Shown here piece after piece: positions 1 through 64,000 of a stretch of DNA of 64,000 nucleotides. Below the pieces are notes generated by a model. It did not search any database and had not been told where the DNA came from. It worked only from the letters and a program-made list of their open reading frames with translations. The stretch comes from Hymenobacter translucens. GTDB taxonomy: Bacteria; Bacteroidota; Bacteroidia; Cytophagales; Hymenobacteraceae. The stretch lies in assembly GCF_020685205.1 (NCBI RefSeq), contig NZ_JAJERB010000009.1, positions 1-64,000 of the forward strand, in the 5' to 3' direction. Made by a program: the position numbers and the translations under genes. Each line of letters opens with the position of its first letter. The first letter of the stretch is position 1.

Positions 1-1
1 C

Positions 2-463
2 ACGGCCGCCTCCTGCTCGACGGCCATGACCCAGGTGGCCTGCAAAGCCGCTACGGCCCCGAACACCAACGTCGGCGTGTTGGCCGTGTCGGTGCAGCCC
101 AACACGAGCTATTACGTGTTCATCTCCGGCTCGACCTCGAACGACGTGACCGGTACGTTCACCATTGGCGTGAACACGGTGCTGTCCACGCGCACGGAGC
201 TGCCCGGCGGCGAGGTGAGCCTGTACCCGAACCCGAGCCACAGCGGCACGGTGCAGCTGCGCGTGAGCGGCATCACCACCACGGGCACGGTAGAGGGCAG
301 CTTGTTCAACAGCCTGGGCCAGCGCGTGCTGAGCCAGCGCTGGACGGTGCGCGCCGGCGTAGTGGAGCAGCCGCTGCCGGTGCAGCAGCTGGCCAAGGGC
401 GTCTACTCACTGCAGCTGCAGGTGGGCGAGTACCTGCTCACCCGTAAGCTCGTGATCGACTAA
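2..463 (+). CDS. C-terminal part of a secreted protein with T9SS sorting domain (5' truncated)
   Basis: The frame is open from base 2 with no convincing start, so the gene begins before the window. Only the last ~153 residues are visible. The final ~80 residues form a type A T9SS C-terminal sorting domain: a YPNPS motif, then a LGQRVL strand, then GVYSLQLQVGEYLLTRKLVID at the end. Such domains direct export across the outer membrane by the type IX system and are then removed. The part before it (VQPNTSYYVFISGSTSNDVT) resembles an immunoglobulin-like or pre-peptidase C-terminal fold. The catalytic or binding part lies outside the window, so no function is assigned. Confidence 0.85.
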   Translation, partial: TAASCSTAMTQVACKAATAPNTNVGVLAVSVQPNTSYYVFISGSTSNDVTGTFTIGVNTVLSTRTELPGGEVSLYPNPSHSGTVQLRVSGITTTGTVEGSLFNSLGQRVLSQRWTVRAGVVEQPLPVQQLAKGVYSLQLQVGEYLLTRKLVID

Positions 464-493
464 CCCATAGCCGATAACTGACCACTTTCGGTT

Positions 494-539
494 AAAAGAA
501 AAGGAGCGACGTTCTAAACGTCGCTCCTTTTCTTTTTTA
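494..539. terminator. Bidirectional intrinsic terminator
   Basis: A long hairpin (GGAGCGACGTT / AACGTCGCTCC) is flanked by an A-rich left side and TTTTCTTTTTT on the right. It lies between two convergent genes and can serve both. Confidence 0.85.
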
Positions 540-573
540 GCGGTAGCACCCGTTTTAACAGACGCGGTGCCGG

Positions 574-1971
574 CTACTGACCGACTACGAGCTGCTGCAG
601 GTAGCGTGCGGCTCCGTTCTGCACCTGCACCACGTACAGGCCCGCGGCCAGGCCAGTTAAGTCGAGAGTGGTCTGAGCGGAAGTCATCGGCTGGGTGCGG
701 ACAAGCTGCCCCAATCGGTCGTACACGAAGGCGGTAGCCGCAGGCTGAGCGTTGTTCGGCAGCTTTACGGTCACCGACTGCCGGGCCGGGTTTGGCCAGA
801 CGGACAAGCCCTGCGCACGGGGACGAGCGGCCGCCGTTGGCACGAAAGAGCGGTTTTCGAGCACCAGCAGCCGGTCATCGGTAGGGCCGGGGACATTGCG
901 GCCGTCCCGGTTGCTGGTGCCGATGTACACTTTGCCCGCCGGGGAAACGCAGATAGCCCGCAGCCGGCCAAAACCCGTCAGGAAATCCTGCTGGCCGGTA
1001 ATGGCCGTGCCCGTAGCGTTCAGCGGCAGCTGAACGGCTTTCGAGGCTTTCAGCGTGCACATCAGCAGGCTGTTGCGCCAGCCCGGAATGGCCGGATGGT
1101 CGTAGTAAGTGAGGCCGGCCACGGCCAGCGTAGGGGTCCAGACGGACAGCGGTTCGCGCACGTTGTTGGCGGCACAGAAGGTTTGCTCGGCGGGCAGGTT
1201 GCAGAGGCCTTCTACATTGGGCCAGCCATAGTTGCGGCCGGGCTCAATCAGGTTCACCTCATCGTCGTTGTTGGGGCCATGCTCCGAGCTGTAGAGCAGA
1301 CCGTTGGGCGCCCGTACCAGCCCCTGTGGGTTGCGGTGCCCGAGCGTGTAACTTGGATTTCCCGCCACCGGGTTATTGGCCGGCACCGTACCGTCAAGGT
1401 TCAGGCGCAGGATCTTGCCGTTGAGTGAGTTGATATTCTGCGCTTCCGGCTGCAGCTGGGCGTCCCCGGTAGTCATCAGCAGGGTGCGGTCGGGCAGAAT
1501 CAGCAGGCGCGACCCGCTGTGGGTGGTGGTGGCCGGGATGTTTCCGAGCAGAATCAGCGGATTGGTAAGGGTACCGCTGCCGGGGGCATAGGTGTAGCGC
1601 ACCAGCTTTTCCTTGAGCGCACCGGCATCCTGGTAGTTGTAGACAATGTACACGAAGGGCGAGGTAGCAAAGTCGGGGTGCAGCACCATGCCCAGCAGGC
1701 CGCTTTCACTGTTTTCGACTACATCGGCCACGGTGAGCAAGGGCAGCACCTGTCCGGTAGCAGGGTTTACGCGACTGATGCGCCCGCCCCGCTCCGTCAT
1801 CCAGATAAAGTTGTCGGGTCCCCAGACCAGCTCCCACGGTACGCTCAGGTTGGTAGCCAGGGGCGACACCGTAACGGTGGTAGCCCCTACCTGAATGGTA
1901 GTCGACTGGGCCGGGGCGGACTCGGGCAGAAGCAGGACCAGAAATAGAATAGATGCGGCAAAACGTTTCAT
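574..1971 (-). CDS. PQQ-dependent sugar (glucose/sorbosone) dehydrogenase-like protein with T9SS sorting domain
   Basis: A 465-residue protein with a signal peptide at residues 1-21 (ends APAQ). A GSDH-type six-bladed beta-propeller covers ~35-370, with the family hallmarks GPDNFIWMTERGGRIS, GLLGMVLHPDF, GHRNPQGL and EHGPNNDDEVNLI. Residues ~388-465 are a T9SS type A sorting domain (VWPNPARQ, YDRLGQLV, GLYVVQVQNG). Family members oxidise sugars or related substrates with PQQ at the cell exterior. Many environmental members have no demonstrated substrate, so the oxidase activity is inferred. The ATG start is supported by the signal peptide directly behind it. It converges on the preceding gene and appears monocistronic. 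A lipoprotein-type paralogue lies at 22962-24281. Confidence 0.85.
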   Translation of the reverse strand: MKRFAASILFLVLLLPESAPAQSTTIQVGATTVTVSPLATNLSVPWELVWGPDNFIWMTERGGRISRVNPATGQVLPLLTVADVVENSESGLLGMVLHPDFATSPFVYIVYNYQDAGALKEKLVRYTYAPGSGTLTNPLILLGNIPATTTHSGSRLLILPDRTLLMTTGDAQLQPEAQNINSLNGKILRLNLDGTVPANNPVAGNPSYTLGHRNPQGLVRAPNGLLYSSEHGPNNDDEVNLIEPGRNYGWPNVEGLCNLPAEQTFCAANNVREPLSVWTPTLAVAGLTYYDHPAIPGWRNSLLMCTLKASKAVQLPLNATGTAITGQQDFLTGFGRLRAICVSPAGKVYIGTSNRDGRNVPGPTDDRLLVLENRSFVPTAAARPRAQGLSVWPNPARQSVTVKLPNNAQPAATAFVYDRLGQLVRTQPMTSAQTTLDLTGLAAGLYVVQVQNGAARYLQQLVVGQ

Positions 1972-2042
1972 AGGCAGTCAGGGAAATATAAGTTGGGGTT
2001 CAGGTGCTTATGCAAACGTAGTAAACCGCTGCCCGGATTAGC

Positions 2043-2072
2043 TTGCGAAGCAGAATCAGGCGCTTAGCTTTG
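2043..2072 (+). promoter_or_regulatory. Bacteroidota-type promoter of the amidase gene
   Basis: TTG at 2043-2045, a 19-nt spacer, then TAGCTTTG at 2065-2072. This fits the -33/-7 consensus (TTTG-N19-20-TAnnTTTG) and ends 26 nt before the ATG. Confidence 0.7.
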
Positions 2073-2098
2073 TTTAGCACGACTTTCCCGCCTGCTTT

Positions 2099-3787
2099 AT
2101 GCTGAAAAAACTTTATCCGCTGGCTTTCACCGCGCTGGCAGCCTTCGGCGCCGGGGCCCTGGTAGCCCGCCCCACCGAGCTGCCGCCCATTACCGTGGCC
2201 ATGCTGAAGTCGGCCCAGGAGGTAATGGGGCTAAGCTTCTCCGATGCCCAGCTCGACTCTACCCGCCAGAACCTGACCGGCTACCGCAACAGCTACGAGA
2301 CGCTGCGCAAGCTGCCGCTGCCCAACAGCGTGGCGCCCTCCATGGTATTCGACCCCCGCCCGCTGCGCCTGCGGCAGCTGCCCGGGAAAGCCCGGACCAA
2401 AACGGCTGGCGACCTGGCCCGCATTGGCCCGGTGAAGCTTCCCGGCAACCGCGACGATCTGGCGTTTTATACCGTGCGCCAGCTCGGCGAGCTGCTGCGC
2501 ACCAAACAGGTTTCGTCGGTTGAGCTGACGGAGTTTTTCCTGGCCCGCCTGAAGAAGTATGACCCCAAGCTCCGGTGCGTCATTTCCCTGACCGAAGACC
2601 TAGCCCTCCGGCAGGCCCGACAGGCTGACCAGGAAATCAAAGCCGGCAAGTACCGCGGACCGCTGCACGGTGTGCCGTTTGGCGTGAAGGACCTGTTCAG
2701 CGCCAAAGGCTATAAAACCACCTGGGGCGCGGTGCCCTATAAAGAGCAGGTGCTGAACGAGGATGCGGCGGTGGTGGAGCGGCTGCGCGATGCCGGGGCC
2801 GTGCTGCTGGCCAAGCTTACCCTGGGTGAGCTGGCGCAGGGCGACGTCTGGTTTGGAGGACAGACCCGGACGCCCTGGGACATCAGCCGGGGCAGCAGCG
2901 GCTCCTCGGCCGGCTCGGCTTCGGCAGTGGCGGCGGGCCTGCTGCCGTTTGCCATCGGCACCGAAACCCTGGGCTCCATTATCAGCCCCAGCACCGCCTG
3001 CGGCGTTACGGGCCTGCGCCCCACCTACGGACGGGTCAGCCGGGCCGGGGCCATGGCCCTGAGCTGGTCGATGGACAAAGCCGGTCCCATTGCCCGCTCG
3101 GCCGAGGACTGCGCCCTCGTACTGGGTGCCCTCACGGTGGCCGGTCCCGACCCCCGCGACCCGGCCACGTTGCAGGTGCCGGGCGAGTTTCGGTACGCTT
3201 TCGACGCCAATCTGAAAAAGTTGCGGGTGGGCTACCTGAAAGCCAGCTTCGACGCCGACCACGCCACCAAAGCCAGCGATGAAGCCGTGCTGGCGGTGCT
3301 CCGTCAGCTGGGCGTAGAGCTGGTGCCCCTGGAGCTGCCCGCGGTAGAGGTAGCCGCGCTGCGCTTCGTGCTCACGGCCGAGGGCGCCGCGGCCTTCGAC
3401 GAGCTGACCCGGACCGGCGGCGTTAACCAGATGGTGCTGCAGCACCGGTATGCCTGGCCCAACACGTTCCGGTCGGCCCGCTTTGTTCCGGCGGTGGAAT
3501 ACCTGCAGGCCCAGCGCGTGCGTGGTCAGCTGATCGAGCAGCTCGATGCCCGCCTGCAGGGCCTCGACGCCTACGTGGCGCCTACGTTCGGCAACACCAG
3601 CCTGCTCATGACCAACCTCACCGGCCATCCGGCCGTGGTCGTGCCGACCGGCCTCAACGCCCGCGGCCTGCCCACGACCATCACCTTTACCGGTCAGCTC
3701 TACGAGGAAGGCAAGCTGCTGGCGCTGGCCAAGGCCTACCAGGACGCCACCGACTTCGACGAGAAACGCCCGGCGATGAACTTCTAG
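2099..3787 (+). CDS. Exported amidase (amidase signature family)
   Basis: 562 residues with an N-terminal hydrophobic signal (MLKKLYPLAFTALAAFGAG). The amidase signature domain spans ~125-555. The Ser-cisSer-Lys triad can be placed: Lys197 in FGVKDLF, Ser269 in GSSGSSAGS, and the nucleophile Ser293 in TETLGSIISPS. The spacing Ser269-Ser293 (24) equals that of fatty acid amide hydrolase Ser217-Ser241. The family hydrolyses amides, including free or peptide-bound amide groups and acyl amides. The export signal and the absence of gatB/gatC nearby argue against a GatA role. Nucleophile-loop residues differ from the common GGSIR (here LGSII), so substrate is unknown. Stop is the TAG at 3785-3787, which begins a repeat-like string. 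Confidence 0.85.
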   Translation: MLKKLYPLAFTALAAFGAGALVARPTELPPITVAMLKSAQEVMGLSFSDAQLDSTRQNLTGYRNSYETLRKLPLPNSVAPSMVFDPRPLRLRQLPGKARTKTAGDLARIGPVKLPGNRDDLAFYTVRQLGELLRTKQVSSVELTEFFLARLKKYDPKLRCVISLTEDLALRQARQADQEIKAGKYRGPLHGVPFGVKDLFSAKGYKTTWGAVPYKEQVLNEDAAVVERLRDAGAVLLAKLTLGELAQGDVWFGGQTRTPWDISRGSSGSSAGSASAVAAGLLPFAIGTETLGSIISPSTACGVTGLRPTYGRVSRAGAMALSWSMDKAGPIARSAEDCALVLGALTVAGPDPRDPATLQVPGEFRYAFDANLKKLRVGYLKASFDADHATKASDEAVLAVLRQLGVELVPLELPAVEVAALRFVLTAEGAAAFDELTRTGGVNQMVLQHRYAWPNTFRSARFVPAVEYLQAQRVRGQLIEQLDARLQGLDAYVAPTFGNTSLLMTNLTGHPAVVVPTGLNARGLPTTITFTGQLYEEGKLLALAKAYQDATDFDEKRPAMNF

Positions 3788-3840
3788 CTTTAGGAGAAAT
3801 GAGGGCTAGGAGCTGAATATGGTAAAACCAAAAGCTTTTA
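3785..3840 (+). repeat. Possible stop-codon-anchored repeat remnant
   Basis: The amidase TAG stop opens a string with TTTAGGAG and GGGCTAGGAGCTGA, similar in words to the TAG-anchored elements at 16768, 19426 and 25989. No clear inverted partner is visible, so this is a weak member. Confidence 0.3.
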
Positions 3841-3946
3841 ATCTGGACTTGAGAGCCTACCTATTCCTCGTAGCAGGACCGTTGCGTTGTCCGGGCTCTG
3901 ACATCCAAGCTCTGCGTTCTTCAAACGACACCCTGGCCGCTTCCCC

Positions 3947-4414
3947 ATGACTGTTCCTTACCAGCTTACCCACGCCCGGGGCTATACTGTTTCCACCGAT
4001 CCGGACCGGCTCGACGTAGGCGCTATTCACCGGTTTCTGGCCGAAGACTCCTACTGGGCCCAAAACATGCCCCGGCCGCTGCTGGAACGGGCCATTGCCA
4101 ACTCCCTGTGCTTTGGCCTGTACACGGCTGACGGCCAGCAGGCCGGCTTTGCGCGGGTGGTGACGGATTTGGCCACGTTTGCCTGGCTCTGCGACGTATT
4201 CGTGCTGCCGGAATTTCGCGGGCAGGGCTTATCGAAGTGGCTGATGGAAGCCGTGTGGGCCCACCCCGACCTGCAGGGGCTGCGCCGCCGCCTGCTGGCT
4301 ACGCTCGACGCCCACAGCCTGTACACGCAGTTCGGCTTTGCCCCGCTCACCACGCCCGACCGGTTTATGGAAATCCGCCTGCCCAATCCGTACGGGGCGC
4401 CTACGGCCAACTAG
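3947..4414 (+). CDS. GNAT family N-acetyltransferase
   Basis: 155 residues covering a single GNAT fold. The acetyl-CoA pyrophosphate-binding motif A is visible as VLPEFRGQGLSKWLM around residues 85-99, followed by LDAHSLYTQFGF, the usual beta6/beta7 region with Tyr near the active site. GNAT enzymes move an acetyl group from acetyl-CoA to an amine; the acceptor cannot be told from sequence. It is followed by the HD-domain gene after 46 nt, in the same direction, so the two may share a transcript. Confidence 0.85.
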   Translation: MTVPYQLTHARGYTVSTDPDRLDVGAIHRFLAEDSYWAQNMPRPLLERAIANSLCFGLYTADGQQAGFARVVTDLATFAWLCDVFVLPEFRGQGLSKWLMEAVWAHPDLQGLRRRLLATLDAHSLYTQFGFAPLTTPDRFMEIRLPNPYGAPTAN

Positions 4415-4460
4415 TTCGTTGCGGCAGCCCGCCTTTTACAGCTCTCATTCCCGCTTTGCT

Positions 4461-5114
4461 ATGATGCCAACTACGCTGGCTGCCCGCTGGCAGCTGCTGT
4501 GCTCCCAGCTGGAGGTGCCCGAAGCCGCCGGCCGGTCGATGTTTCAGCAGCTTTCGGCCGCCTACGAGGCATCGGACCGGCATTACCACAACCTGGCTCA
4601 CATCCGGGCTTTGCTGACTACGCTGGAAGCATACGCTGCCCGGCTGCAGGATGCGCCGGTAGTGGCACTGGCGGTCTGGTTCCATGATGCGGTGTATAAC
4701 CCGATGCGCGACGACAACGAAGCCCGGAGCGCGGCGCTGGCCCAGGAGTTTCTGGCGGCGCATACCAACCTCGCGCCCGCCCGCCGGGCCCGGGTAGCTT
4801 ACCTTATCGACAAAACCAAAGACCACACCCAACCCCGGGCCGGCGCCGACCCTGATCTGGATCTGTTTCTGGATGCCGACCTGCAGGTACTGGGTGCTAC
4901 CGAAGCCGACTACTGGCGCTACGCCCGGCAGGTGCGCGAGGAGTACAGCCTGGTGCCCGACATCCTGTACCGCCGGGGGCGCACCAAGGTGCTGACCCAG
5001 CTGCTGAACGCCCCGCAGCTGTACCATACCCCCGATTTCCGGCAGCGCCTCGACGCCGCTGCCCGCCGCAACCTGCAGGCCGAGCTGGATGCCTGGCAGA
5101 AAGGCGGTCTGTAG
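4461..5114 (+). CDS. HD-domain predicted metal-dependent phosphohydrolase (COG4339 type)
   Basis: 217 residues from ATG 4461 (ATG 4464 is an alternative). The frame stays open upstream into the GNAT gene, but that extension would overlap it and lacks family similarity. Metal-ligand motifs of the HD superfamily are present: HYHNLAHI near residue 36, then WFHDAVYNP with the paired His-Asp near residue 75, and a downstream Asp (LDADLQVLG). This group has no firmly known substrate. The protein is soluble with no signal peptide. Confidence 0.8.
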   Translation: MMPTTLAARWQLLCSQLEVPEAAGRSMFQQLSAAYEASDRHYHNLAHIRALLTTLEAYAARLQDAPVVALAVWFHDAVYNPMRDDNEARSAALAQEFLAAHTNLAPARRARVAYLIDKTKDHTQPRAGADPDLDLFLDADLQVLGATEADYWRYARQVREEYSLVPDILYRRGRTKVLTQLLNAPQLYHTPDFRQRLDAAARRNLQAELDAWQKGGL

Positions 5115-5195
5115 CGGCTGCCCTACGGCTCTGCAACGCGGCTTCGAAAAGCTGGTCCTTTCCCGGTTTAACACTTTCCCTGATTGTCTTCTCTG

Positions 5196-7670
5196 ATGCG
5201 CTTTTCCTCTTTTCTGGTGTTGCCTGCTCTGCTGCCACTCTCCGCGGCATTGGCGCAAACCAAGTCTGCCGCCCCGGCCGCAGCCGCCGTAGCTCCCCTC
5301 ACGATTGAGAAGATTATGCGCGACCCGGCCCGGTGGATCGGAGCGTCGCCTTCCAATGTGTTCTGGAGCGAGGACGGCCGCCGCATCTACTTTAGCTGGA
5401 ACCCGGAAAAGGCCCGCCGCGACTCCCTTTACTTCACCACCCCCGACGGCAAAACCACCCGGAAAGTAAGTTTGCGGGAGCAGCAGGCCCTGCCCGCCGC
5501 CCGGGGCAGCTATGACCAACGCTACACCCGTAAAGTGTATGAAAAGGACGGGGACATCTACCTGCTCGACCTGAAGACGCAAAAGGAGCGGCGCGTAACC
5601 AACACCGCCGAGCGGGAAAGCAGCCCGGCTTTTGCCCTGCAGGGCACGGTGCTGAGCTACACCCGGGCCGGTAACCTGTTTACCTGGAACCCGGCTACCG
5701 GCGAAACCGTGCAGCGCACCGACTTCCGCCGGGGTAGCCGTCCGCCCGGCCCCGAGCCCACCGACAAGTCCGAAAAGTTTCTGCGGGCCCAGCAGCTGGC
5801 CTTGTTCGAGATTATCCGGCAGCGCACCCAGGACCAGCAGGCCCGCCTGCGCCAGCAGAAGGCGCTGGCCCGGCTCCGGCCCAAAGCCATCTGGCTCGGC
5901 ACCCAGACCGTTGACAACCTACAGCTTAGCCCCGACGGACGCTTCGTGACCTACCAGCTAATACAGGAGCCCACGGGTGCCAAAACGGCCATTGTGCCCA
6001 ATTTCGTGACGGCCTCGGGCTTCACGGAAGACATCAGCACCCGCACCAAGGTGGGCGCGCCGCAGACGGCGTATCAGCTTGGCCTCTACGACGTGGGCCG
6101 CGACACGACGTTCGTCGTCGGCTACAAGGAGCTGAAGGGGCTGGACGAGTTGCCCGGCTACCGCAAGGAGTATCAGCTGAAAGCCAAGGCGCCCATGCCT
6201 GCCGATTCGGCCAAGGCCAGCAAAACGGTCAAAACCGAAAAGCCGGCCACCGAGCTACGCCGCGTCGTGCCCTACGGCCCGTTCTGGTCGACCGACGGGC
6301 AGCGGGCGTTCCTGGTCGTGCGCTCGGCCGACAACAAGGACCGGTGGATTGTAAACCTGGACCCTGCCACTCAGAAAATCAGCCTGCTCAACCGGGAGCG
6401 GGACGAGGCCTGGATTAACGGGCCCGGCATCGGCTACGAGGCCGGCAACGTGGGCTGGATGCCCGACAACCGCCGGATCTGGTTTCAGAGCGAGGAAAGC
6501 GGCTACTCTCACCTCTACACCGTGGACGTGACCAGCGGGCAGAAAAAAGCGTTGACCAGCGGTAAGTTTGAGGTGCAACGGGCCGAGCTGAGCCGGGACC
6601 GGAAAACCTGGTACCTGACCGCGAATAAAACCCACCCCGGCGAGCAGCATTTCTTCCGGATGCCGCTGGAAGGCGGAGCCCTGACCCAGATTACCACCAT
6701 GACCGGGGCCAGTGAGGTGAGCTTGTCGCCCGACGAGAAAACCCTGGCCATCCGCTACAGCTACGCCAACAAGCCCTGGGAGCTGTACGTGATGCCCAAC
6801 AAGCCCGGCGCCAAAGCCCGGCAGCTGACGCATTCCACCACCGCCGAGTTTGAAAGCTACGCCTGGCGCGACCCGGAAATCATCCAGATCAAAGCCCGGG
6901 ATGGGGCTGACGTCTATGCCCGCCTGTACCGCCCCGCCTCACCCCAGGCCCAGGGCCCGGCCGTGATATTCGTGCACGGCGCCGGCTACCTGCAGAATGC
7001 CCACAAGTGGTGGAGCTCCTACTTCCGCGAGTACATGTTCCACAACCTGCTCGTGGACCAGGGCTACACCGTGCTCGACGTGGACTACCGCGGCTCGGCC
7101 GGCTACGGCCGCGACGTGCGCACGGGCATCTACCGCTACATGGGCGACAAGGACCTCACCGACCAGGTGGACGGAGCCAAGCTGCTGGTCGACAAATACG
7201 GCGTGAGTCCGCAGCGCATCGGCATCTACGGCGGCTCCTACGGGGGCTTTATCACGCTGATGGCCATGTTTACGCAGCCCGACGTGTTCAGGGCCGGGGC
7301 CGCGCTACGCTCGGTCACGGACTGGGCCCACTACAACCACGGCTACACCGACAACATTCTCAACGAGCCCTACAACGACAGCCTGGCCTACGCCCGGTCC
7401 TCGCCCATCTACTACGCCGAGGGGCTTAAGGGCGCCCTGCTGATGTGCCACGGCATGGTCGATACCAACGTGCACTTCCAGGACATTGTGCGCCTGAGTC
7501 AGCGCCTGATTGAGCTGCACAAGGAAAACTGGGAGCTGGCCGTGTACCCCGTCGAGGACCACGGCTTCGTGGAACCGTCGTCGTGGACCGACGAGTACAA
7601 GCGGATTCTGAAGCTGTTTGATACCAACCTCAAGCCGGGCGCCCGGCCAGCGGGTACCGGCGGGCAGTAA
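5196..7670 (+). CDS. Exported S9 family prolyl oligopeptidase / dipeptidyl peptidase
   Basis: 824 residues from ATG 5196; an in-frame TTG 12 nt upstream is less likely because the signal peptide (MRFSSFLVLPALLPLSAALAQ) begins at the ATG. The N-terminal two thirds form the DPP-IV-like beta-propeller. The C-terminal alpha/beta-hydrolase domain carries the triad Ser681 (GGSYGG), Asp756 (HGMVDTNVH) and His789 (VEDHGF). S9 enzymes cut short peptides after proline or other residues, here presumably in the periplasm or at the surface. Length and triad look intact. A strong terminator follows. Confidence 0.9.
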   Translation: MRFSSFLVLPALLPLSAALAQTKSAAPAAAAVAPLTIEKIMRDPARWIGASPSNVFWSEDGRRIYFSWNPEKARRDSLYFTTPDGKTTRKVSLREQQALPAARGSYDQRYTRKVYEKDGDIYLLDLKTQKERRVTNTAERESSPAFALQGTVLSYTRAGNLFTWNPATGETVQRTDFRRGSRPPGPEPTDKSEKFLRAQQLALFEIIRQRTQDQQARLRQQKALARLRPKAIWLGTQTVDNLQLSPDGRFVTYQLIQEPTGAKTAIVPNFVTASGFTEDISTRTKVGAPQTAYQLGLYDVGRDTTFVVGYKELKGLDELPGYRKEYQLKAKAPMPADSAKASKTVKTEKPATELRRVVPYGPFWSTDGQRAFLVVRSADNKDRWIVNLDPATQKISLLNRERDEAWINGPGIGYEAGNVGWMPDNRRIWFQSEESGYSHLYTVDVTSGQKKALTSGKFEVQRAELSRDRKTWYLTANKTHPGEQHFFRMPLEGGALTQITTMTGASEVSLSPDEKTLAIRYSYANKPWELYVMPNKPGAKARQLTHSTTAEFESYAWRDPEIIQIKARDGADVYARLYRPASPQAQGPAVIFVHGAGYLQNAHKWWSSYFREYMFHNLLVDQGYTVLDVDYRGSAGYGRDVRTGIYRYMGDKDLTDQVDGAKLLVDKYGVSPQRIGIYGGSYGGFITLMAMFTQPDVFRAGAALRSVTDWAHYNHGYTDNILNEPYNDSLAYARSSPIYYAEGLKGALLMCHGMVDTNVHFQDIVRLSQRLIELHKENWELAVYPVEDHGFVEPSSWTDEYKRILKLFDTNLKPGARPAGTGGQ

Positions 7671-7696
7671 CCGCTCCGCTAGCGGGCAGCGGAGGC

Positions 7697-7750
7697 CGGC
7701 TGCTTTCCTGCAAAGCAGGGAAGGGGCCAGCCTTTTCCATTTTTTTTTAT
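7697..7750 (+). terminator. Intrinsic terminator after the S9 peptidase
   Basis: Nested stem GGCTG...CAGCC around TTTCCTG/CAGGGAA, followed by TTTTCCATTTTTTTTT. Confidence 0.75.
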
Positions 7751-7752
7751 CC

Positions 7753-8011
7753 TGCTCAGAACCGTTACGGGTTGTTCCGCCGGCCGGGCTGGGAAAAACT
7801 CGTTCACCGGCGGAAGTCCGGCCTAAAAAAGAAAGCCCCCGCAGCTACCGCAACTACTGCTGAGCTTCCGGGTGAAAAACGGTGGTCTGGGACTTATTTC
7901 CGCCATTGCCACGAGCCGGGACGTAACCGCCGGGGCAAAGGCGGTTGAGAAGTGGAGCTGTCCGCTTTGGGAATGCGGGCGAACAGGCATATGTTCCCAC
8001 ATCATTTTTAT
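7753..8011. other. Intergenic region upstream of metK
   Basis: The peptidase-metK gap is ~418 bp. Besides the terminator and a -7 element it holds a short stem (AACCGCC 7925-7931 with GGCGGTT 7940-7946). No SAM-I, SAM-II or SAH riboswitch core could be recognised, and the likely metK promoter lies downstream of this stem. No gene is supported here. Confidence 0.5.
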
Positions 8012-8019
8012 TAGCTTTG
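8012..8019 (+). promoter_or_regulatory. Probable metK -7 element
   Basis: TAGCTTTG matches the TAnnTTTG consensus 69 nt upstream of the ATG. No TTG lies at the expected -33 spacing. Confidence 0.5.
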
Positions 8020-8088
8020 CGACCCTACTTGCCCGCGCTGCGTGCTAAGTCGCCTTTATTCCTTTTCGTCGACGCGTTTCCTGACCTA

Positions 8089-9351
8089 ATGCCTTATTTG
8101 TTTACCTCCGAGTCCGTTTCGGAAGGCCACCCCGATAAAGTAGCCGACCAGATTTCCGATGCCATCCTCGACGAGTACCTCCGTCAGGACCCCGCCGCCA
8201 AGGTAGCCTGTGAGACGCTCGTGACGACCGACTTCGCGCTAGTGGCCGGGGAAATCAAGTCGACGGCCCACGTAGAGGCCGAGCCGATTATCCGGGAAGT
8301 AATCCGCCGCATCGGCTACAACAAGCCGGAATACCTGTTCAACGCCGACACCTGCGAAGTGATGAACCGCCTGCACGAGCAGTCGGCCGACATCAACCAG
8401 GGCGTGGAGCGGGCCAATCCGGAGGACCAGGGCGCCGGCGACCAGGGCATGATGTTCGGCTACGCCACCCGCGAAACCGACAACTACATGCCCCTGGCCC
8501 TCGACCTGTCGCACCGCCTGCTGCAGGAGCTAGCCAACATCCGCCGCGAAGGCCGGGAAATGACGTATCTGCGTCCCGACGCGAAAAGCCAGGTCACCAT
8601 CCGCTATTCCGACGACAACACGCCCCAGGCCATTGAAACCATCGTCGTCAGCACCCAGCACGACGAGTTCGACGGGGATGAGGCCGCCATGCTCAAGCAG
8701 ATTGACCACGACATCCGCACCATCCTCGTGCCCCGGGTAAAGGCCCAGCTGGGCGCCGAGGTGCAGAATCTGTTCACGGCCGACATCAAGTACCACATCA
8801 ACCCCACCGGCAAGTTTGTCATCGGCGGCCCCCACGGCGACTCCGGCCTCACCGGCCGCAAGATTATCGTGGATACCTACGGCGGCAAGGGCGCCCACGG
8901 CGGCGGTGCCTTTTCTGGTAAAGACTCGTCCAAAGTCGACCGGTCGGCCGCTTATGCGGCCCGCCACATCGCCAAGAACCTGGTAGCGGCCGGCGTGGCC
9001 GATCAGGTGCTGGTGCAGGTCGCCTACGCCATCGGCGTGGCCGAGCCCGTGGGCGTGTTCGTGACCACCTACGGCACTACCAAGGCTACCGGCTCCTTCG
9101 GGCACCAGCTGACCGATGGTGAAATTGCCGAGAAGGTCCAGGGGTTGTTTGACCTGCGTCCCTACGCCATCGTGCAGCGCCTGGGTTTGCAGAACCCCAT
9201 TTTCGCCGAGTCCGCTGCCTACGGGCACATGGGCCGCCAGCCCGGCACCAAGCAGGTGCAGCAGGCCGACGGCTCGTCGCGCACGGTGGAAACCTTCACC
9301 TGGGAAAAGCTCGACTACGTCGACAAGATCAAAGCAGCTTTTGCGCTGTAA
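8089..9351 (+). CDS. metK: S-adenosylmethionine synthase (methionine adenosyltransferase)
   Basis: 420 residues from ATG 8089 (MPYLFTSESVSEGHPDK). The open frame extends upstream but that part has no similarity and lies before the probable promoter. The enzyme makes SAM from methionine and ATP in the cytosol. Family motifs are intact: GHPDKVADQISDAILD near the N-terminus (ATP and metal binding), GAGDQGMMFGYA, and the phosphate-binding loop GGKGAHGGGAFSGKD. Length is normal for bacteria. It is monocistronic, bounded by a terminator. Together with ahcY at 60288-61607 it provides two steps of the activated-methyl cycle. Confidence 0.98.
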   Translation: MPYLFTSESVSEGHPDKVADQISDAILDEYLRQDPAAKVACETLVTTDFALVAGEIKSTAHVEAEPIIREVIRRIGYNKPEYLFNADTCEVMNRLHEQSADINQGVERANPEDQGAGDQGMMFGYATRETDNYMPLALDLSHRLLQELANIRREGREMTYLRPDAKSQVTIRYSDDNTPQAIETIVVSTQHDEFDGDEAAMLKQIDHDIRTILVPRVKAQLGAEVQNLFTADIKYHINPTGKFVIGGPHGDSGLTGRKIIVDTYGGKGAHGGGAFSGKDSSKVDRSAAYAARHIAKNLVAAGVADQVLVQVAYAIGVAEPVGVFVTTYGTTKATGSFGHQLTDGEIAEKVQGLFDLRPYAIVQRLGLQNPIFAESAAYGHMGRQPGTKQVQQADGSSRTVETFTWEKLDYVDKIKAAFAL

Positions 9352-9399
9352 GCACCGATGAGCTCACGCATTTCCTGATGCAGTAAGCTCTCTAAAACA

Positions 9400-9434
9400 A
9401 AAAAGCCCCTCCATCTACCGGAGGGGCTTTTTTT
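9400..9434. terminator. Bidirectional intrinsic terminator
   Basis: AAAAAGCCCCTCC and GGAGGGGCTTTTTTT form a strong stem between metK (+) and hpf (-). Confidence 0.9.
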
Positions 9435-9447
9435 ATGCGTCGGCGGC

Positions 9448-9747
9448 TCAGTGAGCCGTCTGCTTTTCCTTGTGGCGGGTAATCTGCCGGCGCAGGTGCT
9501 CGGCGGCGGCATCGGCAGCGGCCTCAAACGAGGCGGCATCCTCCTGGCTGAACAGGGTGGTGCCGGGTACAAACAGCTTTATTTCAACCGTCTTGTTGGC
9601 GTTACCGTCGTTGTTGTTGAGTTTCATAATCACTTCTCCCTCCGTTACTCGGTCGTAGAACGTCTCGAGCTTGTCGAGGCGCTTCTGCACAAAGTCAAGC
9701 AGTTTCTGGTCGGCGTCGAAGTGCACCGAATGCATCCTTACTTTCAT
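9448..9747 (-). CDS. hpf: Ribosome hibernation-promoting factor (HPF/RaiA family, short form)
   Basis: 99 residues with the beta-alpha-beta-beta-beta-alpha HPF fold: MKVRMHSVHFDADQKLLDFVQKRL, a central acidic/Asn-rich turn, and the C-terminal helix DAAAEHLRRQITRHK. Such proteins bind the 30S decoding centre in slow growth and prevent translation. It lacks the C-terminal dimerisation domain of long HPFs. It lies 35 nt downstream of the xerC-like gene on the same strand, so they are probably co-transcribed. Confidence 0.88.
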   Translation of the reverse strand: MKVRMHSVHFDADQKLLDFVQKRLDKLETFYDRVTEGEVIMKLNNNDGNANKTVEIKLFVPGTTLFSQEDAASFEAAADAAAEHLRRQITRHKEKQTAH

Positions 9748-9782
9748 CGGTAATAGGGTTTGGGGTAAGAGAAAGGAACAAA

Positions 9783-10670
9783 TCAGGCCTTGGGGTGGGC
9801 CTTTTCAAACACGGCCTTGAGCTTGTCAATCGACAGGTGAGTGTAAACCTGGGTAGCAGCCAGATTGGCGTGCCCCAGCAGTTCCTTAATAGCGTTCAGG
9901 TCCGCTCCTTTGCCCAGCAGGTGGGTGGCAAAGGAGTGGCGCAGAACGTGGGGGTGCTGCTGCGACGAAGCCGTGGTAATCTGGCTCAGGTAGTGCTTCA
10001 CGGTGCGGTAGACAAACTTTTCGTAGAGCGGTTCGAGCTTATCCGTAACGAACAGCGGCCCGGGGGCGTTGCCGGCGCCGCCAAATTCAGCCTGCTTGCG
10101 CGCTATATAGCGTTCCAGCACCAGCAGCAGGGTTGGGTTCAGCGGCACAAGGCGCTGCTTGTTGCCCTTGCCGGTTACCCGCACCGTGCGGGCAGGCAAG
10201 CTCAGGTCCTCGTGCCGGATGCCGATCAGCTCCGAGAGACGGATGCCGGTGCCGTACAGCATTTCCAGGAGCAGCTGGTCGCGCAGGCCGGCAAACGAGT
10301 CGTCGAAGGCAAAGGAGTTGAGCAGGCCGTTCAAGGATTCCTCGGGCACGAAGTCGGGAAGCTTCTTGGCCATCTTCGGAGCCTTGATGCGCAGCATCGG
10401 GTTGCGGGCAATGACGCCGGTGCGCAGCAGGAACTTGTAGTAGGAGCGCAGGCAGGCAATCTTCCGGTTGACGGTGCGCGGGTCCAGCTCCTGCTGCATC
10501 AGCTCCACCACCCAGGAGCGGATCAGGGGGTGGTCGGCCTGGGCCGGTTCGGGCAGCTCGTAGGCGGCCAGCAGATACGCTGCAAACTGCCGCAGGTCGG
10601 TCCGGTACGACAGCACCGTGTGGGGACTAAACCGCCGCTCGTACTGCAGATAATCAAAAAACAATTCCAT
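9783..10670 (-). CDS. XerC/XerD-type tyrosine recombinase
   Basis: 295 residues, the usual Xer length. The N-terminal SAM-like core-binding domain (~1-85) is followed by the catalytic domain. All catalytic residues can be placed: Arg144 (GTGIRLSEL), Lys168 (TGKGNKQR), His241 and Arg244 (HVLRH), His267 (LGHANL) and nucleophile Tyr276 (TQVYTH). Xer recombinases resolve chromosome dimers at dif. The chromosomal context with hpf and rpsU and no phage or integron genes supports a housekeeping role. I could not decide between XerC and XerD. Confidence 0.88.
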   Translation of the reverse strand: MELFFDYLQYERRFSPHTVLSYRTDLRQFAAYLLAAYELPEPAQADHPLIRSWVVELMQQELDPRTVNRKIACLRSYYKFLLRTGVIARNPMLRIKAPKMAKKLPDFVPEESLNGLLNSFAFDDSFAGLRDQLLLEMLYGTGIRLSELIGIRHEDLSLPARTVRVTGKGNKQRLVPLNPTLLLVLERYIARKQAEFGGAGNAPGPLFVTDKLEPLYEKFVYRTVKHYLSQITTASSQQHPHVLRHSFATHLLGKGADLNAIKELLGHANLAATQVYTHLSIDKLKAVFEKAHPKA

Positions 10671-10806
10671 ACCTCGGGGCCGCCCGATACCGGGGGCGGG
10701 CTACCAAAGTATGGAATTAAACGGAAAAACAAGCACGCGAAAAAACCGGCTGACCCACTTCGGAAAGCGGCTCAGCCGGTTAGAATCGGCAACTGGAAAC
10801 CGGGAA

Positions 10807-11001
10807 CTAGTAGTTCTCGGTGGCGTACATCGTCTGCTTGTACACGGCCTTCTCGCGCTGCTTGCGCTTGGTGATGGAAGGCTTCTGGAAGAACGTGCGG
10901 CGACGCAGCTCCTTCAGAACGCCGGTGCGCTCAAACTTCTTCTTAAAACGCTTCAGGGCACGGTCAACCGACTCGTTATCCTTAATCTGGACGATGATCA
11001 T
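10807..11001 (-). CDS. rpsU: 30S ribosomal protein S21
   Basis: 64 residues starting MIIVQIKDNESVDRALKRF and rich in Lys/Arg, with the typical RRRTFFQKPS segment. The frame continues upstream, but that part overlaps the acyl-CoA dehydrogenase gene and lies before a clear promoter, so the short S21 form is correct. It is a small-subunit protein near the 3' end of 16S rRNA. The order rpsU, xerC-like, hpf on one strand is seen in other Bacteroidota as far as I recall. Confidence 0.95.
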   Translation of the reverse strand: MIIVQIKDNESVDRALKRFKKKFERTGVLKELRRRTFFQKPSITKRKQREKAVYKQTMYATENY

Positions 11002-11040
11002 ATGTGCAGTTGGGTTGAAAACAATCGAATTAAAGGGCTG

Positions 11041-11071
11041 CAAAGGTAACAGGCTCTTTCTTACCGCGCAA
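11041..11071 (-). promoter_or_regulatory. rpsU promoter
   Basis: On the minus strand, TTG (11071-11069), a 20-nt spacer, then TACCTTTG (11048-11041), 40 nt before the S21 ATG. It matches the Bacteroidota consensus well. Confidence 0.7.
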
Positions 11072-11090
11072 GCCCCGACGGGGTTCAAAT

Positions 11091-12230
11091 TTATTTCAGC
11101 AGGGCGCGGGCAATTACCAGCTTCTGAATTTCGGAGGTGCCTTCGCCGATGGTGCACAGCTTGGAGTCGCGGTAGTACTTCTCGGCGGGGTAGTCCTTGG
11201 TATAGCCGTAGCCCCCGAAGATCTGCACGCCCTCGTTGGCAGCGCGTACGCACACTTCCGAAGCGTAGTACTTGGCAATGGCCGACTCGCGGTTCACGTT
11301 CAGGCCCCGGTCCTTCATGTCGGCGGCGCGGTAAGTAAGCAGCGAAGCCGCCTCAATCTCGGTCGCCATGTCAGCCAGCTTAAAGGAGATGCCCTGGAAA
11401 CTCGAAATCGGCTGATTGAACTGATGACGCTCCTTGGAGTACTGCAGGGCGGCCTCGAAGGCGCCCTGGGCAATGCCCAGGCTGAGCGCGGCAATGGAAA
11501 TCCGGCCGCCGTCCAGCACCTTCATCGACTGAATGAATCCTTCGCCTACTTTCCCCAGGATGTTGGCCTTGGGTACGCGGCAGTCGGTGAAGATCAGCTC
11601 GGTAGTTTCGGAGGCGCGCATGCCCAGCTTGTCTTCCTTGCGGCCGTGGGTGAAACCTTCGGTGGGCTTCTCAATCACGAAGGCCGTCATGCCGTGGGAG
11701 TCGCCGACTTCGCCGGTGCGGGCAATTACGACGGCAATGCTGCTGCTCTTGCCGTGGGTGATAAAGTTCTTGGCGCCGTTGAGTACATAGTAGTCGCCAT
11801 CCTCGACGGCCACGGTGCGCATGTTGCCGGCGTCGGAGCCGGTGTTGGGCTCGGTCAGGCCCCAGGCCCCGATCCACTCGGCCGAAGCCAGCTTGGGCAG
11901 CCACTTGCGCTTCTGCTCCTCGGAGCCGAACTGCAGGATGTGGCCGGTGCAAAGCGAGTTGTGGGCCGCCATGCTCAGGCCGATGCTGCCGTCAATCTTC
12001 GACAGCTCGGCAATGGCCGTCACGTACTCCACGTAGCCGAACCCGGCGCCGCCGTACTCCTGGGGAACCAGTACACCCATCAGGCCCAGCTCGCCCAGCT
12101 TTTTGAATACCTCGATGGGAAATTCCTGGCTTTCGTCCCACTTCATCATATCGGGCTTGATATGCGTGGCGCCGAAGTCGCGCACCATCTGGGCAATCAT
12201 TGTCTGGTTTTCAGTTGCGACCAGTTCCAT
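11091..12230 (-). CDS. Acyl-CoA dehydrogenase
   Basis: 379 residues with the three-part ACAD architecture: N-terminal helices, middle beta-domain ([19 protein letters not shown]) and C-terminal helices (QLSSFQGI-like and [17 protein letters not shown]). The catalytic base aligns to Glu363 in GEGTSEIQK, as in short- and medium-chain enzymes. It forms the trans-2 double bond in beta-oxidation of acyl-CoA with FAD, passing electrons to ETF. The chain length or branched-chain preference is not decidable by eye. No other fatty-acid gene is adjacent. Confidence 0.92.
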
Positions 12231-12352
12231 AGGAAAAAGAGTTTGGGTGGGAAGAGTTTGGGAACGGCCGGGGAGGGCCGGTTTTGGGAAGGCGAAAGTA
12301 CGCTTTTACCCGCACAATCGACCGGCCGGGGAGGCTGCCGGAGTCGCCAATT

Positions 12353-12382
12353 TTGAAAGGGCGTGCCAATTCGGTTACTTTG
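12353..12382 (+). promoter_or_regulatory. Probable promoter of the exopolysaccharide cluster
   Basis: TTG at 12353-12355 (within TTTTG), a 19-nt spacer, then TTACTTTG at 12375-12382, one base off TAnnTTTG. It ends 84 nt before the Wza-like ATG. Confidence 0.55.
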
Positions 12383-12466
12383 AAGGTTTTTTAGGAAGAA
12401 ATCCAGCTTCGCAGCCGGATATTCCTGCCTGGTATCGTCTCTGACTCTCCGGCTTACCCAGCCTGC

Positions 12467-13414
12467 ATGCAACAACCCACCCTCCGCCGTTTGTTTCGCC
12501 TATGGTTGATAGGCATTCCTTTTTCACTGCTGTTCTTCTCCTGCGCAGGCTCCCGGGCCTACCGCCAGAACATCATGTTCCGGACGCCTACCGGTGAAGG
12601 ACTCGACACCATGAAGCTGCGTAAGGCCGTGAACCGGTCGGCCCGCAACTACATCATCCAGCCCAACGACTACCTCGAAGTGCGGGTGTACACCAACAAA
12701 GGAGAGCGAATTCTCGACCCGAACGGGGAGCTGCAGTTTGGCAACCCCGGCGGCATGGGCTCGACCGGCACCAGCCGCGGCGCGGCCGGCCAGAACATTG
12801 GCGTGCGGACCGGCGGGGGCGGTACCCGGCAGACCGGACAGGGCGCCGGCGGGCAGCCTTCGGGCGGCAGCGAATTTCTGGTGCAGTCCGACGGAGTGGT
12901 GAACCTGCCCATGGTGAATCGGGTTCAGGTGACGGGACTTACGCTGCTGGAAGCAGATAGCCTGTTGAAAACCAAGTATGACGTCTTCTATAAGGATTCG
13001 TACGTGGCCACCCGGGTCACCAACAACCGCATCTTCGTGCTGGGAACCCCCGGCGGGCAGATCATTCCGATGTACAACGACAACATGAACCTGCTGGAAG
13101 TGCTGGCAGCGGCTGGTGGAATCGACGGCGGCGGGCAGCTTGGCGGCGGGGGCGGCGGCACGAGCCGGGGCCGGGCCTACAACATCCGCCTTATCCGGGG
13201 CGACCTGAAAAACCCGCAGGTGCAGGTTATTGACCTGACGACCATCGAAGGCATGCGCCGGGCCAACCTCCAAGTGGAGCCCAACGACGTAGTATACATC
13301 GAGCCGCTGCGCCGTCCGTTTTTCGAGGCCCTGCAGGACGTAAGCGCCGTATTTGGTTTAGTCGGGGGCGTCGCCAGTCTGGTGACGACCTTCTACCTGA
13401 TCACCAGACTTTAA
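12467..13414 (+). CDS. Wza-like polysaccharide export lipoprotein (Poly_export/SLBB)
   Basis: 315 residues. A lipoprotein signal ends at FFSC with Cys26 as lipidation site. The Poly_export domain begins at NYIIQPNDYLEVRVYTNKG and an SLBB-type segment follows (IFVLGTPGGQIIPMYNDNMNLLEVLAAAGG). A Gly-rich insert lies at ~85-140. The C-terminus has a hydrophobic helix (FGLVGGVASLVTTFYLI) that could cross the outer membrane as in Wza. Proteins of this group form the outer-membrane channel for capsule or exopolysaccharide. It is followed by the Wzc-like kinase and CpsB-type phosphatase genes in the same direction. Confidence 0.88.
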   Translation: MQQPTLRRLFRLWLIGIPFSLLFFSCAGSRAYRQNIMFRTPTGEGLDTMKLRKAVNRSARNYIIQPNDYLEVRVYTNKGERILDPNGELQFGNPGGMGSTGTSRGAAGQNIGVRTGGGGTRQTGQGAGGQPSGGSEFLVQSDGVVNLPMVNRVQVTGLTLLEADSLLKTKYDVFYKDSYVATRVTNNRIFVLGTPGGQIIPMYNDNMNLLEVLAAAGGIDGGGQLGGGGGGTSRGRAYNIRLIRGDLKNPQVQVIDLTTIEGMRRANLQVEPNDVVYIEPLRRPFFEALQDVSAVFGLVGGVASLVTTFYLITRL

Positions 13415-13497
13415 TTTTTACTTAAACACTTACGTAAGTAGTGGTATGATTCGGGCCGTAAGGCCCGGACGCGTATACATCACTTCGGACCGACGGA

Positions 13498-15966
13498 ATG
13501 GCAGTAAACGAAAATGCTGAGCTTGAAGAGCTGATTCGAACCGGAGGCGGAGAAGCCGAAGACGAAGACGAGGGCGGGGGACTAGACATGGCCACCCTGC
13601 TCATGGTGGCCCGCCGAAGCCTGCTCTGGATTATATTGCTGGTGATCCTGGGGCTAACCTGCTCCTGGCTTTTTCTGCGCTATACTAAGCCCGTGTACCG
13701 GTCGTCGTCGACACTCAAGATCGATGAGAAGACCGAGGCCGGAGAGCTGGGTCTGGCCGGTGCAATGGGCAAACAGATCGAAACCCAGCAGAACCTGAAC
13801 AAGCTGTCGGGTGAGGTAGAGCTCATCAAGTCCAACATCATCTACGAGCGGCTCAAGCAAAACCTGGCGCTCGACGTGAACTACTACGCCGAGGGCACGG
13901 TGCTGGAAACCGAGCTGTATGGGGTTTCCCCGTTTCGGGTCGAATACAACATCACGGATCCGCACCTCTACAACACCAAATTCAACCTGCGCTTTATCGG
14001 ACCCGACCGGATCCGGCTGTCTTATCTGCTGAACGGGCAGGAGCAGAGTGGCGAGTACACGCTCGGCCAGCCCATCGTGCGACCGGGAGTTACGCTGAAG
14101 GTACTGGCCAACCCGGGGCTCAACGACGAAGCCCGGGACAAGAACTATCACTTCATCATCAATGACAGCGGATCGCTGAGTGCGTATTTCGACCGCAACC
14201 TGAGCGTGGAGATTGTAAATCCGGATGCTAACACCATCCAGATTTCGTTTACCGACTTCAACCAGGCCAAGGCCCAGGCCATCGTCAACAAGATTGACAC
14301 GGTGTACCTGGAGCAGAAGCTGGCCAAAAAGCAGGAAGCCACGGCCCAGACCCTACGCTTTCTGAAAGAGCAGCTCACCGAAAACCAGCGCAACCTACAG
14401 ACGGCTGAAGAAAACCTGCAGTCCTTTGTGCAGCGCACCGGAACCTACGACGTGAAGGCCGACGTGGCTGCCATTACGGGCAAGCTGGCCGATCAGGAAA
14501 AGGAGCGACTGGAGCTGCTGCAGCGGGCCGAGGTCCTCAACGAAGTAGCCCGGCTGGTCAAGCAGGACCGCATCACGCGCAGCGAAGACGCCTCGGTGGA
14601 GCAAAGCATTCCGGGCCTGGCGGGCCTCGAAGACCCCCAGCTGACCCAGCAGATTACCGAGCTCAACAACCAACAGTGGAACCTGCGTCGCCTGCTGCGT
14701 TCCTATAACGAAACCACGGAAGCCGTCAAGCAGGTCAAGACGGCCCTGGCGTACTCCAAAGCCAATATTCAGCGCCTGCTGGAGCAGGACCGCAAGCTGC
14801 TGCAGCAGGAAATCGACCTGCTCAACCAGCAGCGCAGCCGCTTTAATTCCGAGCTGCAGCGCCTGCCGGAAAAGGAAACCGAGCTGGCCCGCCTGAAGCG
14901 CCCGTTTGAGCTCTACGAGAAGTCCTACCTGATGCTGATGGACAAGCAGGTAGAGTACAACATCGCCATGGCCGGCACCACGCCCGACTTCCAGATTCTG
15001 TCGCCGGCCAGTGCGCCGGGTTCCCCCATCTATCCGGTACGAACGATGGTGTACGCCATTGGTCTGGCCGCCGGTATCGTGCTGGGTCTGGGCCTGGTGG
15101 CCGTGCGCTACCTGATGCACAACACCGTCTCGAACGTGCGGGAGCTGGAGCGCACCACCGGTGCCTCGGTGCTGGGCGTGGTGCCCACCTACGACAAGGA
15201 GAAGATGTCGGTGTCGAAGCTGGTTGTGGACACGAGCCCCAAATCAGCTATTTCCGAGTCGATCCGCTCCATCCGAACCAACCTGGACTTTATCAGCTCG
15301 TCCAAGAAGAAGCGGATGATTTCCATTACGTCCACGATTTCCGGGGAAGGCAAAACCTTCGTGACGGTCAACCTGGGCGGTATCATTGCCTTGTCGGAGC
15401 AGCGGGTGGTCATCCTGGACCTTGATATGCGCAAGCCCAAGGTAAACCTGGCATTCGGGGCCGAGAACGTGAAAGGCATCAGCACCATCCTGATTGAGAA
15501 GCACACCGTGCAGGAGTGCATTCAGCATACCTCCATCCCGACGCTTGACTTTATCTCGGCCGGGCCTACCCCGCCCAACCCTTCGGAGCTGATCTTGAGC
15601 GCCCGGTTCGACGAGATGCTGACCGAGCTGCACAAGACGTACGATGTAATTCTGATTGACACGCCCCCGGTTGGTCTGGTGACGGACGGTATCCTGATCA
15701 TGCGCAAGGCCGACATTCCGATTTATATCGTGCGGGCCGGCTATTCGAAAAAGACCTTCCTGAAAAATATCAACAAGCTGATGCGGACCCACAACTTCAC
15801 CCGCCTGTCGACCATCCTGAACGATGCGCAGTCGTCGGGGCTGTACGGCTACGGGTATGGCTACGGGTATGGCTACGGCTACGGCTACGGCCAGGGCTAC
15901 GGATACTACGAAGACACCCAGCCGACGACGGGGCTGTTCACGCGTCTGCGCAAGCGGTTCTCCTAA
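13498..15966 (+). CDS. Wzc-like polysaccharide co-polymerase / tyrosine autokinase
   Basis: 822 residues. Wzz-type domain with TM1 at ~39-60, a long coiled-coil periplasmic part (~260-500) and TM2 at ~517-540. The cytoplasmic BY-kinase domain has Walker A SGEGKT (Lys619), Walker A' LDLDMRKPK (Asp641, Asp643) and Walker B LIDTPP (Asp721). The C-terminus is a Tyr-Gly run (~783-805, alternating YG) that serves as autophosphorylation cluster. BY-kinases control polysaccharide chain length and export through cycles of phosphorylation. The next gene encodes the matching phosphatase type, so writer and eraser are adjacent. Confidence 0.93.
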   Translation: MAVNENAELEELIRTGGGEAEDEDEGGGLDMATLLMVARRSLLWIILLVILGLTCSWLFLRYTKPVYRSSSTLKIDEKTEAGELGLAGAMGKQIETQQNLNKLSGEVELIKSNIIYERLKQNLALDVNYYAEGTVLETELYGVSPFRVEYNITDPHLYNTKFNLRFIGPDRIRLSYLLNGQEQSGEYTLGQPIVRPGVTLKVLANPGLNDEARDKNYHFIINDSGSLSAYFDRNLSVEIVNPDANTIQISFTDFNQAKAQAIVNKIDTVYLEQKLAKKQEATAQTLRFLKEQLTENQRNLQTAEENLQSFVQRTGTYDVKADVAAITGKLADQEKERLELLQRAEVLNEVARLVKQDRITRSEDASVEQSIPGLAGLEDPQLTQQITELNNQQWNLRRLLRSYNETTEAVKQVKTALAYSKANIQRLLEQDRKLLQQEIDLLNQQRSRFNSELQRLPEKETELARLKRPFELYEKSYLMLMDKQVEYNIAMAGTTPDFQILSPASAPGSPIYPVRTMVYAIGLAAGIVLGLGLVAVRYLMHNTVSNVRELERTTGASVLGVVPTYDKEKMSVSKLVVDTSPKSAISESIRSIRTNLDFISSSKKKRMISITSTISGEGKTFVTVNLGGIIALSEQRVVILDLDMRKPKVNLAFGAENVKGISTILIEKHTVQECIQHTSIPTLDFISAGPTPPNPSELILSARFDEMLTELHKTYDVILIDTPPVGLVTDGILIMRKADIPIYIVRAGYSKKTFLKNINKLMRTHNFTRLSTILNDAQSSGLYGYGYGYGYGYGYGYGQGYGYYEDTQPTTGLFTRLRKRFS

Positions 15967-15999
15967 GCTTTCGGGTCGTCCACCTATTTTCCGCTGCTC

Positions 16000-16770
16000 A
16001 TGGCCTCGTTCCTGCAAAAGCTGTTTGGCCGAGGGTCTGGTTCCGGCAACGAGGAGCTGGCCCAGCTCTCCAGCCTGGGTGCCGATATGCACTCCCACCT
16101 GCTGCCCGGCCTCGACGACGGAGCCGAAACCGTGGAGCATTCCATTGAGCTGCTGCGGGAGCTGCGCGACCTGGGGTTCCGAAAGCTGGTGATGACGCCG
16201 CACGTGATGGGCGACTTCTACAAAAACACGCCGGAAGGCATCCGGGAGGCCCTGGCCCGCATGCAGACGGCGGCCGAGGAAGCGGGTATCACGGATATGG
16301 TGCTGGAGTGCGCCGCCGAGTACTACCTCGACGAGTGGTTTGCCGGTAAGCTGGAGGCTGCCGAGCCCCTGCTCAGCTTTGGGGGCGACCAGCGCTATGT
16401 GCTGTTTGAGACGTCCTACATGAACGAGCCGTTCAACTTCGCCGACACGGTTTTTCAGCTTAAGGCCAAAGGGTACCGGCCGGTGCTGGCCCACCCCGAG
16501 CGGTATACCTACCTGTACGGCCGCTTCGACGAGCTAAAGAAAATCCGGCAAAGCGGCGTGCTGCTGCAGGTTAACCTGAATTCCCTGTCGGGCTACTACT
16601 CGCCCGCTGCCCGCCACGTGGCCGAGAAGCTCATTGATGCCGGAATGGTCGACATGGTAGGGACCGATACGCACCACCGGCGCCACACCCACACGCTGCG
16701 CACCAAGGTGCTGCCCGCCGGCTACCTGAAAAAGCTTCTCGCCCTGCCGCTGCTGAATAGCTCTCTATAG
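16000..16770 (+). CDS. CpsB/CapC-type tyrosine-protein phosphatase (PHP fold)
   Basis: 256 residues of the PHP-like family. Metal-binding motifs are visible: DMHSHLLPGLDDGAET near residues 29-43, MTPHVMGDFY, AHPERYTY and GTDTHHRR near the C-terminus. CpsB-type enzymes are manganese-dependent and dephosphorylate tyrosines in the tail of the partner BY-kinase. It starts 33 nt after the kinase gene, so it is almost certainly co-transcribed. Its TAG stop is the first base triplet of an inverted-repeat element. Confidence 0.9.
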   Translation: MASFLQKLFGRGSGSGNEELAQLSSLGADMHSHLLPGLDDGAETVEHSIELLRELRDLGFRKLVMTPHVMGDFYKNTPEGIREALARMQTAAEEAGITDMVLECAAEYYLDEWFAGKLEAAEPLLSFGGDQRYVLFETSYMNEPFNFADTVFQLKAKGYRPVLAHPERYTYLYGRFDELKKIRQSGVLLQVNLNSLSGYYSPAARHVAEKLIDAGMVDMVGTDTHHRRHTHTLRTKVLPAGYLKKLLALPLLNSSL

Positions 16771-16917
16771 GTCTTAGGAGCTTAGGTCTTGGATCATACG
16801 CGCGGACCTTCCCGGAAAGCCTGATGCCATGTGTCCGCTACGAGCCCCCGACCACTGTACTCCACTACTTGTTACCGAACGGACATTACACCCCAAAGCC
16901 TAAGTCCCTAAGCCCTA
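16768..16917 (+). repeat. Stop-codon-anchored inverted-repeat element A
   Basis: The left arm (16770-16792, words CTTAGGAGCTTAGG) begins at the phosphatase TAG. The right arm (16893-16917, words CCTAAGTCCCTAAGCCC) is its imperfect reverse complement, about 18 of 23 positions by eye. The ~100-bp interior shows no gene. It resembles elements B (19426-19641) and C (25989-26111). Confidence 0.6.
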
Positions 16918-16921
16918 CTAC

Positions 16922-17941
16922 ATGATTTTCGTTACCGGCGGCAGCGGCCTGATTGGCAGTTTTCTGATTCCGGCCCTGGTAGGGCAGGGGTTGGCCGTGC
17001 GCGCGCTGTACCGGAAAACCATTCCCCCGATTGAGGCGGCCGGCCAGGTGGAGTGGCTGGAAGGCGACCTGCGTGACCCCGGGCTGATGCGGGAGGCGCT
17101 GCAGGATGTAACCCACGTATTTCATTGCGCCGGTATCGTGTCCTACGCCCCGCAGGACGCGGAGCTGCTGCAGCAGGTGAATGTGGAAGGCACCGGCACG
17201 CTCGTGGACGCCTGCCTCGAGCGGCCCGGCATCCGGCTCTGCCACGTGTCGTCGGTGGCGGCGCTGGGGGGCGGGGCGTCCCGGGCCGAGGGCGAGGCCG
17301 CCCGGCCCGTGATGCTCGACGAAAACGCGAAGTGGGACCTGGGCGCCGAGCACGCCGCCTATGCCACCTCCAAGTACCTGGGCGAGCTGGAAGTATGGCG
17401 GGGCGTGTCGGAAGGGCTGCAGGCCGTCATCGTAAACCCCTCGGTGGTGCTGGGCCCGGCCGACTGGCAGCGCAGCAGCACCCGCCTGTTTCGGTATGCC
17501 TACGACGAGCATACGTTTTACACGCCGGGCAGCATCAACTTCGTGGACGTGCGCGACGTGGTGGCCTTTATGCTGCACCTGGCCCTGAAAACCGACATTT
17601 CCGCCGAGCGGTACGTGCTGAGCGCCGAGCCGGTGCCCTTGTACCAGTTTCTGAAGGAAGCCGCCACCTGCTTTGGCAAGAAGCCGCCCACCACCGTCGT
17701 GCCCGACTGGGCCGCGGAAATTATCTGGCGCCTTGAGCACGCCCGCTCGGTGCTGACCGGGGCCCGACCCCTCATCACCAAGGACACGGCCCGCGCTGGC
17801 CGCAATGACCTGATTTACCGGACCGATAAAGTGCGGGCCGCCACCGGACTCACGTTCCGGCCCCTGGCCGAAACCATCCGATGGTGCTGCGCCGGGCTTT
17901 TGGCGAACGAGTCCAGGCAAAGCACGGTTATTGTATCTTAA
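16922..17941 (+). CDS. NAD(P)-dependent epimerase/dehydratase (extended SDR)
   Basis: 339 residues. The Rossmann glycine motif VTGGSGLIGSFL is at the N-terminus, then GDLRDPGLMREAL, HCAGIVSYAP, and the active-site Tyr-x-x-x-Lys as YATSKYLGE. The C-terminal part resembles 3-beta-hydroxysteroid dehydrogenase or dihydroflavonol-reductase-like members rather than a classical sugar epimerase. The substrate is unknown. It starts 5 nt after element A, so a transcript from the exopolysaccharide genes could continue into it. Confidence 0.85.
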   Translation: MIFVTGGSGLIGSFLIPALVGQGLAVRALYRKTIPPIEAAGQVEWLEGDLRDPGLMREALQDVTHVFHCAGIVSYAPQDAELLQQVNVEGTGTLVDACLERPGIRLCHVSSVAALGGGASRAEGEAARPVMLDENAKWDLGAEHAAYATSKYLGELEVWRGVSEGLQAVIVNPSVVLGPADWQRSSTRLFRYAYDEHTFYTPGSINFVDVRDVVAFMLHLALKTDISAERYVLSAEPVPLYQFLKEAATCFGKKPPTTVVPDWAAEIIWRLEHARSVLTGARPLITKDTARAGRNDLIYRTDKVRAATGLTFRPLAETIRWCCAGLLANESRQSTVIVS

Positions 17942-18024
17942 GCTTTTCGTCGCCGAAAGGCGACACCCCGATTGAAGATTGCGAAGACCTGCCTTTTTGG
18001 CTGCTTTTCGCTGGTTGTAGCAGA

Positions 18025-19428
18025 ATGAGAATGAATGAGAACTTTGAGGACCGGGAAGAAGTGCTGAGCACTGTGCGTCGTTTCGAGCACATGCTGGAGC
18101 ACAACGAACCCGTCTTTTTCGACCTGGCCGATTTTGAAACCATCATTGACCACTATACCAATACCAGCCAGTACGATAAGGCCCTGCAGGCCTGTGAGGC
18201 CGCTATTGCGCAGTACCCGTTTTCAACTGAGATTCTGATTGACCGCTCCCAGGTGCTGGCCATGAAAGGCGAGTACACGGCCGCATCCCAGCAGATCGAG
18301 GACGTGGCCCAACTGGACCCCGACAACCCCGACGTGGCCGTCACCCGGGGCATCATCGCCACCCAGCGCACTGAGTTTGCCGAGGCCGTTGCCTACTTCA
18401 AGCAGGCCCTGGAGCGCGCCCCCGACCGCGACGACATCTACTTCAACCTGGCCCTGGCCTACCAGAGCTGGCAGAAGTTTAAGAGCGCGGCCAAGTACTA
18501 CAAGCAGAGCCTGCGCCTGAACCCCGACAACGAGGTGGCGGTGCAGGAGCTGCTCTACTGCCTGGAAGTAACCGAGCGGCTCGACAAAAACCTCGACTTC
18601 TTCCGGCACTTCACCGACGAAGACCCGTACTCGGTGATTGCCTGGTTTAACCTGGGCCAGGCGTATCATCGCGCCCTGAAGTACGACGAAGCCGTGGCGG
18701 CCTTTGAGTACGCCATCCTCATCGACCCCAAATTCTACGAGGCCCACGCGTTCCTGGCCAGCACCTACGTAAGCCAGGAAAAGTACCGCGAGGCCATTGA
18801 GGAGTTTCACCTCAGCTACGAGCCCGGCACCCCCACGGCCGAGGCCCTGTGCAACATCGGGGAGTGCCACGAGAAGCTGGCCGAGTGGGATGCGGCCCGC
18901 CGCAACTACCAGAAGGCCGTGGACCTGGACCCCGAGATGGACGAGGCCTGGTTTGGCATCGGAGTGGTGCTGAATGCCCAGGACAAGTGGTTTGAGGCCA
19001 TTCACTTCTTCCGCAAGGCCGTGGCCCTCTACAACGAGAGCGTGGAGTACTGGCTGGCCCTGGCTGCGGCCGAGTACCAGCTGGGCAACATCGTCAGCGC
19101 CATCGAGGCCTACGAGCAGGCCACCCAGGTGGCACCGGACAGCAAGGACGCCTGGCTGAACTGGAGCATCATTCTGTATGAGCAGGGCAACTTCGACGGG
19201 GCCATTGACCTGATGCGCAACGCGGTGGAGATTCAGCCCGCCGAGGCCGAGCTGCACTACCGGCTGTGTGCCTACCTGCTGGCCGCCGGCCGCTACCGCG
19301 AAGCCTACGAGAACCTGGAAAATGCCCTGGTACTCGACTTCGACAAGCACCGCCTGCTGTTCGAGTACTTCCCGGAGCTGGAGTCGCAGCGCGCCCTGGC
19401 CCGGCTGATTGACCAGTACCGGAAGTAG
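18025..19428 (+). CDS. Tetratricopeptide repeat protein
   Basis: 467 residues from ATG 18025 (ATG 18031 also fits); the frame is open further upstream, but that would overlap the epimerase. Residues ~45 to the end form consecutive TPR units with the Ala/Gly-8, Tyr-11, Ala-20 and Pro-32 pattern, for example KALQACEAAIAQYPFSTEIL and AVAYFKQALERAPDRDDIYF. There is no signal peptide, so it is probably a cytoplasmic scaffold. Its partner is unknown. The TAG stop opens element B. Confidence 0.88.
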   Translation: MRMNENFEDREEVLSTVRRFEHMLEHNEPVFFDLADFETIIDHYTNTSQYDKALQACEAAIAQYPFSTEILIDRSQVLAMKGEYTAASQQIEDVAQLDPDNPDVAVTRGIIATQRTEFAEAVAYFKQALERAPDRDDIYFNLALAYQSWQKFKSAAKYYKQSLRLNPDNEVAVQELLYCLEVTERLDKNLDFFRHFTDEDPYSVIAWFNLGQAYHRALKYDEAVAAFEYAILIDPKFYEAHAFLASTYVSQEKYREAIEEFHLSYEPGTPTAEALCNIGECHEKLAEWDAARRNYQKAVDLDPEMDEAWFGIGVVLNAQDKWFEAIHFFRKAVALYNESVEYWLALAAAEYQLGNIVSAIEAYEQATQVAPDSKDAWLNWSIILYEQGNFDGAIDLMRNAVEIQPAEAELHYRLCAYLLAAGRYREAYENLENALVLDFDKHRLLFEYFPELESQRALARLIDQYRK

Positions 19429-19641
19429 GGACTTGGGGTCTTGGATGGTTAGGGTCTTGGATTTTGTTCTGTACCTGTTCGTCAGGACGACATTCAGGGC
19501 CCTAAGTTCCCAAGACCCTTTTCGCATATATAGAATTCGGGCGTACTTTTGGCGCTCTGCCTTTTTGCGTTTGAAGCTGGTTGGACGACATCTGACACCC
19601 CAAGACCCCAACCATCCAGGACCCCAACCATCCAAGACCCC
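19426..19641 (+). repeat. Stop-codon-anchored inverted-repeat element B
   Basis: The left arm (19435-19462) and right arm (19614-19641) are reverse complements over 28 nt with two mismatches (core GGTCTTGGATGGTT). The right side has a tandem 15-nt unit (GACCCCAACCATCCA twice), and a further partial arm CTAAGTTCCCAAGACCC lies inside at 19502-19518. It fills nearly the whole TPR-comA gap. No coding sequence is evident. Confidence 0.75.
19544..19551 (+). promoter_or_regulatory. Possible -7 element within element B
   Basis: TACTTTTG matches TAnnTTTG about 95 nt before the comA-like ATG. No good -33 TTG is present. Confidence 0.35.
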
Positions 19642-19646
19642 GAAGA

Positions 19647-20477
19647 ATGAATTATCACCTCAATCAACTTCCCGAACGCACGCCCAAGCCGCGCGAGCAA
19701 GGCTTCACCATGGTCATGGACAAAGGCCTGAGCGTACGGGAAGTGGAAGACTTTCTGGAAGTAGGTGCCGAGTACACCGACATTGTCAAGCTGGGCTGGG
19801 CTACGTCCTACGTGGCCCCCAACCTGAAGCGCAAGCTGGAAGTCTACAAGGAGGCCGGCATTCCGGTGTACTTTGGGGGGACGCTGTTCGAGGCCTTCAT
19901 TATTCGCAATCAGTTCGACGACTACCGCCGCCTCCTGGGCGAGTTCGGCATGGAGTACGCCGAAGTGTCGGACGGCTCCATCGACCTGCAGCACGACCAG
20001 AAGCTGGAGTTTATCCGCACTCTGGCCCGGGACGTGAAGGTGCTGTCGGAAGTAGGCTCCAAGGATGCGGAAAAGATTATTCCGCCCTACAAGTGGATTT
20101 CACAGATGCAGACCGAGCTCGAAGCCGGCGCCATCAAGGTAATCGGCGAAGCCCGGGAGGCCGGCAACGTGGGCTTGTTCCGCAGCACCGGGGAGGTGCG
20201 TTCCGGTCTGGTGGAGGAAATCCTGACCAAGGTGCCCTTTGAAAAGATCCTCTGGGAAGCCCCGCAGAAGTCGCAGCAGGTGTGGTTTATCAAGATGCTG
20301 GGCGCCAACGTAAACCTGGGCAACATCGCGCCCAACGAAATCGTGAGCCTGGAAACCATCCGACTGGGTTTGCGCGGCGACACCTTCACCCATTTCCTCG
20401 ACATGGACGCGGTGGACGAGATGTTCCGGCCCGAAGTTAAAACCGGCAAGCCCGGTACCTCCATGCCTCGGGGCTAG
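19647..20477 (+). CDS. Phosphosulfolactate synthase homologue (ComA family)
   Basis: 276 residues, full length for the family. Recognisable segments are GFTMVMDKGLSVREVEDFL, DIVKLGWATSYV, GIPVYFGGTLFEAF, EVSDGSIDL and the TIM-barrel C-terminus VSLETIRLGLRGDTF. ComA adds sulfite to phosphoenolpyruvate to give phosphosulfolactate, the first step of coenzyme M synthesis in methanogens. Bacteroidota do not make coenzyme M. A role in sulfolactate, cysteate or sulfonolipid metabolism is an inference. No comB/comC-like gene is adjacent. A terminator follows. Confidence 0.85.
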   Translation: MNYHLNQLPERTPKPREQGFTMVMDKGLSVREVEDFLEVGAEYTDIVKLGWATSYVAPNLKRKLEVYKEAGIPVYFGGTLFEAFIIRNQFDDYRRLLGEFGMEYAEVSDGSIDLQHDQKLEFIRTLARDVKVLSEVGSKDAEKIIPPYKWISQMQTELEAGAIKVIGEAREAGNVGLFRSTGEVRSGLVEEILTKVPFEKILWEAPQKSQQVWFIKMLGANVNLGNIAPNEIVSLETIRLGLRGDTFTHFLDMDAVDEMFRPEVKTGKPGTSMPRG

Positions 20478-20503
20478 CCTTCCTCAACTACCCGGTTATC
20501 ACC

Positions 20504-20536
20504 AGAAAAGGGGTGCCCTGCGCGGCACCCCTTTCT
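20504..20536 (+). terminator. Intrinsic terminator
   Basis: AAAGGGGTGCC and GGCACCCCTTTCTT form a stem 27 nt after the comA-like stop. Confidence 0.85.
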
Positions 20537-20615
20537 TGTGATGATTAGCTTTCGGAGTTTGTATCTATAGATCATAATGTTTACCTTTTCCGACCTCCAA
20601 TCTATTTTGTTTGCT

Positions 20616-21446
20616 ATGAGAAGTCGTGATCGGGTCGGCCTGCTGATTTTTATTTCCCTTGGTTTCTCCTTGAAGGGCTGGAGCCAGGTAGTGCAGCCCT
20701 CAGGAGGGGCGGTAACGTCGCTGAGCTGGCAGTCGCCGGTCTGGGGCGCGTCCTCCTTTACCGAGAGCTCGTCGCTTGACCTGAACGCGGATGGCACCCC
20801 CGATCTTAGGTTTACCAATAATGTATTTGTGCCGCCGGGTGGAAGCTCGGCAACCACGCGCACCTTTACTGTAGCAGCTATGCAGAGCAGCGTAGAGGTG
20901 GCCTGCGACTCCGTAGAGTTCGACAGCGCCAAGCGGTACCAGGCAGGGCAGACCATTCGGAGGGGCGCCAGCTGGCAGCCCAGCGGCTACGTCGACTACG
21001 TGGTGCAAGGCAACGGCGGTACCGGCGGCCGGGGCTTCTTCCGCGACGGGGTGGCCGGGGCCGTAGTGGCTCGCCTGCAGGTAGCCGGGCAGTGGCAGTA
21101 CTGGTGGGTGCAGGTAGAGCCGCGCTATGCGGCCCAGGGCACTCAGTACCGCCGCCTCGTTAGCTTCGGACAATCACCCGCTCCGTTGCTGGCCACGGCC
21201 GGCTCCCGCAACACGCTTGCGGCCACCATTTATCCTAACCCCGCTTCGTCGGCCTGGTCGGTGCGCGTACCGGGCGGAAGCGCCTACCAGCTGCTGGATA
21301 ACCTGGGCCGGGTAGTTGGTACCGGGAAGATCAGTGAATCAACGGAAACGATGGTACCAGCTGCTTCTTTGCCGGCGGGCGTCTATTACCTGGAGCTGCG
21401 CAACGGAGCCGGCCAACCGACGCGTCTGCGCCTGCTCCGGCAATAG
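20616..21446 (+). CDS. Secreted protein of unknown function with T9SS sorting domain
   Basis: 276 residues from ATG 20616, where the signal peptide begins (VGLLIFISLGFSLKGWSQ); the frame is open upstream to 20577. Residues ~22-190 are a beta-rich region of unknown function (LDLNADGTPDLRF looks like a short Ca-binding turn). Residues ~200-276 are a type A T9SS sorting domain (IYPNPASSAW, LDNLGRVVG, GVYYLELRNG). It is separated by 33 nt from the M23 peptidase gene that follows, so the two are probably one transcript. Function is not recognised. Confidence 0.75.
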   Translation: MRSRDRVGLLIFISLGFSLKGWSQVVQPSGGAVTSLSWQSPVWGASSFTESSSLDLNADGTPDLRFTNNVFVPPGGSSATTRTFTVAAMQSSVEVACDSVEFDSAKRYQAGQTIRRGASWQPSGYVDYVVQGNGGTGGRGFFRDGVAGAVVARLQVAGQWQYWWVQVEPRYAAQGTQYRRLVSFGQSPAPLLATAGSRNTLAATIYPNPASSAWSVRVPGGSAYQLLDNLGRVVGTGKISESTETMVPAASLPAGVYYLELRNGAGQPTRLRLLRQ

Positions 21447-21479
21447 CGCAGCTTTGCTTGACTCTTACAATACAGTACC

Positions 21480-22868
21480 ATGAGGAGTGCCTACCCGCTG
21501 CTTGGCGTTATGCTGAGCGCTATTACTGTTTCGGCTCAGGACCAGCCGCCCATCGGGGGCGGAAGCTACCAGCCAGCTCCCACCGAATGCGTAAGTGCCG
21601 CTCAGCGCCAGCAGATTGAGGCGCAGATTGCCGCCAACCAGCAGCAGCTCCGGCAGCGGGGCATCCTGCCCGCCATCAGCGCCGCTCAGCCCGCGCAGGT
21701 AGCGCTGAACTGGCCCCTGCGCCAGGCTCCCGGCTACGACTACAACAGCTATTACGGCATCAGCAACTACGTCGACCATAACCGGGGCTTTCCGAATGCC
21801 CTGCTCGACTGGAACTGCGGCAGCCGCACCTACGACACGGCCGGGGGCTACAACCACGCCGGAATGGACATCTTCCTGTGGCCCTTCGACATGAACATGA
21901 TGGCCCGGGGGCAGGCGCAGATTGTGGCGGCGGCTCCGGGCGTAATCGTGGGCCGGTACGATGGCAACCCGGATCAGAACTGCGCCATGTCGAACGCCAA
22001 CTGGAACGCCGTCTATGTGCAGCAGGCCGATGGCTCGGTGGCCTGGTACGGGCACATGAAAATCAACTCGCTTACCACCAAGCCCGTGGGCGCTTCCGTC
22101 GTAGCGGGTGAAGTGCTGGGTCTGGTGGGCTCATCCGGCAGCTCTACCGGCCCCCACCTGCACTTCGAGCTGCACAGCGCTTCCGGTACCATCATTGACC
22201 CGTACGCGGGCAGCTGCAACGCCACTACCGCCAGCAGCTGGTGGGCTACGCCCCGCCCGTATTACGAATCGGCCGTCAATACGCTGATGACCCACGGCGC
22301 CCCGCCGGTTTTTAACGCTTGTCCGGCCCCGCATACGCCCAACGAGAAGCAGGCCTTCATGCCCGGGGAGCTGGTGTACACGGCCGCTTACTACCACGAC
22401 CAGCGGGCGGGGCAGGTTACGCGCTACACCATCTACCAGCCCAACAACACCGTCTACTCCACCTGGACGCACAGCATGACCCCGGCGCACTACGCGGCTT
22501 CCTACTGGTACTGGAGCTTCCGCCTGCCCGCCACTGCTGCCACCGGAACATGGCGGTTCGAGGCGCAGTACGAAGGCGCCACCACCGCGCGCTCCTTCAC
22601 GGTGGGCGTACTGAAAGCCGGCGCGGCTGCCCCGGCCGCGCAGTACAGCCTGTACCCCAATCCGGCCGAGGGTAGCGTGCAGCTGACCGGCCCCCTGCCC
22701 GTGCAGCGCGTAGAGGTGCTGAACAGCCTGGGCCAGACGGTTCGTACGCTCGACAACGTGACCAGCCCCCAGCTGAACCTTCATGGCCTGGCTTCCAATC
22801 AGCTGTACCTGGTACGCCTGCGCCGGGCCGATGGCAGCACCGAGCAGCACCGCGTTCAGTTGAAATAG
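21480..22868 (+). CDS. M23 family metallopeptidase with T9SS sorting domain
   Basis: 462 residues with a signal peptide (ends TVSAQ). The LytM/M23 domain covers ~85-245. Zinc ligands are visible: His126 and Asp130 in NHAGMDIF, and the HxH motif His226-Leu-His228 in GPHLHFELH, with an additional His192 in YGHMKIN. A beta-sandwich region (~275-375) and a T9SS type A sorting domain (YPNPAEGS, LNSLGQTVR) follow. M23 enzymes cut glycine-containing or peptidoglycan cross-bridge peptides. Export via T9SS suggests action outside the cell, perhaps against other bacteria, which is inference. Confidence 0.9.
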   Translation: MRSAYPLLGVMLSAITVSAQDQPPIGGGSYQPAPTECVSAAQRQQIEAQIAANQQQLRQRGILPAISAAQPAQVALNWPLRQAPGYDYNSYYGISNYVDHNRGFPNALLDWNCGSRTYDTAGGYNHAGMDIFLWPFDMNMMARGQAQIVAAAPGVIVGRYDGNPDQNCAMSNANWNAVYVQQADGSVAWYGHMKINSLTTKPVGASVVAGEVLGLVGSSGSSTGPHLHFELHSASGTIIDPYAGSCNATTASSWWATPRPYYESAVNTLMTHGAPPVFNACPAPHTPNEKQAFMPGELVYTAAYYHDQRAGQVTRYTIYQPNNTVYSTWTHSMTPAHYAASYWYWSFRLPATAATGTWRFEAQYEGATTARSFTVGVLKAGAAAPAAQYSLYPNPAEGSVQLTGPLPVQRVEVLNSLGQTVRTLDNVTSPQLNLHGLASNQLYLVRLRRADGSTEQHRVQLK

Positions 22869-22924
22869 CCGGTATCCGTGGGCCGGACCGGCCGAAGCGC
22901 AACCATACACCCTAAATCAAGTTT

Positions 22925-22953
22925 AAAAAGCAGGCTGTTCCGCCTGCTTTTTT
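22925..22953 (+). terminator. Intrinsic terminator
   Basis: AAAAAGCAGGC and GCCTGCTTTTTT form a stem after the M23 gene. It also rules out the longer open frame as the start of the next gene. Confidence 0.88.
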
Positions 22954-22961
22954 GTTGCTGC

Positions 22962-24281
22962 ATGGTTAAGCTTCTGTTGTCCGCTCCCGTCCTGGCTTTG
23001 CTGCTCACGGTCTGCAACCCCCGCAACCAGCCTGCCGCCGGGCCTGGCGCCACTGTGCCGACAGCGGTAGGCCCGGCGGCTCTGCCTGCGCCCGGCGCTA
23101 CCAAATCGGCTATTCACTTCAGTAAGGTGATTGGCTGGCCCGCCGGCCGTACCCCGGTAGCCCCGGCGGGCTTCCACGTGAACGAGTACGCCGCCGACCT
23201 GCAGAGCCCCCGCTGGCTGTATGCCGGCCCGAACGGCGACGTATTCGTGGCGGAGTCAAACACGCTGCCCTCGTCCTTCCTGACAAAGGTGGTGGCGGCC
23301 CTCAACCTGGAAAAGTCGGGAATGCTGAAGTCGACCAGCGCCAACCGAATCACCCTGCTACGTGATGCCGACGGGGACGGCACCCCCGAGCTCAGACAGC
23401 CCTTCCTGACGGGTCTGAGCCAGCCCCTGGGCATGCTGATACTGGGCGGCTACTTCTACGTGGCTAATACCGATGGCGTGGTGCGCTACCCCTACCAGCC
23501 GGGGCAGACCAAGATCAGCGGAGCCGGCGAGAAAATCCTGACGCTGCCGGCCGGGGGCTACAACAACCACTGGACCCGCAACCTGCTGGCTTCACCCGAT
23601 GGCCGTAAAATCTACGTGTCGGTGGGCTCGGGGAGCAACGTGATGGAGCACGGAGCCGAAAACGAGCTGCGCCGGGCCAACATCATCGAAATAAACCCCG
23701 ATGGCACCGAAGAGCGGATCTACGCCAGCGGCCTGCGCAACCCCGTGGGCATGGCCTGGGCTCCCGGCACCACGACGCTGTGGACGGCCGTGAACGAGCG
23801 GGATAAGCTGGGCGACGAGCTGGTGCCCGATTACCTGACCAGCGTGCAGCCCGGCGGATTTTACGGCTGGCCCTATGCCTACTTTGGCGCCCACGAAGAC
23901 CCCCGCCGCCAGGGCGAGCGGCCTGACCTGGTCCAGAAAACCCTGGTGCCTGACGTGCCGCTCGGGGCCCACACGGCTTCGCTGGGACTGGCATTCTACG
24001 ATAAAATGGCATTCCCGGCCCGGTACCGCAATGGAGCATTTATCGGGCAGCACGGGTCGTGGAACCGCGCCACTTTTTCGGGCTACAAGGTGGTGTTTGT
24101 GCCATTTGCCAATGGCCGGCCTACTGGTCCGCCCGAGGATTTTCTCACTGGCTTCCTGGTCGGTAACGACACCCGGGAGGCGTACGGCCGGCCCGTGGGT
24201 GTACTTACGCTGCCCGACGGCGCCCTGCTGGTGGCTGACGATGCCGGCAACAAGGTGTGGCGCGTAGCGGCTACGCGGTAA
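22962..24281 (+). CDS. PQQ-dependent sorbosone dehydrogenase-like protein, probably membrane-anchored
   Basis: 439 residues from ATG 22962; the frame continues upstream but through the terminator. A hydrophobic leader ends at LLTVC (Cys18), a weak lipobox with Val at -1. The propeller shows PRWLYAGPNGDVFVAES, the sorbosone-dehydrogenase segment NNHWTRNLLASPDGRKIYVSVGSGSN, GLRNPVGMAW and HGSWNR. The family oxidises sugars using PQQ, but many members lack proven activity. The 574-1971 protein has the same fold class with a T9SS tail instead, so two export routes are used for related enzymes. Confidence 0.83.
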   Translation: MVKLLLSAPVLALLLTVCNPRNQPAAGPGATVPTAVGPAALPAPGATKSAIHFSKVIGWPAGRTPVAPAGFHVNEYAADLQSPRWLYAGPNGDVFVAESNTLPSSFLTKVVAALNLEKSGMLKSTSANRITLLRDADGDGTPELRQPFLTGLSQPLGMLILGGYFYVANTDGVVRYPYQPGQTKISGAGEKILTLPAGGYNNHWTRNLLASPDGRKIYVSVGSGSNVMEHGAENELRRANIIEINPDGTEERIYASGLRNPVGMAWAPGTTTLWTAVNERDKLGDELVPDYLTSVQPGGFYGWPYAYFGAHEDPRRQGERPDLVQKTLVPDVPLGAHTASLGLAFYDKMAFPARYRNGAFIGQHGSWNRATFSGYKVVFVPFANGRPTGPPEDFLTGFLVGNDTREAYGRPVGVLTLPDGALLVADDAGNKVWRVAATR

Positions 24282-24359
24282 GAAAGCCGGTCTTCCGGCG
24301 GATAGCTCGTGCGCAGGGTCCTCGCTGTATCGCCCGGGGAAATGCGTACTTTCGGGTCG

Positions 24360-24390
24360 GCCGAACCGGGCTTTGGTAGCCCGGTTCGGC
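24360..24390 (+). terminator. Hairpin, possible terminator
   Basis: 13-bp perfect stem GCCGAACCGGGCT / AGCCCGGTTCGGC with a 5-nt loop, followed by only a weak T stretch. Sits between the dehydrogenase and dedA. Confidence 0.5.
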
Positions 24391-24488
24391 TCTGACTTTG
24401 CTCTTGGCTGCGGCCCTTTCGCGGCGGGCTGCTTTCTTTGTGCCTTCAATGGAGTCCGGCTCCGATTCTTTTTCCTCAATTGCCTTTC

Positions 24489-25160
24489 ATGGACCTTATC
24501 AAGCAATTCTTTGACCTGGTCCTGCACCTCGACAAAACCCTGATCAATGTGGTGCAGGAGTATGGGACGCTGACGTACCTTATCCTGTTTCTGATTGTAT
24601 TTGCCGAAACCGGAATCGTCATTTTCCCTTTCCTACCCGGCGACTCCCTGCTGTTTGTGGCCGGCACCCTGGCCGCTCAGCCCGCTGCTCCCGGCTCGCC
24701 CGACACCCTGCTCAATATCTGGTACCTGATGCCGCTGCTGTTCACGGCTGCTTTTATCGGGGACAACCTGAACTACTTTGTGGGGGACTTTCTCGGGCCC
24801 CGGGTTTTCCGCGAAGACTTCCGATTCCTGAAGCGCAAATACCTGGAGCAAACCCAGGCGTTCTACGCCAAGCACGGCGGCAAGACGATCATCATGGCCC
24901 GCTTCATCCCCATCGTGCGCACGTTTGCGCCGTTTGTAGCCGGCGTCGGCACTATGAAGTACAGCTACTTTATCGGCTACAGCATTGCCGGGGCGCTGCT
25001 CTGGGTTATTTCCCTGACCATGGCCGGCTTCCTGTTCGGCAACATCCCCATCATCCGCGACAACTTCACGTTGGTTATCTACGGCATCATCCTGCTTTCG
25101 GTGCTGCCCCCGCTGGTGCAGTTTCTGCGGGAGAAATTTGCCCCCAAACGCACGGTCTAG
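24489..25160 (+). CDS. DedA family membrane protein
   Basis: 223 residues from ATG 24489. The family hallmarks are FAETGIVIFPFLPGDSLLF, GDNLNYFVGDFLG, the conserved arginine segment FIPIVRTFAPFVAGVG and a C-terminal TM pair. About 4-5 membrane segments are visible. DedA/SNARE-associated proteins are now linked to lipid-carrier (undecaprenyl phosphate or phospholipid) flipping, which is known for relatives and only inferred here. The start is chosen because the amphipathic helix MDLIKQFFDLVLHLD is typical of the family. Confidence 0.9.
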   Translation: MDLIKQFFDLVLHLDKTLINVVQEYGTLTYLILFLIVFAETGIVIFPFLPGDSLLFVAGTLAAQPAAPGSPDTLLNIWYLMPLLFTAAFIGDNLNYFVGDFLGPRVFREDFRFLKRKYLEQTQAFYAKHGGKTIIMARFIPIVRTFAPFVAGVGTMKYSYFIGYSIAGALLWVISLTMAGFLFGNIPIIRDNFTLVIYGIILLSVLPPLVQFLREKFAPKRTV

Positions 25161-25175
25161 TGTTGAGCTAGCCAT

Positions 25176-25215
25176 AAAAAAACGACCCGGCGCCTTGGCC
25201 CCGGGTCGTTTTTTT
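25176..25215 (+). terminator. Intrinsic terminator
   Basis: AAAAAAACGACCCGG and CCGGGTCGTTTTTTT form a strong hairpin 16 nt after dedA. Confidence 0.9.
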
Positions 25216-25254
25216 GTTGCTTAGGGGTAAAATTCAAATTGCCGGAATGCGGAT

Positions 25255-25998
25255 ATGAGAGAATATGGGCTTATCGGGGCGGCATTAGGCCACTCGTTTT
25301 CGCAGACCTACTTCACCCAGAAGTTTCAAAGCCTGGGCATCGACGACTGCCGCTATGAGCTGTTTGAGCTGAGCAACATCACGGAGCTGCCAGCGCTGGT
25401 GGCTCAGCGTCCCCAGCTGGCCGGGCTTAACGTGACGATTCCCTACAAGGAGCAGGTCTGGCCGTTTCTGGATGAGGTAGCGCCGTCCGCCGCCCGGGTG
25501 GGGGCCGTCAACGTGATTGAGTTTACCTTCGACGGACGCCTGGTGGGGCATAATACCGACTACATTGGCTTTCGGGACTCGATCCGCACGTTTTACTCCC
25601 ACGCCGGCGACCATGCCGGGGCGCTGGTACTGGGTACGGGCGGCTCCTCGAAGGCGGTGGAAGTGGCACTGCGGGAGTTGGGCATCCGTGCCTGGCTGGT
25701 GTCGCGCAATCCTCTGGCTCAGGCTCTCACGTACGCCGAGCTCACGCCGGATCTGATCCGGGCCCATCCGCTGATTATCAATACCACGCCGCTCGGCATG
25801 TTCCCGAAGGTAGACGAATGCCCGCCGATTCCTTACGAGGCCCTTACGCCCGGCCACTACCTCTACGACGTCATCTACAATCCCAGCGAAACCAGCTTCA
25901 TGGCCAAAGGCCGCGAGGCCGGTGCCCAAACCAAGAACGGCTTCGAAATGCTCTGCCTGCAGGCCGAAGCCTCGTGGCGGATATGGAATAGGGCTTAG
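25255..25998 (+). CDS. aroE: Shikimate dehydrogenase
   Basis: 247 residues, slightly shorter than the ~270 of E. coli AroE but with all core motifs. Shikimate-binding GHSFSQTYF, catalytic Lys65 in NVTIPYKEQ and Asp102 in HNTDYIGF, then the NADP-binding GTGGSSKAV. It reduces 3-dehydroshikimate to shikimate in aromatic amino acid synthesis. A compact NADP domain is common in Bacteroidota. The TAG stop lies within the left arm of element C. Confidence 0.93.
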   Translation: MREYGLIGAALGHSFSQTYFTQKFQSLGIDDCRYELFELSNITELPALVAQRPQLAGLNVTIPYKEQVWPFLDEVAPSAARVGAVNVIEFTFDGRLVGHNTDYIGFRDSIRTFYSHAGDHAGALVLGTGGSSKAVEVALRELGIRAWLVSRNPLAQALTYAELTPDLIRAHPLIINTTPLGMFPKVDECPPIPYEALTPGHYLYDVIYNPSETSFMAKGREAGAQTKNGFEMLCLQAEASWRIWNRA

Positions 25999-26111
25999 GG
26001 ACTTCGGTCTCAGGACTTAGTGCAGACGGCCAACAAGAAAAAGAAAAGGGCCCGCAACCGAAGGTACGGGCCCTTTTCATGTAACCTGACGTCAGCAGCC
26101 CCTAAGCCCTA
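25989..26111. repeat. Inverted-repeat element C spanning both convergent stop codons
   Basis: TAGGGCTTAGGG (25989-26000) and CCCTAAGCCCTA (26100-26111) are perfect 12-nt inverted repeats. The left arm holds the aroE stop and the right arm the stop of the receptor gene on the other strand. The interior contains the shared terminator. Confidence 0.65.
26043..26079. terminator. Bidirectional intrinsic terminator
   Basis: GAAAAGGGCCCG and CGGGCCCTTTTC form a stem between the convergent aroE and receptor genes. Confidence 0.85.
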
Positions 26112-28685
26112 CTGCTGGCCCTGACCGCCTTCTCCTTGCTTCTGGTCGTCGTTGCGGATGCTACGGCGCGGGCGCGGAGCCCGGGTTTCCACCTTACCGA
26201 ACCGGTAGTTGAAGGCCAGGCGGATGCCGCGCAGGGCAATGTAGTTATGGGAGTCCAGGTCGAACTGCGGCGTGTTCACGATGGTGTTCATGTCGCGGCG
26301 GGCCTGCAGGAAGTTGTCGGCGTTGAGCGTGATGCTGCCCTTCTCCTTGAGGATGTCTTTGCGGATGCCCACCGAATACCAGTTCCAGGCCGCGCTCTGG
26401 CCCTGCAGCTGAATGCGCGACGAGTTGAGGCCGCCAAAAAACTGCACGCTGTAGCCTTTCAGGAAGTCGGTGTCGGTCGTGCCGAATTTGTAGGTCGAGT
26501 TGACGTTCAGGTTGTAGATCAGGCCCTCATTCGTCGTGTTCAGAAAGCCGCTGCGCAGCGTCACGTAGGTAAACGTGGCCGAGCCACCCAGTTCCCACTT
26601 AGGCTTGGGCTTAAACGAGCCGAACAAACTCAGGCCGTAGCTGGCGTTGGTGGCTACGTTGGCAAAGCTGCTTACCGTGGTATCGGCCCGCTGGGTCCGC
26701 ACTGTTTCGATGGCATTGCCGGTCCGGCGCATGAACAGCGACGAGTTGATAACCGAGCCCTTGACAAAGGTGCTGTAGCTTAGCTCGTAGCTGTCGGCAT
26801 ACTCCGGGTCCAGCGTGGGGTTGCCCTTGCTGATGTTGTACTGGTCGACGCGGTTTTCGTAAGGATTCAGGTAATAGATGTTGGGGCGCTGAATGCGGCG
26901 GCTGTACGCCAGGCGCAGGGTCTGGCCGGGCTTGCGGGCGTAACTCACGCTGGCGTTGGGCAGCAGGCTGGTGTAGGAGCTGGTGAAGCGTCCGGCGTCG
27001 GTGTCCCGGAACCGGCCCAGTAGGTCAGTGCGCTCCAGGCGGGTGCCCAGACGGAAGTTGGTTTTGGTGCCCAGCGCGAAGCCGTAGGTGGCATAGCCGC
27101 TCACCACGTTCTGGTCGTAGTCGAACCGGCGGGAGCGGAGGTTGTCGCGCTGAAACGTGGGCTGGAAGCCCCGCAACGTATCCACCTGGTAGTCGCTGAG
27201 CACCCGGCGCAGAATGGCCTTGGCGCCGGTTTCCAGGGTCTGCTTTTCCCCAAATGGATGGGTATAATCGGTCTGGAGCGTGGTTTCCACGTTGCGGCCC
27301 ACGTTGGCGCTGGTTTCGCGGTAGGTCGGGTCGCCCACGGCTACCCGGCCAAAGTACTGGGCCAGTTCGTAGGGCTGCTCGTTGCGGCTGCGGGAGTGCT
27401 GGGCCAGCACGCTCCATTCCCGCCGGGGCTGCCCCTCAAAGGTGCGGGTGTAGGTGCCGTTCATGTCGTAGCTCAGGTTCGAGAACCGGTAGTCGGTAGC
27501 CCGGGTGAACAGCTGGTTGCGTGTGGAGCTGGGCCGGAAAAGAAACTCCGTGAACTGCTCGGATTCCGAGTTGTTCCGGTTCAGGTTAGAGCTGACGCCC
27601 ACCGTGAGGTTATGGTTTTTGGCCGGGTCATAGTCCAGCGTCAGGCGGGCAAAGCCGCCCCCGCCGAGGTTCCGCCCGCTGCCACTCTGGTTAAGCCGCG
27701 AAATCTCGCCGGTGCGGGTGGTGCCGTTGTCAGTGGCGTACGTCGTCCGCACCGACTCCGACCGGCTGGGACTGTAGTAGAGGTAGCCGCTGCCGCTGCC
27801 GCTCACGCCTACCTTGCCCCGGCGCACGTTCAGCGAGGCGTTGGCATTGGAGCTGCGGTTGCCGGCGGCGGCGCCCACGCTGCCATTGGTGCCCTGCAGG
27901 TTGTTTTTCTTCAGGATGATGTTGACGATGCCGGCCGTGCCTTCGCCGTCGTACTTGGCGCCCGGCGTGGTAATGACCTCCACGCTCTTGATCTGGTCGG
28001 CCGGAATCTGCTTGAGCGCATCGGCCAGGTTGCCGGCCACGATGGCCGAGGGCTTGCCGTTGATGAGCACCCGCACGTTGGAGGAGCCCCGCAGCTGCAC
28101 GTTGCCGTCCAGGTCCACGTTCAGCATGGGCACCTTGCGCAGCACGTCGGCCGCCATGCCGCCGGAGTTGGTAATGTCCCGCTCGGCGTTATAGACCACG
28201 CGGTCGGGCTTTACTTCTACCACTTCCTTTTCTCCGGTCACCGTTACTTCGCCCAGCTTCTGCGCCGTGGAAGCCAGCAGCACGGTGCCCAGGTCGGTAG
28301 TGCCTTCGCCGATGGTAACGGGCTCGGTGCGGGCCGCGTAGCCCAGAAAGCTGACCATCACGCGAAAAGAGCCGGGCGCCAGGCGGGAAAGCGTAAACCG
28401 GCCTTTCTCGTCGCACACGGTGCCATCAATCGGCTGCTCGCCCACGGCAGGCAGCAGGGCTACCGTAGCGTACTCCACCGGCTTGCGGGTAGCGGCGTCC
28501 AGAATTACGCCGGTCAGGCGGCCCGCACCTTTCGGGGCCGGGGGCAGGATAGGCCGGCTTGCTGGGGAGGTAGCCGGAGCGGAACGGGGCGTAGTAGTGC
28601 TGGCGGGAGGGGCTGTTTGGGCTGCTACGGGCCCTGCGGTTATGGCACCTACTAACAGAAAAGCAATGGGTAATGGGTATTTCAT
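26109..28685 (-). CDS. TonB-dependent-receptor-like outer-membrane beta-barrel protein
   Basis: 858 residues with a signal peptide (ends GPVAAQ). A carboxypeptidase-regulatory-like Ig domain at ~52-135 (GRLTGVILDAATRKPVEYATVAL), a plug domain at ~150-260 (DVLRKVPMLNVDLDGNVQLRG, VRVLINGKPS) and a large outer-membrane barrel of the OMP_b-brl_3 type to the end. The C-terminal tail is basic and polar. The substrate is not recognised; no SusD gene is adjacent, so a polysaccharide-utilisation locus is not supported. A separate minus-strand promoter is visible at 28736-28729. Confidence 0.88.
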   Translation of the reverse strand: MKYPLPIAFLLVGAITAGPVAAQTAPPASTTTPRSAPATSPASRPILPPAPKGAGRLTGVILDAATRKPVEYATVALLPAVGEQPIDGTVCDEKGRFTLSRLAPGSFRVMVSFLGYAARTEPVTIGEGTTDLGTVLLASTAQKLGEVTVTGEKEVVEVKPDRVVYNAERDITNSGGMAADVLRKVPMLNVDLDGNVQLRGSSNVRVLINGKPSAIVAGNLADALKQIPADQIKSVEVITTPGAKYDGEGTAGIVNIILKKNNLQGTNGSVGAAAGNRSSNANASLNVRRGKVGVSGSGSGYLYYSPSRSESVRTTYATDNGTTRTGEISRLNQSGSGRNLGGGGFARLTLDYDPAKNHNLTVGVSSNLNRNNSESEQFTEFLFRPSSTRNQLFTRATDYRFSNLSYDMNGTYTRTFEGQPRREWSVLAQHSRSRNEQPYELAQYFGRVAVGDPTYRETSANVGRNVETTLQTDYTHPFGEKQTLETGAKAILRRVLSDYQVDTLRGFQPTFQRDNLRSRRFDYDQNVVSGYATYGFALGTKTNFRLGTRLERTDLLGRFRDTDAGRFTSSYTSLLPNASVSYARKPGQTLRLAYSRRIQRPNIYYLNPYENRVDQYNISKGNPTLDPEYADSYELSYSTFVKGSVINSSLFMRRTGNAIETVRTQRADTTVSSFANVATNASYGLSLFGSFKPKPKWELGGSATFTYVTLRSGFLNTTNEGLIYNLNVNSTYKFGTTDTDFLKGYSVQFFGGLNSSRIQLQGQSAAWNWYSVGIRKDILKEKGSITLNADNFLQARRDMNTIVNTPQFDLDSHNYIALRGIRLAFNYRFGKVETRAPRPRRSIRNDDQKQGEGGQGQQ

Positions 28686-28728
28686 ATAAAAAGGTAAAGC
28701 AGGTAGCCACGATGGATAAATGCGGCTG

Positions 28729-28736
28729 CAAAGTTA
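28729..28736 (-). promoter_or_regulatory. -7 element of the outer-membrane receptor gene
   Basis: On the minus strand TAACTTTG lies 44 nt before the ATG. No clear -33 TTG was found. Confidence 0.5.
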
Positions 28737-28941
28737 GAGCTCAGCAGTCCGCTTCGGAAGCAGAGTCGGGGCTAAACGCGGGAAGTTGCAGCCGCCGTAT
28801 AGAATATCTTCGGTTCCTGCTGCCTGGATCGGGCTTGCGGGATAAGGCTAGTTTAGGACAGCCCAAAACGACATCAGCCGCCCCGAGGGACGGCTGACGA
28901 AGGTTGCAGATAGATGTGGGTACAGCGAAAGGTAGTGCTTT

Positions 28942-29556
28942 TTAGCGAGCTGCCAGCTTACGGCCAATCTCAGCGGTGTGCCGGCCCTGAAACGCGGCTC
29001 CCTCCAGCTCGTTGGCACTGGGCTGCCGCTCTCCCTGGCCGCCGGCCACGGTGCTGGCGCCGTAAGGCGTACCACCCGTTACTTCCTCATGGCCGGTCTG
29101 GCCCTGCCAGGCGTAGGGCAGGCCCACGATTACGAACCCATGGTGAAGCAGCTCGGTGTGGAAAGAGCGAATGGTGGTTTCCTGGCCGCCGTGCTGGGTA
29201 GCCGTGCTCACGAATACGCCCCCGGCTTTGCCCACCAGCGCCCCGCGGGCCCAGAGTGCGCCGGTAGAATCCATGAACGCCTGCATCTGTCCGCACACGT
29301 TGCCGTAGCGGGTGGGCGTTCCGAACAGGATAGCATCGTAGTTTTCCAGCTCCTCGGGCCGGGCCACCGGGATATGGGCAAACGCTTTCTGGGCTTCGGT
29401 CGCCCCGATCTGGTCGAGCAGGGCCGGGGGCAGGGTTTCAGGAACCCGGCGCAGATCAACCTGATTGCCTTCTACCTGCCGGGCACCTTCCGCTATTGCT
29501 TCGGCCAGACGGTAGATGTGACCATAGGTAGAGTAAAACAGAACGAGCGTTTTCAT
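28942..29556 (-). CDS. wrbA: NAD(P)H:quinone oxidoreductase, WrbA type
   Basis: 204 residues with the flavodoxin-like fold. The FMN phosphate loop is [17 protein letters not shown] at ~9-25, then [16 protein letters not shown] and [14 protein letters not shown], both classic WrbA segments. The enzyme reduces quinones by two electrons with FMN and protects against semiquinone stress. Length is normal. It is transcribed away from the sigma-factor gene and appears monocistronic. Confidence 0.93.
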
Positions 29557-29959
29557 GGGGTTGAAATTAGCGTGAGCAAAGGCCTAGGAGCATACCGGTA
29601 TGGCGCATCTGCCGGACCCGAGTGCTGGGGCCAGTATTAATATAAGTAGCTACACATGTTGGGGTGACTTTGTTGCAGGAGAGTTTGCTTATATTTTTTA
29701 ACTCTCTCATTCCAAGACTATTTATCTTGCTGGTTGAAAATTCTAGGAGGCTCATGCAACCGGGCCAGCGGGTTTACTCCTCTACCTGAGAGTCGGGCCG
29801 GCTAGGGCCGGCGCTTATCCCATCCGCCTCCTACGATCCACAGCGTATGCAGCATTCTTTTATTCACCGTATCCAGCCCGGCCTTTGCGCTGATGGCACG
29901 CACGTAAGAGCCGGTCTGGCGGGCCGGTGCCCCCGATGAGTGGGGCTACCTTGCGCGTG
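29557..29959. other. Divergent intergenic region between wrbA and the sigma factor gene
   Basis: About 400 bp. It holds AT-rich stretches (around 29690-29730, with TATCTTG at 29723-29729) that may carry promoters, but no pair fits the consensus well. No gene or RNA is evident. Confidence 0.4.
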
Positions 29960-30619
29960 ATGGGCAAGTTTAGCAACCTCCTGGGCGGCGCTGGTTCTGC
30001 AACTGCAGAGCCTCGGATAAGTACTGCCAAGGCGGCTCCCGTACGCCAGCTTACGTCCCCGGCCCAGCTTACCGAAGCCGAGATTATCGACGGCTGTCTG
30101 GCTGGCAGCCGCCTGATGCAGAAACATCTCTACGACCGCTACGCCGGCAAGATGATGGCCGTGTGCATGCGCTACGCCCAGACCACCTTCGAGGCCGAAG
30201 ACGTGATGCAGGAAGGCTTTATCACCGTTTTCAACAACCTGCGCAATTTCCGTCGCGAATGCCCGCTGGAGTTCTGGATTCGCCGTATCATGGTGAATGC
30301 TGCGCTGCGCCAGCACCGCCGCAATGCCCCGCTGGTGGCCGTCAGCGAAAGTGATTACCCGGTAGACCTGGCCGGGGAGGAGTTTACCCTTTCCAACTAC
30401 GCATTCGAAGAGCTGCTCCAGATGGTGCAGGAGCTGGCGCCGCGCTACCGCATGGTGTTCAACCTGTTTGCCATCGAAGGCTACGGTCACCAGGAGATCG
30501 GGGAGATGATGGGTATCTCCGAAGGCACCAGCAAGTCGCAATACGCCCGGGCCCGGGTGATTCTGAAAAACAAACTAGAGCGCCTCGCCGCTCGACAAGC
30601 ACATGGCAACCGAAACTAA
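29960..30619 (+). CDS. RNA polymerase sigma factor, sigma-70 (ECF-like)
   Basis: 219 residues from ATG 29960; ATG 29936 and GTG 29927 are in-frame alternatives. Residues ~1-40 are a variable extension. Region 2 follows (LYDRYAGKMMAVCMRYAQTT, DVMQEGFITVFNNL), then region 4 (YRMVFNLFAIEGYGHQEIGE with helix-turn-helix MGISEGTSKSQYARAR). It directs RNA polymerase to a subset of promoters. Its 3' end overlaps the following gene by 17 nt, strong evidence for coupled expression with a partner that may act as anti-sigma. Confidence 0.9.
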   Translation: MGKFSNLLGGAGSATAEPRISTAKAAPVRQLTSPAQLTEAEIIDGCLAGSRLMQKHLYDRYAGKMMAVCMRYAQTTFEAEDVMQEGFITVFNNLRNFRRECPLEFWIRRIMVNAALRQHRRNAPLVAVSESDYPVDLAGEEFTLSNYAFEELLQMVQELAPRYRMVFNLFAIEGYGHQEIGEMMGISEGTSKSQYARARVILKNKLERLAARQAHGNRN

Positions 30620-32306
30620 TCATACCACTTCCGGGCAGGAGCCGCACGGGGACTTGGAGCGCTTGTTCCGCGAAAAGTTTGCGGAAGCGGAAATCACGCC
30701 CCGGGCCCACCTCTGGGATCAGCTGGACCACGAGCTGCTGGTGCGGCAGAACGAAGCCTACCGGCGGCGTTTGGTGGAGCACCGCTGGGTAGCCGCGGCG
30801 TCCGCCGCAGTGCTCCTTTCCGTAGGAAGCTGGCTCGGCCTGCGCGAATCGGCCACCACCAAGGGCGCCTCAGCTGAGCTGGCGGCTACGGTTGCTCCCG
30901 GTAGTCCGGCGGCCCGTGGCGCGGCTACGGCCACAACCTCTGACCGTTCAGCCACGGCGGCTGCTTCCGGTATGCCGCTACGTGCCGACGGAGCTGTGAG
31001 CGCCGGTACGCAGGCAGCCGGTGCGCAATCCTCTTCCTCAACCTATGCTTCCGTCGCTTCCTCCCCGGAAACTGTGGCTCCGGTCGGGCGCCGCGAGGCT
31101 GGTCAGTCTGCATCCCGGGCAGCAGTGGTTGCTTATAGCAGCCAGCCGGCTGCATCAGGGGCCAGCTCGGTGTCGGGGGCGTACGTGGCGGGTTCGGCAG
31201 CTCAGGGCTTAACGTCCGCCGCAGTTCCCACTCTGGCTGCCGGTGGCTCAAGTGCCTCGGCGGCCGGTACGCTGGCCTCACGCGGCACCGGAGCAGGAAA
31301 TCTGCCCGATGGGGAAACTTCGTTGGGTGGTGATACGAAAGTTTCTTTCGTTGCCGGATCAGATGACAACACCAACTCGGGCAGCCTGAGCCGGACTACT
31401 TTCGATGCCCTGCCTGGCCGGGAAAGCGGGCTGGGCCTGCTGGCGGGCCTGGGTTTGCCGGATTCTCTTAAGCGGGCGCTGCCCCAGGGCCCGGAGCTGC
31501 TGGCTCAGCAAAACCCGGGGACTGAGGAAGACGCGAAGGCATCCTTGTCGAAAGCCGGCCGCCTGCGCTGGTCGGCAGCCTATTCGGCGGCGGCATTCAA
31601 CCCCAACATCGACTTCTCCCAGCCTGCGGCTTCGGCAGTTGCAATGTCGCCACGAGGCGGCGTAGCTACCACGGCCATGCACTCAGGCGGCGTGGCCGCG
31701 AATGAGTACCGCGCCAACCTGCGCCCCGGCCTGGGGCAGCGCCTGGCGCTGACGGTAAAGTATGCTCTCACCGACCGGTGGGCACTGGGCGGGGGCCTGC
31801 AGGTAGCCGACCAGCGGGCTTCCTCGGCCAGCTCCCACTTCTTCCTGGATGACCGGGATACGCGGTATGTGCAGTCGAATTACAGCCTTTCGGTGGTGCA
31901 CACGACCAACTACCGCTACCGGACGGCCGGCCTGCCACTGAGCCTGAGCTACGAAAGCCAGGGCCGCAAGGGTCTGTCGTTCTACGCCAAGATGGGTGCC
32001 GCCGTCGACGTGCTGCTGGGTTCCCGCTCCGAAATTGAGGGTGTGCCCGAGTCCCAGCGCAACTACCTGCTCACCTCGCCCGACTCACCCTACCGCAAGG
32101 TGCTGGCTTCGCTTAACGGTGGAGCCGGGCTCCGCTACCAGCCGGCCCGGGCGGCCTGGACGGTAGCCCTCGGCCCTGAGCTGGAAGGCGGCCTGACTAC
32201 TCTCAACGCCAACCCCAGCCAGGAGCTCTGGCGGCAGACGCGACCGTACTCAGTAGGCCTGGCCGCCAGTGTGGAGTTTGGCCCGAAAGCTGCCGCCGTG
32301 CGTTAG
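30603..32306 (+). CDS. One-TM protein with C-terminal beta-barrel-like domain, possible anti-sigma partner
   Basis: 567 residues. Residues 1-60 are charged and look cytoplasmic (LERLFREKFAEAEITPRAHLWDQL), followed by a single TM at ~63-80 (VAAASAAVLLSVGSWLGL). A long Ala/Ser/Gly/Thr low-complexity stretch (~85-280) links to a C-terminal region (~310-567) with alternating outer-membrane-barrel-like strands and a PorT-like GPELEGGL near the end. Overlap with the sigma gene suggests an anti-sigma role for the N-terminus. That role is inference; no ZAS zinc motif is visible. A terminator follows. Confidence 0.7.
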   Translation: MATETNHTTSGQEPHGDLERLFREKFAEAEITPRAHLWDQLDHELLVRQNEAYRRRLVEHRWVAAASAAVLLSVGSWLGLRESATTKGASAELAATVAPGSPAARGAATATTSDRSATAAASGMPLRADGAVSAGTQAAGAQSSSSTYASVASSPETVAPVGRREAGQSASRAAVVAYSSQPAASGASSVSGAYVAGSAAQGLTSAAVPTLAAGGSSASAAGTLASRGTGAGNLPDGETSLGGDTKVSFVAGSDDNTNSGSLSRTTFDALPGRESGLGLLAGLGLPDSLKRALPQGPELLAQQNPGTEEDAKASLSKAGRLRWSAAYSAAAFNPNIDFSQPAASAVAMSPRGGVATTAMHSGGVAANEYRANLRPGLGQRLALTVKYALTDRWALGGGLQVADQRASSASSHFFLDDRDTRYVQSNYSLSVVHTTNYRYRTAGLPLSLSYESQGRKGLSFYAKMGAAVDVLLGSRSEIEGVPESQRNYLLTSPDSPYRKVLASLNGGAGLRYQPARAAWTVALGPELEGGLTTLNANPSQELWRQTRPYSVGLAASVEFGPKAAAVR

Positions 32307-32329
32307 CCAGTCCGTCAGCTGGCAATCGG

Positions 32330-32362
32330 AAAAAACCTGTTCGCGTCCCGGACAGGTTTTTT
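32330..32362 (+). terminator. Intrinsic terminator
   Basis: AAAAAACCTGT and ACAGGTTTTTTCTTTT form a stem 24 nt after the sigma-operon's last gene. Confidence 0.85.
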
Positions 32363-32455
32363 CTTTTCCGAAGAAACCTACCTTGCCGCAATGGAGTTAT
32401 CCTGGGCTGCCTTTGCCGCCAACGGCCGGGCAGTGCTGCCACCTTTACTTTCCCG

Positions 32456-34489
32456 ATGGAATTTCAACTGACCTCTGAGTTCAAGCCCACCGGCGACCAG
32501 CCCAAAGCCATTGCCCAACTGGTAGCCGGCGTCGAAAGCGGGGAGCCGGCCCAGGTGCTGCTCGGCGCTACCGGTACCGGTAAAACCTTTACGATGGCCA
32601 ACGTCATTGCCCAGACCGGAAAGCCGGCCCTGGTGCTCTGCCACAACAAAACCCTGGCCGCCCAGCTATACAGCGAGTTCAAGTCGTTTTTTCCGAACAA
32701 CGCCGTCGAGTACTACATCAGCTACTACGACTACTACCAGCCCGAAGCCTACATTGCCTCCTCCGACGTCTTTATCGAGAAGGACCTGGCCATCAACGAG
32801 GAGATTGAAAAGCTGCGCCTGCACTGCACCTCGGCTTTGCTCAGCGGGCGGCGCGACATTATCGTGGTGGCGTCGGTGTCGTGCATCTACGGCATCGGCA
32901 ACCCGGAGGAGTTCAGCAAAAACGTGATTTACTTGGCCCCGGGCCTGAAGTACTCCCGCAACAACCTGCTCTACCAGTTTGTGCAGATTCTGTACTCGCG
33001 CACCGAGGTGGAGTTTACCCGCGGCACGTTCCGCGTGAAGGGCGACACCGTGGACATCTTCCCGGCCTATGCCGACTTTGCCTACCGCATCTACTTCTAC
33101 GGCGACGAAATCGAAGCCATTCACCGCATCGAGCCCCAGAGCGGCAAGAAGCTGGCCGATGAAGACAGCATGTCGCTGTACCCGGCCAACCTGTTCGTGA
33201 CCGGCAAGGACACGCTCAACCAAGCCATCAGCGAGATTCAGTTCGACCTGGTCCAGCAGCACGCCTACTTCGAAAAGGAGGGCCGCGACCAGGAAGCCAA
33301 GCGCATTATGGAGCGCACCGAGTTTGACCTGGAGATGATCCGGGAGCTGGGCTACTGCTCGGGTATTGAGAACTATTCCCGCTACTTCGACGGCCGCACG
33401 CCCGGCTCCCGGCCGTTCTGCCTGCTGGATTATTTCCCGAAAGACTACCTGCTGGTTGTGGATGAGAGCCACGCCACCATTCCGCAGATTCGGGCGATGT
33501 GGGGCGGGGACCGGAGCCGCAAAAACGCACTGGTAGAGTATGGCTTCCGCCTGCCCTCCGCCATGGATAACCGTCCGCTTACCTTCAATGAGTTCGAGAG
33601 CATGTACCGGCAGGCCGTGTACGTGTCGGCTACGCCATCAGACTACGAGCTGGCCCAGGCCCAGGGTGTGGTGGTGGAGCAGATTATCCGCCCCACGGGT
33701 CTGCTGGATCCGGAAATCGACGTGCGGCCCAGCGTCAACCAGATCGACGATTTGCTCGACGAGGTCGACAACCGCGTGAAGATGGGCGACCGGGTGCTGG
33801 TAACCACGCTGACCAAGCGAATGGCCGAGGAGCTGAGCAAGTACATGGACCGCCTTGGCATCAAGGTGGAATACGTGCACTCCGACGTGAAAAGCCTCGA
33901 CAGGGTGGAAATCCTGCGCCGCCTCCGCCTCGGCGAAATCGATGTGCTTATCGGCGTAAACCTGCTCCGTGAAGGTCTGGACCTGCCCGAAGTAAGCCTG
34001 GTGGCTATTCTGGATGCCGACAAGGAAGGCTTCCTGCGCGACCAGCGCAGCCTGATCCAGACGATGGGCCGCGCCGCCCGCAACGACAAGGGCAAGGTAA
34101 TTATGTACGCCGACCGAATCACCGGCTCCATGCAACGCGCCATTGACGAAACCAACCGCCGCCGCGCCGTGCAGGAAGCGTATAACCTGGAGCACGGCAT
34201 CACGCCGCGTACGGTGAAAAAGTCGCACGACGAGATTAATGCGGGCACGTCCCTGTCCGACAAGCGCCGTATCGAGCCGGGTGCCTACGCCGGCCCCGAC
34301 CAGGACACGCTGACCCTGGCTGCTGAGCCGGTTATTGCCCTGATGAAGCGGGAAGACCTGGAAAAGCTCATCAAGCAAACCGAGAAGCAGATGGAAGCCG
34401 CCGCCAAGGACCTCGACTTCCTGCAGGCGGCCAAGCTCCGCGACGAGCTGGCCCAGCTGCGGCAGATGCTGAAAAGCAAGCGGGACTAA
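32456..34489 (+). CDS. uvrB: Excinuclease ABC subunit B
   Basis: 677 residues, full length. Walker A GATGTGKT with Lys43, the DNA-probing beta-hairpin YYISYYDYYQPEAY, motif II VVDESHAT, motif VI QTMGRAARN and a C-terminal UVR domain (KQTEKQMEAAAKDLDFLQAA). UvrB receives damaged DNA from UvrA and positions UvrC for incision in nucleotide excision repair. The ATG at 32456 gives the usual N-terminus. uvrA and uvrC are not in the window. Conservation is so strong that no other function is likely. Confidence 0.98.
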   Translation: MEFQLTSEFKPTGDQPKAIAQLVAGVESGEPAQVLLGATGTGKTFTMANVIAQTGKPALVLCHNKTLAAQLYSEFKSFFPNNAVEYYISYYDYYQPEAYIASSDVFIEKDLAINEEIEKLRLHCTSALLSGRRDIIVVASVSCIYGIGNPEEFSKNVIYLAPGLKYSRNNLLYQFVQILYSRTEVEFTRGTFRVKGDTVDIFPAYADFAYRIYFYGDEIEAIHRIEPQSGKKLADEDSMSLYPANLFVTGKDTLNQAISEIQFDLVQQHAYFEKEGRDQEAKRIMERTEFDLEMIRELGYCSGIENYSRYFDGRTPGSRPFCLLDYFPKDYLLVVDESHATIPQIRAMWGGDRSRKNALVEYGFRLPSAMDNRPLTFNEFESMYRQAVYVSATPSDYELAQAQGVVVEQIIRPTGLLDPEIDVRPSVNQIDDLLDEVDNRVKMGDRVLVTTLTKRMAEELSKYMDRLGIKVEYVHSDVKSLDRVEILRRLRLGEIDVLIGVNLLREGLDLPEVSLVAILDADKEGFLRDQRSLIQTMGRAARNDKGKVIMYADRITGSMQRAIDETNRRRAVQEAYNLEHGITPRTVKKSHDEINAGTSLSDKRRIEPGAYAGPDQDTLTLAAEPVIALMKREDLEKLIKQTEKQMEAAAKDLDFLQAAKLRDELAQLRQMLKSKRD

Positions 34490-34497
34490 TGCCCAGT

Positions 34498-34522
34498 CCC
34501 GGCGCCTGTGCGCGGCGCCGGG
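34498..34522 (+). terminator. GC-rich hairpin after uvrB
   Basis: CCCGGCGCC and GGCGCCGGG form a 9-bp stem 9 nt after the stop, without a T tract. Possibly a weak terminator or a 3' stabilising structure. Confidence 0.4.
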
Positions 34523-34598
34523 CCGGAGTTAGTCGATACGGGAGGCTTAGTTTACTTTTCGGCCGCCCGCTGGAAACTCACTACCGCGCATTGTAAGG

Positions 34599-35132
34599 CT
34601 ACATGGCTTCCGCTTCGTCCTGCTGGTGGGGCTGCCTGGTGACAACGCTGATTTTACCGTTGCGCTCCAGGTGTACCGTCTGGTCGTGAATCAGCTCATC
34701 GGTGTAGCCGTTTTCGCGCAGGGCTTCGGTCAGGTCGTTGGCGGTGATGCTGGCCCGGCGCAGGTTCTTCTGGTGGTGCCGGCCGTGCTGCACCAGCACC
34801 TTGGCCCGGCCTTTCACGAGCCGCCCCACGGCGTTGTTGTAGTACGCGGCCAGGGCCAGCAGGCGGTGCAGAACCACGAACACCATGCTGGCCAGCAGGG
34901 TCCCGAAGAAAGGAGAAGAGGCTACCACGGCACGGCTGAGCACGGCCCCCAGGATAATCTTGAGAACGATGTCGAAGGCGGTGCCATTGGCAAACGTGCG
35001 CGTGCCCGCCAGGCGCAGCAGCGCCAGGGCCACCAAGAACACGATAACCGAGCGGGCGCACATCTGCCCGGCCGTGATGGTGTCGGAGTCAGCATGCAGA
35101 CCAATGAGCTGTTCGAAAAAGGTATTATTCAT
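34599..35132 (-). CDS. DUF421 (YetF-type) membrane protein
   Basis: 177 residues. Two to three TM segments in the first ~90 residues include the hallmark RLAGTRTFANGTAFDIVLKIILGAVLSRA. A soluble YetF-like C-terminal domain follows (VQHGRHHQKNLRRASITANDLTEALRENGY). The function of DUF421 proteins is not settled; in Bacillus some affect spore envelope or membrane properties. It stands alone, convergent with uvrB. Confidence 0.85.
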   Translation of the reverse strand: MNNTFFEQLIGLHADSDTITAGQMCARSVIVFLVALALLRLAGTRTFANGTAFDIVLKIILGAVLSRAVVASSPFFGTLLASMVFVVLHRLLALAAYYNNAVGRLVKGRAKVLVQHGRHHQKNLRRASITANDLTEALRENGYTDELIHDQTVHLERNGKISVVTRQPHQQDEAEAM

Positions 35133-35428
35133 GTGGGACAGGACGTACGACGAGTTGCGGGCCGACCATCAAGCACCCTGACCAGACCAGCTTCCGGCGC
35201 TGCGGCCCCCACCTGGGTTGGCGCTTTCAGGCGGCGGGCTCCTTATACGAGACAAAAGAGTGCTCGATTTCGGGGCGCAGTTTCCTGATAAACCGGCGCG
35301 GGAAGGCCGCTAATAAAGAGCGGATTATTTAAGCTAGTAACTTAAGTTGTCGAAGTTTAGCTTGGAATAAGGCAAGCTCAGCAAGAAGTCCTTATATTGT
35401 TGGCTTCATTCACTTAACCGTTTCTTGT
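35133..35428. other. Intergenic region with no recognised element
   Basis: Divergent gap of ~296 bp between the DUF421 gene and a small secreted-protein gene. Nothing beyond AT-richer stretches near 35330-35400 was seen. Confidence 0.4.
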
Positions 35429-35809
35429 ATGAAGTCCCCGATTACCCGCTTTACCCTATTGCTGGCTTTGCTTGTGCTGCCCCTGTTTTCGTACAAGGCT
35501 ACCGCGCAGACCAAGTATTCCATCATGGAGATGACGACCATCGAATCGGTTATTGCCGGCGGGATGGGCCGCTCCAAAGTATCGTTTGTGCCCGAATACA
35601 AAGGCGTAAAGGAAGCCCAGCTCGAAAACCTGTTCAGCCTCACCGGTCTGAACCTAGGCAACGTGCGCAAAAATGAAGAGTCGATTCAGAGCTACCTGCA
35701 GCAGCTTTCCGACGACGGCTGGGAACTGGTAACCTCGGTGCCGCTGACGTACTCCCTGCAGGGCAGCGGCCTGTTCATGACCCGCTACATCTTCCGCAAG
35801 GCCAAGTAA
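35429..35809 (+). CDS. Small secreted protein, DUF4177-like
   Basis: 126 residues with a signal peptide (MKSPITRFTLLLALLVLPLFSYKATAQ). The mature part is ~100 residues with two short hydrophobic strands around YSIMEMTTIE and a C-terminal QQLSDDGWELVTSVPLTY, the segment typical of DUF4177-like domains. Function is unknown. It is bounded by a strong terminator, so it is monocistronic. Confidence 0.7.
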   Translation: MKSPITRFTLLLALLVLPLFSYKATAQTKYSIMEMTTIESVIAGGMGRSKVSFVPEYKGVKEAQLENLFSLTGLNLGNVRKNEESIQSYLQQLSDDGWELVTSVPLTYSLQGSGLFMTRYIFRKAK

Positions 35810-35826
35810 ACGTCTTGTAGAAACGC

Positions 35827-35860
35827 AAAAGCCCCGGACGTACCCGTCCGGGGCTTTTTT
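35827..35860 (+). terminator. Intrinsic terminator
   Basis: AAAAGCCCCGGACG and CGTCCGGGGCTTTTTT form a 14-bp stem with T tract. Confidence 0.92.
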
Positions 35861-35909
35861 GTGTGCCTTTCCCACGCTGAAACCGGTACAAAGCGGAGGG
35901 CTTCTGAAA

Positions 35910-35958
35910 AATACCTAAATCTAGGTATTGCAGCCTTTTTTAGGTGGCGGTATCTTTG
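35910..35958 (+). promoter_or_regulatory. Palindromic operator overlapping a Bacteroidota promoter (copy 1)
   Basis: A 20-bp palindrome AATACCTA-AATC-TAGGTATT (35910-35929) runs into the -33 TTG (35928-35930). After 20 nt comes TATCTTTG (35951-35958). A nearly identical arrangement occurs at 46629-46581 on the other strand. A dimeric regulator bound here would compete with sigma at -33. It lies 177 nt upstream of the lipoprotein ATG. Confidence 0.65.
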
Positions 35959-36134
35959 AAGTATTCCAATATGCCAGCCTGGTCGTAAAGGAAGCGCGAC
36001 GCTGGTCGGCTTAGCCGCTTTGGGTGGTCGAAAAGTGCCTTGGGGCTTCCAGGCTGCTGTCTGCACCGCTCTGTCTGCGTCTCGGGTCTACCAGGTGTTT
36101 ATTTAGTGAAGTTTGTGTTTTTCTGTTTTCGATG

Positions 36135-36566
36135 ATGAAAATTTCTGGTCTTTGGGCGCTGGGAGCTTTGTCCTGGCTTAGCGCCTGCACCAAGCAGGAA
36201 AGCAAAAGCCAGGTGCTCTCCGGCAAGGACTGGCTGCTCACCGACGTTACGGCAACCACGCCCGCTGCGGCCACTGCGGATATATATGCCCAGTTCAGCC
36301 GCTGCGACCAGGACGACTTCGTTCGGTTTGACGCCGTAGGCGCCTACCACTACGACGAAGGCCGGTCCCGGTGCGACGCCAGCACGCCCCAGACCAGCAC
36401 CGGCTCCTGGCGGTTCAGCGCCAACGAAAACATTATTTCTATTGTCAACCCCAACAGCTCCTTCAGCGGTGACTTCCGGCTGGAAGAGCTGAGCGCCACT
36501 TCCCTGCGGCTCAGCCAGACGTACAGCTCCGGCCACCGAATGACATTTCGCCTGACCCGGCGCTAG
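36135..36566 (+). CDS. Lipocalin-like lipoprotein
   Basis: 143 residues from the second ATG of ATGATG at 36132/36135. The lipobox LSAC places Cys18 as the lipidated residue. The rest resembles Bacteroidota lipocalin-like domains: GKDWLLTDVT at the start, a central acidic strand with DDFVRFDAVGAYHYDEG, TGSWRFSANENIISIV and a final basic strand RMTFRLTRR. Ligand is unknown. The frame is open upstream to 36024, but the signal peptide marks the true start. Probably controlled from the palindromic promoter at 35910-35958. Confidence 0.75.
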   Translation: MKISGLWALGALSWLSACTKQESKSQVLSGKDWLLTDVTATTPAAATADIYAQFSRCDQDDFVRFDAVGAYHYDEGRSRCDASTPQTSTGSWRFSANENIISIVNPNSSFSGDFRLEELSATSLRLSQTYSSGHRMTFRLTRR

Positions 36567-36687
36567 TCTGTGCTACCGGCCGGCATTGATTCGGCAAGAA
36601 TTGTCCCTGTGAACTCCTCTTTGGAGCAGGATCGGGTTCCTGACCAGGATGACAGGCGAATCTGCGGGTTTCTGCCGTTATTCGGGT

Positions 36688-37206
36688 ATGAAAGTACGTC
36701 TGCTGATGCTGGGGTTGGGTCTGGTGGGAGGAAGCAGCTTCCAGACCAGTCCGGCCCCTGAGGTGCGCCGCACCATTCCGGTCCCGATTGCCTGGCAGGT
36801 CAACGGCCGCGCCATTGCGCCCGATAGCAGTCTGTCGCGGCTGGAGCTGACGCCCGGCCCTGACCGCACCTTTTCCCTGACCCTCGTCAGCGCGGTGTGC
36901 CCCGACGACCCCGGCCTTACCATTATCCTTGACCAGTTTAAGCTGACCCCGGCTATCTACCGGTTCAAGGACGTGCTCAGCGGCCACATTCGCGACGCGG
37001 CCTACCGGTGCGGGCCGGCCTCCGCGTATTCCACGGCCTGTGGCCGCAACGAGGGCTACGTGCAGGTTTCGCGGGTCGATGCCCAGCGCCGCGTAGTGAC
37101 GGGGACCTTCCACTGCGTGGTCTGCGACACCGACCAGCCCGCTGCCTCACCCAACCGCCGACTGGTGATGACGGGTAATTTCCGGCTGCCCTATAATCAG
37201 CAGTAA
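36688..37206 (+). CDS. Secreted protein of unknown function (DUF6252-like)
   Basis: 172 residues from ATG 36688 (MKVRLLMLGLGLVGGSSFQ), which begins a signal peptide; the open frame reaches 36649. The mature part has a beta-rich fold opening with IAWQVNGRAI and closing with VVTGTFHCVVCDTD...RRLVMTGNFRLP, the pattern of DUF6252-type domains. Five cysteines could form disulfides. It follows the lipocalin-like gene by ~120 nt in the same direction, so a shared transcript is possible. Function unknown. Confidence 0.6.
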   Translation: MKVRLLMLGLGLVGGSSFQTSPAPEVRRTIPVPIAWQVNGRAIAPDSSLSRLELTPGPDRTFSLTLVSAVCPDDPGLTIILDQFKLTPAIYRFKDVLSGHIRDAAYRCGPASAYSTACGRNEGYVQVSRVDAQRRVVTGTFHCVVCDTDQPAASPNRRLVMTGNFRLPYNQQ

Positions 37207-37388
37207 GCCGGAGGGCATCTGCCTGCAGATCAGGCCTGGCCAATGCAGACGGCGCACCCAAATCAAGCCGTTCCGCGTAGGTAAGCTCAACAGTAAGGCC
37301 ACTCAGGCTGCATGACGACGGTATCGGACCTGCTTGCGCCGGTGCTACTCGCAGGTGAATAGTGTAACTTTCAGAAAATTTTTAGTGC

Positions 37389-39128
37389 ATGCAAGACGAT
37401 CTGACCGCGGCGGCAACGTCCCTTCCCCGGCTGCCCAAGGCCCCTACCGGGATTGAAGGCCTTGATGAGATTACCGAAGGCGGCCTGCCCATGGGGCGGC
37501 CCACGCTGGTATGCGGCAGTGCCGGCTGCGGCAAGACGCTGATGGGAATCGAGTTTCTGGTCCGCGGAGCCGCCGAGTTCAACGAGCCCGGGGTGCTGAT
37601 GGCCTTCGAAGAAACCGCTGAGGAGCTGGCTGCCAACGTAACCTCCCTGGGCTTCGACCTGGCCGGCTTACAGGCCCAGAAGCTGCTGCGCGTCGACCAC
37701 GTGCACGTCGACCGCTCCGAGATTGAGGAAACCGGCGAGTACGACCTGGAAGGCTTGTTCATCCGACTGGGCTATGCCATCGACTCTATCGGTGCCAAGC
37801 GCGTGGTGCTTGATACGATTGAGGCGCTGTTTTCGGGCTTCCCCAACCAGGCCGTGCTGCGGTCCGAGATTCGCCGGCTGTTTCGCTGGCTTAAAGACAA
37901 GGGCGTCACCACCGTCATTACCGCCGAGCGGGGCGAGGGCACCCTTACCCGGCAGGGGCTGGAGGAGTACGTGTCGGACTGCGTGATTCTGCTGGACAAC
38001 CGCGTTATCGACCAGATCACGACCCGCCGTCTGCGCGTGGTGAAGTACCGGGGCAGCACCCACGGCACCAACGAGTATCCGTACCTGATTACCGGCGACG
38101 GCATCTCGGTGCTGCCCGTTACCTCGCTCCGGCTCGACCACCAGGTTTCCAATGAGATTGTGTCCAGCGGCCTCGAGGCCCTCGATGATATGTTTGGCCT
38201 GCGCGGCTTCTACAAAGGCAGCAGCGTGCTGATAACCGGCACCGCCGGCACCGCGAAAACGACGCTGGCTGCCGCGTTTGCCGAGAAAGTATGTCAGGAA
38301 GGCAACCGCTGCCTGTTCTTCGCCTTTGAAGAGTCGCCCCGGCAGCTGATGCGCAATATGAGCTCGGTCAGCATCAACCTGCAGCCCCATTCGGATGCTG
38401 GCCTGCTGCGCATCGAGGCGTCGCGTCCCACCATCAACGGGCTCGAACAGCACCTCGTCACCCTGCACCGCCTGGTCAAGGAGTTTAAGCCGGATGCCGT
38501 GGTCATCGACCCGATCAGCAATCTGATTACCGTCGGCAACATCGCCGAGGTGCGCAGCATGCTTACCCGCCTCATCGATTTCCTGAAAGTAAACGGCATT
38601 ACGGCCCTGTTCACGGCCCTGGTCAGTGGGCGGGGGCAGCAGCAGGAAATGACCGACGAGGGGGTATCGTCTTTGGTAGATACGTGGATCAGCGTGCGCG
38701 ACCTCGAAGGCGTGGGCGAGCGGAACCGGGGCCTGAGCATCCTTAAATCACGGGGAATGGATCATTCCAACCAGGTGCGCGAGTTTATCGTGACGCCCCG
38801 GGGCATCGTGCTGCTCGACGTCGTAATCGGACCGGCCGGCATCGTAACCGGAGCCAGCCGCCACACCCAGCAGCTGAAAGCCCAGGCCCAGGCCCGCGCC
38901 GCCCAGGCCGAGCTCGACCGCAAAGACCGGGAGCTGGAGCGCCGCCGCCGGGTGCTGGAAGGCACCATTGCCAACCTGCGCACCGAGTTTGAGTCGGTGG
39001 AAGAGGAGCTGCGCAAAATCAACCAGGAAGAGCAGGAGCAGCTATCCGGTGGCCGGCGCCCGGCAGATGACAACGCTCCGGCCGGGGACAGCCAGTCTGC
39101 CGGCTCCGAACCTACTGCGCAAGCTTAA
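37389..39128 (+). CDS. kaiC: KaiC-family double-domain ATPase / autokinase
   Basis: 579 residues. CI: Walker A GSAGCGKT (43-50) and Glu74-Glu75. CII: Walker A GTAGTAKT (284-291) and Glu314-Glu315. In cyanobacterial KaiC the phosphosites Ser431/Thr432 lie 113 residues after Glu318; here Ser427-Ser428 (GVSSLVDTW) lie 113 after Glu314, so a dual-phosphosite is kept, as Ser-Ser. The tail (~490-560) is a charged coiled coil, longer than the cyanobacterial tail, ending in a low-complexity Ala/Ser segment. KaiC hexamers hydrolyse ATP and switch phosphorylation state as a timer. The first gene of a kaiC-kaiB-kaiB-kinase run. Confidence 0.92.
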
Positions 39129-39130
39129 GC

Positions 39131-39466
39131 ATGGAAACGACGGAAGGATTTACCGAAGCCACCCGCCCCGACGGCGAAACCTGGGAGCTGCGCCTGTACA
39201 TCGCCGGCCAGACGCCCCGCTCGATGACGGCCCTGGCCAACCTACGCAAGTACTGCGAAGAGCACCTGCAGGGCCGCTACCGGCTCGAAGTTATCGACCT
39301 GCTTCAGCACCCCCAGCTTGCCGAGGGCGACCAGATTCTGGCCATTCCCACGCTGGTGCGCAAGGTGCCCCAGCCCATTCGCAAGATCATCGGCGACCTG
39401 TCGAACGAAGAGCGCATCCTGGTGGGGCTGGATCTGCGCCCCGTTAGCGGAAAAATAGCCCGCTAG
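39131..39466 (+). CDS. kaiB: KaiB-like protein 1
   Basis: 111 residues starting 3 nt after the kaiC stop. After a ~17-residue extension the KaiB core is complete: [57 protein letters not shown] and LVGLDLRP. KaiB binds phosphorylated KaiC after a switch from a tetrameric to a thioredoxin-like fold. The match to cyanobacterial KaiB (IPTL...[12 protein letters not shown]) is close. Translation is probably coupled to kaiC. Confidence 0.93.
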
Positions 39467-39467
39467 C

Positions 39468-39800
39468 ATGGAAGCCGAAGAACTAGCTGATCCGGCCGGA
39501 CCCGAGTATGCGCTGCACCTGTACATCACGGGAGCCACGCCCAATTCCGTGCGGGCCGTCCACAACATCAAGGAAATCTGTGAGCTGTACCTGAAAGGGC
39601 GGTACGAGCTGCTCATCGTGGACATCTACCAGCAGCCGGAGCTGGCCCAGGAAGTAGGCCTGATTGCAGCCCCCACGCTCGTCAAAAAGCGCCCGGGACT
39701 GGTGCGCCGCCTGGTCGGCGACCTGTCGGACCGCCGCCGGGTGCTGACGGCGCTGGGCCTGCCCATTCCACCGGAGCTTGACCATGCTGATAATGGCTGA
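39468..39800 (+). CDS. kaiB: KaiB-like protein 2
   Basis: 110 residues, 1 nt after the first kaiB. The core is LHLYITGATPNSVRAVHNI, LLIVDIYQQPELAQEVGLI, AAPTLVKKRPGLVRRLVGD and LTALGLPI. It diverges from copy 1 in the second half, where the KKRPGLVRRL segment replaces [10 protein letters not shown]. Two unequal KaiBs suggest different partners, perhaps KaiC and the downstream kinase (inference). The last 17 nt overlap the kinase gene. Confidence 0.92.
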   Translation: MEAEELADPAGPEYALHLYITGATPNSVRAVHNIKEICELYLKGRYELLIVDIYQQPELAQEVGLIAAPTLVKKRPGLVRRLVGDLSDRRRVLTALGLPIPPELDHADNG

Positions 39801-41508
39801 TTCTCGTGTTCTGGATGCTGCCGCGCTGGCCCGCGAGAACGAGGAGCTGCGCCATCAGCTTCTCGAAGCCGAGGAGCTGATAACGGCCATTCGTACCGGG
39901 GCCGTGGACGCGCTGGCCGTGCAGGGCGTGGCGGGCACCCGCATTTTCACCCTCGAAGGCGCCGACCAGGAATACCGCACCCTGATTGAGCAGATGAACG
40001 AAGGCGCGCTGCTGCTCAGCCCGGATGCTACCGTGCTGTATTGCAACGCGTGCCTGGCCGGCCTGCTGGCCCGGCCGCTGGAAGAGGTAATAGGCAGCTC
40101 ATTCACCGATTTCGTCCCGCCCGCCTTCCGCCCGGCCTGGCAGGCGCTGCTCGACAAGGGCTGGGCCGGGAAAGGAAAGGGAGAGCTGCCCCTGCAAACC
40201 AAAAGCGGCTCTCTGCTGCCCTTTTCCCTGGCCATGAACGTGCTGACGCTGCGGGAGATGCCGGCCCTGGCGGTGATTGTGACGGACTTGTCGGCAGAGC
40301 GCGAAATCGAGGCCATTCAGGCGCTGGTAGCCCAGCAGAACGCGGTGATTGACCGCAAGAACCAGGAGCTGCAGCGCCAGGAGGCGGCCCGGCTGATGAT
40401 GGAGCAGGCCGCCGCCGAAGCCAACCGCATCGTGGAAAGCATTCCGCAGATTGCCTGGACGGCCAACCCCGAGGGCTACACCACCTACCTCAACCGCCGC
40501 TGGTTCGACTACACCGGGCAGCCGAACACCGGGACACTGAGTGAGCAGTGGAAGGACTACATGCACCCCGATGACTTTGCCCCCGCCATGGCGCGCTGGA
40601 ACCACAGCCTGACCACCGAGGAGCCTTACGAGGTAGAGTACCGGTTTCGGGACCGGGCGGGCCGGTACCGGTGGATGCTGGGCCGGGGCCTGCCTTCCCG
40701 CAACAATGACGGCGAAATCATCCAGTGGATCGGCACCTGCACCGACATTCACGAGCATAAGATGGCCCTGCAGCGCATCGACCAGGCCCAGCGCCAGCTT
40801 CAGGAAAACAACGAGCAGCTCGTGCGCGCCAACGTGGACCTCGATAATTTTATTTACACCGCCTCCCACGACCTGAAAGCGCCCATCAGCAACATTGAGG
40901 GGCTACTGCACGCGCTGCTGGGGGAGCTGCCAACCCCCGACCAGTCGGGCGGCGACGTGGAGGCCATCCTGGCCATGATGCAGGGCTCGGTCGACCGGTT
41001 CAAGCGCACGATTGAGCACCTGACGGAGGTTTCGAAGCTGCAGAAAGCCTACGGGCAGGCAGTGGAAAAAGTAGACCTGGCCCTGGTGATTGAGGACGTG
41101 TGCCTCGATTTGCAGCCCCTGATCCAGACTTCCGGGGCGCAGGTTACCGTGGACGTGCGGGACTGTCCGCAGGTGCTGTTTCTGGAAAAGAACCTTCGCA
41201 GTGTGGTGTATAACCTGCTCAGCAACGCGCTCAAGTACCGGTCGCTTGATCGGGTGGCCGACATCCGCGTTACGGGCCGCGTGGCGGGTTCGGAAGTAGT
41301 GCTGGCCGTGCGCGACAATGGGCTGGGGCTGAGCCCGGGTACCGAGCATCGGCTGTTTGCCATGTTTCAGCGCTTCCACGACCACGTCGAGGGCAGCGGC
41401 ATTGGCTTGTACATGGTTAAGAAGATTGTCGAGAACAGCGGCGGGCGGATTGAGGTGCAGAGCGAGCTTGGCGTTGGCTCCACGTTTACCGTATACATCG
41501 GTATCTGA
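39784..41508 (+). CDS. PAS-domain histidine kinase linked to kaiBC
   Basis: 574 residues from ATG 39784 (ATG 39793 possible; TTG 39778 less likely). A short coiled coil, PAS1 (~60-180), PAS2/PAC (~215-335, ESIPQIAWTANPEGYTTYLN and WIGTCTDIHEHK), HisKA with phospho-acceptor His362 (TASHDLKAPISNIEG) and HATPase_c (NLLSNALKY, DNGLGL, GSGIGLYMVKKIVENSGG). No TM segment and no receiver are present, so it is a soluble kinase. It starts inside the second kaiB, so it is part of the same operon. Unlike SasA it has no KaiB-like sensor domain; PAS may replace it. No cognate response regulator is adjacent. Confidence 0.92.
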   Translation: MLIMADSRVLDAAALARENEELRHQLLEAEELITAIRTGAVDALAVQGVAGTRIFTLEGADQEYRTLIEQMNEGALLLSPDATVLYCNACLAGLLARPLEEVIGSSFTDFVPPAFRPAWQALLDKGWAGKGKGELPLQTKSGSLLPFSLAMNVLTLREMPALAVIVTDLSAEREIEAIQALVAQQNAVIDRKNQELQRQEAARLMMEQAAAEANRIVESIPQIAWTANPEGYTTYLNRRWFDYTGQPNTGTLSEQWKDYMHPDDFAPAMARWNHSLTTEEPYEVEYRFRDRAGRYRWMLGRGLPSRNNDGEIIQWIGTCTDIHEHKMALQRIDQAQRQLQENNEQLVRANVDLDNFIYTASHDLKAPISNIEGLLHALLGELPTPDQSGGDVEAILAMMQGSVDRFKRTIEHLTEVSKLQKAYGQAVEKVDLALVIEDVCLDLQPLIQTSGAQVTVDVRDCPQVLFLEKNLRSVVYNLLSNALKYRSLDRVADIRVTGRVAGSEVVLAVRDNGLGLSPGTEHRLFAMFQRFHDHVEGSGIGLYMVKKIVENSGGRIEVQSELGVGSTFTVYIGI

Positions 41509-41635
41509 CTGGCCCCCGGCGAAAGGTCCGCTGATTGGTTTCGCCGGGGTTAGCTGTTTTTTACTAAATTTTGGTGGCTTAGCGGCGAACTGAGTATTCC
41601 CGTCAAGGTCATTCTGCTTCCGAACGCCACTTACT

Positions 41636-43372
41636 ATGAACAAACTTTTACGGGTAGTACAGCAGGCAGCCGCGCTTGTTACAGTTGCACTGGCTTTGCC
41701 GCAGGTCGCCACGGCCCAGACGGCCGAGCGACGCAGCAGTATTGGAGTTAACCTCAGCGCCCTGCAGTACCAGGGCGAAATCAGCAACGACTACTGGAAG
41801 TTCAGCAACAGCCGATACGCGCCCGGCGTGGCTATCAACCAGTACCTGGGGCGGGGCATCGACCTGAACACCCAGCTGTTCTACGGGGAGTTCACGGGCC
41901 GACGCAACTCCCGGACCTACTTTACAACCACCGTCGTAAATGCGAACCTGGGCTTCAAGCTCAAGCTCAACAACGGCTGGGCGCTCAAGGAAGACGCCCT
42001 GATTCAGCCCTACCTGCTCGTGGGCTCGGGCTGGACCTACGCCAGCCGGGCGGGCGCCTTTGACAGTGCCCGAATCACCCAGGAAAAAGGGTATATCGAT
42101 TTGATGGGAGCCGCCGGCTTCAACCTGCGCCTGGGCCCGGGTGTGGGGCTGTTTGTACAAACCGGCCAGCACCTGCCGCTCAACGCCAACCTCGACGGCT
42201 CCCCGGAAAAGCAGACGCCTAACTGGTCTGACCGGTTTCTGCAGCATCAGATCGGCCTGACGTTCAACCTGGGCCAGGCTCCCGATTCCGACGAAGATGG
42301 GGTGCAGGACCGACTCGATATGTGTCCCAGCACCCCACCGGCGGTACCCGTCAATGAGCGGGGCTGCCCTCTGGATAGCGACTCGGACGGTGTGCCCGAT
42401 TATCAGGACAGCTGCCCCGGCGAGGCTGGCAAGGCCGAGTTCAACGGCTGCCCTGATGCTGACGACGACGGCGTGATGGATTCCGATGATGCCTGCCCGA
42501 ACACCGCCGGCCGGGCCGAGCTGCGGGGCTGCCCCGACGCCGATAATGACAACATCACGGATGAGGAAGACCAGTGCCCCGATACCCCGGCCGGCGCCGA
42601 GGTCGATGCCAAGGGCTGCCCCGTAAAGCCGGCTGCTGCTCCGGCCGCGCCCGCCGCCCCGGCTGTGCCCAGCACCGATACTGACAATGACGGAGTAGCC
42701 AACGACGTGGACCGCTGCCCCAGCAGCGCGGGTCCGGCCAGTAACAAGGGTTGCCCCGAGGTAAAGCCCGAAACCTGGCAGCGCCTGCACGAGGCCACGA
42801 AGTTTATCAGCTTTGAGCTCAACAAAGCCACGCTGCTGCCTTCGTCGTTCGCTACCCTCGACGACATCGTCCAGATCCTGACCGACTACCCCGATTATAC
42901 CCTCAGCATTGCCGGTCATACCGACAGCAAGGGGCCGGCCGCCTATAACCTGCGCCTTTCGCGGGAGCGGGCCGCCGCCGCCCGTACGTATATGCTTAGC
43001 AAGGGCGTCGCCGAAAACCGGATTGAGCTGCGGGGCTACGGTGCCCGCCATCCCATTGCCAGCAATACTGCAGAAGCCGGCCGGGCCCAGAACCGCCGCG
43101 TGGAATTCAACCTCTTCCTGACCGGCGACCCCAATGCCGCGCAAGTAAAGTACGGCCGGGAGCCGGTGCTGCCCACCACAGTGCCGGCGAGGCGGGCCAA
43201 AGCTGCCCCCGCCCGGAAACCAACGATCCGAAGAGCGCCAGTGAGAAAGGCCGCGCCTAAGAAGGTTGCCCGCCCGGCTGCTCCTGCAAAGGCGAAGGCT
43301 GCTGTTCGGCCGGCAACTCCTACGCCGAAAACAGCTGTAAAAAAGCCGGTTCCCGCGCCGCCTCGGCGGTAG
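41636..43372 (+). CDS. OmpA-family protein with TSP3 Ca-binding repeats and a basic C-terminal tail
   Basis: 578 residues with a signal peptide (ends ATAQ). N-terminal beta-barrel-like domain (~28-210), then 5 thrombospondin type 3 repeats at ~217-370 (DSDEDGVQDRLDMCP, DADDDGVMDSDDACP, and others). The OmpA C-terminal peptidoglycan-binding domain follows (~385-500; FELNKATLLPSS, LSIAGHTDSKG, NRRVEFNL). The last ~65 residues are Ala/Pro/Lys/Arg-rich, like a histone H1 tail, which is unusual. It ties the outer membrane to peptidoglycan. The stop codon sits in a hairpin. Confidence 0.9.
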   Translation: MNKLLRVVQQAAALVTVALALPQVATAQTAERRSSIGVNLSALQYQGEISNDYWKFSNSRYAPGVAINQYLGRGIDLNTQLFYGEFTGRRNSRTYFTTTVVNANLGFKLKLNNGWALKEDALIQPYLLVGSGWTYASRAGAFDSARITQEKGYIDLMGAAGFNLRLGPGVGLFVQTGQHLPLNANLDGSPEKQTPNWSDRFLQHQIGLTFNLGQAPDSDEDGVQDRLDMCPSTPPAVPVNERGCPLDSDSDGVPDYQDSCPGEAGKAEFNGCPDADDDGVMDSDDACPNTAGRAELRGCPDADNDNITDEEDQCPDTPAGAEVDAKGCPVKPAAAPAAPAAPAVPSTDTDNDGVANDVDRCPSSAGPASNKGCPEVKPETWQRLHEATKFISFELNKATLLPSSFATLDDIVQILTDYPDYTLSIAGHTDSKGPAAYNLRLSRERAAAARTYMLSKGVAENRIELRGYGARHPIASNTAEAGRAQNRRVEFNLFLTGDPNAAQVKYGREPVLPTTVPARRAKAAPARKPTIRRAPVRKAAPKKVARPAAPAKAKAAVRPATPTPKTAVKKPVPAPPRR

Positions 43373-43382
43373 GGAACCGGCT
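43343..43382 (+). terminator. Hairpin spanning the OmpA-gene stop codon
   Basis: AAGCCGGTTCCC and GGGAACCGGCTT form a 12-bp stem that includes the 3' end of the gene. No T tract follows, so termination is uncertain. Confidence 0.5.
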
Positions 43383-43417
43383 TGCTGAAGCCAGGATGGA
43401 TGCTATTTAAAGCGGAG

Positions 43418-43810
43418 CTAGTTGAGGCCCTGCCGGTCGCAGCTGCCCTTGGTTACGGTTATCGTGCCCGAGTAGCGCAGGCAGTTGGAGGAGGTGCTGC
43501 TGATGCTGTAGCTGTGACTGCCCGCCGGTAAGGTAACGGTGAGGGCCGTTGCACTGTTTGACCCGCACGCTGGGGCCGACGAGGTCCGGTCGTTCAGGTC
43601 TCCTTTGTAGTTGGAATCGATGTAGACAGTCAGGTTGCCGCAGTTGTCCAGCCGGGGGTTCAGGCAGTAAAACGTAATCTTGCCGGTGTTGGCTCCGGCC
43701 GTACCACCGGTTGGGGCGGGGGCTACGCCTTCGAGATAGGAGTCTTTGTTGCAGGCGGTCAGAGCAAGAGTCAAAGCCAGCAGCAGAGGCAGAGAAGAAA
43801 GCTTCTTCAT
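43418..43810 (-). CDS. Small lipoprotein of unknown function
   Basis: 130 residues with lipobox LTAC (Cys20). The mature part is beta-rich with six further Cys residues (FYCLNPRLDNCGN, APACGSN, SSNCLRYSG, KGSCDRQG) that may form disulfides. It looks like a small Ig-like or beta-sandwich domain. It lies 49 nt downstream of the 868-residue protein gene on the same strand, so the two may be co-transcribed. Function is not recognised. Confidence 0.7.
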   Translation of the reverse strand: MKKLSSLPLLLALTLALTACNKDSYLEGVAPAPTGGTAGANTGKITFYCLNPRLDNCGNLTVYIDSNYKGDLNDRTSSAPACGSNSATALTVTLPAGSHSYSISSTSSNCLRYSGTITVTKGSCDRQGLN

Positions 43811-43859
43811 AGGTTTTTTATGCAGCGTAAGACGTTAGAAAAGCTGTTGAATACCAGCC

Positions 43860-46466
43860 TTAGTTGAAGTAGTCAAGGGGGTGGGAGCTGTCGAAGATCG
43901 TCCAAGTCTTCCCTAGCATGAAACTCATGTAATTCTGGTTTGAGCGGTCACTCAGGGGAAATCTGGCGGTTCCGGCAATGGCGTATTTCTGCGCGTAGCC
44001 GACGGTAATGTTGAACCCACTGTAGCCCTGTACCTCGAGCCGGTAGGAATAAATGGGGTTCTTCAGCAGGTCTTCGGGGTAGAACGAGGGCTTCTCGGCA
44101 AAGGCCTGCAGCAGCACGTACAGATCTTCCCCATCCGACAAGTCCAGCTTGAAGCCGGTACCAACGCGCAGCAGCGAGTAGTTGAACTCTCCATTCGCCA
44201 TATGGTCGTCGGGAGTAGCGGAGGCGTTCAGCGTTGACTGAATTACATCGTGGTCTTCCGTAAGCGTGCCTGCCCGGGAGATATACTCCACGGTGTTGGC
44301 CAGCTTGAACCGCTTGACGCCCACATCGAGCCGGCCCTTACCACCCCAGATGACAGCAGAGGCAGCGGTGCCCTCGCTCGGGTAAACGCCGTAGGCTCCC
44401 CGGAGGTGGCCGGCCAGGTCGATGTGACGGGAATGGCGGTACAGAACGTTGAACTCAGCCGCGCCAGGCATAATGTCCAGGGTTCCGGTCTTGGTTTCGC
44501 CGACACTGCTTTTCCTGGTGTGGTTCATCAGGATCGGGAGGCTCTCGTAGCCAATGCCCGTGTAGACGTTCCATATCATCGTTCTTTTGCCCGCCTCATC
44601 GGCCGTCTTGCTGTCATCCGCCATCAGGTTCAGGGCCACTGACTGGGTAGCGCCCGTTATGATGGCGTCGCGCTTGTACTGCTCATCGGCTTTGTTGAGC
44701 TTTTCCTCGAAGGCCATCTTGTCCAGGTAATTACCTGCCGGCGTCTGTCCATCGGTTGGATGCAGATCATAAATCAGGAACGCCGCATCAGCCCGCTGAC
44801 TATTGATATAGCGGCGCTGGGCTTCCACCATCATTTTGGCCTGGCCCCGCATGTTGCGGCGGGTGTTGGTGTCGCGGTATATGTTCTTCCGCATGGCCTC
44901 GTTCAGGTCCAGGTCCTCGTTGCACCATTTAATTCTTTGCAGCAGATAATCGTGCAGCCCGCTGCCACGGTCGGTAAAGGGAATGGCCGCCATGTACAGG
45001 TTTTTGGCATTGTACAGGGCGGAGTGCTCGGCGTAGATGCGGCGGGCATATTCCTGCTCGTTGTTCTGGCGCTGGTCTTCGTACAGCTCGTCAGCAATAA
45101 CCTGGATATAGGCATTGTTGTCCCACCATTCGCGCTTGAGCTCCAGCGCTTCAAAGGGCTTGATTGCCAGGGCCGCTTCGTGCGCTGTTTCGGCTTCGGC
45201 AATGGCCTCAGCATACCGTTCCGGATCAAAGGCCATATCCTGCTCGAAGCGGGCCAGCTCTTCCTCATCGCGCGCACGCCGCTTGCTGGCCTGCTCCTTC
45301 AACTCATCCTCCCGGCGTTTCTCGTCGGCTTCCTCCTGGGCCTGCTGCTCCTGCAGCTGTTTGGCGCGCGCTTCGTCCCACTTTCGGCGCTGCTCGGCAT
45401 CCATTGCGGACTTAAGGCTGTCGTGGCGGGCTGTCGTCGCGGCCTCCTGCGCTTTGCGCAGGGCTTCCATCTTTTCCTTTACCTCCTGGGCCTCCTTCTG
45501 CTGGGTGGCGGCGTGTTCACGGGCTTTTTCCTCGGCCTTGGCTTTAAGCGTGGCAGCCTCTTCATTGCGGCGCTGCTGGTCGGCTTCGATCTGCCGGACC
45601 AGGCGCTGAACTGCCCGGGAAGCGGCCGGGTCATCGTGGCCCGTGGCTGCAGCCTGCTCATAGATCTTCTGAGCCGCTTTGGTGTCGCCCCGCTGCTCGA
45701 TTTCTTCCGCAGCTTTCAGCAGCTCATCGTAGCTTTCCTTGACGCCCTTTTTGCGGATTTCCTCCTGTGCCCGGGCCATTTGCTGCGTCAGGTTCGTCAG
45801 GTCGCGGCCCCCGATGCTTTTCGCTTTTTCGTAAGAGCGGATGGCACCCGGCCAGTCCTGACGTGCGGCCGCTGCCATACCGGCTTCATAGGCCTGATCG
45901 TAGGCCAGACGCCGTTTCAGCTCCGCATTGTTGCGTTCGATATGCTGCTGCAAAGGGCCGGCCCCTTCCCAGTTAATGTCAATAATTTCAAGTGGCGTTA
46001 TCGACCAGTTGCCAACTACCTTTTGTTCCTTGGTTTTTGCGCTCATCAGCAGGCGGCTGTTGCCAAACCAGCCACCGCCGGCCCCGGCTGTGCCACTAAG
46101 GATCATCTCCTCGCTAAAGCCGGGTCCTTCCACTCGCGCCCGCACTTTAAAGCTCGAAGCCTTAACCTGCCGAAACATCGATTCAGATTCGCCGTGGCTG
46201 TAATAGGGTTCTCCTTTGTAATTGTACTTCGTGTAGTCGGGGTGCGTGGTCAGGTCGTAGCTGAGCTCCATCTCCCCAAACCCTCCGACTAAGTTCCACG
46301 CAAAGTCAGCCTGGGTATACCGCAGACCGTTTTTGGTGAATGGAGTTTCGTAGCTCAGGCTGGTAGTGCCCTTGGGGCCCTGCGCCCGGATGTTGGTTGC
46401 CGCCAGTAGCAGTAACAGTAAGGTAATGCCCAGATGCTGGGCCGGGTTACGGTAATAGGTGTGCAT
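43860..46466 (-). CDS. Large exported coiled-coil protein of unknown function
   Basis: 868 residues from ATG 46466, where a signal peptide begins (GITLLLLLLAATNIRAQ); the frame extends to 46508 but the extra 14 residues precede the signal. Residues ~30-170 form a beta-rich domain. About 180-440 is a highly charged Ala/Glu/Lys/Arg/Gln-rich coiled coil with a TPR-like start (AYEAGMAAAARQDWPGAIRSYEKAK). Residues ~600-868 show outer-membrane-barrel-like strands with a final FMLGKTW. No family is recognised. It sits downstream of the second copy of the palindromic operator. It may link periplasmic and outer-membrane components, which is inference. Confidence 0.75.
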   Translation of the reverse strand: MHTYYRNPAQHLGITLLLLLLAATNIRAQGPKGTTSLSYETPFTKNGLRYTQADFAWNLVGGFGEMELSYDLTTHPDYTKYNYKGEPYYSHGESESMFRQVKASSFKVRARVEGPGFSEEMILSGTAGAGGGWFGNSRLLMSAKTKEQKVVGNWSITPLEIIDINWEGAGPLQQHIERNNAELKRRLAYDQAYEAGMAAAARQDWPGAIRSYEKAKSIGGRDLTNLTQQMARAQEEIRKKGVKESYDELLKAAEEIEQRGDTKAAQKIYEQAAATGHDDPAASRAVQRLVRQIEADQQRRNEEAATLKAKAEEKAREHAATQQKEAQEVKEKMEALRKAQEAATTARHDSLKSAMDAEQRRKWDEARAKQLQEQQAQEEADEKRREDELKEQASKRRARDEEELARFEQDMAFDPERYAEAIAEAETAHEAALAIKPFEALELKREWWDNNAYIQVIADELYEDQRQNNEQEYARRIYAEHSALYNAKNLYMAAIPFTDRGSGLHDYLLQRIKWCNEDLDLNEAMRKNIYRDTNTRRNMRGQAKMMVEAQRRYINSQRADAAFLIYDLHPTDGQTPAGNYLDKMAFEEKLNKADEQYKRDAIITGATQSVALNLMADDSKTADEAGKRTMIWNVYTGIGYESLPILMNHTRKSSVGETKTGTLDIMPGAAEFNVLYRHSRHIDLAGHLRGAYGVYPSEGTAASAVIWGGKGRLDVGVKRFKLANTVEYISRAGTLTEDHDVIQSTLNASATPDDHMANGEFNYSLLRVGTGFKLDLSDGEDLYVLLQAFAEKPSFYPEDLLKNPIYSYRLEVQGYSGFNITVGYAQKYAIAGTARFPLSDRSNQNYMSFMLGKTWTIFDSSHPLDYFN

Positions 46467-46580
46467 GTAGGTGATTTGCAGATAAATGCGAGCGGCCCTT
46501 CGGGGCAACAGAAGCGTATAATCAGTGTGCTGAAGAGTCGCTTAGTACATTTTCTGCGTCGCCTGATTTTAAGCCAGCAT

Positions 46581-46629
46581 CAAAATTATCACCTCCCCTC
46601 AGCTGACACAATACCTAGAATCAGGTATT
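46581..46629 (-). promoter_or_regulatory. Palindromic operator overlapping a Bacteroidota promoter (copy 2)
   Basis: Read on the minus strand, a palindrome AATACCT-N6-AGGTATT occupies 46629-46610 and runs into TTG (46611-46609). After a 20-nt spacer comes TAATTTTG (46588-46581), about 115 nt before the 868-residue protein ATG. The geometry is identical to copy 1 at 35910-35958. Confidence 0.65.
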
Positions 46630-46935
46630 TTCCGGAAGTGCCTGGTTGGTATATTCCCTTGGCTCGCCCCGTTTAGCCCGTACTGTGCAACTAACCCACC
46701 TAGCTGCTACCGTTATCTGCCCTCGGCGGCGGGCAAAAATAGGACTGGATCGTGAAGCAGATATATTCTGGTAGCTGCTGATCAGCTTAACAAAACAGAC
46801 CTGGCGTCCCGCAACGAAGTGGTTTATTATCGACTGCGGCACAAGCGTTTGTAGAATGCGATTCAGCCTGCCGTCGAGCGAGCCAGGAAGCCCTTGGGGA
46901 TTAACAAATTAGCTTGTCCAAACTGCAGCGTAAGC
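46630..46935. other. Intergenic region with no recognised gene
   Basis: Lies between the palindromic promoter and the tRNA terminator. A small minus-strand open frame here (46621-46842) has no signal, family or start context. No structured RNA was recognised. Confidence 0.4.
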
Positions 46936-46977
46936 CAAAAACAAAACAGCCACCCGGACTTGCGTCTAGGTGGCTGT
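46936..46977 (-). terminator. Intrinsic terminator after tRNA-Gly
   Basis: On the minus strand ACAGCCACC and GGTGGCTGT form a stem followed by TTTTGTTTTT. Confidence 0.85.
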
Positions 46978-46986
46978 TAATCAATG

Positions 46987-47059
46987 AGCGAGAAACGAGG
47001 TTCGAACTCGCGACCCTCAGCTTGGGAAGCTGATGCTCTACCAACTGAGCTACTCTCGC
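46987..47059 (-). tRNA. tRNA-Gly (anticodon CCC)
   Basis: 73 nt on the minus strand folding as a cloverleaf: acceptor GCGAGAG/TTCTCGC, D-arm GCTC...GAGC, anticodon stem TCAGC/GCTGA with loop TTCCCAA (anticodon CCC, codon GGG), T-arm GCGAG-TTCGAAC-CTCGT. No encoded CCA. It stands alone and is followed by its own terminator. Confidence 0.95.
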
Positions 47060-47191
47060 TTGGTAAAACAAAAATAGCCAGCTTTTTCGGACAAAACGAG
47101 CGACCAGCATAATTTCTTCCGATGGGCCTGACTGGGGAAATGAGCTGAGTGTGGCTAGCCCGAACGTCCTTCTGCCGCGAAAATATCCTGC

Positions 47192-47199
47192 TAATTTTG
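47192..47199 (+). promoter_or_regulatory. -7 element of the GNAT gene
   Basis: TAATTTTG matches TAnnTTTG, 68 nt before ATG 47268. It supports that start over the longer frame beginning at 47151. No -33 TTG is evident. Confidence 0.45.
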
Positions 47200-47267
47200 C
47201 CTGCCGATGCTTCGGGAGTTTTGCTGTTCGTTTCCTGGGCCTGTTAAAGGCTGTTTTATCCCCTTGT

Positions 47268-47813
47268 ATGTCATCTCCCCTCCGTATCAGCATGGCAAAG
47301 CGCAATGCCGCTACCGCAGCCCAGCTGTCTGAGCTTGGCCGGCAGACTTTCCATGACGCCTTTGCTGCCGACAACCGGCCTGAAGATATGGCCGAGTACC
47401 TGCAGGCCACCTTTAGTGAGCACCAGCAGTTGGCGGAGCTCGAAGCGGGGAATACTATCTTTCTGTTGGCTCACATGCAGCAGGAGCTGATTGGCTATGC
47501 CAAGCTCAGCTTCGGCTCCAGACTTGGACTGGAGCCCGGCAAGTCGGAGCAGGGGCGGATGGAGATTGAGCGTCTTTACGTGCTGCAGGACTGGGTTGGG
47601 ACCGGACTGGGAGCCACGCTAATGCGACGAGCCTTGGAGGAAGCCCGGCTGAAAGCCTGCCACACCGTGGTGCTGGGCGTATGGGAGCGAAACCAGCGGG
47701 CTATTGACTTTTACCGTCGCTTTGGGTTTCGGCAGATCGGGCAGCATGAGTTCCGGGTTGGGCAGGATGTGCAAACCGACCTGATTATGCGCAAAGGGCT
47801 CGAAGGGCGTTAA
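47268..47813 (+). CDS. GNAT family N-acetyltransferase
   Basis: 181 residues from ATG 47268 (MSSPLRISMAKRNAATAAQL). The frame is open upstream to 47151, but the promoter-like element at 47192 and the lack of homology disfavour it. Motif A is seen as IERLYVLQDWVGTGLGATLM and motif B as LGVWERNQRAIDFYRRFGF, the pattern of RimI/spermidine-acetyltransferase-like proteins. The acceptor is unknown. Next gene downstream has its own -7 element. Confidence 0.85.
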   Translation: MSSPLRISMAKRNAATAAQLSELGRQTFHDAFAADNRPEDMAEYLQATFSEHQQLAELEAGNTIFLLAHMQQELIGYAKLSFGSRLGLEPGKSEQGRMEIERLYVLQDWVGTGLGATLMRRALEEARLKACHTVVLGVWERNQRAIDFYRRFGFRQIGQHEFRVGQDVQTDLIMRKGLEGR

Positions 47814-47848
47814 ACGACATCGGCTGATGGGCGTATAGGGCGGGTACT

Positions 47849-47856
47849 TACCTTTG
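47849..47856 (+). promoter_or_regulatory. -7 element of the lipoprotein hydrolase gene
   Basis: TACCTTTG matches TAnnTTTG, 26 nt upstream of the GTG start. No -33 TTG was found. Confidence 0.45.
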
Positions 47857-47881
47857 GCACCCGTTCACCAATTTCCTGGCT

Positions 47882-49012
47882 GTGACCATCCCCCGGCTTT
47901 TGCTGCCTTTTTCCCGTCTGCTTGCCGCGGTGTGCCGGTGCTCCGCCCTGCTATTGCCCTGGCTGCTGCTGGGCTGCTCCGCCGATACTGGGCGGCAGCC
48001 GCTACCTACCGGGCACTACGAAGGCACCATTACCTACCAGGGCAGTCCCCTCCGAATGGTGCTGAATTTGCGGGAAGCGGTTCCCGGGCAGCTGCAGGCC
48101 GATGTTTCCTTTCCTGAGCAGCAGAACACGGGGTTTCCCGCTTTTAATCTGCGGTACAATGCACCCAAGCTGGACTTCGAGCAAAGTCCCGGTGGAATAG
48201 TAGGCAATATCAAGGTGGAGGCCATCCGGGAAGGAGACTTCTGGCGGGGGGAGTTCACGGCCGACAGCCTGCGAGGTGAGCTGCTGCTGGTGCGACGGGG
48301 GCAGCCGGAGGCCCGGCCTTACAAGCTGGAAACTACAACCGGCAAGCAGCCTGTTCTCCGCTTTATTAGCCTCGATACCACAATGCAGCACCCCGCCATT
48401 GCTTTGTTCCCGGATCAACTCAATGCCGCGACGGCACTGACCTGGGCCGATGCGCTGGCCCGGCAGGGCTTCAGCGTGACTCTGGTGATACCCGAAGCCG
48501 GCAACACCCCGATTGGCCCCGAGCCTGATACCGCCCGCCTGCCCCTGATGCGCCAGGTGCTGAAGACGCTTCGGCAGGAGGCCCGCGTAGACACCAGTCG
48601 TATTGGTATCTGGGCGGCCGGAAGCCAGGGCTATGCCGCTGCTGTGCTGGCTGCCAGTCACCGGCAGGTCGCTTTCCTTATCGCTCAGAGCGTAGGACTG
48701 TCTACGGCCACCGATGCTCAGCCATTCCGGACCGTGGCCCGGCAGCGGGTTCCGGTGCTGGGGCTTTACGGCAACCAGGATACGCTTCTGAACGCGCGCG
48801 AAAGCAGCCGGCGCCTGCGCAATGCTCTTGGGGGCCGCAGAGGCAGCCAGGTGCGAACCTTCGCCCAGGCTGATCACCGGTTGATGCAGCGGGGGAAGAT
48901 AAGCGAAGAAGGCAAGTGGGAATGGCCTGGGCTGGCCACGGGCAGCGTCGAAGAGGTACTCAGATGGCTCGGCCAGGTAGCCCCAGCTGACACCGTTGCC
49001 GCAGCGCGCTAG
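47882..49012 (+). CDS. Alpha/beta-hydrolase lipoprotein
   Basis: 376 residues starting at GTG 47882, supported by the leader that follows. The lipobox LLGC places Cys32. A beta-rich N-terminal domain (~38-145; GTITYQGSPLRMVLNL) is followed by an alpha/beta-hydrolase domain with nucleophile elbow AGSQGY (Ser248), a likely acid Asp in GLYGNQDTLL and His in FAQADHRLM. It resembles exported acyl hydrolases or dienelactone-hydrolase-like enzymes. Substrate is unknown. No ATG alternative gives a signal peptide. Confidence 0.78.
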   Translation: MTIPRLLLPFSRLLAAVCRCSALLLPWLLLGCSADTGRQPLPTGHYEGTITYQGSPLRMVLNLREAVPGQLQADVSFPEQQNTGFPAFNLRYNAPKLDFEQSPGGIVGNIKVEAIREGDFWRGEFTADSLRGELLLVRRGQPEARPYKLETTTGKQPVLRFISLDTTMQHPAIALFPDQLNAATALTWADALARQGFSVTLVIPEAGNTPIGPEPDTARLPLMRQVLKTLRQEARVDTSRIGIWAAGSQGYAAAVLAASHRQVAFLIAQSVGLSTATDAQPFRTVARQRVPVLGLYGNQDTLLNARESSRRLRNALGGRRGSQVRTFAQADHRLMQRGKISEEGKWEWPGLATGSVEEVLRWLGQVAPADTVAAAR

Positions 49013-49071
49013 CAGCCAGGATTATCTTCCGCTATGCCGTTGTGAGGCCCGGCTGACCTCGTTGTAGGGTC

Positions 49072-51333
49072 TTATAGGAGCAAAAGGCCTTTCTCGCGCA
49101 GCACTAGCCAGGGGGGCGAAATCGTGAATGCCTCGAACGACATGCCCGCGCTGTCGCGGGGGAAGCGCTGGGCAGCGTCCTTAAGCAGCAGCTTCTGCTC
49201 ATAGTCAGCGGACAGCCCGGTCAGCAGCTGATGCAGCCATTCTCCAATTCCCACGCTGGTCTTAACCTCGAAATCCTCCGCCTGCTCGTAGAACGTCAGC
49301 ACGGCGCGCGCGCCCTTTTTAGCTTCGGTAATTTCCAGCACCGGAGCGTTGCCCAGCCAGAACAGGCGCTGGTTTAGCCGGGCTGCATCGGGCTTGCCGC
49401 CTTCCTGCCGGGCCTGCTGAATAAGGTGGCGGGGCACGGTAGGGCGGGGCACCCGGAAGTCAAACCAGAACTGCAGGGGCTCGTCGAGGGCTACGCCGTG
49501 CAGGTAGTTGTACAGGGCTTTAGCCAGGCCCGGCCCGAACAGCTCGTGGTCGGCGCCGGTGGGGTCGTCGTGCCAGAGGTCGTTCCAGGCAAAGTCGCCG
49601 GGCTCGGGCCCAATAGGGGCAACCTGGTATTTCCCAGGATTCTTGCCCACGGGGCTGTGGGCCGTCATGGAAAAGCGGTGCCAGTAGCCGCTCTGCACGA
49701 TGCCCGCCCCAAACAGCTGACGCACCACTTCCAGCGAGTCGATTGTTTCCTGGGCGGTCTGGGTCGGGAAGCCGTACATCAGGTAGGCGTGCACCATAAT
49801 GCCGGCCTGGGTGAAGCCTTCGGTAACCCGGGCCACCTGGGCAATGGTGACGCCCTTCTCCATCAGGGCCAGCAGCCGGTCCGACGCTACTTCCAGGCCC
49901 CCGCTCACGGCGATGCAGCCGCTGGCCGCCAGCAGCCGGCACAGGTCGGGGCTGAAGGTTTTTTCAAAGCGGATGTTGCCCCACCACGTAATACTCACGC
50001 GCCGGCGCAGCAGCTCCACGGCTAGGTCACGCAGGGCCAGGGGCGGGGCGGCCTCATCCACAAAGTGAAAGCCGGTTTGCCCGGTCTGCTTAATGATCTG
50101 CTCGATGCGGTCCACCAGCAAGGTGGCCGGAGCCGTTTCGTAGCGGCTGATATAGTCGAGGGTGACGTCGCAAAACGAGCAGCGCTTCCAGTAGCAGCCG
50201 TGGGCAATGGTGAGCTTGTTCCAGCGCCCGTCGCTCCAAAGCCGGTGCATCGGGTTCAGCACCTCAATCACCGACAGGTACTCGCTCAGGGGCAAGTCGG
50301 AATAGTCCGGGGTGCCCACTTCCTGGTGTGGTACGTCAGGCTGGGGAAAGTTGACATACTCGACCTCACCGGCCTCATTGCGCAGAAATGTACGCTGCAA
50401 CTGAATAGAGCTATTAGCTGATAGCTGATAGCTGTTAGCTTTTCCTTGGGTGTGTTTGAATGAGGAGTTACCAGCTAACAGCTGACGGCTAATAGCTTCC
50501 AAAATTCGCAGCCAGGGGCCTTCGCCGTCGTCCAGGGTCAGGAAGTCGATGTAGTCGAAGAAGCGGGGCTCCCGGATCTGGCGCAGTTCGGTGTTGGGGT
50601 AGCCCCCGCCCATCAGGGTTTGCACGTGGGGGAGGCGCTGCTTGGCTCGTCCGGCCAGCCGAAGCGCCCCATACAGGTTGCCGGGGAACGGAACGGTGAA
50701 GCCAATAACGTCGGGCCGGACCCGCTCCAGCAGCTCGTCGAGCAGCTCCAGCAGCATCTGGTCGACCAGGTTCGGCTCGGCCTGCAAGGCTTCGTAGAGC
50801 GGCTCAAACGAAGTGGCCGATAAAGCCAGCTTCTCGGCGTAGCGTGAAAAGCCGAACTGGGGTCCAACGGTTTCCTTAAGCAGGTCGGCCAGGTCTTCGA
50901 GGTAAAGCGTAGCCAGGTGCCGGGCCTGGTCGCTGAGGCCCATGGTGCCAAATGCCGTTTCCAGATCGGCCACATTGTCGAACCGGGCGGCCTCGGGCAA
51001 AAACCGGCTGTGGCAGATGCGCGACGCCAGGGTATTGTCCTTGTTCTGCAGAAAGCGGATGACCGGCTCAATGGTCGCCAGGTAGCTGTGTTGCAGGCGC
51101 AACATCCGCCGGGCATTGTCGCTTAAGGCAAAGGGGCCCCGCTCAATCTCGGCGAAGACCCGGGCCAGACCAGACCGGGAGAAAATTTTCAGCACCAGCT
51201 CCAACCCCAGGTCCGCCTGCGTCACGGCATAGCCGCGGCCGGCCAGGAAGCCCTTCAGGTAGGCCGTAGCCGGGTAGGGGGTATTGAGCTGGGTGAGCGG
51301 GGGCGTAACAAGCAGAATGCGGGGACTGGACAC
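49072..51333 (-). CDS. B12-binding-type radical SAM enzyme
   Basis: 753 residues. An N-terminal cobalamin-binding-like Rossmann domain (~1-260; PRILLVTPPL, IGFTVPFPGN, LMGGGYPNTE), then the radical SAM domain with iron-sulfur ligands Cys380, Cys385 and Cys388 (GCYWKRCSFC). The cysteine spacing is CX4CX2C instead of the usual CX3CX2C. The C-terminal part has the TIM-barrel extension and an unassigned domain (~600-753). Family members carry out difficult methylations or rearrangements; the substrate is unknown. About 30 residues at ~279-309 are encoded by a palindromic DNA element. Confidence 0.85.
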   Translation of the reverse strand: MSSPRILLVTPPLTQLNTPYPATAYLKGFLAGRGYAVTQADLGLELVLKIFSRSGLARVFAEIERGPFALSDNARRMLRLQHSYLATIEPVIRFLQNKDNTLASRICHSRFLPEAARFDNVADLETAFGTMGLSDQARHLATLYLEDLADLLKETVGPQFGFSRYAEKLALSATSFEPLYEALQAEPNLVDQMLLELLDELLERVRPDVIGFTVPFPGNLYGALRLAGRAKQRLPHVQTLMGGGYPNTELRQIREPRFFDYIDFLTLDDGEGPWLRILEAISRQLLAGNSSFKHTQGKANSYQLSANSSIQLQRTFLRNEAGEVEYVNFPQPDVPHQEVGTPDYSDLPLSEYLSVIEVLNPMHRLWSDGRWNKLTIAHGCYWKRCSFCDVTLDYISRYETAPATLLVDRIEQIIKQTGQTGFHFVDEAAPPLALRDLAVELLRRRVSITWWGNIRFEKTFSPDLCRLLAASGCIAVSGGLEVASDRLLALMEKGVTIAQVARVTEGFTQAGIMVHAYLMYGFPTQTAQETIDSLEVVRQLFGAGIVQSGYWHRFSMTAHSPVGKNPGKYQVAPIGPEPGDFAWNDLWHDDPTGADHELFGPGLAKALYNYLHGVALDEPLQFWFDFRVPRPTVPRHLIQQARQEGGKPDAARLNQRLFWLGNAPVLEITEAKKGARAVLTFYEQAEDFEVKTSVGIGEWLHQLLTGLSADYEQKLLLKDAAQRFPRDSAGMSFEAFTISPPWLVLREKGLLLL
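50409..50497. repeat. In-frame palindromic element within the radical SAM gene
   Basis: Left arm 50409-50440 (AGCTATTAGCTGATAGCTGA...) and right arm 50473-50497 (AGCTAACAGCTGACGGC...) are inverted repeats. The left arm has an extra tandem 7-mer GCTGATA. The 32-nt loop completes an 89-bp unit lying between the B12-type and radical SAM domains. The reading frame stays open across it. Confidence 0.75.
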
Positions 51334-51420
51334 GGCAGCGCAAAATCAAAGCGGACCACAAAGGTACGCACGGGTGAAGCCTTCGTCCGTGTAGAGCGCG
51401 GACGTAGCCGCCGGCTAAAC

Positions 51421-51464
51421 AAAGCGGGCCGCCGAAGCGTTGCAATTCGCTTCAGCGGCCCGCT
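51421..51464 (-). terminator. Intrinsic terminator after the AraC gene
   Basis: On the minus strand AGCGGGCCGCTGAAGCG and CGCTTCGGCGGCCCGCT form a long stem followed by TTGTTT. Confidence 0.75.
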
Positions 51465-51486
51465 GTAAGGGCAGTAAAAAAGTTAG

Positions 51487-52056
51487 CTAGAGACTGTCCA
51501 GGCTCAGGCGCTGGGGCAGCAGGTCGCGCCGAAACTCGCTGACGGAGCGGCCGGTAACCTGGCGGAACTGGTTGGACAGGTGCTGCCCGCTGCTGTAGCG
51601 CATCTGGTCGGCAATTTCGCCCAGGGTCAGCTCGCCGTAGCTCAGCATCTCCTTGACCCGTTCGATCTTGAGGCGGATCAGGTATTTCTCGATGGTGAGG
51701 TTGGCCGTCCGGGAAAAAACCTTGCTGAGGTGGGAGTAGGTTGCCGCGAAACGGTCGGTCAGAAAGGCGGAGGTGGTCAGGGGCATCCGGGCCGTGCGCA
51801 GGTGCTCGAGGTATTCGCCCAGGGCTCCTTTGATTTGTTCGGTAAGCTGTTCGGCCCGGCCCATCAGCACATCAAAACCCGCTTCCCGCAGGATGGGCGC
51901 CACGGCTACGGGGTCGGCCGGGGTCGTCTGGGCTAACTGAGCATGGCCGAGCTTAACTTCGGTAGGCTGGTAGCCGGCTTGCTCAAGCAGATTACGCACC
52001 GCGTCGATGCAACGCGGGCACACCATATTTTTGATATGCAGAAGAGTTGTTTTCAC
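51487..52056 (-). CDS. AraC-type regulator with N-terminal HMA-like metal-binding domain
   Basis: 189 residues. Residues 1-70 resemble a heavy-metal-associated domain with MVCPRC (CX2C) and the HMA pattern (IKNMVCPRCIDAVRNLLEQAG). Residues ~95-185 carry the AraC helix-turn-helix pair (YLIRLKIERVKEMLSYGELTLGE, YSSGQHLSNQFRQVTG). This fusion recurs in Bacteroidota and is probably a metal-responsive regulator. The start is GTG 52056, whose GTGA overlaps the TGA stop of the upstream gene, so the two are translationally coupled. Confidence 0.85.
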   Translation of the reverse strand: MKTTLLHIKNMVCPRCIDAVRNLLEQAGYQPTEVKLGHAQLAQTTPADPVAVAPILREAGFDVLMGRAEQLTEQIKGALGEYLEHLRTARMPLTTSAFLTDRFAATYSHLSKVFSRTANLTIEKYLIRLKIERVKEMLSYGELTLGEIADQMRYSSGQHLSNQFRQVTGRSVSEFRRDLLPQRLSLDSL

Positions 52057-52397
52057 GGGCGGTTTCTGGTTTCGGTACGCGGAGTATTGCGCGCGGGTTT
52101 ACGGGAAGTCGGAGCAGAGGTTACAGTGCGCGGCCGCGAAATATTTTCCTCGGCCCAGTCAGCTCCAAACCACTTCACAGTGGCCCAGCTTATAAAGGGC
52201 ACTACCCCCAGAAAAGTTACCGCCAGCAGCCAGAAAAATAAAACAAAGGCCCCCAGCAGTCGGGTGAAGAAATAGTCCTGCCAGCCAAACAGGTACAAAA
52301 TCATAGCCAGCCCCAGCCCTAGGCTCACGGCTGCCAGAATGGCTGCGCGGCGAACCAGGGGATGAAAAGCAGCAGAAGTGAAAGAGCGGTTGGGCAT
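52053..52397 (-). CDS. Small membrane protein of unknown function
   Basis: 114 residues with two TM segments (~18-40 AILAAVSLGLGLAMILYLFG and ~44-70 RLLGAFVLFFWLLAVTFLG). The C-terminal tail is basic with Thr/Arg/Pro repeats. Its stop overlaps the AraC start by 4 nt, so the two genes form an operon. Function is not recognised. Confidence 0.65.
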   Translation of the reverse strand: MPNRSFTSAAFHPLVRRAAILAAVSLGLGLAMILYLFGWQDYFFTRLLGAFVLFFWLLAVTFLGVVPFISWATVKWFGADWAEENISRPRTVTSAPTSRKPARNTPRTETRNRP

Positions 52398-52627
52398 CGG
52401 GAAGAAGGGGCTAATATAGCACTTTGCTAAGTAATAGCAGCACGCTTACTGCAAAGGACCACGGAGAAGATTCGGCAGCGGCTTACAAAGTAACGGCACT
52501 TGCCTTAGAACTGCCATGCCTCATGCGAGCTGCCCCCGAGCGGTACCGCGGCCGGAAAATAACCGCGCCGGCAGATTGCCGTAGGAGAGAAGAACTTCGG
52601 TTGCCCATTCTGTTTCCAGCTTCTCCT

Positions 52628-52924
52628 ATGAAAACCCTCCCTTTCCTTCGCCCCCTGGCGTTTGCCGGTCTGCTGCTCTTCACCCTTCCTTCCTGCGACA
52701 CCGGCACCCGCGCCGGCGACACCAACGTGGAAGACGGCGACGCCAAAAACAAGAACCCGGACAATATGGACCCTAATGGCGACGCTGCCAACGGACCGAT
52801 TAAAGACGGCATCGGTGCCCAGGACGATGCCGATACCACCCAGGGCCGTACCGGTCAGCAGGACTTCGACCGCGCCGAGGACGCCCGCGACGCCGACAGC
52901 AACGGCATGGAGGACAAGAAGTAG
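52628..52924 (+). CDS. Small acidic lipoprotein of unknown function
   Basis: 98 residues from ATG 52628; the open frame begins earlier (52424) without coding signal. Lipobox LPSC, Cys23. The mature part is almost wholly Asp/Asn/Gly/Ala/Gln-rich and highly acidic (NVEDGDAKNKNPDNMDPNGD), probably disordered and possibly calcium-binding. Function is unknown. Confidence 0.65.
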   Translation: MKTLPFLRPLAFAGLLLFTLPSCDTGTRAGDTNVEDGDAKNKNPDNMDPNGDAANGPIKDGIGAQDDADTTQGRTGQQDFDRAEDARDADSNGMEDKK

Positions 52925-52940
52925 CCTTCGGCCCCACGTA

Positions 52941-52986
52941 ACGCACAAAAGGCCCCTCCACTGCGGTGGAGGGGCCTTTTGTGCGT
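52941..52986. terminator. Bidirectional intrinsic terminator
   Basis: ACGCACAAAAGGCCCCTCCA and its 20-nt perfect reverse complement around a 6-nt loop, between two convergent genes. Confidence 0.9.
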
Positions 52987-53004
52987 TAGCAGCTAACCTG
53001 CCGG

Positions 53005-54102
53005 TTAATAGAACACGAAGCCGTTGGGTCCGATGTTCACCTCGAATGAGTCGATGGCCGCGCCGGTGGGCTGGTAGCGGATAAACTTGCCGGCCGTGGT
53101 GAACGGGGAAATCGAGCCGTAAATCGTGTTGTCCCGGGGGTCAACGGCTAGGCCGTAGAAGCTGCGGCGTATCAGTGGGGAAGCGGGCAGCGTAGCGCTG
53201 CCGATGCTCATCTGGTACACGGCCCCGCGGTAGCGGTAGTACAGCTGGTCGCGGTTGCCGTTCAGGGTCAGGCCGCTGGCGCCACCCGAAGCAAAGGGAA
53301 ACACCGTCGGCGTGAGCGTGCCGGCGCTAAGCTTAATCAGGTTGGCCGGCGTGGCGGACAGGATAGGGAAGCTCGGCGCCGGGCCGTAGCGGGTAATGCC
53401 GCTGCACAGCACCCAGATATTGCCCGCGTTGTCCTGCACGATGCTGCGGGGCGCGTCCTGTACCGTGATGGTCGACTCCACTGCATTCGTCGCGGTGTTG
53501 ATGACGCTGAGCGTGTTCTGGTCGGAGTTGCAGACGTACACCTTGCCGTTGGCCAGCAGCATCTGTTCCGGGTTTACGCCGACGTTGATAGAGCTCGTAA
53601 CGGTATTGGTGGTCAGGTCGAGCACTGCCACTTTACCGGCGGTATAGCCCGCCGAGGGGCTGCCCTGCCACTGGCTGATGTAGGCTTTGTTGGTGCCGGC
53701 AACCACCATGTAGCGGGGCTGCTGCAGGCCGGTAATCGTTTTCTCGCTCTTGAAGGTGGTCAGGTTTACCACTTCCACCTTGTTGCTGTTGTTGACTACG
53801 ATGTACCCCTGCTGGCCCACGACCAGCATCGACTGAACCACGTCGCCCAGCGCGCCCTGGTTGACGGTGGTGAAGATGTTCTTGTCGACTACCGTTTTCG
53901 AGGTCTTGCTGAACAAGCTCACGGCCCCGTTGGGAGTACCGTAGGCGCCTTCGTTGATGATAAAGACATTGTTGCCATCCTTGGCCAGGTTATACAGCGG
54001 CTGGGGCTCGGGCGTCGGCGGGTCGCAGCTGAACAGGGCCAGAGAGCCAACGCCGGTCAGCAGCAACAAGCGTAATGTGGAAAGGGAGTTGGGGATGAAC
54101 AT
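53005..54102 (-). CDS. YncE/DUF5074-type beta-propeller lipoprotein, BtuG-like
   Basis: 365 residues with lipobox LFSC (Cys26). Beta-propeller repeats of the YncE/DUF5074 type follow, for example KVEVVNLTTFKSEKTITGLQ, KVAVLDLTTNTVTSSINVG and VINTATNAVESTITVQD. In Bacteroides, BtuG proteins of this fold are surface lipoproteins that hand cobalamin to BtuB. The gene lies 36 nt downstream of the BtuB-type gene and both sit under the riboswitch, so the assignment is strong by context but inferred by fold only. Confidence 0.8.
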   Translation of the reverse strand: MFIPNSLSTLRLLLLTGVGSLALFSCDPPTPEPQPLYNLAKDGNNVFIINEGAYGTPNGAVSLFSKTSKTVVDKNIFTTVNQGALGDVVQSMLVVGQQGYIVVNNSNKVEVVNLTTFKSEKTITGLQQPRYMVVAGTNKAYISQWQGSPSAGYTAGKVAVLDLTTNTVTSSINVGVNPEQMLLANGKVYVCNSDQNTLSVINTATNAVESTITVQDAPRSIVQDNAGNIWVLCSGITRYGPAPSFPILSATPANLIKLSAGTLTPTVFPFASGGASGLTLNGNRDQLYYRYRGAVYQMSIGSATLPASPLIRRSFYGLAVDPRDNTIYGSISPFTTAGKFIRYQPTGAAIDSFEVNIGPNGFVFY

Positions 54103-54138
54103 AGAAAAAGGTTAAAGGGAAAAAGTGAACGAGTGAGG

Positions 54139-56118
54139 TTAGCGCCAGCCCAGCCGTAAACTCAGGTTGACGGACCGGGGCGGCATGGCGCGGTACGCGT
54201 AGTTCTGGTAAGTGCGGTTGGTCAGGTTGTAGCCCTGCACCAGGCCGGTGAGCAGCAGGTGGGAGCCCAGGGGCTGGGTGCGGCCTACGGTAGCGTTGAG
54301 CAGCAGGTAGGACGGCAGGAAGTCGGTGGCTGAAGCGTCGGTGTAGCGGTAGCCGGTATAGCTGAGCACGGTTCCAAGCTGCCAGTTGCGCCATGTCTGG
54401 TCGGTGCTGAACGTGGCCGTGGTCAGCGGCACGTAGGGTAGCTGCCGGTTCGTGGGGTCGAAGTCGGCCGCGTGCCCGCTCAGCTTGCGGGCCTGGGTAA
54501 AGGCTGCCGCAGCCTGGGCCGTGAGGCGGTAGCCGGCGCGGTGCCAGCTGGCCCGGGCCGAGGCTTCCACGCCCCGGGTGCGAACCAGCTTCAGGTTGCG
54601 GGGCAGGTAGTAGCCGTCGGTAGGGTGGGCAACCCACTGCACCCAGTCGTTGACAAGCTGCTGATAGGCCGTCATGCTCGCTTGCAGGCTACAACCCGGG
54701 CGTATGGCTTCGTAGCCTAGTCCGCCCTCGTAGCCAAAGCCCGATTCCGGCAGCAGGTTGGGCTGTCCACCGGGCCGCCAGTACCGCTCGTTCAGCGTAG
54801 GGGCCCGGTAGCTGCGGGAGGCGTTGCCTTTCAGCGTGAGCTCCTGCTGGACGGGCGAGCTTGCTTCGGCGTTACGCTTCTGCCAAATTACCCACTCGGC
54901 CCCCAGCGTGGGCGTCAGCGGGGGGCGGCGGTTGCTTAGAAAGGCTTGGCGCATGTTGGCCGACAGCCGCAGCCGGGCTGAGGGGTCGAAGCGCAGCAGA
55001 CTGAAGGCGGCGGCCCGGTTTTCGGTGCGCCGCTCCCCGTAGCCATCCACCACCGCCGAGAAATGCTGCACCTCGGTGCCCAGGCGCAGACTTAGGTGGG
55101 GCAGGAAGTTTATGGTATGCTCGGCCTGGACCTGGGTGGTTTTCACCCGGGAGCGGCTGTCCACATTGTCGTTGCGGTAGTTCAGCACGTCGTCAAACCA
55201 GGCTGCCCGCACCACCGACTCATGCCGGCGGCTTACGTGGCGGTAGCCCAGCAGGGCACGCCGGCTTTGGTCCCGCTCCCGGGCGTGGTTGTTGGCTGAG
55301 CCCATAGCCGGCTGAATCTGCCGGTCGGCATCGGTTAGCCAGGCCGAAGCCAGCAGCTCACTCTGCCGGCCCAGCCGCACGGCTACGTCCTGGGTGAGGC
55401 TCCATTGCCGGAAAGCCGCATTTTCCTGACGACGGCGCACCCGGCTCCCTGCCTCGAAGGCCGTGTAGGGAAAGTCGTTGGCTGCCTCCCGGTACAGCGC
55501 CGCGGTGCGCACCGATACCCGCTCATTGCTGAAGCTGACTTCTCCGTTGCCGGCCCGCAGGCCGAAGCTGCCGGCATCAAGCTGTACGCTGCTTTGCAGG
55601 CCCCGGCCCCAGGTGCCCGTGGAGCCCAGCAGCACGGTGCCGCCCACAGCGCCGGTCCCGTAGGTGGCTCCGGCCGGCCCCGGCTGCACGATTACCTGCT
55701 GCTGACCGGTAAGCGGAAACAAGGCAAAGTCGGCCTCGCCCAGGGAAGGCAGGTTGATGTTGAACCCATTCCAGAGCACGGCGGTGTGCCGGGCCGAGGT
55801 ACCGCGCAGGGAAATTGAGGAAAGCTGGCCGGGGCCGTAGTTTTTCAGATACACCGCCGAACGGGCACTGAGCAGATCAGCCACGGTGCCGGCGCGGTAC
55901 TGGGCCAGGGTAGCCGAGTCAAAGGACAGGGTGGTGGAGCCGACGCTGAACCGGCTGGTGCGCGTCGCCTCTACGCGGACCGAGGGTAGCATCTGCCGCA
56001 GCGTATCGGGTGCCGGCGTCGATTGCGCCAGCACCTGGCCGGGCAGCAAAAGAAGCCCGAAAAGCACCGGAGCAAACCGGGGCAGTGGCCGCCACGCAGG
56101 AAAACGAGTACTATGCAT
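54139..56118 (-). CDS. btuB: TonB-dependent receptor, BtuB type
   Basis: 659 residues with a signal peptide (ends GQVLAQ). Plug domain ~45-160 (VRVEATRTSRFSVGS, VADLLSARSAVYLKNYG, SLRGTSARHTAVLWNGFNIN), then a 22-strand-type barrel ending with LSLRLGWR. It carries corrinoids across the outer membrane using TonB energy. The cobalamin riboswitch 160 nt upstream supports the ligand directly. The start matches the signal peptide. Confidence 0.9.
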   Translation of the reverse strand: MHSTRFPAWRPLPRFAPVLFGLLLLPGQVLAQSTPAPDTLRQMLPSVRVEATRTSRFSVGSTTLSFDSATLAQYRAGTVADLLSARSAVYLKNYGPGQLSSISLRGTSARHTAVLWNGFNINLPSLGEADFALFPLTGQQQVIVQPGPAGATYGTGAVGGTVLLGSTGTWGRGLQSSVQLDAGSFGLRAGNGEVSFSNERVSVRTAALYREAANDFPYTAFEAGSRVRRRQENAAFRQWSLTQDVAVRLGRQSELLASAWLTDADRQIQPAMGSANNHARERDQSRRALLGYRHVSRRHESVVRAAWFDDVLNYRNDNVDSRSRVKTTQVQAEHTINFLPHLSLRLGTEVQHFSAVVDGYGERRTENRAAAFSLLRFDPSARLRLSANMRQAFLSNRRPPLTPTLGAEWVIWQKRNAEASSPVQQELTLKGNASRSYRAPTLNERYWRPGGQPNLLPESGFGYEGGLGYEAIRPGCSLQASMTAYQQLVNDWVQWVAHPTDGYYLPRNLKLVRTRGVEASARASWHRAGYRLTAQAAAAFTQARKLSGHAADFDPTNRQLPYVPLTTATFSTDQTWRNWQLGTVLSYTGYRYTDASATDFLPSYLLLNATVGRTQPLGSHLLLTGLVQGYNLTNRTYQNYAYRAMPPRSVNLSLRLGWR

Positions 56119-56280
56119 CCGAACTAAATTCCCGGTTTAGGAAAATTCAGTTCAAAACCTCGCGGGTAGTTCTTTGAAAAACGGCCGCGAAGCCGAGGCT
56201 GAAAACAGGGTAATCCACGGCCCGGGGGCCGCAACTGCATTCATTCTCCGCCTTTCACCCGAAAGCGCTGAACCTGGGAA

Positions 56281-56472
56281 TGTATAGGCAGGTCTCCTGG
56301 CTTGCTTCTGAGCGGGCTGCCTTCCCATTTCTCGGCCTCCCTCGGGCGGCGTCAACGAAACAGTGGCCACGGATAAGCCGCGCCTGGTATGAAGCGTACA
56401 GTTGCGGGGACAGCTCCGGAATGTAACCGGATTCCCTTTTCAGCCTCGCTCCGCAATTAGAGTCCGGCCACC
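56281..56472 (-). ncRNA. Cobalamin (B12) riboswitch
   Basis: On the minus strand the class motifs appear in order: AAGGGAATCCGG...CCGGAGCTGTCCCCGCAACTGT, GCCACTG, GGGAAGGC and the B12 box AAGCCAGGAGACCTGC. It lies in the leader of btuB and should turn off expression when adenosyl- or methylcobalamin is abundant. Confidence 0.95.
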
Positions 56473-56483
56473 TATAACGAAAG

Positions 56484-56491
56484 CAAAGATA
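56484..56491 (-). promoter_or_regulatory. -7 element of the riboswitch-btuB transcript
   Basis: On the minus strand TATCTTTG matches TAnnTTTG and ends ~12 nt before the riboswitch. A -33 TTG was not found. Confidence 0.55.
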
Positions 56492-56683
56492 AGGGAATAA
56501 AATGTGCTGATGAAGGGAAGGTGCTGAGGTGCGAATGAAGCCAGCTAACAAATGCAGGCAGAACTCAGGACAGGATTCTGCTTGGGCACGTATGTAGTAC
56601 CGCTAAGGGCCCGCTCCAAAGCCGGCGAGCTGCGTCTCAGAAAAGCGTAGCAGCCTATCCGCACATTGCCCACATTTAAAAAG

Positions 56684-57283
56684 ATGAAGATTCCTGCCGC
56701 CTACTACCAGCGCCCCGACGTCGTGCAGATTGCCCGGGAGCTGCTGGGGAAATACCTGTTCACCAGCATCGGCGGCGTGCTGACCGGTGGCCGGATTGTC
56801 GAAACCGAGGCTTATGCCCATATCAACGACCAGGCCTGCCACTCCCACCTGGGTCGGTTTACCAAGCGCACCAGCATTATGTACGAAGCAGGCGGCGTGG
56901 CTTACTGCTACCTGATCTACGGGCGCTATACGCTGTTCAACATCATCACCAACGAAGCCGGCAAGGCCGACGCCGTGCTGATTCGGGGGCTTGAGCCCAC
57001 GGAGGGACTTGCCGAAATGCAGCTGCGCCGGGGCCTGGCCGCTCCCGCCCGCAACCTGACGGCGGGGCCGGGCCTGCTTACCCAGGCCCTGGGCATCACC
57101 ACCGCCCACTACGGCACCGACGTCACCGGCGACCTGATCTGGCTGGAAGACCGCAACGAAACGCTGCCGCCCGAGCTGGTAACAGCAAGTCCCCGCGTCG
57201 GCATCGATTACGCAGGATCCGATGCCGCATTACCCTGGCGGTTTCGGGTGAAAGGCAGCCCCTGGGTGAGCCCGGCGAGATGA
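56684..57283 (+). CDS. DNA-3-methyladenine glycosylase (AAG/MPG family)
   Basis: 199 residues from ATG 56684; TTG 56666 would add six residues without support. Hallmarks: ARELLGKYLFT, the catalytic segment GGRIVETEAYAHINDQA with the active-site Glu, YEAGGVAYCYLIYGRYTLFNIIT and the C-terminal GIDYAGSDAALPWRF. It excises alkylated purines in base excision repair. Confidence 0.93.
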   Translation: MKIPAAYYQRPDVVQIARELLGKYLFTSIGGVLTGGRIVETEAYAHINDQACHSHLGRFTKRTSIMYEAGGVAYCYLIYGRYTLFNIITNEAGKADAVLIRGLEPTEGLAEMQLRRGLAAPARNLTAGPGLLTQALGITTAHYGTDVTGDLIWLEDRNETLPPELVTASPRVGIDYAGSDAALPWRFRVKGSPWVSPAR

Positions 57284-57324
57284 AGTAGTGAGGTTGTCGG
57301 GACGGTTTCCACCCGGATAAAAGC

Positions 57325-57372
57325 AAAAGCAGAAAGCCCCGACGCAGGTATTGGTCGGGGCTTTCTGCTTTT
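57325..57372. terminator. Bidirectional intrinsic terminator
   Basis: AAGCAGAAAGCCCCGAC and GTCGGGGCTTTCTGCTTT form a 17-bp stem between convergent genes. Confidence 0.9.
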
Positions 57373-57388
57373 CAAAGCGAATGGCTGC

Positions 57389-58606
57389 TCAGCTTGTCTG
57401 CTCCTGCAGGCTAACCTTTTCACAAACCAGCACGATCAGGCGGCCGCGCAGGTCAGTGGTGGCAAACAGGTAGGTGTCGCCACCTTCCCGGATGCCGGTG
57501 TGGTGACGAAAATCGGCGACGCTGTCCGGAAAGTTGCGGGTCGTGACGTGGGCTCGGGCTTCGGGGCCAAGGTGGGCTCGCAAGGCCTTCCGGTCGTACT
57601 TCTCAGCGGCCCGGATCCGAAAAATCCGGCCCGGGAAGTCCGGGCGCAGCATATCGGACATGTACAGGTGGCTGTGCTGATGCAGCTTGAGCAGCTCGAA
57701 GGCCGTGCCCACACTGCGGAAGCCGCTTGCCTTAAGGACAGCCACGTTGGGCTCGTACAGGTAGCCCTGGGGCAGGGGCTCAGCGTAGCGGGCAATAGCC
57801 CGGGCTTCCCGGGCCCGGTTCAGCCGGAACTCCTGCTGGGTACCGTCGCGCAGCAGGTTCACGGTAAACCGTTCCGGGTCCACGGCCGGCTCGGCGCCCA
57901 GCTCATACAGCACTTCCTTGCACTCATTATCGACGGCCACTACCCAGAGCCGGCGCACATGGGCCAGCTGCTCCACGGCCTGGTCAATGTCCAGCATGGG
58001 CGAGGTTTTGAGCAGGATGCGCGGGCTCTTGTGCAGCAGCAAAGGCAGCAGACGCAGCACGTCGGGCTCACAGTCCTGCAGCCGGTAGATTTTGCGGTCA
58101 GCGGTATCGCGCCGGGCCGGGTCCAGGTAAATCCAGTCAAACGTCTCGTCGGTGGCCTTCAGGAAGGCCAGGGCCTCGTCGGCATGAAACTGTACGTTGC
58201 CGATGCCCAGCTGCTGCAGGTTGTACTGCACCACGGCTACAAGCGAGGGGTCCCGCTCGACGTAATGAACCGAGCCGACCTGCGCGGCGAAGTGCGCGGT
58301 GTCCACGCCGAAGCCGCCCGTAAGGTCGGCCAGGCTTCGACCGCCTACGAGACCAGCCTTAAAAGCGGCCGTGCGGGCCGAGGACGACTGCTCGACCGAA
58401 AGAGAAGAGGGAAACACCAGGTCCGGGTTGGCCGCCCAGGCCGGCAGCTTGGTGCGGGCTTTCTGACGGGCCTGAATCTGACGGACCAGATCGGGAACGG
58501 GCAGGGTAGGGTAGCGCCGGGCCTGCAACGCCAGCTTGGCTGGGTCATCGTGCAGGTGCTGGGCCACGTACTGACGAGCTGCTTCGGGCAGCGGAAACTC
58601 TAGCAT
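57389..58606 (-). CDS. Class I SAM-dependent methyltransferase (THUMP-like)
   Basis: 405 residues. SAM motif I is LADLTGGFGVDTAHFA at ~88-103, with acidic motif II VHYVERDPSLV and motif IV DWIYLDPARRD. The N-terminal helix-rich part and the C-terminal THUMP-like ferredoxin domain are typical of Bacteroidota proteins annotated as rRNA/tRNA methyltransferase-like. The target RNA or protein is unknown. It is separated from the next minus-strand gene by ~23 nt. Confidence 0.85.
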   Translation of the reverse strand: MLEFPLPEAARQYVAQHLHDDPAKLALQARRYPTLPVPDLVRQIQARQKARTKLPAWAANPDLVFPSSLSVEQSSSARTAAFKAGLVGGRSLADLTGGFGVDTAHFAAQVGSVHYVERDPSLVAVVQYNLQQLGIGNVQFHADEALAFLKATDETFDWIYLDPARRDTADRKIYRLQDCEPDVLRLLPLLLHKSPRILLKTSPMLDIDQAVEQLAHVRRLWVVAVDNECKEVLYELGAEPAVDPERFTVNLLRDGTQQEFRLNRAREARAIARYAEPLPQGYLYEPNVAVLKASGFRSVGTAFELLKLHQHSHLYMSDMLRPDFPGRIFRIRAAEKYDRKALRAHLGPEARAHVTTRNFPDSVADFRHHTGIREGGDTYLFATTDLRGRLIVLVCEKVSLQEQTS

Positions 58607-58628
58607 TTAGTCCTGCAAAGGAGGAAAA

Positions 58629-59225
58629 CTAGCGCAGGCTCCAGCGGAGCGCCAGCTGGGGCTGGCCAGTGGGCGCTACGGCCAGGCCGACTCCGGTAGG
58701 AGCCAGGCGCTGGAAAACCCTGCGGGCAGCGGGCAGGCTGCCATTGTGGGCTTCTACGGCCCGGATCATGTGGTTGTTGGTATTCCGGGTAATGAAGACG
58801 TTGCTCAGCAGACTGGTCACGGCAACGCCAACGGCCACTTTTTGCACACTGTTGAAGTACTGCTGCTCATCCTTGGCCAGCACCTGCTGGCTGTACACGA
58901 GCACCGAGCTGATAAAGACGACCCGCTCGCCGAGGTGCAGCCACTTCTGGCGGCGGTAGTTGTTCAGGTTGTTCAGCGCGTCCTCGTCACCGGCCAGGTA
59001 GGGACGCAGGCGCTGGCCGAAATAGCCGGCGTTCTGGTACTCACCCTCGGAGCTGGTGCGGAAAAAGAAGTTGCGCTGCACGCCGTTCAGGCCCCGCTCC
59101 TGGTCTTCCGGGCTCAGGCTGATAGTCGTCGTGGCCGCAGGAGCCGTTTGAGCGGTTGCCTTAAAGCCGAAACAGATCAGCAGGGCGGTCAGGATAATCA
59201 GGAGGCGGTGCGAATTCAGGAGCAT
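58629..59225 (-). CDS. Exported/membrane protein of unknown function
   Basis: 198 residues with a signal peptide (LLIILTALLICFGFKATAQ). The middle has a charged region (SLSPEDQERGLNGVQRNFFF) and a hydrophobic segment ~95-115 (HLGERVVFISSVLVYSQQVL), with another at ~130-148. The end returns to short strands and ALRWSLR, possibly membrane-associated. Not recognised. It lies just upstream of the methyltransferase gene. Confidence 0.6.
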   Translation of the reverse strand: MLLNSHRLLIILTALLICFGFKATAQTAPAATTTISLSPEDQERGLNGVQRNFFFRTSSEGEYQNAGYFGQRLRPYLAGDEDALNNLNNYRRQKWLHLGERVVFISSVLVYSQQVLAKDEQQYFNSVQKVAVGVAVTSLLSNVFITRNTNNHMIRAVEAHNGSLPAARRVFQRLAPTGVGLAVAPTGQPQLALRWSLR

Positions 59226-59426
59226 CGTCGGGCTATATAAGGAAAAGCAGATGACAAAGATAAACCGTGACCGGTTAGATACATACTGCTATAGGTATAT
59301 CCTTCATAAAAAGATTACCAGTTTGATGGACGGCAGCAGCACCAGACTCCGGGCCCAACAAAAGCAGGTCAGGTTACGTTCTGTGGCAAGTGCAATTTGC
59401 ATCCACTCCTCTTAAATCTTTCCCTC

Positions 59427-60170
59427 ATGAACCTTTCCATGAATACCATTCGCCGGCATTGGCTGGCAGCTGTTCTTCCCCTCGGCCTCGCCCTCGTCAG
59501 CTGCGGTGACGATGAGCCCGAGCCCACTCCCGTAGTGCCCGACCAGGGCCGGGTGATGATGGTCCACGCCGCAGCGAATGCCAACGTAGGCCTGAAATTC
59601 CTGGTTGATGACGCGGAAAAAGCCCAGCTGACCTATGGCCAGAACAGCGCCTATCAGAACGTGCAGACCGGCAGCCGGGTGTTTAAGGTAAACGTTGCTG
59701 CCTCGGGCTCGAACACGGCTACCGTCACAAGCACCATCGAAAAAGACAAGAGCTATTCCCTGTATGCCTACGCCCCCGGCACCGGCAGCATTGTAAACGG
59801 CCTTCTGGTAAACGACGACCTGACGGCCCCGGCCGCCAACATGGCGAAGATCCGGGTGGTACACCTGGCGCAAAGCGCGCCGTCGCCCGTTAAGCTAACC
59901 CAGGTAAACGCCGTCGGCTCCACCGACCTGATTACCAACATAGCTTTCGGAACGGCTTCGAGCTACCTCTCCATTAATGCCGGTACCTACAACCTGGCCA
60001 TTGCCGCCGGCAACCCCAGCATCACGGTGCTTACCGTGGGCGACGGTACCGGCAGCGGCACCGGCTCCAAAAACTACGTAGCCGGCAAAATCTACACTGT
60101 GCTGGTGCGTGGCATCTCCAACGTGGATGTAAACCTGCAGCCCAAAGCGGTTATCATCGAAAACAACTAA
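59427..60170 (+). CDS. DUF4397 domain lipoprotein
   Basis: 247 residues from ATG 59427 (ATG 59439 also gives a full signal). The lipobox LVSC marks Cys26. The mature protein is a DUF4397 beta-sandwich: VMMVHAAANANVGLKFLVDD, YQNVQTGSRVFKVNVAASG, IRVVHLAQSAPSPVKL and GKIYTVLVRGISN. DUF4397 proteins are exported and of unknown function. A terminator follows. Confidence 0.8.
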   Translation: MNLSMNTIRRHWLAAVLPLGLALVSCGDDEPEPTPVVPDQGRVMMVHAAANANVGLKFLVDDAEKAQLTYGQNSAYQNVQTGSRVFKVNVAASGSNTATVTSTIEKDKSYSLYAYAPGTGSIVNGLLVNDDLTAPAANMAKIRVVHLAQSAPSPVKLTQVNAVGSTDLITNIAFGTASSYLSINAGTYNLAIAAGNPSITVLTVGDGTGSGTGSKNYVAGKIYTVLVRGISNVDVNLQPKAVIIENN

Positions 60171-60193
60171 CCGGCCCGCCCTCGTGGTCAAGG

Positions 60194-60221
60194 AAAGCCC
60201 GGACGCTATGTTCGGGCTTTT
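60194..60221 (+). terminator. Intrinsic terminator
   Basis: AAAGCCCGGA and TTCGGGCTTTT form a stem 24 nt after the DUF4397 gene. Confidence 0.75.
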
Positions 60222-60226
60222 CCCGT

Positions 60227-60255
60227 TTGCGGCGAGAACAAATTGAGTAACTTTG
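60227..60255 (+). promoter_or_regulatory. ahcY promoter
   Basis: TTG at 60227-60229 (in TTTG), an 18-nt spacer, then TAACTTTG at 60248-60255, 33 nt before the ATG. Confidence 0.75.
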
Positions 60256-60287
60256 TAGTTGACTAGCAACACAAATCAAACTCCATC

Positions 60288-61607
60288 ATGGTGGAAACCA
60301 CGACGAAAACGTACGTTCCGTACAAAGTAAAGGACATGAGTCTGGCCGAATGGGGCCGTAAGGAAATCCGTCTGGCTGAAGCCGAAATGCCGGGCTTGAT
60401 GTCCCTGCGTGAGGAGTTTGGCAACGCCAAGCCCCTGGCCGGTGCCCGCATTGCCGGCTGCCTGCACATGACGATTCAGACCGCGGTGCTCATCGAGACC
60501 CTGATTGCGCTGGGAGCCGAGGTTACCTGGTCGTCGTGCAACATCTTCTCGACGCAGGACCACGCCGCCGCTGCCATTGCCGCTGCCGGCATCCCGGTGT
60601 ATGCTTGGAAAGGCATGAACGAAGAGGAGTTCAACTGGTGCATCGAGCAGACGCTGTTCTTCGGCGAAGACCGCCAGCCCCTGAACATGATTCTGGACGA
60701 CGGTGGTGACCTCACCAACATGGTCTTGAACCAGTTCCCCGAGCTGGCCGCCGGTGTGAAAGGCATTTCCGAGGAAACCACCACCGGCGTACTGCGCCTG
60801 ATGGACCGCGTGAAAGCCGGCACCCTGCCCATGCCTGCCTTCAACATCAATGACTCGGTTACCAAATCGAAGTTCGACAACAAGTACGGCTGCAAGGAGT
60901 CGGCAGTAGACGCTATCCGGCGCGCTACCGACGTGATGATGGCCGGCAAGATTGCCGTGGTAGCCGGCTACGGCGACGTAGGGAAAGGCACTGCCGCTTC
61001 GCTGCGTGGTGCCGGAGCCCGCGTTATCGTAACCGAAATTGACCCCATCTGCGCCCTGCAGGCGGCCATGGACGGCTACGCGGTGAAAAAGATGAGCAAT
61101 GCCATCAAGGAGGCCGACATCGTGGTGACGGCTACCGGCAACTGCGACATCATCACCGAAGAGCACTTCCGCGCCCTCAAGGACAAAGCCATTGTCTGCA
61201 ACATCGGCCACTTCGACGATGAAATCGACATGGCCTGGCTGAACAGCAACTACGGCCACACCAAGGACACGGTGAAGCCCCAGGTTGACCTGTACAACAT
61301 CGACGGCAAAGAAGTCATCATCCTGGCCGAAGGCCGTCTGGTAAACCTGGGCTGCGCCACCGGTCACCCCTCGTTTGTGATGTCGAACTCGTTCACCAAC
61401 CAGACGCTGGCTCAGCTGGAGCTGTGGCAGAACGCGGCCGCCTACGAGAACAAAGTGTATACCCTGCCCAAGCACCTCGATGAGAAGGTTGCCTACCTGC
61501 ACCTCGCCAAAATCGGTGTGGAGCTGGACGAGCTGAAGCCCAAGCAGGCCCAGTACATCGGCGTGGAGCCCCAGGGGCCTTTCAAGTCGGACCTGTACCG
61601 CTACTAG
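60288..61607 (+). CDS. ahcY: Adenosylhomocysteinase
   Basis: 439 residues. NAD-binding [20 protein letters not shown], substrate and catalytic segments [37 protein letters not shown] and the C-terminal Lys-Tyr region (FKSDLYRY) are intact. It hydrolyses S-adenosylhomocysteine to adenosine and homocysteine, using tightly bound NAD. With metK at 8089-9351 it closes part of the activated-methyl cycle. A terminator follows. Confidence 0.98.
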
Positions 61608-61626
61608 GCTCAAAAGTCAGATCAAA

Positions 61627-61664
61627 CAAAAACCCCGCTCAGGCAGCCTGAGCGGGGTTTTTGT
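61627..61664. terminator. Bidirectional intrinsic terminator
   Basis: AAAAACCCCGCTCAGG and CCTGAGCGGGGTTTTTG form a 16-bp stem with T tract between ahcY and a convergent gene. Confidence 0.92.
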
Positions 61665-61677
61665 TTAGAGGCGGTTT

Positions 61678-62343
61678 CTATTTCTCCGCTACAACCAGAA
61701 ACTGCTTGCCCATTACCTTCCAGGCCAGGGGCATGTTCAGATAAGATTTGACTGTAAGGGGCGTAACCGGCAGGTAGCCGCCGCTTCGGAAGGAAAGGGG
61801 AAAGAATCGGTCAATCGTCTTCACGATGGTGAAGCCGGCCCCGTAGAGGTGTTCGGCCACGCCCAGCTCGGTCAGGATAACGGTGTGGTCGGCAAAGTCG
61901 AAGTATTCCTTGTAGGTGCACTTGAAGTTGGGCCCCATGATAACGATGCGCCCGCCTTTGCGCATGGCGCCGTGCATACGCTGCAGCATGGTTGCTACCT
62001 GCTCCTGCGTTTCGAGGTGCTCCAGAAAGTTGGAGATGAATACTGCATCGAAGTGGTTTTGCGGCAGGTCGACTTCCAGGTTGCTGCCGACGCGGATGGT
62101 AACCTCGGGATTGGCGTGCTTGCGGATAAAGTCTTCTTCCAGGTCAATGGTCCACTTCTCGGCAGCCGGCACGGCATTGATAAACTCGCACAGGCCCCCG
62201 GCCGGGTCGAGGATCCGCTGGGGCCGGTTGAGGTACCCCTTGTACAGCCAGTGAGCCAGCTCATGCCAGACGATTTGCTTTTTGGCCGTATTCGTATTCT
62301 GGAACCGATACTGATAAATGCGGGGGAAATTCATCGTAGCCAT
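61678..62343 (-). CDS. SAM-dependent methyltransferase
   Basis: 221 residues. Motif I is ILDPAGGLCEFINAVP at ~42-57, with acidic DLEED and motif IV DAVFISNFLEHLETQEQV, the Methyltransf_11/23 pattern. The C-terminal part is hydrophobic and basic. Sugar, lipid or small-molecule targets are possible; the neighbouring glycosyltransferase genes make a cell-envelope substrate plausible (inference). Confidence 0.85.
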   Translation of the reverse strand: MATMNFPRIYQYRFQNTNTAKKQIVWHELAHWLYKGYLNRPQRILDPAGGLCEFINAVPAAEKWTIDLEEDFIRKHANPEVTIRVGSNLEVDLPQNHFDAVFISNFLEHLETQEQVATMLQRMHGAMRKGGRIVIMGPNFKCTYKEYFDFADHTVILTELGVAEHLYGAGFTIVKTIDRFFPLSFRSGGYLPVTPLTVKSYLNMPLAWKVMGKQFLVVAEK

Positions 62344-62474
62344 TGGGGAGAGTAGCTGAGTGGAGCGTAATTATAAGAATTTATGGCAAAGCAAAAGGCC
62401 GAATCAGGCGGCACTGACGAGCTAGGGCACTAGGGCGGCAGGTTTGGGGCGGAGAGGCTGCCCTGGTAGCACCG

Positions 62475-62520
62475 CCGGATTTGTCGTCGGGCAACAGTAA
62501 CAAGCTGCCCGCAAATCCGG
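62475..62520 (+). repeat. Hairpin just upstream of the glycosyltransferase gene
   Basis: CCGGATTTG (62475-62483) and CAAATCCGG (62512-62520) are perfect 9-nt inverted repeats, and GGGCA (62489-62493) pairs with TGCCC (62506-62510) inside. It ends 15 nt before the ATG. It may be a leader structure or operator. Confidence 0.5.
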
Positions 62521-62535
62521 ATATTTGGCCTGCCT

Positions 62536-63294
62536 ATGCCCATTCTCCTCTCGGTCGTCATCATCACCTACAACGAAGAGCGCAATATCGGCCGCTGCCT
62601 GCAGGCCCTGGGCGACGTGGCCGACGAGGTGCTGGTGGTGGACTCTTTTTCCACCGACCAGACGGTTGCTATCTGTCAGTCACACGGTGCCCGGGTCGAG
62701 CAGCACGCCTTCGAAGGCTATGTGGAGCAGAAAAACTACGCTACCGCCCGGGCCCGGTACGACTATGTGCTCCAGCTCGACGCGGATGAGGTGCTCACCG
62801 ACGAGCTGCGCCAGAGCATCCGGGAAGCCAAGCAGCGCTGGCAGGGTGCCGGCTACCAGCTGGCCCGGCTTACCAACTACTGTGGCAGCTGGGTGCGGCA
62901 TGGGGGCTGGTACCCCGACCGCAAGCTTCGGCTCTATGACCGGCGCCTGGGGCGCTGGGAGGGCCTGCTGCTGCACGAACGGTACGAGCCCCGGGCCGGG
63001 CAGCCGGTGGGCGTGCTGCCCGGCGACCTGCTGCACTATTCCTACCATTCGGTGGAGCAGCACGTGCAGCAGCTAAACCGCTTCACCAGCATTGCCGCCG
63101 ACGAGCTGGCGCTGCGCGGCAAAACCCGCGTAACTCTGTTTCACCTGGTGCTGAAGCCGGTCTGGAAGTTCGTGCATGGCTACTTCTTCCGCCTGGGCCT
63201 CCTCGATGGGTTTGCGGGCCTGTGCATTGCCGTCATTTCAGCCTGGGGCGTCTTTCTGAAGTTTGCCAAGCTGCGCACGAGGTCCGGCCTATGA
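62536..63294 (+). CDS. Glycosyltransferase family 2 (WaaE/KdtX-like)
   Basis: 252 residues. The GT-A fold is clear: SVVIITYNEERNIGRCL, DSFSTDQTVAI and the DxD motif in LQLDADEVLTDEL. The later GGWYPDRKLRLYDRRLGRWEG is the hallmark of LPS-core glycosyltransferases of this type. A C-terminal hydrophobic helix (~225-245) may peripherally bind the membrane. It overlaps the GT9 gene by ATGA, so the two are coupled. Confidence 0.88.
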   Translation: MPILLSVVIITYNEERNIGRCLQALGDVADEVLVVDSFSTDQTVAICQSHGARVEQHAFEGYVEQKNYATARARYDYVLQLDADEVLTDELRQSIREAKQRWQGAGYQLARLTNYCGSWVRHGGWYPDRKLRLYDRRLGRWEGLLLHERYEPRAGQPVGVLPGDLLHYSYHSVEQHVQQLNRFTSIAADELALRGKTRVTLFHLVLKPVWKFVHGYFFRLGLLDGFAGLCIAVISAWGVFLKFAKLRTRSGL

Positions 63295-64000
63295 AAACGT
63301 TTCTCGTTAGTCGGATCGATGCCATCGGCGACGTGGTGCTGACCCTGCCGGTGTGCGGCCGCCTCCGCCAGCTGTTTCCGGGCTGCCGGGTAGTGCTGGT
63401 GGGGCGCACCTACACCCGGGCCGTGGCCGAAGCCTGCCCCTGGGTGGATGGATTTCTCAACTACGATGAGCTGCTGCCCCTGCGCCGCCTGGAGCAGGTG
63501 CAGATGCTGCGCGACGTAGAGGCCGATGTGGTAATACACGTGTTCCCCAATAAGCTGCTGGCTCGCCTGGCGCGGCGGGCCGGGATTCCGACCCGCATCG
63601 GCACGCGCAACCGGTGGTTTCACTGGCTTACCTGTAACCAGCTGGTGTCGCTTAGCCGCCGGCATTCCCCCTTGCACGAGGCTCAGCTTAACCTGCAGCT
63701 CCTGGAACCTCTGGAGCATCTGGCCGACTGGAACCCTGCGGGCCCGGCTGCTCGCCCAAAATTTCCGCTCACGCTTGGCGAGGTAGCCGAGCTGGTGCGT
63801 CTGCAAGCCGGCAAGGCGTTGGCTGCGGAGTGGCAACAGCTGCTGGCCGCACGGCAGCCGGGTCAGCTCAACGTAGTGCTGCACCCCCGGTCCCGGGGCA
63901 GTGCCCGCGAATGGGGCCTGGCGCACTTTGGTGCCCTGGCCCGGCTGCTGCACGAGGCAGGGCACCGCGTGTTCGTGACGGGCACTGCGGCTGAGGGGGA
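63291..64000 (+). CDS. Glycosyltransferase family 9 (heptosyltransferase-like), 3' truncated by window end
   Basis: About 236 residues are visible with no stop. The start MKTFLVSRIDAIGDVVLTLPV is the typical GT9 N-terminus (nucleotide-binding Asp). NKLLARLARRAGIPTRIGTR and VVLHPRSRGSAREWGLAHFG, the segment that precedes the donor site, follow. GT9 enzymes add heptose or similar sugars to the LPS inner core. Its ATG overlaps the GT2 stop (ATGA), so the pair forms a small LPS-core operon. Confidence 0.88.
   Translation, partial: MKTFLVSRIDAIGDVVLTLPVCGRLRQLFPGCRVVLVGRTYTRAVAEACPWVDGFLNYDELLPLRRLEQVQMLRDVEADVVIHVFPNKLLARLARRAGIPTRIGTRNRWFHWLTCNQLVSLSRRHSPLHEAQLNLQLLEPLEHLADWNPAGPAARPKFPLTLGEVAELVRLQAGKALAAEWQQLLAARQPGQLNVVLHPRSRGSAREWGLAHFGALARLLHEAGHRVFVTGTAAEG

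Follow-up and report, generated by a model that had tools for sequence, protein, structure and literature searches.

Inward-facing octamer arrays at the borders of intergenic gaps in Hymenobacter and their possible role as RNA hairpins

The intergenic element that separates a TPR-repeat protein gene from comA in a Hymenobacter genome, referred to here as Element B, is one copy of a dispersed repeat family whose unit is the degenerate octamer (R)GGGTCTTR. The members of this family recur with an eight-nucleotide period, lie at the borders of gaps between genes and face inward from those borders. In one conserved gap, rpsG-fusA, a hairpin is kept across the genus while the words that compose it are exchanged, and the hairpin is absent in four other genera. 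Our favored reading, to which we would give a probability of roughly 0.55, is that Element B consists of gap-bordering octamer arrays belonging to a Hymenobacter-wide, inward-facing class, that the RNA hairpin formed by such arrays is what is selected, and that it serves as a terminator in this gap. The window analyzed is a 64-kb stretch of contig C28 in a 4.96-Mb genome (G000). Gene calls and motif scans were made with simple scripts of our own.

Results

The features of the TPR-comA gap are listed in Table 1. A preliminary description of this DNA reported 28-nt arms at 19435-19462 and 19614-19641 that match with two differences, and these were recovered as an inverted repeat of 93% complementarity with 151 nt between the arms. 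It was also correct that the left array opens on the TPR-gene stop codon, that the element spans the comA leader region (the right array ends 5 nt before the ATG) and that a TAnnTTTG-like site, which we take to be a "-7 element," is present as TACTTTTG. The unit in the right arm, given earlier as 15 nt, is indeed tandem, but its length is 16 nt, or two octamers, with copies at 19600, 19616 and 19632. Absent from that description was an extra unit, CCAAGACCC, at 19510-19518, which is followed by TTTT. The region of this unit and the left arm form a second, shorter inverted repeat (36 nt, 72%).

Table 1. Features of the TPR-comA gap and of a second octamer-bordered gap in the window
Feature	Position	Strand	Remarks
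Left array of second element (TAGGTCTTAGGAGCTTAGGTCTTGG)	16768-16792	+	Opens on TAG stop of CpsB/CapC-like gene
Right array of second element (CCTAAGTCCCTAAGCCCT region)	16895-16916	-	Just before epimerase ATG at 16922
TPR-repeat protein gene	18031-19428	+	Pfam TPR_2, E 1.3e-55; its TAG stop (19426-19428) supplies the opening bases of the left array
Left (trailer) array, TAGGGACT-TGGGGTCT-TGGATGGT-TAGGGTCT-TGGAT	19426-19462	+	Inward facing
Inner array copy (CAGGGCCCTAAGTTCCCAAGACCC region)	19495-19518	-	Pairs with left array as local hairpin
TTTT after hairpin	19519-19522	+	Intrinsic-terminator-like tail of TPR gene
TACTTTTG	19544-19551	+	TAnnTTTG-type, presumed -7 element of conserved promoter-like block (about 19529-19551)
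Right (leader) array of comA	19598-19641	-	Units 19600-19615, 19616-19631, 19632-19641
comA, (2R)-phospho-3-sulfolactate synthase	19647-20477	+	PF02679, E 5.6e-93

The segment 19427-19525 has a predicted fold of -51.8 kcal/mol, the stem of which ends at 19518 with TTTT next to it, and it is in sequence what an intrinsic terminator consists of, namely a hairpin and then a short 4-T tail. For the whole 221-nt element the fold z-score was -4.9 on the plus strand and -5.6 on the minus strand, and none of 200 shuffles equalled it on either strand. Rfam covariance models gave no match over 19000-20000 with E up to 1. A stock scan returned one sigma-70-type promoter-like site at 19507-19536 (0.1 expected), which differs from the promoter block proposed here, and one terminator-like site at 19539-19557 (0.6 expected), while the proposed terminator at 19518 was not flagged. 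The scanned terminator-like site is the sole one in the gap and overlaps the conserved promoter-like block; in several relatives, an ACGCCC-type symmetry lies directly 3' of GTACTTTT.

The ComA protein was found in all 61 genomes searched, and 32 orthologous TPR-comA gaps, the window's own among them, were read: those of the 30 genomes with loci and those of G003 and G035. The sequence GTACTTTT(G/A) recurs in 25 of these 32 gaps, where it marks a conserved promoter-like block in mid-gap. The block was found also in relatives that have no arrays, and thus it is not carried by Element B; the earlier proposal of a promoter carrier holds as far as the presence of a promoter-like block in the gap, and fails as to its being carried by the element. 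A hairpin followed by a T run, defined as a stem of at least 9/10 pairs and then a T run in the first 160 nt of the gap, was present in 27/32 gaps against 2.2 expected from shuffles, with a few of the 27 extending into the promoter block and possibly spurious, and the letters of these hairpins differ widely. The terminator also proposed for the element is therefore supported for the left half, with its stem to 19518 and TTTT, although the stock scan marks 19539-19557 instead. In 16/32 gaps a YAAGNNC-type unit was present no more than 45 nt from the ATG, and in 5/32 a GGGTCTTR-type unit no more than 50 nt from the stop. The comA gap of G031 holds a long terminator-like hairpin whose two arms repeat four different octamers in register.

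A second octamer-bordered gap is present in the window at 16768-16916, between a CpsB/CapC-like gene and an epimerase gene, and its left array begins on a TAG stop as does that of Element B.

A genome search, as had been proposed in the preliminary description, did find further, dispersed copies, and what is common to them is the octamer arrays alone. When at most 3 mismatches were allowed, the 25-base pattern GGGTCTTGGATGGTTNNGGTCTTGG had 13 matches in the genome, three of them in Element B, with none for the reversed control; GGGTCTTGGAT occurred exactly in 28 copies, again three in Element B, with none for its control. The whole genome was needed for this purpose because the repeat count inside the 64-kb window alone is not significant (4 matches, a number reached by 13 of 100 shuffles). 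Among 200 genomes of the family, an exact 17-base double octamer was found in 36, and all controls gave 0. Of these 36 genomes, 35 belong to the same genus and one (G073) to the sister genus g26.

The position of the octamers was analyzed in a 464-kb sample composed of C28:1-224000, which includes the window, and C11:100001-340000. The C11 part was picked where matches were already known, and octamer density in the sample is thus biased upward; the shares of intergenic and inward units should be less affected than density. Of 67 octamers, 42 were intergenic (21/34 in the C28 half and 21/33 in the C11 half), while 14-15% of the DNA is intergenic (p 3e-19), and the reversed motif gave 9/57. In 13 gaps, 41 of the 42 intergenic octamers pointed into the gap when seen from the closer gene border (p 2e-11). 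The sole outward unit is the inner unit of the window at 19510. With Element B left out, 37/62 octamers were intergenic and 37/37 of these inward.

The layout was also examined in 107 distinct gaps, which were collected from loci holding an octamer. Left-type units lay in their own half of the gap in 195/200 cases and right-type units in 286/300. The outermost unit had a median distance of 7-8 nt from the gene border, with a median of 8 nt for right units. With respect to the genes, YAAGACCC stands before starts and GGGTCTTR after stops. In the 76 gaps that hold arrays at both borders, 222 of 271 steps between units (steps up to 40 nt) were of 8 nt and 33 of 16 nt. Both arrays were present in 66 of 93 codirectional gaps, the leader array alone in 22 and the trailer array alone in 5. 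Arrays also border divergent (11/107) and convergent (3/107) gaps. The octamer-bordered gaps include atpF-atpH, accB-accC, nuoK-nuoL and rpsG-fusA, names that are our own reading of the sequences.

The octamer is not the sole word in use. The window's genome holds several words as short-word inverted arrays besides the octamer; on C28 and C11, for example, gap-spanning hairpins composed of TTAGTAA heptamers, AAGCTRC heptamers and AGGAGCT-type words were observed. The word AATGAGTG is dispersed in G036 (22+23 copies) and G212 (13+8), with controls of 0, and its units are mostly inward (left 12/12, right 13/17, in 11 gaps). The idea of one dialect per genome was rejected, as the rpsG-fusA gap of both G036 and G212 uses another word and the window's genome has more than one. 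Some dispersed-word counts are inflated by tetramer runs, GAGTGAGT, according to our own control. Long GAGT tetramer runs were seen in G143, G221 and G187, on one contig strand in G143 (27 forward, 0 reverse) and G221 (20/0). Upstream of one gene start, at locus L288 of G149, about twelve nearly identical CCTAAGTC octamers form a leader array; this expansion is exceptionally long and looks recent. In many Streptomyces contigs (for example at L113, L116, L122, L139 and L161), GGGTCTTRGG and its complement recur together over about 44-48 nt, which is perhaps a conserved hairpin unrelated to the Hymenobacter octamers. Among the 80 loci listed of the 99 stretches found, 12 were from Hymenobacter.

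The rpsG-fusA and nuoK-nuoL gaps were chosen for study since some species carry octamers there. For rpsG-fusA, 91 genomes of the genus were searched, 89 had the protein, and G167 was added from an earlier locus to give 90 gaps. None of the 90 is empty, and their length is 93-120 nt. The fold z-score has a median of -6.5 and lies below -2 in 88/90. As a control, five Hymenobacter genomes supplied 123 further codirectional gaps, 80-130 nt long, for which the median is -1.7, with 54 below -2. The 5' foot of the hairpin stands a median of 3 nt after the stop codon (10-90%: 3-6) and the 3' foot a median of 12 nt before the start codon (9-17). The words in these arms vary by species group and include GGGTCTTR (at least one unit in 35/90), AATGAGTG, TTTAGCGGGTTGATGAG, GAGGTAATGAGGTGAT and others. 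Among lags 5-12, autocorrelation was best at lag 8 in 67/90 gaps and at lag 7 in 15; in the gaps without a GGGTCTTR-type word, lag 8 was best in 47/55. The same lag was not seen in gaps at large, in 100-kb samples where de novo word counts were too small to read.

The outgroup for rpsG-fusA comprised 28 genomes: 20 belong to the family of Hymenobacter, with 5 from the sister genus and 15 from four further genera, and 8 represent other families within the order. A hairpin gap of 98-99 nt is present in 5/5 genomes of sister genus g26. In the four other genera of the family the gap is 2-3 nt in 15/15 genomes, and it is 2-17 nt in five of the eight genomes of other families (fusA was out of reach in G046 and G037, and G039 is left out).

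Changes on both sides of a pair were counted at rpsG-fusA within clusters of similar sequences, with the structure taken from one sequence in each, and the partners were slid by 1-3 columns as a control. Over eight clusters the sum was 22 such changes, against 1-7 for slid partners and a mean of 10.7 for column shuffles, with 77-98% of cells paired. Depending on the cluster, anything from 0 to 200 of the 200 column shuffles equalled the real count, and only one cluster exceeded all of them. The test thus gives support in sum and not in each cluster.

In the nuoK-nuoL gap, 16 of 20 Hymenobacter genomes were counted, namely those with the expected NuoL start; G033 and G036 were left out, as were G167 and G191, in which the start is doubtful. 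The minimum free energy was -40 kcal/mol or lower in 14/16 genomes, the exceptions being G212 (-24) and G032 (-10). The hairpins are of unrelated sequence between species: octamers occur in G003, G006, G013, G035, G143 and G181, REP-like palindromes in the window's genome (G000), G131, G139 and G208, and a CCCCACCCC palindrome in G149 and G163. Thus, different kinds of repeat use the same slot. In other genera the gap is 46-85 nt with 0 to -6.4 kcal/mol (6/7 genomes, G060 left out). Three sister-genus genomes gave -30 to -51, where the gap is less certain because the start is of another kind (MAEQ...). REP-like palindromes of the forms GTCATGCTGAGCTTGCCGA... and GTCATCCTGAGC...GAAGGACC were also observed to fill gaps at L478 (the nuoK-nuoL gap of G000), L474, L484, L473, L237 and L286. 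L482 and L490 are the nuoK-nuoL gaps of G149 and G163; an almost perfect palindrome based on CCCCACCCCAACCCCTCCCC reaches about -100 kcal/mol there in less than 130 nt.

Strong hairpins are not the rule in Hymenobacter gaps. In codirectional gaps of 60-150 nt from five Hymenobacter samples, at least 30 gap-spanning pairs were found in 22/183; the corresponding counts in other genera were 2/17 (G060) and 0/23 (G074). At least 22 spanning pairs were found in 52/183 of the Hymenobacter gaps, against 25 in shuffles. The proposal that most Hymenobacter gaps are spanning hairpins was dropped, and the strong hairpin class is a subset, because 22/183 is the share that reaches at least 30 spanning pairs.

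A strand test was based on the expectation that a selected RNA stem should tolerate G.U but not A.C mismatches. At rpsG-fusA there were 244 G.U against 139 A.C; of 25 clusters, only 15 leaned to G.U and 7 to A.C (p 0.13). The 66 octamer gaps gave 115 and 117. The sense strand folded better in 65/90 rpsG-fusA gaps, 19/66 octamer gaps and 48/123 control gaps. Pair counts from RNAalifold were set aside because that program itself favors G.U. Two arms from the same gap matched slightly better than two drawn from different gaps (mean rank about 0.61, p 1e-4 to 7e-4); the loop-side flanks showed no better match within than between gaps (p 0.3). The strand test is mixed. For this reason, selection on an RNA stem is supported at rpsG-fusA, where the strand test is suggestive, and not settled for the other gaps, the strand signal being absent or reversed in octamer gaps.

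Discussion

Selection on the RNA hairpin is the best reading of these results, given a mixed strand test. In nearly every species checked the rpsG-fusA hairpin is kept while its words swap, which hints that the fold rather than the letters is selected. The arrays would turn some gaps into long stem-loops with one foot at the stop codon and the other just before the next start codon. For Element B, the best reading is one of three parts with separate histories: a terminator-like hairpin, an old promoter block and a leader array. The left array, the inner copy at 19495-19518 and TTTT most likely form the intrinsic terminator of the TPR transcript. Transcription of comA would start from the conserved promoter-like block that separates the arrays, which would make the right array its 5' leader. 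In a read-through transcript the leader array could pair with the left array instead and compete with the terminator stem, and the long-range pairing of the arms described earlier would form in that transcript alone. Where the gap lies inside an operon, as at rpsG-fusA and nuoK-nuoL, one gap-wide hairpin may insulate, protect or process the mRNA between cistrons. The molecular consequence would accordingly differ by place, with termination at the comA gap and insulation or stabilization in operons. How words spread between gaps can be guessed at; slippage together with copying of one arm onto the other may be responsible.

The arrays could instead arise from a non-adaptive process at the DNA level, in which slippage expands octamers, template switching at quasi-palindromes copies arms and coding DNA rejects the arrays. 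We regard this explanation as doubtful but worth serious consideration. The lack of a G.U bias in the 66 octamer gaps (115:117) speaks for it, as do the 8-nt spacing (222/271 steps), arms that are somewhat in register within gaps, including the comA gap of G031, and arrays in divergent and convergent gaps. These last gaps also count against an RNA role, for they place two leaders or two trailers on separate transcripts. By itself, however, the process leaves unexplained a near-constant rpsG-fusA hairpin length over 90 genomes with feet at 3 and 12 nt, both-side pair changes above slid controls, and the occurrence of one word in many unrelated gaps. Another explanation is that the octamers are sites, with a footprint of about 8 nt beside start and stop codons, for an RNA-binding regulator or a nucleoid-associated DNA-binding protein. 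The strict orientation, with YAAGACCC before starts and GGGTCTTR after stops, would suit such sites, as would leader arrays that often stand alone (right only in 22 codirectional gaps, left only in 5), and a similar idea was published for TAACTGA repeats before start codons (PMC4679880). At rpsG-fusA, though, the words change from clade to clade while the hairpin stays, which argues against a binder of fixed specificity and makes this explanation very doubtful in our view.

A mobile palindrome of MITE or REP type, inserted between genes as a unit, seems highly improbable. Dispersed copies with inverted arms are what it would leave, and in nuoK-nuoL some species have REP-like palindromes (GTCATCCTGAGC..., GTCATGCTGAGC...) where others have octamer hairpins. 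The copies nevertheless share the octamer arrays and not ends, loop or length, they lack fixed terminal inverted repeats, and in 27/93 codirectional gaps the arrays stand on one border only; the transposon-like (MITE) unit of the preliminary description was rejected as the main explanation on these grounds. At comA, moreover, the promoter-like block that lies between the arrays is present in relatives without arrays. The transposase search covered the Y1_Tnp family (PF01797), for which no match was found in the window's genome or in G181, G035 and G167. It is absent in these 3 of 5 other octamer-rich genomes, and none of the loci of the six matches in the remaining two, G143 and G003, contains octamers. 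An origin from REP and its associated transposases (RAYT) was likewise rejected as the main explanation, for want of a common unit and a Y1_Tnp link and in view of the one-sided arrays. A dedicated spacer system of Hymenobacter and its sister genus, in which inverted arrays are actively written on either side of selected gaps, the stem is selected and clades swap dialects at fixed loci while the stem persists, perhaps by a novel copying activity or dialect-specific binding proteins, is an extension that we consider quite unlikely.

The rpsG-fusA gap offers 95 natural variants of one architecture in different letters, beside genera with a gap of 2-3 nt. Thus, the function of the repeats is directly testable by spacer swaps in one operon. 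Annotators should be aware that an intergenic gap in Hymenobacter may in some cases be structured RNA made of repeats.

Comparison with known systems

The STRR of cyanobacteria are degenerate heptamer arrays scattered between genes, and the octamers resemble them in being degenerate arrays of a short unit between genes. We know of no border-to-border inverted arrangement of STRR. Like repeats of the STRR and TAACTGA kind, the Hymenobacter units are of about 7-8 nt, tandem in several arrays, intergenic and near start codons. Those kinds are direct repeats without structure of their own, while the present ones are inverted pairs, with a median z-score of -6.5 at rpsG-fusA. In the open-access literature searched, no paper on Hymenobacter intergenic repeats, tandem-repeat hairpins or palindromes appeared relevant by title; broader searches led to the TAACTGA work and to papers on REP sequences and translational coupling.

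Dispersed intergenic hairpins are shared with REP/BIME and similar palindromes; REP-associated tyrosine transposases are the subject of PMC2817692. Unlike REP/BIME, the octamer arms are tandem and variable in number, have no common unit and occur in a genome without a Y1_Tnp match. The stem-loops of selective RNA processing and stabilization (SRPS) in Clostridium operons were reported for subunits of protein complexes and were proposed to set transcript stability and stoichiometry (PMC4423207, PMC8219983). Stem-loops between operon genes are common to both systems, in Hymenobacter in nuo, atp, acc and ribosomal operons. The predicted Hymenobacter stems differ from those of SRPS in being made of tandem repeats with clade-specific words.

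The closest published parallel among the papers considered here concerns short intergenic tandem repeats, which appear in print as direct arrays of unclear use (PMC4679880). Up to six TAACTGA copies had no particular structure predicted by themselves (MacGregor 2015, PMC4679880). The TAACTGA and related heptamer repeats resemble the Hymenobacter arrays in that short tandem units are intergenic and often lie several nucleotides upstream of start codons, several words may coexist, and histories are strain-specific (PMC4679880). In Hymenobacter, by comparison, the unit is mostly 8 nt, the arrays are mostly inverted pairs at gap borders that form long hairpins, and the word is exchanged between clades within one conserved gap.
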